Of a DNA stretch of 31,462 nucleotides, positions 1-31,462 are shown in pieces. The notes beneath the pieces are model-generated. The model had not been told where the DNA came from and searched no databases. It was given only the letters and a program-made list of their open reading frames with translations. A program made the position numbers and the translations under genes. Each line of letters opens with the position of its first letter. Position 1 is the stretch's first letter. The DNA is from a virus, in IMG/VR virus record IMGVR_UViG_3300035670_011780, positions 1 to 31,462 of that record; one strand, written 5' to 3'.

Positions 1-1684
<1,684 letters not shown>

Positions 1685-1695
1685 ATTTAGGTAAT

Positions 1696-1899
1696 ATGCA
1701 AGACGCAGTATCTCTTATAGGTAAAAAAATTACAATTAAAGAAACAAATTACGAAATAACAAGTGTACATTTCGTCCCCCAAGCTGTTTCTCCAAAACAT
1801 TATTATTATTTTGGTTGTTTTAATCCAAAAAATAAATGTACTGTAAATTATTCCTATGAAGAGATACTGCCCTATCTTGTAGAACAAATTAAGTTATGA
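1696..1899 (+). CDS. Small hypothetical protein (67 aa)
   Basis: A 67-residue protein I do not recognise. It begins 11 nt after groEL and its stop overlaps the next start as ATGA, so it is probably translated as part of the groEL to clamp-loader operon. The composition is mixed, with several Tyr/Phe residues (a YYYFG stretch in the middle) and alternating hydrophobic residues that suggest a small beta-rich fold. No signal peptide, membrane helix or metal-binding motif is seen. A frame on the opposite strand covers almost the same span, but the spacing to both neighbours favours this strand. Confidence 0.6.
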   Translation: MQDAVSLIGKKITIKETNYEITSVHFVPQAVSPKHYYYFGCFNPKNKCTVNYSYEEILPYLVEQIKL

Positions 1900-2159
1900 A
1901 AACAGAAGTCCAAGAAAAATTAATAGAAATAGCAAACCGAGTAAAAGGTAAAGGTGATACTTGGGAAGTATTAAGTGTAAATGAACCTCAAAAATCACTT
2001 ACTGATGCTTTAGAGGCATGGTTTGAAATAGCAACTATGAAACCTAAAGCATTTCGTTTAGACTTGGCTCAAGGTAAACTTTTTGCTATCTTCCCCGAAG
2101 AAGTAACAATTGAAGAACCCCAACCTAAAAAATATAACATTTACGGAGACTATGAGTAG
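1896..2159 (+). CDS. Small hypothetical protein (87 aa)
   Basis: An 87-residue soluble protein, not recognised. It starts within the stop of the previous gene (4-nt overlap), and its own stop overlaps the clamp-loader start by 8 nt, so it is clearly embedded in the operon. The sequence has charged helices in the first half (E-K-L-I-E-I-A-N-R-V-K) and a Pro-rich, acidic C-terminus. Coupling to the gp44-like gene suggests a replication-associated or expression-linked role, but nothing in the sequence proves this. Confidence 0.6.
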   Translation: MKTEVQEKLIEIANRVKGKGDTWEVLSVNEPQKSLTDALEAWFEIATMKPKAFRLDLAQGKLFAIFPEEVTIEEPQPKKYNIYGDYE

Positions 2160-3066
2160 AAAAGCACATACACTTTGGGTTGAAAAATATCGCAGTTCGA
2201 ACCTAGATTCGTATGTTGGTAACGAAGTTATTAAAAAAACAATCCAACAGTACTTAGATCAAAATGATATTCAAAATTTTATTTTCTACGGCCCAGCTGG
2301 CACTGGTAAAACTACTCTTGCTAAGCTCATTGTTAGTAATCTTGATTGCGATTTTCTCTATATTAATGCTTCCGATGAACGTGGTATTGAAACTATTAGA
2401 GATAAGGTACAAGGTTTCGCGTCTGTTGCTTCTTTTAAGTCGCTCAAAGTTGTCATCTTGGATGAAGCTGATTTTCTCACAATCCAAGCCCAAGCATCGC
2501 TCCGAAACATAATTGAAACTTATTCACGTACAACTCGTTTTATTTTAACTTGTAATTTTGTTGAGCGCATTATTGATCCTCTTCAATCACGTTGTCAAGT
2601 ACTTAAAATTGTACCTCCTTCAAAACAAGAAATTGCTAAACACGTTGCTGGAATTTTGGAACAGGAAGAAGTATCATACACTATGGATGATATTAAACTT
2701 TTAGTTAACCAATTCTACCCAGACTTACGTAAAATGTTAAATACAGCTCAATTATCTAATCACGATAATGAGCTTAAAATTGATAAATCAGTAATTGTAT
2801 CTTCCAATTACATGGTTCAAGTAGTTAAAGAATTATCTAAACCTAAACCAAGTTTTAATGAAATACGTCAAATTATTGCAAACGCAAATGTCCAAGATTA
2901 TGAGGAACTTTATCGTTTCTTGTATGATAATTCTAATCAATACGCAGCAGGCAGTGAAGGAATGGTGGCAATCTATGTAAATGAATATTCGTATCAAGCT
3001 AACTTCCGTATTGATAAAGAAATTAACTGTATGGCATTAATTGCTCGACTAATTGAATTAAAATGA
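2152..3066 (+). CDS. gp44: Clamp loader AAA+ subunit, T4 gp44 / RFC small-subunit type
   Basis: A 304-residue AAA+ ATPase that loads the sliding clamp onto primed DNA at the phage replication fork. Domains in order: an N-terminal W-V-E-K-Y-R segment typical of RFC/gp44, Walker A GPAGTGKTT (47-55), Walker B VVILDEAD (100-107), sensor 1 RFILTCNF (129-136), the S-R-C arginine-finger motif (146-148), then a helical lid and collar. Length is close to T4 gp44 (319 aa). I start it at ATG 2152, preceded by GGAG, and not at an in-frame upstream TTG (2110), because RFC-type proteins begin shortly before WVEKYR and the ATG overlaps the upstream stop neatly. The gp62-like partner lies 435 nt downstream. 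The clamp itself (gp45-like) is not in the window. Confidence 0.95.
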   Translation: MSRKAHTLWVEKYRSSNLDSYVGNEVIKKTIQQYLDQNDIQNFIFYGPAGTGKTTLAKLIVSNLDCDFLYINASDERGIETIRDKVQGFASVASFKSLKVVILDEADFLTIQAQASLRNIIETYSRTTRFILTCNFVERIIDPLQSRCQVLKIVPPSKQEIAKHVAGILEQEEVSYTMDDIKLLVNQFYPDLRKMLNTAQLSNHDNELKIDKSVIVSSNYMVQVVKELSKPKPSFNEIRQIIANANVQDYEELYRFLYDNSNQYAAGSEGMVAIYVNEYSYQANFRIDKEINCMALIARLIELK

Positions 3067-3266
3067 AATACTTTATAAAATATACGTTATCGTGGGTTTC
3101 CCAAAACTTGTCGATACCGTTTTGGATGGTAGGACACATTCATTTAATGACGTCTATATACGCGGATATACACGAAATATTAATGTCATTAGGTATGAAT
3201 TTAGTAGTTGCTGCTGGATTTATCCACGATTTTATAGAATATAGAAACGAAAAATTAAATAAATAA
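3063..3266 (+). CDS. Small hypothetical protein (67 aa), possibly membrane-associated
   Basis: A 67-residue protein whose ATG overlaps the clamp-loader stop (ATGA). It is rich in aromatic and aliphatic residues. The stretch around residues 38-58 (L-M-S-L-G-M-N-L-V-V-A-A-G-F-I) could form one membrane helix, and residues 5-25 are also hydrophobic but broken by polar residues. Several His residues (G-H-I-H, D-I-H, I-H-D) stand out, but they do not form a known motif. Not recognised. Its place between gp44 and gp62 points to a shared transcript and says little about function. Confidence 0.55.
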   Translation: MKYFIKYTLSWVSQNLSIPFWMVGHIHLMTSIYADIHEILMSLGMNLVVAAGFIHDFIEYRNEKLNK

Positions 3267-3268
3267 TC

Positions 3269-3514
3269 ATGAATCAAAAACCACAAATGAATGTCAATAT
3301 TGACATTAAAAACACTCAACCAATTACATCACCTGAGGGTAATCAAGTATTTCAAGAAGGAGTAATTTTACGTAAAGTATCTCGTTTCGTAACAGGCACT
3401 TCAGAAGATGGAATCATTCCAGTTCCAGTATTTTTTGATGTAAAAACAGGAAAAGTATTAGTAGAATTGTTGCCTAAAGAATTGAGAGCTGAATTCGAAG
3501 ATGACGCTGTTTGA
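3269..3514 (+). CDS. Small hypothetical protein (81 aa)
   Basis: An 81-residue protein, mostly alternating polar and hydrophobic residues, ending in an acidic tail (EFEDDAV). It contains G-V-I-L-R-K-V-S-R-F and V-P-V-F-F-D-V strands that suggest a small beta-sheet fold, preceded by a disordered N-terminus rich in Asn and Gln. Its last codons overlap the gp62 start by 14 nt, so translation of the two may be coupled. No family recognised. A small replication accessory is possible from context only. Confidence 0.6.
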   Translation: MNQKPQMNVNIDIKNTQPITSPEGNQVFQEGVILRKVSRFVTGTSEDGIIPVPVFFDVKTGKVLVELLPKELRAEFEDDAV

Positions 3515-3923
3515 TTGGCTAAATGAGATAACCTTTAATAAAAGGGAATGGTCATCTTTTTCGGAAGACCAGCGGGAATCGTTCAATTCTTACATGGTAC
3601 ATAGATATGTATCGATGTATATAGGTTATGTAGAAATAGCCAATGTTGCACAAAAACTCCCACTTGCTGAAAAAGAAAAAATCTATAATATCTATAAAAC
3701 CATGCTCCCTAAGAAAAAAATGTTCCTCAAGTATGTAAAGAACCAAAACAAAAAGCCATACGATGATTTATTAAAATATGTATCTGATTACTACCACTGT
3801 AGTCTTGGAGAAGCGGAACATTATATTGATATTATACGAGAAGCTGGAGTTAGAGGTATTCTTTGGGAAATGGGAATTCAAGAAAAAGAAGCAGATAAAT
3901 TAATTAAAAAAGCAAAGTTATGA
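3501..3923 (+). CDS. gp62: Clamp loader small subunit, T4 gp62-like
   Basis: A 140-residue, mainly helical protein. In T4-type phages gp62 is the non-ATPase member of the 4:1 gp44/gp62 clamp loader. Recognition rests on the overall pattern: an N-terminal F-D-W-L-N-x-I-T-F-x-K segment, S-F-N-S-Y-M-V-H-R-Y, then P-K-K-K-M-F-L-K-Y-V-K followed by a C-terminal helical bundle. This resembles gp62 of T4-like cyanophages, and the C-terminal half resembles T4 gp62 (187 aa) with a shorter N-terminus. The nearby gp44-like gene strongly supports it. There are no catalytic motifs, as expected. Remote similarity judged by eye is the main weakness. The alternative is an unknown small replication protein. 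Confidence 0.75.
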   Translation: MTLFDWLNEITFNKREWSSFSEDQRESFNSYMVHRYVSMYIGYVEIANVAQKLPLAEKEKIYNIYKTMLPKKKMFLKYVKNQNKKPYDDLLKYVSDYYHCSLGEAEHYIDIIREAGVRGILWEMGIQEKEADKLIKKAKL

Positions 3924-4141
3924 GAAATCTCTTATTAGATGCAGTTTATAAACATGCCGAAGGTCATGTTGCAAAACACAGAGCAAACGTTGAAGTCTAT
4001 CTCCACCAACCAGTTGGAATTGGAGAACATTCTGATATTATAGAAGCAATTGAAATTGAATTAGAAGCAATTGCTAAATATCAAGACCAAATTGAAATTT
4101 TAAATCATTATTTCCCAAGAGAAAAACAAACAATTTTATAA
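3920..4141 (+). CDS. Conserved phage hypothetical protein (73 aa)
   Basis: A 73-residue helical protein starting in the stop of the gp62 gene (ATGA overlap). The pattern A-E-G-H-V-A-K-H-R-A-N-V-E-V-Y-L followed by V-G-I-G-E-H-x-D-I-I-E-A-I-E-x-E-L-E-x-I-A-K-Y resembles small unnamed proteins I associate with T4-like phages of aquatic bacteria. It is strongly amphipathic and may form a coiled-coil hairpin. No function is known to me. Its position suggests co-expression with the clamp loader. Confidence 0.65.
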   Translation: MRNLLLDAVYKHAEGHVAKHRANVEVYLHQPVGIGEHSDIIEAIEIELEAIAKYQDQIEILNHYFPREKQTIL

Positions 4142-4144
4142 GTT

Positions 4145-4522
4145 ATGATTACTGAAAATCAAGGTTACGACCCTACAGGAGCAGGTAAAGCTATTTCGGA
4201 TTTTGAACAAACATATCCAACATTAGCAGAAGCATTTAAAGAAAATCAAAAAGAACAGTACGAGTTGTTTGCTCGTAAAATGATGGATTATGGTTTAGCA
4301 AATATTTCTCTTGGTACTACACTTGAGGAAACCGAAGATATACAACTTTCATTAACTGGAATTTGGCTTCGTTGTAATGACAAAATAAACCGACTAAAAA
4401 ACATGTTAAAACGTAAAGGTCGTAATTATGTTCAAGATGAACCAATGATTGATAGTTTTATTGACATTGCTAACTACGGAATTATTGCTCAGTTAGTAAT
4501 GAAGGGTAAATGGAAGAAATAA
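4145..4522 (+). CDS. DUF1599-type protein (nucleotide modification-associated domain family)
   Basis: A 125-residue protein with the layout of the DUF1599 family (also called nucleotide modification-associated domain 1). It has a helix ending in F-A-R-K-M-M-D-Y-G (42-50), a second block G-I-W-L-R-C-N-D-K-I-N-R-L (72-84), and a C-terminal helix D-S-F-I-D-I-A-N-Y-G-I-I-A (103-115). The paired D...D-x-A-N-Y and R-x-x-D-K motifs are the conserved features of that family, which is common in phages and has been linked by gene context to modified nucleotides, though its biochemistry is poorly known. The start is in the TAAGTTATG context common in this genome. A direct role in base modification is an inference from the family name. 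Confidence 0.65.
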   Translation: MITENQGYDPTGAGKAISDFEQTYPTLAEAFKENQKEQYELFARKMMDYGLANISLGTTLEETEDIQLSLTGIWLRCNDKINRLKNMLKRKGRNYVQDEPMIDSFIDIANYGIIAQLVMKGKWKK

Positions 4523-4525
4523 GTT

Positions 4526-5482
4526 TTGGCTAAAAAGAAAAAAATTCCTCTTTTAATAAAAGAGATACTTAATAGACCTGATCGTGAAGTAAATTATGCT
4601 TACGAGAAAGCTATTTCGTATTCACAAATGTCAATGTATAGGAGTTGCCCTAAAAAATGGGCACTCCAATACAGAGATGGTCACTATACTAGTGAATCTT
4701 CTATTCACATGACATTTGGAACGGCTATACATGAAACAATACAAAACTACTTAGAGGTAATGTATTCAATAAGTGGAGCTGAAGCAGATAGAATTGATCT
4801 AGAATCATATTTTGAAGAACGTTTTCGAGAAACCTATTTAAAAGATTACAAATCCAATAAAAATACTCATTTCTCAGATGCTGTTGAAATGAGAGAATTT
4901 TTTGATGATGGTATTGAAATTTTAAAATATTTTAAGAAAAAACGTAATCAATATTTTTCTAAAAAGGGATGGCATTTGGTGAAATGCGAATTACCATTGC
5001 TTATAACGCCTAATCCTGCGTTTAAAAACGTATTATATCGCGGTTATTTAGATGTTGTGTTATATCACGAACCAACCAATAAAATCAAAATTATAGATAT
5101 TAAAACATCTACTAGGGGTTGGGGTGATAAAGAAAAGAAAAATGAAGATAAACAATTTCAATTAATCCTTTATAAAAAATATTTCTCCCAACAATATAAT
5201 TTCCCTGAAGAAAATATAGATATTGAATTTTTTATTGTTAAACGTAAACTTTACGAAAGTGAAGATTATGTAATACCTCGTATTCAACTATTTAAACCGG
5301 CTTCGGGTAAAATTAAAATGAGCCGAGCTGAAAAGGCAATGAATGATTTTATTGCTGATACTTTTAATCCTGACGGAAAACATAAAGAAGGAGAATTTGC
5401 TAGTGATCCTAGTAAATGGAATTGTGGATTTTGTCCTTTTAAAGGAAATAAAGATTTATGTCAAGCTGGTGTATCTTTCTAG
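4526..5482 (+). CDS. PD-(D/E)XK nuclease, RecB/Cas4-like, with Fe-S-type cysteines
   Basis: A 318-residue stand-alone nuclease of the PDDEXK_1 (RecB C-terminal/Cas4-like) superfamily. Visible motifs: S-Y-S-Q-M-S-M-Y-R-S-C-P (31-42), G-T-A-I-H-E with His69, G-Y-L-D (Asp176), D-I-K-T-S (Asp191, Lys193), and Q-F-Q-L-I-L-Y (210-216). Four cysteines, C41 plus C300, C303 and C312 (C-G-F-C-P-F, then C), are placed as in AddB/Cas4 enzymes that hold a 4Fe-4S cluster. The start codon is probably TTG at 4526: it sits in the same TAAGTT context as many ATG starts here, and the next ATG (codon 35) would cut into the first motif. The likely role is 5'-3' or structure-specific exonuclease activity in replication or recombination. 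With no CRISPR nearby, a true Cas4 role is unlikely. Confidence 0.9.
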   Translation: MAKKKKIPLLIKEILNRPDREVNYAYEKAISYSQMSMYRSCPKKWALQYRDGHYTSESSIHMTFGTAIHETIQNYLEVMYSISGAEADRIDLESYFEERFRETYLKDYKSNKNTHFSDAVEMREFFDDGIEILKYFKKKRNQYFSKKGWHLVKCELPLLITPNPAFKNVLYRGYLDVVLYHEPTNKIKIIDIKTSTRGWGDKEKKNEDKQFQLILYKKYFSQQYNFPEENIDIEFFIVKRKLYESEDYVIPRIQLFKPASGKIKMSRAEKAMNDFIADTFNPDGKHKEGEFASDPSKWNCGFCPFKGNKDLCQAGVSF

Positions 5483-5496
5483 AATCCACATATATG

Positions 5497-5504
5497 TATA
5501 TTTG
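5497..5504 (+). promoter_or_regulatory. Possible Bacteroidota-type -7 element (TATATTTG)
   Basis: TATATTTG matches the Bacteroidota -7 consensus TAnnTTTG exactly and lies 20 nt before the next ATG (5525), in a 42-nt gap, one of the longer intergenic gaps in the first 18 kb. No convincing TTTG -33 element is seen at the spacing used by the other promoters in this window. It may be a weak or differently regulated promoter for the glycan cassette. Confidence 0.45.
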
Positions 5505-5524
5505 AATATAAATTAATAAAAGCT

Positions 5525-5716
5525 ATGGATAAAAAAGATATGACATTAACTTCTGTCAAAGTACAGAGTGAGTTATTCGAAGATTTCAAAATTGCTTGTG
5601 TGAAATATAAATTTTCTCTACAAAAGCTTGCTGATCGTACAATTCATTTGTACCTTACTGATGAAGATTTTAGAAAGAAAGTTCACAATCATACCAATTT
5701 AGAAATCAAAGGATAA
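5525..5716 (+). CDS. Small ribbon-helix-helix-like protein (63 aa)
   Basis: A 63-residue protein with a short strand (T-L-T-S-V-K-V) followed by two helices (L-F-E-D-F-K-I-A-C-V-K-Y and S-L-Q-K-L-A-D-R-T-I-H-L-Y-L). This is the order of a ribbon-helix-helix DNA-binding domain as in MetJ/Arc-type repressors and antitoxins. It is first after a candidate promoter and directly precedes the glycosyltransferase cassette, so it could be a local regulator, but no operator is evident. No toxin gene lies beside it. The RHH assignment comes from the secondary-structure pattern only. Confidence 0.55.
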   Translation: MDKKDMTLTSVKVQSELFEDFKIACVKYKFSLQKLADRTIHLYLTDEDFRKKVHNHTNLEIKG

Positions 5717-5740
5717 AAAATTAAAATTAAAATAAGTTAC

Positions 5741-7183
5741 ATGAATAATAGTTTTGGTTACCTGCCCCCTGAGCAGCGAAAGAAAATTCTCCTAATTACA
5801 GATGACATCCGAGCACATTCCGGAGTAGCAACAGTAGCAAGAGAGATTATATTAAAAACCTGCCAGCACTTTAATTGGGTTAATATTGGAGGATCTATTA
5901 AACATCCTGAAGCAGGAAAACGTTTAGATATATCTACTGATACCAATAGAAATGCTGGTATTGAAGACTCATCAGTTATTATATATCCTGTTAATGAGTA
6001 TGGAAACCCGGATGTTTTAAGACAAATCATCAGTATTGAAAACCCGGATGCTATAATGTTAGTTACTGATCCACGTTATTTTGTTTGGTTATTCCAAATG
6101 GAAAATGAAATTCGTAAAAGCATTCCTATTGCTTATCTCAATATATGGGATGATTACCCCGCACCTTTGTATAATAAAGCTTACTATGAAGCTTGTGATT
6201 TGTTGATGGGTATTTCAAAACAAACTGTTAATATTAATAATATTGTTTTAGGAGATAAAGCCCAAAACAAAATTATAAAATATATCCCTCATGGATTAAA
6301 TGCAGATATAATGCAACCAATTACTCCTGAAAGTGATAAATGGGATGAACTTCAACAGTTTAAGAAAGGATTGTTTGGTAATAAAGAATACGATTTTGTA
6401 TTATTTTTTAATTCAAGAAACATCCGTCGCAAACAAATCCCAGATACGATGTTAGCGTATAAATATTTTATTGATCAACTTCCAATTGAACAAGCTAAAA
6501 AATGTGCCTTTGTACTCCATACAGAATTAGTAAGTGATCATGGAACTGACCTATTAGCAATTCAAGAGTTATTACTAAATGGTGATCAATACAATGTTAT
6601 TTTTACCAATAGAATATTTAATGCTTATGAGATGGGTTTACTTTACAATTGTACCGACACTCAAATTCTTTTAACATCTAATGAAGGTTGGGGATTAAGT
6701 TTAACAGAAGCTATCTTGTGTGGTAATCCAATTATCGCTAACGTAACTGGAGGTATGCAGGATCAAATGGGATTTGAAGACGAAAATGGAGAATGGTTTA
6801 CCCCATCCCCAGAAATTCCTTCGAACCATACAGGTAAGTATAAAAAACACGGAAAATGGGCATTCCCAGTATATCCAACAAGTAGATCAATTCAAGGTTC
6901 TCCTCCAACTCCTTATATTTTTGACGACAGATGCCGCTCAGAAGATGCTGCTGAACAAATTATGGCTGTTTATTCTTTAAGTAAAGAAGAACGTAAAGCT
7001 AGAGGTTTAGCAGGTAGAGAATGGGCATTGAATGAAGCTGGATTTACTAACCAAAAACAAGGTGAACGAGTTATTGAAGCATTTGAAGAATTGTTTAAAA
7101 CTTGGAAACCTAGAGAAAAATTTGAATTTATCAATACTAATAAAGTAGAAGATAGAGTAATTAAACACGAATTGTTATTTTAA
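5741..7183 (+). CDS. Glycosyltransferase, GT4-like (GT-B fold)
   Basis: A 480-residue protein with the GT-B architecture of family 4. It has an N-terminal acceptor domain starting I-L-L-I-T-D-D-I-R-A-H-S-G-V-A near residue 16, and a C-terminal donor-binding domain with S-R-N-I-R-R-K-Q (about 223-230) and N-E-G-W-G-L-S-L-T-E-A-I-L-C-G-N-P (about 314-330). The latter is the E-x7-E/G-x-P-type nucleotide-sugar binding region of GT4 enzymes. It would transfer a sugar from an activated donor in the cytoplasm. Donor and acceptor are unknown. It is the first enzyme of the sugar cassette, 1 nt ahead of a second GT-B enzyme. No signal peptide or transmembrane helix. Confidence 0.88.
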   Translation: MNNSFGYLPPEQRKKILLITDDIRAHSGVATVAREIILKTCQHFNWVNIGGSIKHPEAGKRLDISTDTNRNAGIEDSSVIIYPVNEYGNPDVLRQIISIENPDAIMLVTDPRYFVWLFQMENEIRKSIPIAYLNIWDDYPAPLYNKAYYEACDLLMGISKQTVNINNIVLGDKAQNKIIKYIPHGLNADIMQPITPESDKWDELQQFKKGLFGNKEYDFVLFFNSRNIRRKQIPDTMLAYKYFIDQLPIEQAKKCAFVLHTELVSDHGTDLLAIQELLLNGDQYNVIFTNRIFNAYEMGLLYNCTDTQILLTSNEGWGLSLTEAILCGNPIIANVTGGMQDQMGFEDENGEWFTPSPEIPSNHTGKYKKHGKWAFPVYPTSRSIQGSPPTPYIFDDRCRSEDAAEQIMAVYSLSKEERKARGLAGREWALNEAGFTNQKQGERVIEAFEELFKTWKPREKFEFINTNKVEDRVIKHELLF

Positions 7184-7184
7184 T

Positions 7185-8477
7185 ATGAAACCGTTATTTA
7201 TAATAAGTTCCCCCTTTGACACCTACTCAGGTTATGGAGCACGTTCTAGAGATTTGATTAAATCTATTATAGAAACCGATAAGTACAATGTAAGATTGTT
7301 ATCACAAAGATGGGGTGCTACACCTTTTGGATTTTGTAAAGATAATCCTGAATGGAGTTTCTTACTAGATTTAGTTCTTACTAATAATCAACTCCCTAAA
7401 CAACCTGAAATTTGGGCCCAAGTAACTATCCCAAGTGAATTCCAACCAGTTGGAAAATATAATATTGGTTTCACAGCAGGTATTGAAACAACAGTGTGTG
7501 CAGGAGATTGGATTGAAGGAATGAATAGAATGGATCTCAACATTGTATCCTCAGAACATTCCAAAAAAGTATTTCTTGAAACTCAATTTGAGAAAAGAAA
7601 TAAACACACAAATGCTTTAGAAGGCCATGTAAAACTAGAAAAACCAGTTGAAGTGTTGTTCGAAGGAGCAGATATTAAAACATATTTTCAAGATGATAAA
7701 CCATGTTTAATTGATTTTAATATTCCTGAAAAATTTGCTTACTTGTTTGTAGGACACTGGATGCAAGGAGATTTAGGTGAAGATAGAAAAAATGTAGGAT
7801 TATTAGTTAAAGCATTTTTTGAAGTATTTAAAAATAAACAAAATACTCCTGCCTTAATTCTTAAAACATCTCAAATAGGTTCTTCCTATGTTGATAGAGA
7901 AGAAATTCTTAAAAGAATTAAACTCATTAGAAAAACGGTAAATGCTAGAACTCTCCCTAATGTTTATTTACTTCACGGTGAATTTACAGATGAAGAAATG
8001 AATTCACTTTACAATCATTCTAAAGTAAAAGCAATGATCAGTTTAACTAAAGGTGAAGGTTTTGGTCGCCCATTACTTGAGTTTACCCTCAGTAAAAAAC
8101 CACTTATTACCACAGCTTGGTCAGGACATATGGATTTTCTTAATCCCGAGTTTACTACTTTAATTGGAGGTCAATTAACCCCAGTCCACCAAAGTGCTGC
8201 TAATCAGTGGATATTACCTGAATCCCAATGGTTTACTCCTGATCACGGACAAGTAGGACATTATCTTAAAGATGTTTTTGAAAATTATAAAAATTATACT
8301 GATAAAGCTAAACGTCAAGCTTATAAAAGTAAAACTGAATTTAGTTGGGATAAAATGAAGGAAAAATTAGATGATATTTTAGCTAAAAACGTTCCTGAAT
8401 TCCCACAAGAAGTAAAATTAAAATTACCTTCAATGAAAAAAATTGAATTACCTAAACTACAAAAAATAAATGGATAA
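7185..8477 (+). CDS. Glycosyltransferase, GT4-like (GT-B fold), second copy type
   Basis: A 430-residue GT-B enzyme. The N-terminus (I-I-S-S-P-F-D-T-Y-S-G-Y-G-A-R-S-R-D) has the Gly-rich loop of GT4 acceptor domains. The donor domain shows G-H-W-M-Q-G then D-R-K-N-V-G-L-L-V-K-A-F (about 190-210) and T-K-G-E-G-F-G-R-P-L-L-E-F (about 288-300), the canonical GEGFG...E motif. It is only distantly like its upstream neighbour, so it is not a recent duplicate. Its end overlaps the next start by 8 nt. A role in building the same glycan as the neighbouring enzyme is inferred from position. The exact linkage cannot be predicted. Confidence 0.88.
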   Translation: MKPLFIISSPFDTYSGYGARSRDLIKSIIETDKYNVRLLSQRWGATPFGFCKDNPEWSFLLDLVLTNNQLPKQPEIWAQVTIPSEFQPVGKYNIGFTAGIETTVCAGDWIEGMNRMDLNIVSSEHSKKVFLETQFEKRNKHTNALEGHVKLEKPVEVLFEGADIKTYFQDDKPCLIDFNIPEKFAYLFVGHWMQGDLGEDRKNVGLLVKAFFEVFKNKQNTPALILKTSQIGSSYVDREEILKRIKLIRKTVNARTLPNVYLLHGEFTDEEMNSLYNHSKVKAMISLTKGEGFGRPLLEFTLSKKPLITTAWSGHMDFLNPEFTTLIGGQLTPVHQSAANQWILPESQWFTPDHGQVGHYLKDVFENYKNYTDKAKRQAYKSKTEFSWDKMKEKLDDILAKNVPEFPQEVKLKLPSMKKIELPKLQKING

Positions 8478-8925
8478 TCTAGTTAATTGCTCTCGATGCG
8501 GTTCAGATGCTTGTTATGTAGAAGAAGTGAACCAAGATATTAAAACATACTTTTGTTATGGGTGTGGTTTTCAAACAAACTCTATCTTAAAAGAAGGAGA
8601 ATCATTTTATGAAGAACAAGTAAGTATTTTACCTGAACTTTATAAAGATTTAATGGTAAAAGATGAGGATGGTAAAATTTGGATGCCTACTACTGTAAAC
8701 CTCCCACAACAAGGAATGATTTTTGCTAATGGTTCTAGCCCAAAAGATTGGGCTTGGGCCGCAGTAAAAGCTGTTTCTGTTAAAGAAGAAGAAAAAGAAA
8801 AATATCCAATTCCAAACAAACCAGGTGAATTCTATGAATGGAGAATGGATATGACTACTATGAAAAGTTTCCCTGAACGTGATTTTATAGAAGCACTTTC
8901 ATACATTGGAGTATTACCTGAATAA
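8470..8925 (+). CDS. Zinc-ribbon protein, conserved phage hypothetical (151 aa)
   Basis: A 151-residue protein with an N-terminal zinc ribbon: C7-x2-C10 and C29-x2-C32 (N-C-S-R-C-G and F-C-Y-G-C-G-F). The rest is a soluble domain with W-M-P-T-T-V-N-L-P-Q-Q-G-M-I-F-A and W-A-W-A-A-V-K-A-V motifs and an acidic C-terminus. I do not know its function, although proteins with this ribbon plus W-A-W-A-A-V layout seem familiar from aquatic T4-like phages. It sits between a glycosyltransferase and a sugar dehydratase, yet it looks more like a nucleic-acid or protein-binding adaptor than a sugar enzyme. Confidence 0.65.
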   Translation: MDNLVNCSRCGSDACYVEEVNQDIKTYFCYGCGFQTNSILKEGESFYEEQVSILPELYKDLMVKDEDGKIWMPTTVNLPQQGMIFANGSSPKDWAWAAVKAVSVKEEEKEKYPIPNKPGEFYEWRMDMTTMKSFPERDFIEALSYIGVLPE

Positions 8926-8935
8926 TATAAGTTAT

Positions 8936-10078
8936 ATGAAAAAAATATGGTACGCCCCTTATAAGTTTGAATCTTATGGCGAAGAAGAAATTAAAGCAGT
9001 AGAAGAATCACTTCGTTCAGGATGGTTAGGTGGACAAGGTCCTAAATCAGTTGAATTTGAAGAAAAAATTGCTAAACGTTTTGGTAAAAAATACGGTATA
9101 TTCGTCAACTCAGGCTCTTCTGCTTGTTTGTTAGCTATCGCCGCTTTAAATTTACCTAAAGGTAGTAAAATTATTACTCCGTCTTGTACATTTTCTACTA
9201 CATTAGCTCCCATTTTACAATTAGGTTACTTCCCAGTATTTGTAGATGTAGGTTTAAGTGATTATGTAGCTGATATCGACCAAGTGATAGCCGCTATTAC
9301 TCCTGAAGTAAAAGCAATTATGTTACCTAATTTGATTGGTAATAAACCTGATTGGAAACGTTTGCGTCAAGAAATTAAATTGTTAGGCCGAACAGACATT
9401 ATTTTAATTGAAGATTCAGCTGATACAATCACTGAAACCCCTGAATCAGATGTTGCTACAACTAGTTTTTATGCTTCACACGTTATTACAGCTGGTGGTG
9501 TAGGAGGTATGGTAATGTTTAATGATAAAAAACATGTTACTTTAGCATTACAATATCGTGATTGGGGTCGTTTAGGTGATGATTCTGAAATTATGGATGA
9601 TCGCTTTAATCATATGGTAGATGGTATTCCTTATGATCATAAATTCCTATACTCAGTATTAGGTTATCACATGAAGGCAAGTGAGATGAATGCTGCTTTT
9701 GGTTTAGTCCAACTCCACCGTTTTGAAAAATTTGAACAAATCCGTAGAGCAAATGTTGAACGTTATCTTGAAAATCTACAAGGTGTAGGAGATCTAATCC
9801 TTCCTGATGATTCAATTAAACCTAATTGGTTAGCTATTCCTCTTCAAACAGAACGTCGTTTTGAATTACTTACTTTCCTAGAAAATAACAATATTCAAAC
9901 CCGTGTTACATTTGCAGGTAACGTAACTCGCCACCCAGCATATAGAGAATTCTTACAAGATTTTACTAACGCGGATACTATCATGAAAAACGGTTTCTTA
10001 TTAGGCGCACATCATGGAATGACTATTGAAGATGTAGATTACGTTTGTGATAAAATTAAGGAATTTTTTAATCAGTAA
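8936..10078 (+). CDS. DegT/DnrJ/EryC1-fold NDP-hexose 3-dehydratase-like enzyme (ColD/RfbH type)
   Basis: A 380-residue PLP-fold enzyme of the sugar aminotransferase family. In aminotransferases the cofactor is bound by a Lys within S-x-x-x-S/T-K-x-x-x-x-G-E-G-G. Here the segment reads S-F-Y-A-S-H-V-I-T-A-G-G-V-G-G, so His182 replaces that Lys. The same change defines ColD (GDP-4-keto-6-deoxymannose 3-dehydratase) and RfbH. Other RfbH/ColD-like blocks are Y-R-D-W-G-R, Y-D-H-K-F-L-Y-S-V-L-G-Y-H-M-K and F-A-G-N-V-T-R-H-P. The cysteine cluster of [2Fe-2S] RfbH is absent and the length fits ColD (388 aa), so a ColD-like reaction removing the C3 hydroxyl is most likely. The start is ATG 8936 in a TAAGTTAT context. 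An in-frame TTG at 8906 would overlap the previous gene without need. The nucleotide carrier is uncertain. Confidence 0.88.
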   Translation: MKKIWYAPYKFESYGEEEIKAVEESLRSGWLGGQGPKSVEFEEKIAKRFGKKYGIFVNSGSSACLLAIAALNLPKGSKIITPSCTFSTTLAPILQLGYFPVFVDVGLSDYVADIDQVIAAITPEVKAIMLPNLIGNKPDWKRLRQEIKLLGRTDIILIEDSADTITETPESDVATTSFYASHVITAGGVGGMVMFNDKKHVTLALQYRDWGRLGDDSEIMDDRFNHMVDGIPYDHKFLYSVLGYHMKASEMNAAFGLVQLHRFEKFEQIRRANVERYLENLQGVGDLILPDDSIKPNWLAIPLQTERRFELLTFLENNNIQTRVTFAGNVTRHPAYREFLQDFTNADTIMKNGFLLGAHHGMTIEDVDYVCDKIKEFFNQ

Positions 10079-10281
10079 TGGATCTCCAGTCAAGTATAAA
10101 AAAACAAGGTGAGTATGTAACTCAAATTATACACTTTATAGGAGGAGAAAAACGAACATTTAATAATATTAAATCCTCTGAAGTAAAACAGGGACAATTT
10201 ACTAAATTAATCACTAAAGATGAACGAATGATTCTAATTAATGATAAAAACGTTCTCTGCATAGAAGTCTTTCCAGAATGA
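10078..10281 (+). CDS. Small hypothetical protein (67 aa)
   Basis: A 67-residue protein overlapping both neighbours (1 nt with the dehydratase, 4 nt with the next gene). It looks like a compact beta-barrel: alternating strands such as V-T-Q-I-I-H-F-I-G-G, then K-L-I-T-K-D-E-R-M-I-L-I and N-V-L-C-I-E-V-F. No catalytic motif. Not recognised. It might be a small binding partner of a sugar enzyme, but this is only position-based. Confidence 0.6.
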   Translation: MDLQSSIKKQGEYVTQIIHFIGGEKRTFNNIKSSEVKQGQFTKLITKDERMILINDKNVLCIEVFPE

Positions 10282-10970
10282 AACCTGTAATTTTAGGTAA
10301 TGGTTTATTAGGTAAAGAATTAACCAAACAAACAGGGTGGGATATTTTATCCCGCTCTGTTAATGGTGTTGATTTAACTGATATTACTACATGGGCTCAT
10401 TTGTTATTACCTTATGACACCATCATTAATTGTATTGCTTATACAAATACTTACGATGATGATAAGAAAAAACATTGGAATATTAATTACAAATCAGTAG
10501 TTGAATTGATGGATTACTGTAATAATCATGGAAAAAAATTAGTTCATATTTCAACAGATTATGTATATGCTAATTCACTTGGTGTTCCTAACGAGGATAA
10601 TATTCCTGTTCATCAATCAACATATTACGCCTATACTAAATTACTAGCCGATGGTTATATTGAACTTAAAGGAAAAAATTATTTAATTCTTAGAGGTACT
10701 CAAAAACCAACTCCATTTCCTTATGAAAAAGCTTGGATAAATCAATTAGGTAATTTTGATTACGTTAATGTTATTGCTGATTTGTATATTAAATTAATAA
10801 AAAAAGATGCAAAAGGTTTATTTAATGTAGGAACTGAACCTAAAAGTATGTATATTTTAGCCCAAAAAACCAACCCAGATGTTAAATACACTTACATTAA
10901 TGATGAAAAAATTCCATTAGATGTAAGCATGGATGTTTCAAAATTAAATAAATTTTTATATGAAAATTAG
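10278..10970 (+). CDS. Short-chain dehydrogenase-type sugar-nucleotide reductase (RmlD-like)
   Basis: A 230-residue extended SDR. The NAD(P) site is G7-x-G9-x-x-G12 (L-G-N-G-L-L-G), followed by I-S-T-D-Y-V-Y-A-N-S (91-100) and the catalytic Y117-x-x-x-K121 (Y-A-Y-T-K). The T-D-Y-V-Y block and short length are most like dTDP-4-dehydrorhamnose reductase (RmlD), which reduces the 4-keto group of the sugar. It is shorter than RmlD (about 290 aa), with a reduced C-terminal substrate domain. It could perform the final 4-keto reduction of a deoxysugar in this cassette. Other nucleotide carriers (GDP, UDP, CDP) are possible. Confidence 0.82.
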   Translation: MKPVILGNGLLGKELTKQTGWDILSRSVNGVDLTDITTWAHLLLPYDTIINCIAYTNTYDDDKKKHWNINYKSVVELMDYCNNHGKKLVHISTDYVYANSLGVPNEDNIPVHQSTYYAYTKLLADGYIELKGKNYLILRGTQKPTPFPYEKAWINQLGNFDYVNVIADLYIKLIKKDAKGLFNVGTEPKSMYILAQKTNPDVKYTYINDEKIPLDVSMDVSKLNKFLYEN

Positions 10971-11601
10971 TTATGCTATTTTAACTCACAACGAAGGTGA
11001 GTATATTGCCGAATTACTTACGTTATTAACAACATATAAACGTGATATAGATGAGATTGTTATTGTTGACGACTACTCTGATGATGAAAAAACTAAGTCT
11101 GTATTAAACGATTTTAGAGATTTAATTACTCTTAATTATAGAACCTTTGATGGTGATCATACTCAAAAGAATTATCTTAACAGTAAATGTACTGGTGATT
11201 ATATTCTTCAACTTGATGCCGATGAATTAGTTTACCCTGAGTTTTTAAAAATGCTTCCTGAATTGTTAGAAGAAAATAATGAAACGGATTTGTTCATTAT
11301 GCCTCGAATCAATACAGTAGAAGGATTAACCCAAGAATATATTCAAAAATGGAGATGGAATGTCAATGAAAAAGGATGGGTTAACTTCCCAGATTGGCAA
11401 ATGCGTCTTTATAGGAATTGTGATTGGGTAAAATGGGATGGTTTACTTCATAGTAAAATTGAAGGACATAAATCATATGTTTTTTTACCTACCGAAGAAT
11501 TATTTTGTATAATTCACCAAAAACAATTAGCTCGTCAAGTTGAACAAAATAACTTGTATGATAAAATTGAACAAACAGGACGTACTAAATATAAAGTATG
11601 A
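10960..11601 (+). CDS. Glycosyltransferase, family 2-like (GT-A fold)
   Basis: A 213-residue GT-A enzyme. It opens with I-S-Y-A-I-L-T-H-N-E-G-E-Y-I, has the nucleotide-binding V-D-D-Y-S-D-D (36-42) and the metal-binding D-A-D at 86-88 (L-Q-L-D-A-D-E). These features and the length match the minimal catalytic domain of GT2 glycosyltransferases related to LPS core enzymes. It overlaps the SDR gene by 11 nt and the next gene by 4 nt. It would use a nucleotide sugar in the cytoplasm. Donor and acceptor cannot be read from sequence. Confidence 0.85.
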   Translation: MKISYAILTHNEGEYIAELLTLLTTYKRDIDEIVIVDDYSDDEKTKSVLNDFRDLITLNYRTFDGDHTQKNYLNSKCTGDYILQLDADELVYPEFLKMLPELLEENNETDLFIMPRINTVEGLTQEYIQKWRWNVNEKGWVNFPDWQMRLYRNCDWVKWDGLLHSKIEGHKSYVFLPTEELFCIIHQKQLARQVEQNNLYDKIEQTGRTKYKV

Positions 11602-12290
11602 ATCTAGTCATATCCCCAGCTGGTGATAAATCTCTCCATAAAGAATGGTTAAAAGGAAAACCTAATTTTGAATTAGTTTTACTTTATTATGGAGAAAATA
11701 TGGAAATAGCTAAAACATATCTTCAAGATACTCCTAATGTTTATGCTTCTAAAGGATTTAAATGGTGGTTAATTAAGTCTTTTATAGAAGACAATTTAGA
11801 ATGGTTATCCCAATTTGAATATATCTGGTTCCCGGATGATGATGTTGAAATAGATGCAGAAAATATTAACAAGTTATTTAATACAGCAAAACAATATTCT
11901 CTTTGGTTATGTCAACCTTCACTTTTAGGTTATGCTTCTCATAAAATAACTTTGCCTCAACAAAATTCTTTATTACGTTATACTAATTTCGTAGAAGTAA
12001 TGGCTCCAATGATGAATTTAGATACAGTATTAAAACTTAAAGAAACTTTTGATGTTAATTACTCATCTTGGGGATTAGATGGAATTTGGCCTTATTTATT
12101 AGGACATCCTAAAGATAAAATAGCCATTATAGATACCATAATCATGAAACATACTAAACCCCCAGGAAATCCTGAATTATATTCTCAGATTTCTCATTCT
12201 ATAGAATACGATACTGAATTAGCTTACGAAAAATACGCTCCGGGAATGAGTTTCCCCCATATTGAATATACACAAATACCTTTAAATTAA
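11598..12290 (+). CDS. GT-A-like protein of DUF707 type
   Basis: A 230-residue protein that seems to be a GT-A-fold enzyme of the DUF707 kind. The key segment is Y-I-W-F-P-D-D-D-V-E-I-D, where D80-D82 would form the DxD-type metal and donor site. A second block, W-G-L-D-G-I-W-P (158-165), is followed by I-I-D-T-I-I-M-K-H-T-K-P. Both blocks are typical of DUF707 proteins, which are predicted but unproven glycosyltransferases. There are no membrane segments. The gene sits inside an unbroken run of sugar genes. The family name is from memory; the GT-A nature is better supported than the exact family. Confidence 0.7.
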   Translation: MNLVISPAGDKSLHKEWLKGKPNFELVLLYYGENMEIAKTYLQDTPNVYASKGFKWWLIKSFIEDNLEWLSQFEYIWFPDDDVEIDAENINKLFNTAKQYSLWLCQPSLLGYASHKITLPQQNSLLRYTNFVEVMAPMMNLDTVLKLKETFDVNYSSWGLDGIWPYLLGHPKDKIAIIDTIIMKHTKPPGNPELYSQISHSIEYDTELAYEKYAPGMSFPHIEYTQIPLN

Positions 12291-12291
12291 A

Positions 12292-12693
12292 ATGAATAGA
12301 AAATATCTACCAACATTAAGTGAACTTGTCGATAGATTGTCAATTGTACAATTAAAAGAAGTTTTTATAACAGAACATAAAGAAGAATATTCTCAAGAAA
12401 TAGCTGATATTACCCATGATATTCAGGTATTATTAGATGAACAAGATGGTAAAATTACAGCAGAAACTATTCGTGCTATAGTTGTTTTATCTCAAATGAA
12501 TCTTCACATATGGCACAATGAATCTAATTACCGTAAGGGTATTAAAGACGGTAATAACCTGGAATTAACGCATGGTCTAAACGGTATCCGTAATGTCGCT
12601 AAAAACCGCATCCAAGAAGTAGTAGGTGGTCGTAAAGATTACAAAATTGATTGTTTAGCAGCAGAATTTAAAGATTGGGAAATTAGTTGGTAA
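12292..12693 (+). CDS. Conserved hypothetical protein (133 aa) in the glycan cassette
   Basis: A 133-residue, mostly helical protein starting 1 nt after the previous stop. Distinct stretches are T-L-S-E-L-V-D-R-L-S-I-V-Q-L-K-E, then L-H-I-W-H-N-E-S-N-Y-R-K-G and L-T-H-G-L-N-G-I-R-N-V-A-K-N-R-I-Q-E. The conserved-looking W-H, R and N residues suggest an active or binding site, but I cannot name the family. Proteins of this look appear beside sugar genes in phages and in LPS-type clusters. A role in glycan synthesis is inferred from location only. Confidence 0.6.
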   Translation: MNRKYLPTLSELVDRLSIVQLKEVFITEHKEEYSQEIADITHDIQVLLDEQDGKITAETIRAIVVLSQMNLHIWHNESNYRKGIKDGNNLELTHGLNGIRNVAKNRIQEVVGGRKDYKIDCLAAEFKDWEISW

Positions 12694-12694
12694 T

Positions 12695-13582
12695 ATGAAT
12701 AAAAAATTAGTTTTTAATATAACATTTCATAATCAGTTAGAACATCTTAAATTTCATTTAGATGTGATAACAAAGTGGGAATGTAATAGAAATAGTGAGT
12801 TTGTAATTACAAGTGCTCATAAAGAAAATCTTTTTAAAATAAAAGAATATTGTACTTTAAATTTTATTACTCATAAATTTGATTATATCTTTGTTGAAGA
12901 TGATTTTGGTTATCACAAAGGCACGTTAATTAATGTTAATGAAGGAATAAAACATATAAATAATAACAAACAATATGATTATTTGATAAATGTAGAAGGT
13001 GATAATATGTTTTATGATGAAACAAAATTTCTAAATCTACTCTCAGAAATGGAAATTCATGATAAACATTTATTGATTATAGATTGGGTTACAAGAGGAG
13101 GTTATTTGTATACTAATTATCCTAATTTACCTAAATATCATGCTCTTACCACATTAAATATCTACAGTAAGTATTTTATAGATAATCACTATCCTTTAGA
13201 ATATTATGATGAGTTAACAAATTTTGGTTGGGAAAATAACCCTGGGACACCTTTTGAGGATTATTTAGGCATGGCTTTTAACAAAAAACATTCCCTAAAT
13301 TCAGATGATGAAGTTTTAGAATATTTTAATTCATGTGCTTATTATTTGAATTATGATATGTCTTGGAAATTAACTCCAAATCATGGAATTTGTACTAAAG
13401 ATTCATATTATGATTTTAATAAAAAATGTTTTGTTTGTTGTGGTGAAGACATCCCTATATCAGCTTATTTACCAAATGCTCATACTCCTGACAGGTTTAT
13501 AAAATATGGACTTGTATTATTTACAAAAGAAATAGAACCTACTTTGAAATTTATAGAATTATATAAACCTTACTTAAGTTAA
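12695..13582 (+). CDS. Putative GT-A-like glycosyltransferase (295 aa)
   Basis: A 295-residue soluble protein. The N-terminus (K-L-V-F-N-I-T-F-H-N-Q-L-E-H-L) resembles the first strand and helix of GT-A enzymes, and L-I-N-V-E-G-D-N-M-F-Y-D (97-108) sits where a DxD metal motif is expected, although it reads E-G-D. Later parts have many Tyr and Asn residues and no recognised motif. It is not a close match to any family I know. Its place between two sugar genes with 1-nt gaps supports a glycan role. It could also be an inactive relative. Confidence 0.5.
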   Translation: MNKKLVFNITFHNQLEHLKFHLDVITKWECNRNSEFVITSAHKENLFKIKEYCTLNFITHKFDYIFVEDDFGYHKGTLINVNEGIKHINNNKQYDYLINVEGDNMFYDETKFLNLLSEMEIHDKHLLIIDWVTRGGYLYTNYPNLPKYHALTTLNIYSKYFIDNHYPLEYYDELTNFGWENNPGTPFEDYLGMAFNKKHSLNSDDEVLEYFNSCAYYLNYDMSWKLTPNHGICTKDSYYDFNKKCFVCCGEDIPISAYLPNAHTPDRFIKYGLVLFTKEIEPTLKFIELYKPYLS

Positions 13583-13583
13583 T

Positions 13584-14333
13584 ATGAAGTTTTTAGTTAT
13601 AGGAGATAGTTGTTCAGACATATATGTTTATTGTAATTCAACTAGATTTTGCCCTGATGCTCCCGTTCCTGTTTTAAATCCTATTAAAACAATTAGTTCT
13701 TTAGGGATGGCAGGAAATGTAGCTGATAATTTAAAAGGATTAGAAACCACAGTAGATTTTATTACTAATGAAGAATCAATTAAAAAAATTCGTTATGTAG
13801 ATGATAGAACAAATCATATGTTCATCAGAATAGATGAAGGTGAATCTAACATTGAACGAATTTCTAAATTTACTTTAGAAAATATCAAGTGGGAAGAATA
13901 TGAAGCTGTAATTGTAAGTGATTACTGTAAAGGATTTTTATTAGAAGAAGATCTTAAATATATCTCTCAACATCACTTCCTTACATTTTTAGATACTAAA
14001 AAACAGTTAAACGGGTTTGCGGATGATTTTACATTTATAAAAATAAATGATGTAGAATATAGTAAAACTAAATCAACCATTTTACCTCATTTAGAAGAAA
14101 AATTAATTGTAACTTTAGGTTCTAAAGGAGCAAAATTTAAAAACAAAACATATCCTGTAAAGCAAGTTGATGTTAGAGATACAAGTGGGGCAGGAGATAC
14201 ATTTATTGCAGGTTTAACTTATAAATATGCTTTAAGTTTAGATATCCAAGAAGCAATTAAGTTTGCCAATAAATGTTCAAGTCAAGTAGTACAGAAAAAA
14301 GGAACAGCAAAAGTAAATATTAATGAATTATGA
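13584..14333 (+). CDS. PfkB-family sugar kinase, HldE/RfaE N-domain-like
   Basis: A 249-residue PfkB-fold kinase. The start (V-I-G-D-S-C-S-D-I-Y-V-Y) and the R-F-C-P-D-A-P-V-P-V block (21-30) match the heptose-7-phosphate kinase domain of HldE/RfaE, whose hallmark is S-P-E-A-P-V-P-V. It has the Gly-rich G-M-A-G-N-V-A (41-47) and the ATP/anion-hole motif D-T-S-G-A-G-D (199-205) with catalytic base Asp205. It lacks the HldE cytidylyltransferase domain and is short for the kinase domain (about 315 aa), so part of the lid or a helix pair is trimmed. It probably phosphorylates a sugar phosphate at C1 before nucleotide activation. A separate nucleotidyltransferase is not visible in the window. Confidence 0.8.
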   Translation: MKFLVIGDSCSDIYVYCNSTRFCPDAPVPVLNPIKTISSLGMAGNVADNLKGLETTVDFITNEESIKKIRYVDDRTNHMFIRIDEGESNIERISKFTLENIKWEEYEAVIVSDYCKGFLLEEDLKYISQHHFLTFLDTKKQLNGFADDFTFIKINDVEYSKTKSTILPHLEEKLIVTLGSKGAKFKNKTYPVKQVDVRDTSGAGDTFIAGLTYKYALSLDIQEAIKFANKCSSQVVQKKGTAKVNINEL

Positions 14334-14851
14334 AATTTGAATTTAGTAAAATCCTCCCTGAGGTAGCAATTATTCAACCTAGTGTATTCTATGATTATAG
14401 AGGAGAGTATGTTGAAACATGGAATCAAGAACATTATAAAGCCTTTAATTATGGTAAAATAGAGTTTAAACAAGATGATATTAGTACATCTGTAAAACAT
14501 ACTCTTAGAGGTTTACATGGTGATTTTGAAACTTGGAAACTTGTGCAATGTTTATATGGTTCATTATTACAAGTAGTAGTAGACATGAGACCAGATAGTG
14601 AAAATTATCTTAAATATGATATGTTTCCTATTAATGACAAAAACCGTAACCAAATTTTAGTACCTCCTGGGTTTGCTAATGGTCATTTAGTAATGAGTGA
14701 TTTTGGTATTTTCTCATACAAACAATCTACTTTATATAAAGGTGCTGGAGCACAATTTACTGTTAGATGGAATGACCCTAAAGTAAATATAGCTTGGCCT
14801 ATTGATAACCCTATATTATCATCACGAGATAAAAACGCAGAACTACTATGA
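14330..14851 (+). CDS. RmlC-type NDP-4-keto-sugar 3,5-epimerase
   Basis: A 173-residue cupin with the RmlC signature: F-K-Q-D-D-I-S-T-S (46-54), L-R-G-L-H (59-63, catalytic His63), K-L-V-Q near 70, V-V-V-D-M-R (82-87), V-P-P-G-F-A-N-G-H-L-V (111-121), and a W-x-D-P...W-P-I tail. RmlC inverts C3 and C5 of a 4-keto-6-deoxy sugar nucleotide. One change stands out: the usual G-F-A-H-G-F is here G-F-A-N-G-H, so a substrate-contact His is moved by two positions. This may mean a 3- or 5-epimerase with a different substrate. It overlaps both neighbours by 4 nt. Confidence 0.88.
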   Translation: MKFEFSKILPEVAIIQPSVFYDYRGEYVETWNQEHYKAFNYGKIEFKQDDISTSVKHTLRGLHGDFETWKLVQCLYGSLLQVVVDMRPDSENYLKYDMFPINDKNRNQILVPPGFANGHLVMSDFGIFSYKQSTLYKGAGAQFTVRWNDPKVNIAWPIDNPILSSRDKNAELL

Positions 14852-15798
14852 AAATTTTAATTACAGGAGCAGCAGGATACATTGGCTCCGTTTTAATCGA
14901 TTACCTATTTTCCAATCATGATGAAATGTTTGATAAAATTATCGCTGTTGATAGTTTAATGTACAATCAAACAACTCTTACTCAATATTGTCATCGAGAT
15001 GAATTTGAGTTTCATAAATTAGATGTTCGTGATTACGATAAAATGCTTCCTTTAGTACAAGAAGCAGATGTAATTATTCCACTAGCTTGTATCGTTGGAA
15101 TGCCAGCTTGTAAAAAATACCCTGAACTTACAGTTGCAACAAACCAAGAAGCCGTTCAGTGGTTAACTACAGTAACTCGACCTGATCAAAAAATTATTTT
15201 CCCAACTACAAATAGTGGTTATGGAATTGGTCAAGATGGAATTCATTGTACTGAAGAAACACCTTTAAATCCAATTTCACTTTATGGTGTAACTAAAACT
15301 GAAGCTGAAAAATCATTATTAACCAATGGCAATGCTGTTACTTTAAGATTAGCTACAGTATTTGGTATGTCTCCTAGAATGCGTTTGGATTTGTTAGTAA
15401 ATGACTTTACCTATAAAGCTTATAAAGATAAGTATATTGTATTGTTTGAATCTCACTTTAAACGCAATTTTATTCATATTAGAGATATTGCTTATACATT
15501 TGTATTTGTTATGCAAAACTTTGATAAAATGAAAGGTCAAACATATAATGTAGGATTATCATCAGCTAATATTAGTAAAAAAGAATTGTGTGAAGCTATT
15601 AAAACATTTATTCCTGATTTTTATATTGCCGAAAGTGAAATCAATGAAGATCCAGATAAACGAAATTATATTGTAAGTAATGATAAATTAGAATCATTAG
15701 GTTGGTTTCCTAAATTTACATTAGAAGCTGGTATTGCTGAATTACTTAAAGCATATCCAATTATTGAAAATTCAAATAATAATTTTACAAATTTATAA
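14848..15798 (+). CDS. NAD-dependent sugar epimerase/dehydratase (extended SDR)
   Basis: A 316-residue extended SDR with G7-A-A-G10-Y-I-G13, a T-T-N-S-G-Y-G block (120-126), catalytic Y146-G-V-T-K150, and the R-N-F-I-H-I-R-D substrate-domain motif. Length and motifs are complete for a sugar-nucleotide epimerase or 4,6-dehydratase. The C-terminal stretch with I-N-E-D-P-D-K-R-N-Y is typical of a subgroup seen in surface-sugar clusters, not of classic GalE or RmlB. The exact reaction is open: it could provide the 4-keto intermediate needed by the other enzymes. It overlaps the previous gene by 4 nt and the next by 1 nt. Confidence 0.85.
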   Translation: MKILITGAAGYIGSVLIDYLFSNHDEMFDKIIAVDSLMYNQTTLTQYCHRDEFEFHKLDVRDYDKMLPLVQEADVIIPLACIVGMPACKKYPELTVATNQEAVQWLTTVTRPDQKIIFPTTNSGYGIGQDGIHCTEETPLNPISLYGVTKTEAEKSLLTNGNAVTLRLATVFGMSPRMRLDLLVNDFTYKAYKDKYIVLFESHFKRNFIHIRDIAYTFVFVMQNFDKMKGQTYNVGLSSANISKKELCEAIKTFIPDFYIAESEINEDPDKRNYIVSNDKLESLGWFPKFTLEAGIAELLKAYPIIENSNNNFTNL

Positions 15799-16436
15799 TG
15801 AATACTCAATTTCAAGAATTTAATAGATTATACGACCAGATCTTCCAAACAACTTTGTTTGGGGGACCTGGTACTGGTTATACAAAGTGTGGAGATAGTG
15901 ATTGGCACTTAATGACTTTATTCGCTTTAGTACTACAGACTCGAGCTAAAAATATTTTAGAGTTAGGAGTAAGATATGGAGATACTTCATTACCTTTAAC
16001 AATGGGAGCTTATATTACTGGGGGAACAGTAGAAGCTGTTGATATAGAACCAACAGAATGGATATGTCCTGATATACTAAAACCTCATTACGAATTTTAC
16101 CAATCAGACGCTATTGAATACCTCCAAACAGCTAATAAAATTTATGATATAATCTACATTGATGATTGGCATACTTATCCTCATGTTAAAACAGAACTAG
16201 AATTAATCGATCGCCTTTCAAATGAAAACACAATTATTCTACTACATGATTTGATGGGTAATAATTGCACACCAAATTATTTTCAACCTTTATCTTTAAG
16301 AGGAACAGAATGGGATGAAGGAGGACCATTTAGAGCAGTTAATGAATTAAATCCTGATAAATGGGAATGGATGACTATACCTGTAAATAATGGTCTAACA
16401 CTTTTAAGAAAACGTTCCGAAATAATAAACTTTTAA
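15798..16436 (+). CDS. Class I SAM-dependent methyltransferase (MTF24-like)
   Basis: A 212-residue Rossmann-fold methyltransferase. The SAM-binding loop is I-L-E-L-G-V-R-Y-G-D-T-S (about 53-64), followed by the acidic end of strand 2 in A-V-D-I-E-P and the D-I-I-Y-I-D-D-W-H-T-Y block. The I-D-x-x-H-x-Y pattern is typical of the Methyltransf_24 family often found in glycan clusters (cephalosporin-hydroxylase-like or sugar O-methyltransferases). It begins on the stop of the SDR gene. The likely role is methylation of a sugar or a glycan terminus. The target is unknown. Confidence 0.8.
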   Translation: MNTQFQEFNRLYDQIFQTTLFGGPGTGYTKCGDSDWHLMTLFALVLQTRAKNILELGVRYGDTSLPLTMGAYITGGTVEAVDIEPTEWICPDILKPHYEFYQSDAIEYLQTANKIYDIIYIDDWHTYPHVKTELELIDRLSNENTIILLHDLMGNNCTPNYFQPLSLRGTEWDEGGPFRAVNELNPDKWEWMTIPVNNGLTLLRKRSEIINF

Positions 16437-16438
16437 AT

Positions 16439-17104
16439 ATGAAAATCAAAGAAACACTTCAAACAACTTCTGGATACACAGGTCATGAATTTGATGGTAC
16501 CCATAACCCTGAATGTCCTGGATATGGACATGGAGATGGAATTCGTCATGCTAAAAAAACGGATCATGATACTTATTTTAATTTAGCTAAAGATTTATTT
16601 GATAAATATCCAAATGTATCCAAAGTTTTAGAATTAGGATGTGGAGCAGGAAACCTTTCGGCTCATTATAGATCATTATCTCCTAATGTTCTTTATGTAA
16701 CCGTAGATATCAATGCTGTATCTCCTACTTTAGGATTAATAAATCCTGAAACTCATGTGATTGGATTCACAGATAGACCATTTAATATTGTGGATGAAAA
16801 TGAAAATACTATTAAATTTGATTTAGTATTTTCCTTTGAACACTTTGAACACATCCCACCTGAAAGAGTTCCCCAATTGTTAACTAACATTAAAAATCAC
16901 ATCCATAAAGATACTATAATCGTTGCATCGGCTGCTAAATTTTCATCAGTAATACATCCTACAGCTTGGCCTAAATATAAATGGGATGAAGTTCTTAATG
17001 AAAATGGTTTTAAATTAGTAGATGATACTATTTTACATCAATTTAATGCCCCTTGTAATTTTGATGTATCAAATAGCACAGAATTAATTTTTCAATTAAA
17101 ATGA
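16439..17104 (+). CDS. Class I SAM-dependent methyltransferase
   Basis: A 221-residue methyltransferase with motif I V-L-E-L-G-C-G-A-G-N-L (about 64-74), motif II T-V-D-I-N, and the post-motif L-V-F-S-F-E-H-F-E-H-I segment typical of Methyltransf_11/25 enzymes. The N-terminal region is Gly/His-rich (G-Y-G-H-G-D-G-I-R-H-A) and unusual. It may help hold the acceptor. It is the second methyltransferase in a row, so the glycan product may be methylated at two sites or on two sugars. It overlaps the next gene by 4 nt. Confidence 0.82.
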   Translation: MKIKETLQTTSGYTGHEFDGTHNPECPGYGHGDGIRHAKKTDHDTYFNLAKDLFDKYPNVSKVLELGCGAGNLSAHYRSLSPNVLYVTVDINAVSPTLGLINPETHVIGFTDRPFNIVDENENTIKFDLVFSFEHFEHIPPERVPQLLTNIKNHIHKDTIIVASAAKFSSVIHPTAWPKYKWDEVLNENGFKLVDDTILHQFNAPCNFDVSNSTELIFQLK

Positions 17105-17976
17105 AAATCATAATTACTGGAGCCAGTGGTTTTGTAGGCAGACATTTAGTACCTACACTAGAAGAACAAGGACATACAGTTTACGCTCTTAACTCCTCAG
17201 ATTTTACTGATATTTGGTTGTTAGAAGATATTGATTACATTATTCACCTAGCCGTTAAAACAGCGGCTGGTGGGTATTGTCAAACCCATCAAGGGGAACA
17301 ATATCTAATAAACAGTGCTATTAATAGCGAGATGTTATCTTGTTGGAAACAAATGTATCCTAATGCTAAAATGATAACATTTGGTTCATCTTGTGGTTAT
17401 GATAAAAATGTAATCAAAACAGAAGATAATTATCTTAAAGGTGAACCAGAACCCGGTTATGAGGTTTATGGGACAATAAAACGTAGTTTACTTATTGGTT
17501 TAAGAGCTTTAAAACAAGAATACAGAATGAATTATAGTTATTTAATTCCGTCTGTGTTTTATGGTCCTGAGTATGATCTACATGATAAGCATTTTATATT
17601 TGATTTAATTAGAAAAATTGTAAATGCTAAAAATGGGGGTGATAAAGTAATACTTTGGGGAACTGGAGATCAAACACGTGAACTTATCTTTATTAAAGAT
17701 GCTATTGATATTATTATTCAAGCAATGACATGGGATAAAGAAATAATAAATTTATCCTCAGGTAAAGAACATTCAATTAAAGAATATGCTCAAACTATAT
17801 GCAACATTGTAGGGTATGATTTTAATTTAATTGAATGGGATACAACGGCATTTGTTGGTTCACCCAATAAAAAATTAATTAATACACATTTACAAAATTA
17901 TAACTTTACTTCTTTAGAAGAAGGTTTAAAACAAACTATAGAATATTATGAAAATAGGAGTCGTAGTAGTAAATAG
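17101..17976 (+). CDS. GDP-L-fucose synthase / GDP-colitose synthase-like SDR
   Basis: A 291-residue extended SDR. G7-A-S-G10-F-V-G13 binds NADP. The G-S-S-C-G-Y block puts Cys98 at the site of Cys109 of E. coli GDP-fucose synthase, Y123-G-T-I-K127 is the catalytic pair, and His164 (D-K-H-F-I-F-D-L) corresponds to His179. GDP-fucose synthase uses these Cys/His residues for epimerisation at C3/C5 and the Tyr/Lys for 4-keto reduction. Colitose synthase (ColC) is a related enzyme acting after ColD. With the ColD-like gene in the same cassette, a ColC-type role is attractive, but the substrate cannot be fixed from sequence. No GDP-mannose 4,6-dehydratase is recognised in the window. Confidence 0.85.
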   Translation: MKIIITGASGFVGRHLVPTLEEQGHTVYALNSSDFTDIWLLEDIDYIIHLAVKTAAGGYCQTHQGEQYLINSAINSEMLSCWKQMYPNAKMITFGSSCGYDKNVIKTEDNYLKGEPEPGYEVYGTIKRSLLIGLRALKQEYRMNYSYLIPSVFYGPEYDLHDKHFIFDLIRKIVNAKNGGDKVILWGTGDQTRELIFIKDAIDIIIQAMTWDKEIINLSSGKEHSIKEYAQTICNIVGYDFNLIEWDTTAFVGSPNKKLINTHLQNYNFTSLEEGLKQTIEYYENRSRSSK

Positions 17977-18832
17977 AAACGACGGGTACAAAGATTTTGA
18001 ACGAGGTCTTATCCATTTTAAATCAATGTTAGATACTTTTGATGAAGTAACTTATATTGATTGGAATTCACCTGAGGGATCATTTTTTTGGGAAATTCAA
18101 GACGAATTACCTAAAACAGGAAAATTAAAGCATTTTGTAATACCACCTGAAATTGTATCTCAAATCATTATAGATCCTAATGCTCAACAATGTAATGAAA
18201 CTTTAAGTAGAAATATTGGTATTCGTAGAAGTGAATGTGATTGGATTGTTTCAACAAACATAGATATTATTCCTCCTAAACGTGAAGATTTACTTAAATT
18301 AATTGAAACACTAGATCCAAATACTTTTTATACAATTTCTAGACGTGAAGCACCTAAAGAAGTAGTCTATAAACATGGACATAAAAACTGGGAAGCACTT
18401 AGAGAAGAATTGTACAATACAATCCCAGAAAGATACTTCCCAGCAATGGTTACACCAAACGATCATTTCAGTTTAATAAATTGTTGTGGTGATTTCCAAA
18501 TGGCTCCTAAACATGTTTGGGATAAAATTCAAGGATTTGAAGAAGAAATGCTTTACGCTTGTTTTGCAGATACAAATGTGCAGAAAAAAGCAGTATTAAA
18601 TGGGTTTGGTTTAAAAGATTTATATAATCCTCCCTTATTCCATATGGAACATGGAGCTTATTATACTAAAGAAGATGGAACTCGTGTTTCTGACCCTGAA
18701 CATAAAGGAGCTTACACTGGGGATACAAAAGCATATAATGATGCTTGGACATTTGTAGAATGGTTCCAAAATAGTTATAACTCAGATGAATGGGGGCTAG
18801 GAAGTATTGAAATTGAATATGAAACTTGGTAA
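17948..18832 (+). CDS. Putative GT-A-like glycosyltransferase (294 aa)
   Basis: A 294-residue protein with a GT-A-like start (I-G-V-V-V-V-N-R-N-D-G-Y), a charged donor-site stretch W-I-V-S-T-N-I-D-I-I-P-P (99-110, N-x-D in place of DxD), and a C-terminal region rich in aromatic and acidic residues (F-A-D-T-N-V-Q-K-K-A, then H-M-E-H-G-A). The last part matches the acceptor-side H-x-x-H pattern of some GT2-like enzymes. It overlaps the previous gene by 29 nt in another frame. This is the longest overlap here, but a clean ATG and the typical first strand make a frameshift unlikely. It closes the main sugar cassette. Confidence 0.7.
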   Translation: MKIGVVVVNRNDGYKDFERGLIHFKSMLDTFDEVTYIDWNSPEGSFFWEIQDELPKTGKLKHFVIPPEIVSQIIIDPNAQQCNETLSRNIGIRRSECDWIVSTNIDIIPPKREDLLKLIETLDPNTFYTISRREAPKEVVYKHGHKNWEALREELYNTIPERYFPAMVTPNDHFSLINCCGDFQMAPKHVWDKIQGFEEEMLYACFADTNVQKKAVLNGFGLKDLYNPPLFHMEHGAYYTKEDGTRVSDPEHKGAYTGDTKAYNDAWTFVEWFQNSYNSDEWGLGSIEIEYETW

Positions 18833-18837
18833 CTAAA

Positions 18838-18869
18838 TTTGGAATATTAAATTAATTTTATTAAATTTA
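18838..18869 (+). promoter_or_regulatory. Promoter P2 (TTTGG-N19-TAAATTTA)
   Basis: A -33 TTTGG at 18838-18842 and a -7 TAAATTTA at 18862-18869 are separated by 19 nt, the spacing shared by most promoters in this window. It begins 6 nt after the stop of the last gene of the glycan cassette. The next ATG is only 6 nt past the -7 element, so the transcript may have almost no leader. Likely starts the 18876-20909 unit. Confidence 0.7.
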
Positions 18870-18875
18870 CACAAA

Positions 18876-19034
18876 ATGGTATTTGGATTTTATAACAGAA
18901 CAGATAAAACAGAAGAAATTGTTAGTAAAACAGTTGGATTTTCTCGTTTACAAGCTGCTAAATATTTTGCCGCTCGCAAACAATTAGATCTTAAAACATT
19001 TTTAAAACTATATGCAGTTGTTACAATAGTATGA
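18876..19034 (+). CDS. Small hypothetical protein (52 aa)
   Basis: A 52-residue protein reading M-V-F-G-F-Y-N-R-T-D, then a helix S-R-L-Q-A-A-K-Y-F-A-A-R-K-Q and L-K-T-F-L-K-L-Y at the C-terminus. It starts right behind a promoter and its stop overlaps the next start (ATGA). The basic amphipathic helix would suit binding to nucleic acid or another protein. Not recognised. The linkage to both a promoter and the next gene makes it a real gene despite its size. Confidence 0.7.
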   Translation: MVFGFYNRTDKTEEIVSKTVGFSRLQAAKYFAARKQLDLKTFLKLYAVVTIV

Positions 19035-19402
19035 ACCCGTTTGGTAAAAATTTAAATATAAAAAAACGTAATCCTGAATATACTGAAAAGGAAATATTTT
19101 TGGATATTGTTTTAATGGTAGATGAGTGTTGGAAACGAACTCGCCATATGGAGGAGGAAATAGAAATGGGGATGTCTTCATATGAGGAACCATTTTATTT
19201 AGTTATTGAAAATTTAATATTTTTACATTACGGTGAATGGAAAGGTCATATTATTTTGTGGTGGTTGTTTGAACGTTTTAACGATGAAGGCGAATTACTC
19301 CCTATTACTCTTAATGACGATGATGATAAAACATCCGAAGACATTTTAGTTAAAGACCCAGAGGAACTTTGGGCGTTGATTAAAAAAATTGAATTAAAAT
19401 AA
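19031..19402 (+). CDS. Conserved hypothetical protein (123 aa)
   Basis: A 123-residue soluble protein, acidic overall, with a helix rich in Glu/Met (D-E-C-W-K-R-T-R-H-M-E-E-E-I) followed by an aromatic-rich core (L-H-Y-G-E-W-K-G-H-I-I-L-W-W-L-F-E-R-F) and a tail of acidic repeats ending L-W-A-L-I-K-K-I-E. No catalytic motif is seen. It overlaps the previous gene by 4 nt. Unknown function. The opposite-strand frame here is a shadow. Confidence 0.65.
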   Translation: MNPFGKNLNIKKRNPEYTEKEIFLDIVLMVDECWKRTRHMEEEIEMGMSSYEEPFYLVIENLIFLHYGEWKGHIILWWLFERFNDEGELLPITLNDDDDKTSEDILVKDPEELWALIKKIELK

Positions 19403-19422
19403 AGTTATATATAATTATGGTT

Positions 19423-19737
19423 ATGGCAAAGTATTGTATTGGATGTGGTGAACAAATTCATCCTAAACGAGTAGAGATTTTACCCAACACAAAAACTTGT
19501 GTTGAATGCTCAACAACAGGAGCAAAACGAGGTATTCCAGTAATGCATGGAAATGTAGAAAAAGATGACACTTGGGTTGATATGGTGTTCATGGAAGCGG
19601 ACGAATATGAAGCATATGAACGTGCTATGGGGCGTCTAAAACACGTTACACCCAATAAAACCCCTGAATTCCAGGACTATGATGAAGATGATAGTTCAAA
19701 TTCTAATAACACATCATTTGACGAAATAGGAGAATAA
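19423..19737 (+). CDS. DksA/TraR-like C4 zinc-finger protein
   Basis: A 104-residue protein with a DksA/TraR-type zinc finger at the very N-terminus: C5-x2-C8 and C26-x2-C29, in the order C-I-G-C-G-E-Q-I-H-P-K-R-V-E-I-L-P then C-V-E-C. DksA-type proteins bind in the RNA polymerase secondary channel and alter promoter choice, and phage versions are usually short. The coiled-coil arm that normally precedes the finger in DksA is missing, so polymerase control is a guess. The C-terminal half is acidic and Ser/Asn-rich at the end. ATG 19423 (in a GGTTATG context) is preferred over ATG 19417, two codons upstream. Confidence 0.7.
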   Translation: MAKYCIGCGEQIHPKRVEILPNTKTCVECSTTGAKRGIPVMHGNVEKDDTWVDMVFMEADEYEAYERAMGRLKHVTPNKTPEFQDYDEDDSSNSNNTSFDEIGE

Positions 19738-20381
19738 TGCCTAAAGCAAAGCCACTAGGAAAAGAACTTATTTTAGCTGCTATGGCTAAAACTAAATCAA
19801 ATAAGGCAGCAGCTCGTTATTTGAATGTTTCCTATATTCATTACAAGGGATGGGCTAAGCGTTATGAAGCAACCGAACCTGGTTATGCTAATTTATTTGA
19901 GCAGCATAAAAATCAATGTGGTAAAGGTATTCCTAAATTTTTAAGTAATGGTAACCCAAGAAAAGATTTTGCCTTACTAGATTTAATTGAAGGTAGAATT
20001 GACCCGTCTTCATTTAACCCAAATAAAATCAAATATAGATTGTTACAAGAGGGTTATATGAAAGAGGAATGCTATTCGTGTGGTTTCCACGAGCATCGCT
20101 TACTAGACTATAAAATGCCACTTCTAATGCATTTTAAAGATGGAAATAAACAACATTACCGTCTTGATAATCTAGAAATGCTTTGTTATAATTGTTATTT
20201 CCTTCAAATTGGAGACATATTTACCGGAAAACAATTAGAAGGTTTAGAAGAACATTTAGTCAAAAATGAATCTAAAGTCGATTGGGAAGTAGATGATTAT
20301 ACTCAACAACGTCTCATAGAACTAGGATTATATGAATCTAAACCAATTGATGATGGTAGTGAATTAATCTCAAGACTATGA
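19737..20381 (+). CDS. HTH protein with a degenerate HNH-type zinc finger
   Basis: A 214-residue protein. Residues about 20-43 (S-N-K-A-A-A-R-Y-L-N-V-S-Y-I-H-Y-K-G-W) look like a helix-turn-helix. Further on, C112-x2-C115, M-H-F-K-D-G-N (131-137, His132), N145, and C150-x2-C153 follow the layout of an HNH nuclease finger, but the final His is Tyr154 and the first His pair is M-H in place of D-H. The nuclease is therefore probably dead or altered, and the fold may serve as a structural zinc finger. Proteins with this layout look familiar from T4-like phages of aquatic bacteria. A DNA-binding regulator is the best guess. It starts on the stop of the DksA-like gene. Confidence 0.7.
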   Translation: MPKAKPLGKELILAAMAKTKSNKAAARYLNVSYIHYKGWAKRYEATEPGYANLFEQHKNQCGKGIPKFLSNGNPRKDFALLDLIEGRIDPSSFNPNKIKYRLLQEGYMKEECYSCGFHEHRLLDYKMPLLMHFKDGNKQHYRLDNLEMLCYNCYFLQIGDIFTGKQLEGLEEHLVKNESKVDWEVDDYTQQRLIELGLYESKPIDDGSELISRL

Positions 20382-20566
20382 AAAAGAAAAGAGTACCATT
20401 ACTAAGAAAAGGTAAGCATAAAAAACATGATGCTCTTGTTAATGATTTTGATAATCAAAAACAAAAACACCTTGAAAAACTTGCTACTAAAATGTTAGAT
20501 GAGCAAGAAAAACTCAACCAACTTAAATCCAAGAACATAAATACAGACTTTTTAAATTTATTTTAA
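20378..20566 (+). CDS. Small basic coiled-coil protein (62 aa)
   Basis: A 62-residue, strongly basic protein (K-K-K-R-V-P-L-L-R-K-G-K-H-K-K-H at the N-terminus) followed by a helix with heptad-like Leu residues (H-L-E-K-L-A-T-K-M-L-D-E-Q-E-K-L-N-Q-L). Its start overlaps the previous stop. It could bind DNA or RNA through the basic tail and dimerise through the helix. No family recognised. Confidence 0.65.
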   Translation: MKKKRVPLLRKGKHKKHDALVNDFDNQKQKHLEKLATKMLDEQEKLNQLKSKNINTDFLNLF

Positions 20567-20567
20567 T

Positions 20568-20909
20568 ATGGCAGTCGAAATCACAGTACAAAACTCAGAT
20601 GAATTCCAAGAAATGGTCGACAATAAAGACTTTCGCATTTCAGAAGCAGTAGTTAGTGGGATTCTAAAAAATATAAATACCAAAAAAAGACACGTTCATG
20701 TACTTTCTATAGCTTGTATTGAAGACGATGCAATCTATGATATTACTGTTGAACGTAAACATTTTGCTGAAACACTTGAGGAAAATCTTCCCTATTATAT
20801 TAGAGAAGAAAGATATGAAGATTGTCGGGTTATAGCAGACACAATAGATAAGTTAAAAAATCAAGAAATAGGAAACATTATTGAAGATATTACAAAATCT
20901 AAAAAATAA
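20568..20909 (+). CDS. Conserved hypothetical protein (113 aa)
   Basis: A 113-residue protein, one base after the previous gene. An N-terminal beta-like part (E-I-T-V-Q-N, V-H-V-L-S-I-A-C-I) is followed by a helical half with F-A-E-T-L-E-E-N-L-P-Y-Y-I-R-E-E-R-Y-E-D-C. The R-x-E-R-Y-E-D-C-x-x-I-A-D-x-I helix recalls a tetratricopeptide-like or UVR-type hairpin, common in small phage proteins, but the evidence is thin. Last gene of the unit driven by P2; the next promoter starts 2 nt after its stop. Confidence 0.6.
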   Translation: MAVEITVQNSDEFQEMVDNKDFRISEAVVSGILKNINTKKRHVHVLSIACIEDDAIYDITVERKHFAETLEENLPYYIREERYEDCRVIADTIDKLKNQEIGNIIEDITKSKK

Positions 20910-20910
20910 A

Positions 20911-20942
20911 TTTGGTTTCCTAAAATTGGTTTCGTATATTTA
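20911..20942 (+). promoter_or_regulatory. Promoter P3 (TTTGG-N19-TATATTTA)
   Basis: TTTGG at 20911-20915 and TATATTTA at 20935-20942 with 19 nt between them, preceded by the shared TTTCG just upstream of the -7 box. The leader to the ATG at 20963 is 20 nt and ends AAAAGTTATG, the start context seen throughout. Drives the glucosaminidase gene. Confidence 0.8.
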
Positions 20943-20962
20943 CACAAATAAAAATAAAAGTT

Positions 20963-21529
20963 ATGGTATTCTGGAAATTTAACAACAACACTCTTAAGTG
21001 GGAAAAAAACAAACGTAAAACTAGAATTTTTTGGGGAGTAATTACTACTCTAATTATAGGTTCATTTGTTGGAGGACGATTTGCTCGAGTAGAAGCATTA
21101 GAAAGTTTTGAAAAAGAACTACTTATTCTAGATCTTCAACAAGAAAAAAATAAATTTACTCAAGAAAAATTTGTTGATGAATTGAAACGTCTCCATGTAA
21201 AATTTCCTCATATTGTAATGGCTCAATCTATTCTTGAAACGGGACATTGGAAAAGTCAAGTATTTAAAGAAAATCATAATTTGTTTGGAATGAAACAAGC
21301 AAATATTCGAATTAATACTGCTAAAGGTACTAATTTAAATCATGCTTATTATGATAATTGGCAAGAAAGTGTTTATGACTATGCTTTCTACCAGTGCCGT
21401 TATATGGGAGCAGCTAATACTGAAGAAGAATATTTTTTAGCATTAGGAGCTAGTTATGCCGAAGCTGGAAATTATGTTCAAGCACTAAAAACCGTTATCG
21501 CAAAAGAAAAACTTAAAGAATTGTTCTAA
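20963..21529 (+). CDS. Membrane-anchored glucosaminidase (candidate endolysin)
   Basis: A 188-residue protein with a short basic cytoplasmic N-terminus, a single membrane helix (about 21-40, I-F-W-G-V-I-T-T-L-I-I-G-S-F-V-G-G), a linker, and a glucosaminidase (PF01832-type) domain. The catalytic Glu is E92 in Q-S-I-L-E-T-G-H-W, and N-L-F-G-M-K (106-111) is the second hallmark. It would cut the peptidoglycan sugar chain in the periplasm after export by its anchor. The uncleaved-looking helix, rich in Gly/Ser, recalls signal-anchor (possibly signal-arrest-release) endolysins. No holin lies next to it. It could instead act in superinfection or cell-wall remodelling. It has its own promoter. Confidence 0.85.
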   Translation: MVFWKFNNNTLKWEKNKRKTRIFWGVITTLIIGSFVGGRFARVEALESFEKELLILDLQQEKNKFTQEKFVDELKRLHVKFPHIVMAQSILETGHWKSQVFKENHNLFGMKQANIRINTAKGTNLNHAYYDNWQESVYDYAFYQCRYMGAANTEEEYFLALGASYAEAGNYVQALKTVIAKEKLKELF

Positions 21530-21534
21530 TATGT

Positions 21535-21558
21535 ATTAGGGTACGTTTTAACCCTAAT
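21535..21558 (+). terminator. Stem-loop after the glucosaminidase gene
   Basis: ATTAGGGT (21535-21542) and ACCCTAAT (21551-21558) form a perfect 8-bp stem with an 8-nt loop. It starts 6 nt after the stop codon and ends 5 nt before the next ATG. No U-run follows, so it may be a weak terminator, an RNA-stability element, or a translation-control hairpin for the next gene. Confidence 0.55.
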
Positions 21559-21563
21559 CAGTA

Positions 21564-21707
21564 ATGGCAAAATTAAAGTCTCAAACAGTAATCTTAAAAA
21601 AAGATACACCAAAAGTTTCCCGCCCAGGTGTACATGCAAAAACAAAAACAAGTAAATTAAAATCAAGTAAAAACTACCGAAAGTTATATAAAGGTCAAGG
21701 AAAATAA
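21564..21707 (+). CDS. Small basic conserved protein (47 aa)
   Basis: A 47-residue, lysine-rich protein with the stretch P-G-V-H-A-K-T-K-T-S-K-L-K-S-S-K-N-Y and ending Y-K-G-Q-G-K. Very similar small proteins (the H-A-K-T-K-T-S-x-x-K-x-S-K-x-Y motif) are widespread in T4-like phages as unnamed genes, so this is probably a real gene despite its length. The net positive charge suggests binding to RNA or DNA. Function unknown. Confidence 0.7.
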   Translation: MAKLKSQTVILKKDTPKVSRPGVHAKTKTSKLKSSKNYRKLYKGQGK

Positions 21708-21725
21708 AATTAATTAAAATAAGTT

Positions 21726-21857
21726 ATGAGTAAAACAAGCAACCACGCCAAATTAGAATGTTTAAAAGCTTGGACTGAAAGTCGAAAGTTTAAAGCTAAG
21801 AAAAAACCTAAAAAACAACCACTTTGGGTTGTCAATCATGGAAACGATGAAGATTGA
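21726..21857 (+). CDS. Small basic hypothetical protein (43 aa)
   Basis: A 43-residue protein starting in a TAAGTTATG context. It has a basic middle (S-R-K-F-K-A-K-K-K-P-K-K-Q) and an acidic end (N-D-E-D). The next gene starts within its last codons in another frame. Not recognised. The strong start context and tight packing support it. Confidence 0.55.
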   Translation: MSKTSNHAKLECLKAWTESRKFKAKKKPKKQPLWVVNHGNDED

Positions 21858-22020
21858 TGGTAATGCTATTGATTTTTTCAATTCAATTCCAGATGAAATC
21901 TTAGCAAAAATAGCATTTTATGATTGGGAAGCATTAGAGCGATTATGTATCGCTCTTACTCTTGATATTCATTTAATGAATGAATCACTAAGTAATAAAG
22001 ATACAAGTTATAAAGCATGA
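21838..22020 (+). CDS. Small hypothetical protein (60 aa)
   Basis: A 60-residue, acidic, helical protein (S-I-P-D-E-I-L-A-K-I-A-F-Y-D-W-E-A-L-E-R-L). Possible starts are ATG 21838 or ATG 21847; an upstream in-frame TTG (21829) is less likely. I chose 21838, though 21847 would lessen the overlap with the previous gene. Its stop overlaps the FkbM gene start (ATGA), so the two are probably co-translated. Unknown function. Confidence 0.5.
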   Translation: METMKIDGNAIDFFNSIPDEILAKIAFYDWEALERLCIALTLDIHLMNESLSNKDTSYKA

Positions 22021-22973
22021 AAGCCTTTGAAATAATAAGTTATAATTTTAACGAACAACGTTTTGATATCCGTGTTAATCATCTCGTAAAAAAAGGATAT
22101 TTTGTACTCAAAGATATCGATTTAGAAAATACTTTGTACAAGATGGATTTGTGGGATATGAAAGGAGCTATGGATATATTTTTTATCCCTATACCTAAAT
22201 ATACTTTTGATTTTCAACAAGAAGATTTTGGTGGATTTATTCTTGAATTAGTAGATGAAGACATTGTAATTGACAGAGAAATAATGCGTTTGCGTTATAC
22301 TGATATGTACAAATACAAACAAAATCATCTTAATGATTTCTATCATCCTGTATTCGTAAATTATAGAGAATTTTTCCAATGGGATAGATATGGTTGCTTT
22401 AACCTTTCAGGATGTGAAAAAGTAATTGATGCTGGAGCTAGTATTGGTTTATTCACTAAATATATGATGAATAGAGGAGCAAAAGAAATTTATGCTGTAG
22501 AATGTGATGATAGAAGTGTCAAAGCACTTAAAAGTAACTTTGCATTTTATGATGGTGTGAAAATTATCCCTAAAGCATTATACAGTAGCGAAGGTGAAAT
22601 GCAATTGTTTTTTAAAGATGATAATCCATTAGTAGGTAGTTTAGAATTTAATCATAGTGAATTTAAAGATTGGGATCATGTAGCTGATTCAAAAATGGTT
22701 CCTACTATTACTTTAGAAAAATTAGTTCAAGAAACAGGGTGGAATGAAATTGATCTACTTAAATTAGATATTGAAGCTAGTGAATGGGAAGTAATAGCTA
22801 GTACTCCTAACTATGTTTTTGAAATCACAACAAAATTCTTACTAGAATACCACCACCCAGAAGGCAGATTATACGATGTTATAGATAGAATGCGTTCATT
22901 AGGATTTAAACATTGGTTTGAACCAGGGTATAATGAAGAATCTATAAACGGAACTGTATTATTTTACAGATAA
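22017..22973 (+). CDS. FkbM-family SAM methyltransferase
   Basis: A 318-residue protein with an N-terminal domain of about 130 residues and a C-terminal FkbM methyltransferase domain. The SAM site is V-I-D-A-G-A-S-I-G-L-F-T (about 138-149), followed by I-Y-A-V-E-C-D-D and I-D-L-L-K-L-D-I-E-A-S-E-W-E (the D-x-E-G/A-x-E motif of FkbM). FkbM enzymes add O-methyl groups to sugars or polyketides. This one lies 3 kb outside the main sugar cassette but could act on the same glycan. The N-terminal part is unfamiliar, with a W-D-M-K-G-A-M-D-I-F-F segment, and may bind the acceptor. Confidence 0.85.
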   Translation: MKAFEIISYNFNEQRFDIRVNHLVKKGYFVLKDIDLENTLYKMDLWDMKGAMDIFFIPIPKYTFDFQQEDFGGFILELVDEDIVIDREIMRLRYTDMYKYKQNHLNDFYHPVFVNYREFFQWDRYGCFNLSGCEKVIDAGASIGLFTKYMMNRGAKEIYAVECDDRSVKALKSNFAFYDGVKIIPKALYSSEGEMQLFFKDDNPLVGSLEFNHSEFKDWDHVADSKMVPTITLEKLVQETGWNEIDLLKLDIEASEWEVIASTPNYVFEITTKFLLEYHHPEGRLYDVIDRMRSLGFKHWFEPGYNEESINGTVLFYR

Positions 22974-22974
22974 A

Positions 22975-23006
22975 TTTGGAGGGGCGAAAGCCCCTTCGTA
23001 TATTTA
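22975..23006 (+). promoter_or_regulatory. Promoter P4 (TTTGG-N19-TATATTTA)
   Basis: TTTGG at 22975-22979 and TATATTTA at 22999-23006 with a 19-nt spacer. It begins one base after the FkbM stop. The leader runs 19 nt to ATG 23026 and ends AAAGGTTATG. A GC-rich hairpin fills the spacer (listed separately). Confidence 0.8.
22978..22997 (+). terminator. Hairpin inside the P4 spacer
   Basis: GGAGGGGC (22978-22985), loop GAAA, GCCCCTTC (22990-22997): an 8-bp stem with one G-U pair and a GNRA-type tetraloop, unusually GC-rich for this AT-rich DNA. It lies directly after the FkbM stop and inside the promoter spacer, so it may end or stabilise the upstream transcript while its DNA sequence serves as promoter. 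The T-rich tract that follows is short and interrupted. Confidence 0.55.
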
Positions 23007-23025
23007 CCACATAGAAATAAAGGTT

Positions 23026-23487
23026 ATGGCACTTTACAGATTTAGTAATTTAAACAAGTATGGTAATTTTAGGCATCGAATTGTATCTTGGCCTGATAAT
23101 AAGCCATTTTCACATGGTCCTGGTTTTGGTAAAGTAGTTGGTGTACAACGTTTTAAATACGAACATGAACACCATTATATTGCTCCTGCTTTATTTGTTT
23201 CACCTCGTGATGGACAAAAATATATCATTCCAGGATGGCAAAAAGTACATCCTGATACTCAATTAACTGATATTAATTGGGTTAAACCTGAACCTAAAGT
23301 AGTAGAGCAAAAACAAGAACAACTAGCTCCATCTGAATATAAGTTCGAATCAAAAAGCGAACCGGGTAGTTTTTATGTTGTTCGAGTAATAGGCGATAAA
23401 GTCAAATGTAATTGTGCTGGACAATATAGAGCTAAAGATAGACAATGTAAGCACATGAAAGAAGTTAAGCAAAAATTAGGACTATAA
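23026..23487 (+). CDS. SWIM zinc-finger protein (153 aa)
   Basis: A 153-residue protein with a C-terminal SWIM-type finger: C128-x-C130 and C141-x-H143 (K-C-N-C-A-G-Q-Y-R-A-K-D-R-Q-C-K-H-M), the C-x-C-xn-C-x-H pattern of this domain, which binds DNA or proteins. The N-terminal 90 residues are basic and aromatic (R-H-R-I-V-S-W-P, F-K-Y-E-H-E-H-H-Y-I) and not recognised, joined by a Glu/Gln-rich linker. It is transcribed from P4 together with the HNH gene, whose start overlaps its stop by 1 nt. Confidence 0.75.
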   Translation: MALYRFSNLNKYGNFRHRIVSWPDNKPFSHGPGFGKVVGVQRFKYEHEHHYIAPALFVSPRDGQKYIIPGWQKVHPDTQLTDINWVKPEPKVVEQKQEQLAPSEYKFESKSEPGSFYVVRVIGDKVKCNCAGQYRAKDRQCKHMKEVKQKLGL

Positions 23488-23876
23488 TGTGCAGTGTATC
23501 TTGGTGTAATAATGAAACAGAATTTTATAACAAAAAACAACGTTACAAGTACTGTTCAACCCATATCCAGTATAAAAAATATGCTGCTAATGCTCCTGTG
23601 CGTCCTTGGTTGATGTATAAAGTAGAAAAAGTAGTTAGTAATGATTTAGTATGTGAACACTGTGGTTTAGATATGGTTCAACATTATAAAGATACAAACC
23701 TAAAAGCAATCCTTACAGCAATGGATGTTGACCACATTGATTCAACTATTAAAGGTACACCACAAGGTGAACAACCAAGCAATTATCAATTACTTTGTAA
23801 AATGTGTCACATCATTAAGTCATATGATGAAGGTGATTATGTAAATAAAAAATACAAAAAGGATTTGGAATCCTGA
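23487..23876 (+). CDS. HNH endonuclease
   Basis: A 129-residue protein with a complete HNH site: C56-x2-C59 (C-E-H-C-G), V-D-H-I-D with His83, N99 (S-N-Y-Q-L-L-C), and C104-x2-C107-H108. A second cysteine-rich patch at the N-terminus (C2, C7, C23, H26) may hold another zinc. HNH enzymes make single- or double-strand cuts. In phages they act in packaging, as free-standing homing nucleases, or in host-DNA attack. No intron or interrupted target gene is seen nearby, and this one is co-expressed with a SWIM protein. The downstream promoter P5 overlaps its last codons. Confidence 0.85.
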   Translation: MCSVSWCNNETEFYNKKQRYKYCSTHIQYKKYAANAPVRPWLMYKVEKVVSNDLVCEHCGLDMVQHYKDTNLKAILTAMDVDHIDSTIKGTPQGEQPSNYQLLCKMCHIIKSYDEGDYVNKKYKKDLES

Positions 23877-23895
23877 AATCCTGTTCGTATATTCA
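23864..23895 (+). promoter_or_regulatory. Promoter P5 (TTTGG-N19-TATATTCA)
   Basis: TTTGG at 23864-23868, 19-nt spacer with a direct repeat ATCCTG-AA-ATCCTG, -7 TATATTCA at 23888-23895. It starts inside the last codons of the HNH gene. A small inverted repeat GGATT-TGG-AATCC (23861-23873) overlaps the -33. The 26-nt leader ends AAAGGTTATG. Nearly identical in the spacer to P8. Confidence 0.78.
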
Positions 23896-23921
23896 CGACA
23901 TAAGATAAAAAGATAAAGGTT

Positions 23922-24350
23922 ATGACAGAAAAAACAGAACGTAGAGGTAGACCAGCAGAACAACCATTTGTTCAACCCGAAAAATGGACTCGTGAATTCT
24001 ATGAAGTACCAACTAAACCTGAGTTGGGTTACAAAATGACTTATTATTATGATATTAATAAAAGTGCTACAGGTCCTTACAAAACTGAAATTGTTTATCC
24101 TAAAGGTTATAAACACGATAAATTCAAAGCTGAAAAAGGTAAAGCTTATAATAAGCAACCTGTAGTTTTAGTATTTAAAACATCAAATCGTTCAAATGCT
24201 CAAACTAAAATGAAAGTATTTGCAAATGAAAACATTGATTACATCATGTCAGCTGATAAGTTAGTAGGTGTACCTGAATCAGCAGTTATTTTAGAATGTG
24301 GAGTAGGTGAAAGTTTCATTGAAGCTTATAAACTTAAATATTCTCTTTAA
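23922..24350 (+). CDS. Conserved phage hypothetical protein (142 aa)
   Basis: A 142-residue protein with an AT-hook-like basic start (R-R-G-R-P), then a body with alternating strands (M-T-Y-Y-Y-D-I-N, V-L-V-F-K-T-S-N-R-S-N-A-Q-T) and a C-terminal V-I-L-E-C-G-V-G-E-S-F. R-G-R-P is the core that lets AT-hooks bind the minor groove of AT-rich DNA, but one copy alone is weak evidence. Its own promoter (P5) suggests it is needed separately from its neighbours. Unknown function. Confidence 0.65.
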   Translation: MTEKTERRGRPAEQPFVQPEKWTREFYEVPTKPELGYKMTYYYDINKSATGPYKTEIVYPKGYKHDKFKAEKGKAYNKQPVVLVFKTSNRSNAQTKMKVFANENIDYIMSADKLVGVPESAVILECGVGESFIEAYKLKYSL

Positions 24351-24365
24351 TATTTATTAACATAA
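24351..24365 (+). promoter_or_regulatory. Intergenic motif TATTTATTAACATAA
   Basis: A 15-nt sequence just after a stop codon and 10 nt before the next ATG. Fourteen of its 15 bases recur at 26781-26795, again directly upstream of a gene. No TTTGG box lies at the expected -33 position, so this may be a second promoter class (for example middle or late) or a processing or binding site. Confidence 0.45.
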
Positions 24366-24375
24366 AATAAAAAAC

Positions 24376-25068
24376 ATGGCTACAAGAGCATTAATTGGAT
24401 ATATTGAAGACGGAGCGTTAACTGCAACATACAACCACTATGATGGTTATCCTGAAAATTTAGGTAAAGCATTAAATAATTTCTTTAATTCCCCCACGTT
24501 AGCAAAAGATATTGCTAATTATGGATATATTAGTTATATTGATCCTGAAACAGGTGAAATTGAAGCCAAACATAAAGAATCCCCAGATAAACTAAGCCTT
24601 AGAAAATCGGGCGATGAACAAGCTGTATATGATGTAGCATCTTTAATTGATTCATACGGTGCTGATTACGCTTATTTTTATTCTCCTAATGCTGATAAAT
24701 GGGATGTTGTTAAAAATAATGGTATCAATTCTATGGTAGATGCTTTAGAAGGTATTTTATCTAGTGATTTTGATAACACCTATGACGAAGAAGAAATGAA
24801 TGAAGAAACTAAAGATATCAAGGGTCATGTAATGATGTTACTTGATAAGTTAGAATCTAAACTTGGTAAGGACGAAAAAGATAACTTTACAACATATCAA
24901 GAGTCAGTAATGCGTGATGTTAAAGCAGGTGGTACTCGTTTAGGTCAATATGAAGAATTTGATATTGATGCTATGGAAGAAGATTATAAAAACTATATTG
25001 CTGATAAAATGGATTTGGATGAAATATTTGTTCGCCAAATGAAATATAGAGCAGGTATTATAAAATAA
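24376..25068 (+). CDS. Conserved phage hypothetical protein (230 aa)
   Basis: A 230-residue protein. The N-terminus M-A-T-R-A-L-I-G-Y, then Y-N-H-Y-D-G-Y-P-E-N-L-G, is a pattern seen in many unnamed phage proteins. The middle has I-S-Y-I-D-P-E-T-G-E-I-E and A-Y-F-Y-S-P-N-A-D-K-W-D-V-V. The C-terminal third is an acidic helical region. It could be a Ntn-hydrolase-like or adaptor fold, but nothing in it proves a reaction. It is preceded by the TATTTATTAACATAA motif, not by a standard promoter. Confidence 0.7.
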   Translation: MATRALIGYIEDGALTATYNHYDGYPENLGKALNNFFNSPTLAKDIANYGYISYIDPETGEIEAKHKESPDKLSLRKSGDEQAVYDVASLIDSYGADYAYFYSPNADKWDVVKNNGINSMVDALEGILSSDFDNTYDEEEMNEETKDIKGHVMMLLDKLESKLGKDEKDNFTTYQESVMRDVKAGGTRLGQYEEFDIDAMEEDYKNYIADKMDLDEIFVRQMKYRAGIIK

Positions 25069-25073
25069 ATAAA

Positions 25074-25361
25074 ATGAGAAAAGCAGATAACTTTGATGCT
25101 AAACAGTGGTTAGTAGAAAATAAAATTACTACTCAATCTCATTTAAATGAAGGACGTTTTGATGGGTGGGATAGAGATTCTTTAGTTAATTATCTTATAG
25201 AGTTAGCTGATGATTTAAATGAAAATCCACAGCTAGAAAAACAATTGGATAAAATAATGTACCATACAGTAGATATTGAAAACATACATGATTATGATGA
25301 AGAAGATATCCAACAAGCTATTAAACAATTAGAACGTTTAAAACGTTTAGTACAAAAATAA
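25074..25361 (+). CDS. Hypothetical acidic helical protein (95 aa)
   Basis: A 95-residue acidic protein with two or three amphipathic helices (W-L-V-E-N-K-I, D-S-L-V-N-Y-L-I-E-L-A-D-D-L, D-I-Q-Q-A-I-K-Q-L-E-R-L-K-R-L). The C-terminal Leu spacing could allow a coiled coil. No family is recognised. It is 5 nt after the previous gene and its stop lies at a perfect inverted repeat. Confidence 0.6.
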   Translation: MRKADNFDAKQWLVENKITTQSHLNEGRFDGWDRDSLVNYLIELADDLNENPQLEKQLDKIMYHTVDIENIHDYDEEDIQQAIKQLERLKRLVQK

Positions 25362-25379
25362 TTTAGAATCATTCTAAAT
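25361..25379 (+). repeat. Perfect 19-nt inverted repeat (operator or terminator-like)
   Basis: ATTTAGAAT-C-ATTCTAAAT has nine-base arms around one central base. It starts on the last base of a stop codon, 10 nt before the -33 box of P6. The symmetry fits a dimeric repressor site. As RNA it could fold with a short loop but has no T-run after it. Confidence 0.55.
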
Positions 25380-25381
25380 GA

Positions 25382-25412
25382 GGAAGGGATTTGGCTTTGT
25401 CGAATCCCTTTC
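25382..25412 (+). terminator. Hairpin overlapping the P6 -33 box and spacer
   Basis: GGAAGGGATT (25382-25391), loop of 11, AATCCCTTTC (25403-25412): ten base pairs with one G-U. It covers the -33 TTTGG (part in the loop) and most of the spacer of P6, and ends 1 nt before the -7 box. A hairpin as strong as this between two genes may stop or protect upstream RNA. The same DNA also acts as promoter. Confidence 0.55.
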
Positions 25413-25421
25413 GTATATTTA
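25390..25421 (+). promoter_or_regulatory. Promoter P6 (TTTGG-N19-TATATTTA)
   Basis: TTTGG at 25390-25394 and TATATTTA at 25414-25421, 19-nt spacer ending TTTCG. The next ATGs (25426 and 25429) lie only 4-7 nt past the -7 box, so the mRNA is probably leaderless or nearly so. This rules out an in-frame ATG at 25378 as the start. Confidence 0.78.
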
Positions 25422-25425
25422 CCAT

Positions 25426-25563
25426 ATGATGAAAAAGTTAGAAAAGATAGAATTGACAATCCACGAGTGGAACGAAGCTATGCGTATGCCAACTCCACAT
25501 CGTAACAAAAAGAAATACTACAGAAAAGAAAAGCACAAAAAGACTTTGAAATCTGAGGATTAG
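25426..25563 (+). CDS. Small basic hypothetical protein (45 aa)
   Basis: A 45-residue protein, basic in its second half (R-N-K-K-K-Y-Y-R-K-E-K-H-K-K-T), with T-I-H-E-W-N-E-A-M-R-M-P before it. I start it at ATG 25426 because the in-frame ATG at 25378 lies upstream of promoter P6. It is the only gene of the unit before the next promoter. A nucleic-acid-binding role is possible from charge alone. Confidence 0.6.
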   Translation: MMKKLEKIELTIHEWNEAMRMPTPHRNKKKYYRKEKHKKTLKSED

Positions 25564-25575
25564 TTTGTATATTTA
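25545..25575 (+). promoter_or_regulatory. Promoter P7 (TTTG-N19-TATATTTA)
   Basis: TTTGA at 25545-25549 and TATATTTA at 25568-25575. The spacer is one base shorter than in the other copies, and the box before the -7 reads TTTG in place of TTCG. It starts inside the previous gene. A 23-nt leader ends AAAGGTTATG at 25599. Confidence 0.7.
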
Positions 25576-25598
25576 CAATATAAGAAAAAATAAAGGTT

Positions 25599-25955
25599 AT
25601 GTATAATTTTGTTAAAGAAAATCAAGAATTATTTATTGCGTTAGCAAGTATTTTAAACACTAAAGGTGCTAACATGGCTATGGAATGTGAATTTGTTGAT
25701 GGTAATATCAAACAAACCAATCTCCCAGTAATTAGTGGATATGCTGGTCCTGAAGGTGAAGGGTTTTATTTCCGTGCTAGTCGTAGATATTTTGGTATGA
25801 GTGATTTAGAATTTGCTAACTCATTCCCAATTAATATTGATGGTTATACTTTCCGTATGGTTAGTTTTGATGATTCAGATTCAGATGATGATCGTTACTG
25901 GCCTGAATCGGTTTCATTCATAGTAAAAAAAGATGGCAAAAATGTTTTGTCATAA
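25599..25955 (+). CDS. Hypothetical protein (118 aa)
   Basis: A 118-residue acidic protein with its own promoter. It begins with a helix (F-V-K-E-N-Q-E-L-F-I-A-L-A-S-I-L) and continues with beta-like stretches (G-Y-A-G-P-E-G-E-G-F-Y-F-R-A-S-R-R-Y-F-G) and an Asp/Ser-rich loop (D-D-S-D-S-D-D-D). Not recognised. An acidic loop of this kind can mimic DNA, but this is speculation. Confidence 0.6.
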   Translation: MYNFVKENQELFIALASILNTKGANMAMECEFVDGNIKQTNLPVISGYAGPEGEGFYFRASRRYFGMSDLEFANSFPINIDGYTFRMVSFDDSDSDDDRYWPESVSFIVKKDGKNVLS

Positions 25956-25956
25956 A

Positions 25957-25988
25957 TTTGGAGACCTGAAATCCTGTTCGTATATTTA
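25957..25988 (+). promoter_or_regulatory. Promoter P8 (TTTGG-N19-TATATTTA)
   Basis: TTTGG at 25957-25961 and TATATTTA at 25981-25988, spacer of 19 nt that differs from P5 in only two positions. The transcribed leader shares CATAAGATAA with P5, and ATG 26013 follows AATAAGTT. It begins one base after the upstream stop. Confidence 0.8.
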
Positions 25989-26012
25989 CCCCATAAGATA
26001 AGACAATAAGTT

Positions 26013-26405
26013 ATGAAAAACACAAACAAATCAATTTTGACAGCTGAGTGGTTAACAATCAAATCAATGTATGAAGCCGGTACTAATGGCTCAAACAAAT
26101 ATGGGACCAATTTTCCAATTGATGGTGAATTAGACCAACTTACAATGAATTTTATTGACAAAATTGGAGACCTGACCAACAAAATGGGCTTCGAATGTGT
26201 CATTGATGGTGTCCATATGAACTTGTGGAAAGAACGTATTTGGTCACTTGTTGAAAATGCTGGTCTTCTTCCGGAAATTGCTTGGAAAGATGAGTTGGCT
26301 GATGAAGAAGCCGAAATCAAAGACAATTGGTACTCAGATGAAGATGAGTTTGATGCTGATTTGGAAGCTCAAAGTTATGAAGTATTTGGTCTAAATAAAA
26401 TTTAA
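26013..26405 (+). CDS. Acidic hypothetical protein (130 aa)
   Basis: A 130-residue protein with a strongly acidic C-terminus (D-E-L-A-D-E-E-A-E-I-K-D-N-W-Y-S-D-E-D-E-F-D-A-D-L-E written residue by residue). The first half is mixed, with L-T-A-E-W-L-T-I-K-S-M-Y-E-A-G and a W-K-E-R-I-W-S-L-V-E-N-A helix. No known domain is recognised. The frame on the opposite strand is a shadow. The acidic tail could act as a DNA mimic or bind a basic partner. Confidence 0.65.
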   Translation: MKNTNKSILTAEWLTIKSMYEAGTNGSNKYGTNFPIDGELDQLTMNFIDKIGDLTNKMGFECVIDGVHMNLWKERIWSLVENAGLLPEIAWKDELADEEAEIKDNWYSDEDEFDADLEAQSYEVFGLNKI

Positions 26406-26407
26406 TT

Positions 26408-26545
26408 ATGAGCCCCGAAATAAAAGAACGTTTGTATAGAGAATTAATGCAGATGTTAATATTACTTGAAGAAGGTAATGTTCGGGAAACAAAAATTGAA
26501 CTTGAAGATTTGATTAACCGTTTGAAATATGACAAATTAGTTTAA
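26408..26545 (+). CDS. Small hypothetical protein (45 aa)
   Basis: A 45-residue helical, acidic protein (I-K-E-R-L-Y-R-E-L-M-Q-M-L-I-L-L-E-E-G-N, then I-E-L-E-D-L-I-N-R-L-K). The regular Leu/Ile spacing would suit a two-helix hairpin. It begins 2 nt after the previous gene and ends flush with the Smr gene. No family recognised. Confidence 0.6.
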   Translation: MSPEIKERLYRELMQMLILLEEGNVRETKIELEDLINRLKYDKLV

Positions 26546-26773
26546 ATGAAACCAAAAGTCGAGCTTGATCTACATGGTATTAAACATCAAGATGTAGAAC
26601 ATACTTTAGAAAATTTCTTTTTGTGGGAAACTAAAAATCAAAAACAACTTATTGAAGTTATTACTGGTAGGTCTCCACAAATGCAACAAATTGTTACAAA
26701 ATGGCTTGATAAATATGAATTTTCTTATTACATTCCTGCACATAACACAGGAGTTATATATGTGAATAGTTAA
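26546..26773 (+). CDS. Stand-alone Smr-domain protein (75 aa)
   Basis: A 75-residue Smr domain with nothing else attached. The hallmark L-D-L-H-G (7-11) is followed by a helix, the strand I-E-V-I-T-G-R-S, where the usual G-K-G loop reads G-R-S, and a final strand with N-T-G-V-I-Y-V. Smr domains (named after MutS2) are nucleases or nucleic-acid binders acting on DNA branches or RNA. D-L-H-G is retained, but the altered loop may change activity. Starts flush with the previous stop. Confidence 0.78.
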   Translation: MKPKVELDLHGIKHQDVEHTLENFFLWETKNQKQLIEVITGRSPQMQQIVTKWLDKYEFSYYIPAHNTGVIYVNS

Positions 26774-26780
26774 TTTAATA

Positions 26781-26795
26781 TATTTATTACCATAA
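26781..26795 (+). promoter_or_regulatory. Intergenic motif TATTTATTACCATAA
   Basis: Second copy of the motif found at 24351-24365, matching at 14 of 15 positions and again just after a stop codon (8 nt) and before a gene (11 nt). It overlaps a TATATTTA-like string (26779-26786), but no TTTGG box lies at the matching -33 position. It may start transcription of the glycosyltransferase downstream. Confidence 0.45.
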
Positions 26796-26806
26796 CAGTT
26801 ATTTAA

Positions 26807-27916
26807 ATGAAGTTTAGTATAAGCACATCGTTTTATAAAAGAAGTGATAGGGTACAATATTTGTATCAACAAATTCTAGATCAAACTTATACTAACTGGG
26901 AATGGATTGTTACAGATGATTTTTCTGAAGAAAATAATGCTGAACAACTACTCAAAGAAATCTGTGAAAAAGATCCTCGAGTAAAGTATTATCACCAATC
27001 ACGTAAAAAAGAATGTTTTTATAACCCACAACGAGGTGCTAGTGGAGATATAATTGTGATGTTAGATAGTGATGACTATGCTTTCCCCAAACTACTAGAA
27101 ACCTACTATAATTTTCTTTCTAAACACCCAGAAATAATGGGGGTAAGTTGTTTATCTAATACGATAAATGAAGAAGGTATATTTGTTGAGATTCAAGGTA
27201 GTGGTACTTATAAAAGTGGAGATTCCCCTACTTTTAACTATACTCCTATGAGTAGAGCATTTAGAAACATTTATCCTGAGTTCGATAATGGTGTTTTAAA
27301 ATGGTATCAAAATGATACTAATATTGTTCGTCATATGGAATTTTTAGGTAAGTGGTTTTACCTTCCCAGAACATTGTGTGATTATTATTATTCTGAAGAT
27401 ACATTTTCAAGAAAAGATCGACCTAGTGAAGATTGGGAAGATGTTACTAGAGAAAGAATGTTTATTGAGTCTAAATTTCCTTCATTACATGATGAAGATA
27501 AATGTTCTCAATTTCTTTATTTTTTACCTATAGAAACCTTAGCTAGAGATTTTGCAATTGGAGATTTTAATAGGTCTACTACACGTAAAAATATACTCTA
27601 TATTAACTCGGAGTTAAAATTATACGAAAAACAATTATTGAAAGAATTATTTTTTGATCATAATTTATATTTCAAATCTGATTTGGATATGAAATTTGAT
27701 GAAATTATAGTTGCTTTAAATCCATTAACTTGTAAAAATTTACCTGAAGTTAGTAAACCGTTGGTAAAAACAAATAAACATACTCATGTTAAATTTAGAT
27801 TAGATATAAGAACTGAGTTGAATTTAAATGAAATTCAAGAACTTATTATATTATTGTATAAAAGTTATGGTTGGAAAAATTGTGGATATGAATATTATTT
27901 TAATACAGCAGTATGA
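26807..27916 (+). CDS. Glycosyltransferase, family 2 (GT-A fold) with extra C-terminal domain
   Basis: A 369-residue protein. Residues 1-200 form a GT2 domain: S-I-S-T-S-F-Y-K-R-S-D (4-14), V-T-D-D (35-38) for the nucleotide, and M-L-D-S-D-D (85-90) for the metal and donor. R-G-A-S-G-D-I-I-V before it is the usual GT2 lead-in. The last 150 residues have no recognised motif and may bind the acceptor. It stands apart from the main sugar cassette, behind the TATTTATTACCATAA motif, so it may act at another stage or on another target. Overlaps the next gene by 4 nt. Confidence 0.88.
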   Translation: MKFSISTSFYKRSDRVQYLYQQILDQTYTNWEWIVTDDFSEENNAEQLLKEICEKDPRVKYYHQSRKKECFYNPQRGASGDIIVMLDSDDYAFPKLLETYYNFLSKHPEIMGVSCLSNTINEEGIFVEIQGSGTYKSGDSPTFNYTPMSRAFRNIYPEFDNGVLKWYQNDTNIVRHMEFLGKWFYLPRTLCDYYYSEDTFSRKDRPSEDWEDVTRERMFIESKFPSLHDEDKCSQFLYFLPIETLARDFAIGDFNRSTTRKNILYINSELKLYEKQLLKELFFDHNLYFKSDLDMKFDEIIVALNPLTCKNLPEVSKPLVKTNKHTHVKFRLDIRTELNLNEIQELIILLYKSYGWKNCGYEYYFNTAV

Positions 27917-28104
27917 CGAACGAAGAACGAATTGAGGAAAGATTAATACATGCTCATGAACGTGGTTATTATCACAAAGTATTAGACAAGGTTAATAAAC
28001 TAAAATTATATAACCCTAAAATAGATCACTATGAGGCCTTTGAAATGGCCTGTACTGAATCAAAACAGGAATGGTTACAATCTCAAAACCAAAATGATCA
28101 ATAA
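27913..28104 (+). CDS. Small helical hypothetical protein (63 aa)
   Basis: A 63-residue protein of charged helices (E-E-R-I-E-E-R-L-I-H-A-H-E-R-G, then V-L-D-K-V-N-K-L and H-Y-E-A-F-E-M-A). The A-x-E-R-G-x-Y-x-x-V-L and Y-E-A-F-E-x-A patterns are seen in short unnamed phage proteins. The start overlaps the previous stop and the end overlaps the next gene by 11 nt. Unknown function. Confidence 0.65.
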   Translation: MTNEERIEERLIHAHERGYYHKVLDKVNKLKLYNPKIDHYEAFEMACTESKQEWLQSQNQNDQ

Positions 28105-29152
28105 AGAAGAAATATGTGTTATAATAAGTAGTTATCCTCAGACCCATTTGGATTCTACTTTATTAAGTTTAACTCATGAAAGTTTCTCTAGACAGGGATA
28201 TGATATTTGTTTAGTATCTCATTCTCCTGTTAATAATGATCTTCAAAAAGCAAGTAAATATTTTATTTACTCTGATGAAAATCAACCATTAAATTTTCCT
28301 GAACCTTCTTCAATTACTATTTTCTTTGCTAGTGAAGATTTATATTACCAAACAAATTGGGGTAATCAAATGGGAACTCATTCATTATCTATTTTAAATA
28401 ACTTAAAAAATGCTTTATACTTATTAAAATATAAGAAATATAAAAGCTTTATTTTTGTAGATAGTGATACTTTCTTAAATAAAGAAGATCATAAAATATT
28501 AGAATCTAAATTAGATGAAATTTCATTTAATGAAAGAGATTATTGGCTTATGATTGAAAATACTGAAAATAATAATATTGTCCCTGTTACTTCATTTTTT
28601 GGAGGTAATATTGAATATTTTCACAATATATTAGAACAAATTAAAACCGAAGAGGATTATTTTAATATATGTTCTCCAATCACTAGTTATACTTTAGAAT
28701 CCTTATTTTCAGCGTTATTTTGTATTTCACCAAGTGAAAATGGTTACTTAGATTATAATCGTCCTAGAGATATTTTTTCAAGTAAATGGTTAGGTATATC
28801 TACTTTTGGTAATGCTGATATTCCTGATCTTGAAAAACAATTTAATATTAATATTGATATTGTAAGAGATAAAAATAACCAAGATAATATATTTTTCCTA
28901 GTCTATTTCCACCCAGAAAATCATGATATTAATCTAAAATTTTATAAAGATAATATATTAACACAAGATTTAGAAATTATAACAGGAGCTTTATATTATT
29001 GGGAATTTAATATTGATAAAATTAAAACATGGAAATTAGAAGTTTATCATAAAGGTAAATTTATAAAATATTTAGAACGTTCTACTGAAGAGATTTTATG
29101 GAATAGATTTTCATTTTTTGAAAATAAAAAGTGGAATGGTGAAATAAATTAA
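28094..29152 (+). CDS. Putative GT-A-like glycosyltransferase (352 aa)
   Basis: A 352-residue protein. The N-terminus (I-C-V-I-I-S-S-Y-P-Q-T-H-L-D-S-T-L-L-S-L) resembles GT2 starts, and F-I-F-V-D-S-D-T (119-126) is a DxD site (D123, D125) in the usual setting. The C-terminal half is Asn-rich and AT-skewed, with no motif I know; a beta-rich acceptor domain is plausible. ATG 28094 is used because an in-frame upstream ATG (28031) would overlap the previous gene by 74 nt. Together with the previous GT it forms a second, smaller glycosyl-transfer pair. Confidence 0.65.
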   Translation: MINKEEICVIISSYPQTHLDSTLLSLTHESFSRQGYDICLVSHSPVNNDLQKASKYFIYSDENQPLNFPEPSSITIFFASEDLYYQTNWGNQMGTHSLSILNNLKNALYLLKYKKYKSFIFVDSDTFLNKEDHKILESKLDEISFNERDYWLMIENTENNNIVPVTSFFGGNIEYFHNILEQIKTEEDYFNICSPITSYTLESLFSALFCISPSENGYLDYNRPRDIFSSKWLGISTFGNADIPDLEKQFNINIDIVRDKNNQDNIFFLVYFHPENHDINLKFYKDNILTQDLEIITGALYYWEFNIDKIKTWKLEVYHKGKFIKYLERSTEEILWNRFSFFENKKWNGEIN

Positions 29153-29165
29153 TTACATTACCGCT

Positions 29166-29468
29166 ATGGTTAAGAGATTATCACGAGAACAAAAATGGGA
29201 TAAAGCAGTTGTTGATTTAATCAATAAAATGTTTGAAATGGCTGGTCATGATGTTACTTATGACGATATTAAGGAACGAAAAGATGATTGGTATGCTCAA
29301 TGGACTATGACTGTTGAACAAAATGATGAGTGGAAAAAATGGGGTAAAAAATACCTTATGAAAGAACTTAGAATGCGTGCACATTTTGCTGAACGTGAAA
29401 TGGATATGTGTAGTTTAATGTGGGGGTTGAAGTTTAGTAATTGGGAAGAATATCATAGTATTAAATAA
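29166..29468 (+). CDS. Conserved hypothetical protein (100 aa)
   Basis: A 100-residue, helical, Trp/Met-rich protein (W-D-K-A-V-V-D-L-I-N-K-M-F, W-T-M-T-V-E-Q-N-D-E-W, M-R-A-H-F-A-E-R-E-M-D-M). The pattern of short Trp-containing helices is like other unnamed T4-like phage proteins. It begins 13 nt after the previous gene. No function can be assigned. Confidence 0.65.
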   Translation: MVKRLSREQKWDKAVVDLINKMFEMAGHDVTYDDIKERKDDWYAQWTMTVEQNDEWKKWGKKYLMKELRMRAHFAEREMDMCSLMWGLKFSNWEEYHSIK

Positions 29469-29666
29469 ATGACACTAATTTACATTCTAATTTACATTAT
29501 AGGATTCTTTATAACAGCTTGGATTAAAGGACCAAAAGGTGCTGATGGTGAAGAAGATATAGTAGGACAAACAATTATTGCTTTGATGTGGCCCATGCTA
29601 GCAGTATTCCTTATTTTATTCTCCCCAGTGTTTATTGTAGAACAAATGAATAAACTTAGAAAATGA
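29469..29666 (+). CDS. Small membrane protein with two predicted helices (65 aa)
   Basis: A 65-residue protein with two hydrophobic helices: about residues 3-18 (L-I-Y-I-L-I-Y-I-I-G-F-F-I-T-A-W) and 36-56 (I-I-A-L-M-W-P-M-L-A-V-F-L-I-L-F-S-P), joined by a short hydrophilic, acidic loop (G-P-K-G-A-D-G-E-E-D). This is the layout of class II holins and other small phage inner-membrane proteins, but there is no lysis gene beside it, so a holin role is only a possibility. Starts flush with the previous stop. Confidence 0.65.
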   Translation: MTLIYILIYIIGFFITAWIKGPKGADGEEDIVGQTIIALMWPMLAVFLILFSPVFIVEQMNKLRK

Positions 29667-29803
29667 AAATAGGACGTTACGAACAATCATACGAATTTTT
29701 TGTTTTACCTTGTATTAAGTTTACTTACAATAAAATATTATTTGGTTTTTATTGTGTAGATTTTATTTGGGGTAAATGGGGTTTTAGTATTCAATGGAAA
29801 TGA
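29663..29803 (+). CDS. Small hypothetical protein (46 aa)
   Basis: A 46-residue aromatic-rich protein (F-F-V-L-P-C-I-K-F-T-Y, F-G-F-Y-C-V-D-F-I-W-G-K-W-G-F). It overlaps the previous stop and the next start by 4 nt each, a sign of a real, coupled gene. It may be a small beta-sheet peptide or a membrane-surface protein. Not recognised. Confidence 0.6.
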   Translation: MKIGRYEQSYEFFVLPCIKFTYNKILFGFYCVDFIWGKWGFSIQWK

Positions 29804-30006
29804 AAAACGAAGATCTACTCACTAAAGAATATTACCATGAAATGACTGATCGTCTTCATGTAGTTAGTTGTATGATTAATGATCACTTAATACAACACCC
29901 AGTAAATAAATTAGATAAAGAAGTATCTCAACCAATTGAACAAGCACTAAATTTAATTTACGAAGCCTACCAAATTTCAGGCAAAAAATTATTTGAACAT
30001 GAATAA
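29800..30006 (+). CDS. Small hypothetical protein (68 aa)
   Basis: A 68-residue helical, acidic protein (Y-H-E-M-T-D-R-L-H-V-V-S-C-M-I, V-S-Q-P-I-E-Q-A-L-N-L-I-Y-E-A-Y-Q). I start it at ATG 29800 because it gives the ATGA overlap seen elsewhere; an in-frame ATG at 29794 is the alternative. Its end overlaps thyA by 8 nt. No family recognised. Confidence 0.6.
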   Translation: MKNEDLLTKEYYHEMTDRLHVVSCMINDHLIQHPVNKLDKEVSQPIEQALNLIYEAYQISGKKLFEHE

Positions 30007-31057
30007 TCTAGATAAACAATATCAAGCATTACTTAAAGACATACTTTCGTATGGTGTAGAGAAAAATGACCGAACAGGTACAGGAACTAAATCTATATTT
30101 GGTTATATGATTCATCACAATATGAAAGATGGGTTTCCGTTGCTGACTACTAAAAAAGTACCATTTAAAACAATGGCTACTGAGTTAATGTGGTTTTTGA
30201 TGGGCGATACAAATATTAAATATTTGGTTAATAATAATTGCCACATTTGGGATGGTGATGCTTATAAGAACTATTTGAAATGGGCAGGAAACAATCCTTT
30301 AACTATTGAAGAGTTTATTGAGAAGATTAAAACAGATTCTGATTTTGCTGGCGTATATGGTGAATTAGGTCCTGTGTATGGTGCACAATGGAGAGGCTGG
30401 TTCAAACCTGAGTATGTAATGAACAATGATTTTGAGACTACTCTACAACCAGTTGAAATAGACCAAATCCAAACCCTAATCAACGACCTTAAAACAAACC
30501 CAGACTCAAGACGATTAATGGTCAATGCTTGGAATGTAGGTGAATTAGACCAAATGGTTTTACCACCTTGTCATTATGGATTTCAAGTTTATACTCGTGA
30601 GTTGAGTTTAGATGAAAGATTAGATTTAATGAGAAAAAGAACTAGAGACGGAACTGTTGATTATGATAATAGACATCATGAGTTTTTGGATTTCCATAAT
30701 ATACCTAAACGAGCAATCTCATTAAGTTGGAATCAACGTTCGGTGGATGTATTCCTAGGTTTGCCGTTTAATATCGCTTCATACGGTCTATTACTTGAGA
30801 TGATTGCACGTGAAGTGAATATGGTGCCCGAACATTTGATTGGTCATCTAGGCGATACACATTTGTATTTGAATCATTTGGAGCAAGCTCAACAACAATT
30901 GGAACGTATTCCACGTGAATTACCTACATTAAAAATGAGTTCGGGTCATAATTTTAGAGCGGCACTTAATTGTAAAGCAGATGAAATTGACATGAATGAT
31001 TTTATGTTAGTAGGATATAATCCACACCCAACAATCAAAGCACCTTTATCAAATTAA
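29999..31057 (+). CDS. thyA: Thymidylate synthase ThyA
   Basis: Thymidylate synthase makes dTMP from dUMP using methylene-tetrahydrofolate, feeding phage DNA synthesis. The protein has 352 residues against 264 in E. coli. Key sites are R25 (D-R-T-G-T-G-T), W-F-L-x-G-D-T-N, Y-G-x-Q-W-R near 127-132, the R171-R172 pair, the catalytic Cys191 in L-P-P-C-H, Q-R-S-x-D (246-250), N258, and H288-L-Y290. An insert of about 40 residues after the active-site Cys (about 200-241, with charged E-R-L-D-L-M-R-K-R and H-H-E-F-L segments) explains much of the extra length; related inserts occur in some other bacterial and phage ThyAs. The start is ATG 29999; an in-frame TTG two codons upstream is unlikely. Confidence 0.97.
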   Translation: MNNLDKQYQALLKDILSYGVEKNDRTGTGTKSIFGYMIHHNMKDGFPLLTTKKVPFKTMATELMWFLMGDTNIKYLVNNNCHIWDGDAYKNYLKWAGNNPLTIEEFIEKIKTDSDFAGVYGELGPVYGAQWRGWFKPEYVMNNDFETTLQPVEIDQIQTLINDLKTNPDSRRLMVNAWNVGELDQMVLPPCHYGFQVYTRELSLDERLDLMRKRTRDGTVDYDNRHHEFLDFHNIPKRAISLSWNQRSVDVFLGLPFNIASYGLLLEMIAREVNMVPEHLIGHLGDTHLYLNHLEQAQQQLERIPRELPTLKMSSGHNFRAALNCKADEIDMNDFMLVGYNPHPTIKAPLSN

Positions 31058-31060
31058 ACT

Positions 31061-31297
31061 ATGAATTATATTAATGTAGCTTATCACAAGGAGTATCAAC
31101 ATCCAATTGCTGCTTCACACAATTGGGGTGGTTTAATTGAGTTAATTTGTGAGTACTTTGGTTGCTCATATGATGGTAATATAAAATTTCACCCACATAA
31201 TACCAAATACCCAGATGAATATCAAGGATATTTTGAATATACAGATACAGATGGAGAATTACATACAGTAAAAGTGTATGAGGTAGACTTTAAATAA
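31061..31297 (+). CDS. Small hypothetical protein (78 aa)
   Basis: A 78-residue protein rich in His, Tyr and Asn (H-P-I-A-A-S-H-N-W-G-G-L, F-G-C-S-Y-D-G-N-I-K-F-H-P-H-N). The second half is beta-like (Y-Q-G-Y-F-E-Y-T-D-T-D-G-E-L-H-T-V-K-V-Y). It lies 3 nt after thyA and 1 nt before the Nudix gene. His/Cys residues might bind a metal, but no clear motif is present. Unknown function. Confidence 0.6.
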   Translation: MNYINVAYHKEYQHPIAASHNWGGLIELICEYFGCSYDGNIKFHPHNTKYPDEYQGYFEYTDTDGELHTVKVYEVDFK

Positions 31298-31298
31298 T

Positions 31299-31462
31299 AT
31301 GAAAGTAGTAGCAGGTATTGCAGAAAAAGATGGTAAACTATTGATGTTTCACTCATCTAAACATAATTTATGGGAATTTCCTGGAGGTAAAGTTGAAGAA
31401 GGTGAAACAGATGTAGACGCTTTAAGACGTGAATGGAGAGAAGAACTAGACTGTGAAATAAT
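31299..31462 (+). CDS. Nudix hydrolase, N-terminal part (MutT-like)
   Basis: The first 54 codons of a gene that runs off the right edge. It contains the Nudix box G-x5-E-x7-R-E-x2-E-E-L (G-K-V-E-E-G-E then R-R-E-W-R-E-E-L), the Mg-binding helix of enzymes that hydrolyse nucleoside diphosphates linked to another moiety. The N-W-E-F-P-G-G lead-in (here L-W-E-F-P-G-G) is typical of MutT-like members, which clear oxidised nucleotides or dNTP analogues. Being next to thyA it may act in nucleotide-pool control. The C-terminus, needed for substrate prediction, is missing. Confidence 0.88.
   Translation, partial: MKVVAGIAEKDGKLLMFHSSKHNLWEFPGGKVEEGETDVDALRREWREELDCEI

Follow-up and report, generated by a model that had tools for sequence, protein, structure and literature searches.

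The Phage Genome Window and Its Relatives

The window analyzed here is the whole of IMG/VR record IMGVR_UViG_3300035670_011780, a stretch of 31,462 bases with 31% GC. It carries genes for GroEL, a T4-type clamp loader and thymidylate synthase, together with a run of genes resembling sugar-modifying enzymes. A protein search recovered 80 related loci, and T4 core genes are present in three long relatives (164, 150, and 158 kb). The best-matching isolate was Flavobacterium phage immuto (TerL 59%), which has in common with the window the gene order GroEL, PD-(D/E)XK nuclease, glycosyltransferases. Since this nearest isolate infects Flavobacterium and keeps the same gene order, the host of the window virus is likely a member of the Bacteroidota.

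Seven Promoter-Like Sites in the Window

The original prediction described a family of seven near-identical promoters in this region. A 34-column matrix was derived from related phages, using 94 non-redundant copies and none from the window, and the window was then scanned with it. The seven best positions, all on the + strand, were exactly the seven predicted sites; the next real position scored -0.4, and 4.7 was the top score among 12 Markov-shuffled windows. That a matrix made from relatives only ranks precisely these sites first establishes the existence of the family. The strict pattern TTTGG-N17-20-TATATTTA matched the window four times, compared to 0.03 expected. The sites, their matrix scores and the associated hairpins are as follows.

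18838..18870, +, weak promoter-like site TTTGG-N19-TAAATTTAC, without TTCG; score 8.9, compared to 4.7 for the best shuffled window
20911..20943, +, promoter TTTGG-N15-TTCG-TATATTTAC; score 37.7, orthologues in L013, L014, L018, and L019 scoring 31-44
22975..23007, +, promoter with hairpin-filled spacer, ahead of a 153-aa gene at 23026; score 39.3, nine orthologous sites scoring 24-42
22978..22997, +, perfect 8-bp hairpin GGAGGGGC-GAAA-GCCCCTTC within the spacer of the 22975 promoter, with one G-T pair
23860..23882, +, possible hairpin AGGATTT...AAATCCT around the -33 box, read from the sequence
23864..23896, +, promoter with TATATTCAC, ahead of a 142-aa gene at 23922; score 42.6, orthologues scoring 25-43
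25382..25412, +, terminator-like hairpin GGAAGGGATTTGGCTTTGTCGAATCCCTTTC enclosing the -33 TTTGG; 14 pairs, the strongest of the scanned stretch
25390..25422, +, promoter ahead of a 43-aa ORF at 25426 (ATG 3 nt past the box); score 36.8
25545..25576, +, variant promoter TTTGA-N18-TATATTTAC, ahead of a 118-aa gene at 25599; score 20.0
25957..25989, +, best-scoring promoter, ahead of a 130-aa gene at 26013; score 44.3, orthologues scoring 30-43

The predicted near-identity of the copies was only partly borne out. All seven end in AC, and five of the seven are full matches to the motif. TTCG precedes the -7 box in five copies, but is replaced by TTTG at 25545 and by TTAT at 18838. Similarly, the -7 sequence TATATTTA is found in five copies, but 23864 has TATATTCA and 18838 has TAAATTTA. 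The 25545 copy departs further from the family, with TTTGA in place of TTTGG and a spacer of 18 nt; its promoter-bearing orthologues have the full form, with scores of 35-41. An mRNA from the 18838 site would be almost leaderless (ATG at 18876), and orthologues of this site are weak as well (scores 1.4-12.3), which makes it at most a degenerate member. The gene behind the 20911 promoter is a lysis gene (glucosaminidase, Pfam PF01832) at 20963. The 23864 promoter overlaps the end of an HNH gene, and the orthologues of the 25390 promoter in L009 and L016 stand at an equal distance from the ORF, with scores of 39 and 32, respectively.

Motif Architecture in Related Phages

The spacing TTTG-N20 was found in 173 of 200 copies. 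Within these 173 copies, G was the fifth base of TTTGG in 97%, A preceded TTTGG in 87%, and each letter of the TTCG ahead of the -7 box was present in 87-93%. A occupied position -5 in 98% of this set, in which the search pattern demanded TATATT and limited position -5 to A or G. A search that allowed any base there gave A at 110 of 119 phage sites and G at two, and TTG-N20 again predominated. The relatives' sites are confined to the gene strand, with a control near zero, and the gap from the end of the site to the start codon is 3-25 nt. Judged from these sequences, the strict 33-bp motif TTTGG-N15-TTCG-TATATT(T/C)AC is a marker of a T4-like phage clade whose nearest isolate is immuto.

Comparison with Host and Other Phage Promoters

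Bacteroidota primary-sigma (sigma-ABfr) promoters have been described as TTTG / TAnnTTTG (PMC6847099; sigma-motif text of PMC9723704). The phage sites resemble them in having a -33 TTTG at the usual distance, a -7 box that starts with TA and has TT at the right places, and predicted short leaders; five of the six near-invariant -7 positions of the host are kept. Promoters of Flavobacterium johnsoniae, however, almost always have G at -5, and their -33 signal is slight (PMC6847099), whereas the phage sites replace this G with A, have a strict -33 box and carry TTCG ahead of the -7. The original description of the sites as Bacteroidota-like except for the last -7 base was accurate, as A stands at -5 in all seven window sites. 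PMC9723704, in its text about sigma motifs of F. psychrophilum, mentions no A-ending motif.

Host genomes gave a consistent picture. In 60 Flavobacteriaceae genomes, TTTG-N19/20-TATATTTGC occurred 497 times compared to 39 in the reversed control (13-fold), while TATATTTAC occurred 94 times compared to 87 in the control, showing no enrichment. These counts rule out a plain host-type promoter. The spacing differs as well: 111 of 150 host matches listed had N19, with N20 allowed, unlike the TTG-N20 of the phages. Among 395 Bacteroidota genomes, the phage form gave two or fewer matches per genome, near the control level. The strict motif occurred in only 29 stretches of GTDB contigs, several of which are small many-copy contigs that look like phage.

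Repeated promoters of the form TTG-N20-TATMTTTA, akin to the reported family, were also found in immuto, with about 30 copies of the same architecture, and in Cellulophaga phage phiST. They differ from the reported family in the -33 box, which in immuto is mostly TTGC or TTGG with the first T missing, and in phiST is TTGT. These promoters were recovered by pattern, and we know of no earlier description of them. Matches ended in A in 34 of 35 cases in immuto and 25 of 27 in phiST; all nine matches in Bacteroides crAss001 ended in G. Its size and record suggest that phiST is not T4-like. Within the phages of the reported clade, no promoter of host type is conspicuous.

Putative Composite Terminator-Promoters

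The original prediction overlooked both a set of putative composite terminator-promoters and a separate late promoter class. For the former, we took 118 non-redundant sites and folded each from 14 nt before TTTGG through the last base of TTCG. Mean folding energy was -6.2 kcal/mol, compared to -3.9 with columns permuted (z -11.7), a z value that is too favorable because column permutation ignores relatedness and because some loosely matching sites are among the 118. The long stems are the stronger evidence for composite copies. Of the 118 sites, 25 (about a fifth) folded at -8 kcal/mol or below, compared to 5.9 after permutation.

Two layouts were observed. One places the -33 TTGG inside the 5' arm of a terminator-like hairpin (GAGGGGATTTGGCTTAGCCAGATCCCCTTC; GAGAGAGATTTGGGATCCTGAATCTCTCTTC; GAACAAGGGTTGGATTTGTCAACTCTTGTTC), and the other fills the spacer with a GNRA hairpin (GGAGCCCC-GAAA-GGGGCTTC). 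GCCCC-GAAA-GGGGC and other complementary stems occur in L030, L083, L120, and L121, and finding unrelated but complementary stems at one and the same location suggests that pairing is under selection. T-tracts follow the spacer hairpins of immuto. The clear composite cases in the window are 22975 and 25390; the hairpin at 23860..23882 is weaker than these two and was missed by the terminator scan. The T-tract after the stem is short in the window clade (TTCGTATATTT), and termination there is therefore uncertain. A strong hairpin is missing from most copies, and we dropped the hairpin as a feature of every copy, retaining it for a subset only. No Rfam match to a known structured RNA was found in 18000-27000.

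Two Promoter Classes by Genome Region

In the three long relatives, 42 of the 100 gaps ahead of replication and accessory genes contained TCGTATAT, where 0.5 would be expected, and 24 of the 51 gaps ahead of structural genes contained ATATTTAT/TATTTATA, where 1.5 would be expected. The TATTTATA boxes lie directly 5' of late genes, including those for portal and sheath, and no -33 box is evident with them. The original proposal that the family splits the non-structural region into units held up in these relatives, where the sites are concentrated in the replication/accessory part. From position outside the structural genes, and only from that, we infer that the reported class may be expressed early.

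These phages also encode a conserved sigma-like protein, in which Pfam Sigma70_r2 matched all 19 members scanned. In a structural model of moderate confidence (pLDDT 66), the best fold matches were all sigma factors, with moderate scores; the first 118 residues aligned with sigma region 2 at Z 8-10, a level that helical proteins may reach by chance. The protein had no match in the PHROG scan or in the PDB sequence search, and no Foldseek match at E 0.001 or better. Its putative assignment as a sigma factor rests on the Pfam region 2 match in all members, the moderate model and the second-look fold matches. Most simply, it would be the reader of the TATTTATA late class.

Which Polymerase Reads the Promoters

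Taken together, we consider it probable that the reported sites are early or early/middle promoters of a T4-like Bacteroidota phage clade, similar to the promoter early stem-loops (PeSLs) of T4-like phages and read by the host polymerase. Host core RNA polymerase with the primary sigma (sigma-ABfr), perhaps altered by infection, would bind TTTGG and TATATT(T/C)A. Transcription would start about 5 nt past the -7 box and yield short leaders, often ending in AATAAAGGTTATG. Where a copy is composite, the upstream gene's transcript would fold the spacer region into a hairpin and end there, such that the element would close one unit and open the next, as in the T4 PeSLs.

The sites are probably read by host RNA polymerase; this enzyme with its primary sigma is favored because the unrelated phiST shares the A-ending box, because the -7 box retains five of the six near-invariant host positions, and because no host-type promoter stands out. 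Nevertheless, A replaces the host G at -5 and this form is unenriched in hosts, so unmodified host sigma may read the sites poorly. A serious rival, which we regard as possible but rather unlikely, is that they form a middle class needing a phage product, whether a phage sigma or, along the lines of T4 MotA/AsiA, a protein that binds the -33 or appropriates sigma, with the A at -5 making them poor sites for the unmodified host holoenzyme. Neither this A nor the strict TTG-N20 is a host habit, as seen in the TATATTTGC and TATATTTAC counts and the prevalence of N19 among the host matches listed, and the conserved sigma-like protein offers a candidate product. However, host RNA polymerase must transcribe something first, yet these phages show no outstanding host-type promoter; phiST has the same A-ending box despite being unrelated; and the sigma-like protein finds its simplest role at the late class.

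Conservation, Mobility and Likeness to PeSLs

At orthologous junctions the boxes are kept, while spacers and hairpin types diverge. The promoter at the 20911 junction is kept in L009 and L016, where the lysis gene was not found. Both G013 (53335, 53605) and immuto (70979, 71249) have a pair of near-identical copies separated by 270 bp. Such persistence amid gene swaps, along with the twin copies, fits a PeSL-like role in module shuffling, and is compatible with it rather than proof of it.

PeSLs (PMC2839356, PMC4122927, as summarized in PMC4503421) have been described as short elements between accessory genes that join a promoter to a terminator stem-loop and are associated with gene shuffling (Arbiol 2010; Comeau 2014; PMC4503421). 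Like the PeSLs of that summary, the reported sites lie in T4-like genomes, as seen in the T4 core genes of the three relatives and the clamp loader of the window, may in some copies combine a promoter and a terminator stem-loop in one short element between accessory genes, and may be associated with gene shuffling. Unlike PeSLs as summarized there, they have Bacteroidota-type rather than sigma-70 boxes, and a strong stem is limited to about a fifth of the copies. The reported stem uses the -33 box or the -33/-7 spacer, and the comparison with PeSLs is by this summary rather than by layout.

The twin copies and the swapping of genes between promoters might also be expected if the repeats were chiefly recombination or mobile elements, acting as module joints with promoter activity secondary or absent; we hold this to be very unlikely, as what is invariant is the two boxes and their spacing rather than the spacer sequence, and the sites end so close ahead of start codons. 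T4-type late promoters are TATAAATA, read by gp55, with a single -10 and no -35, at structural genes. The separate late box TATTTATA without a -33 and the gp55-like sigma of these phages are alike to that system, from which the reported sites differ in their -33 box and replication/accessory location. That the reported sites are themselves such late promoters is extremely improbable: the late box is similar to their core TATATTTA, and a putative gp55-like sigma is encoded by the phages, but a strict -33 box belongs to each site and the sites are not in the structural part, where late genes carry a different box. Genome position and the separate TATTTATA class thus speak against this identity.

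Implications for Phages of Bacteroidota

As promoters, the reported sites constitute a real, clade-wide conserved family of a kind known from T4-like phages, the novelty lying in the -7 base, the spacing and the layout of the hairpins. Our literature search found no account of promoter grammar for this group, and the promoter grammar of Bacteroidota phages appears to be little described. One clade now gains a two-class promoter map from sequence alone, together with a compact, putative fusion of terminator and promoter and a -7 box by which phage and host transcription can be told apart. The motif could also help to recognize members of the clade among metagenomic contigs. More speculatively, and in our view unlikely, unrelated Flavobacteriaceae phages may have converged on TATMTT(T/C)A with TTG-N20, a box foreign to host promoters, the infected holoenzyme preferring A over G at -5. 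If this were true, the preference for A would amount to a general switch for host takeover that could be read from the sequence, and if the A at -5 does reflect a changed holoenzyme, host takeover in Flavobacteriaceae would be directly testable.

Promoter Forms in Other Phages and Contigs

Matches to TTG-N20-TATMTTTR number 27 in Cellulophaga phage phiST (NC_020842.1; e.g., 74146-76688). Because 25 of these 27 end in A and phiST belongs to another lineage, the A-ending -7 box (TTTA, the phage form), judging from this pattern scan, is not confined to T4-like phages and extends beyond them. The TerL of Microcystis phage Mel-JY01 (PP395634.1) is 51% identical to that of the window's clade, and the same Bacteroidota-type pattern has 16 matches in this phage, the majority ending in TTTG, the host form (e.g., 129519, 129923, and 143674). 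From such sequence features, its true host may be a Bacteroidota companion in the Microcystis culture. The recorded host is the cyanobacterium Microcystis. Numerous copies of the promoter motif also occur in two contigs, L135 and L139, of MAGs named Candidatus Pelagibacter and Flavobacteriales; both look like phage contigs, and at least the first appears to be wrongly binned.

Leaders and Gene Starts

Genes behind four of the window's promoters share the start context AATAAAGGTTATG or AAAAGTTATG (20943-20965, 23007-23028, 23896-23924, and 25577-25601). This context is strongly enriched among the long relatives, with ATAAAGGT occurring in 20 of 100 gaps before replication or accessory genes vs. 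1.7 expected. An ATG lies 3 nt past the promoter at 25390 (25423-25426) and 5 nt past that at 18838 (18871-18876), and the predicted transcripts would therefore be leaderless or almost so; the 25390 spacing is the same in two related stretches (L009 and L016). Within the sub-clade of the relative G013 (L089-L097), the leader directly 3' of the promoter (e.g., 53335, 53605, and 59322) contains a short conserved segment that resembles a hairpin (GGGGTAAATGAGGCATGAAGCC, GGGTGCAAGCCC), and its arms vary yet stay complementary.

Late-Type Boxes and a Sigma-Like Protein

A conserved sigma-like protein matching sigma region 2 is encoded at two loci:

G013:74198-75007 (= L161:1384-2196), sigma-like protein
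L187:31204-31860, gp118 of Flavobacterium phage immuto, annotated as hypothetical

At least 597 stretches of viral contigs carry this protein, a candidate late sigma of the group. The more distant relative G005 (268 kb, L177-L184) has the TATTTATA box in common with the clade, is enriched in TATCTTTG, a host-type -7 box, and also holds a few TTTGG...TTCGTATATTTAT sites. Several relatives conserve a TATTTATA or TATTTATT box upstream of the 230-aa gene. Late-type boxes, which lack the -33 element, stand at two positions in the window's accessory region:

24350, late-type box ATATTTATT, before the gene at 24376
26780, late-type box ATATTTATT, before the gene at 26807

Because such boxes precede these two genes, the accessory region may be transcribed late as well.
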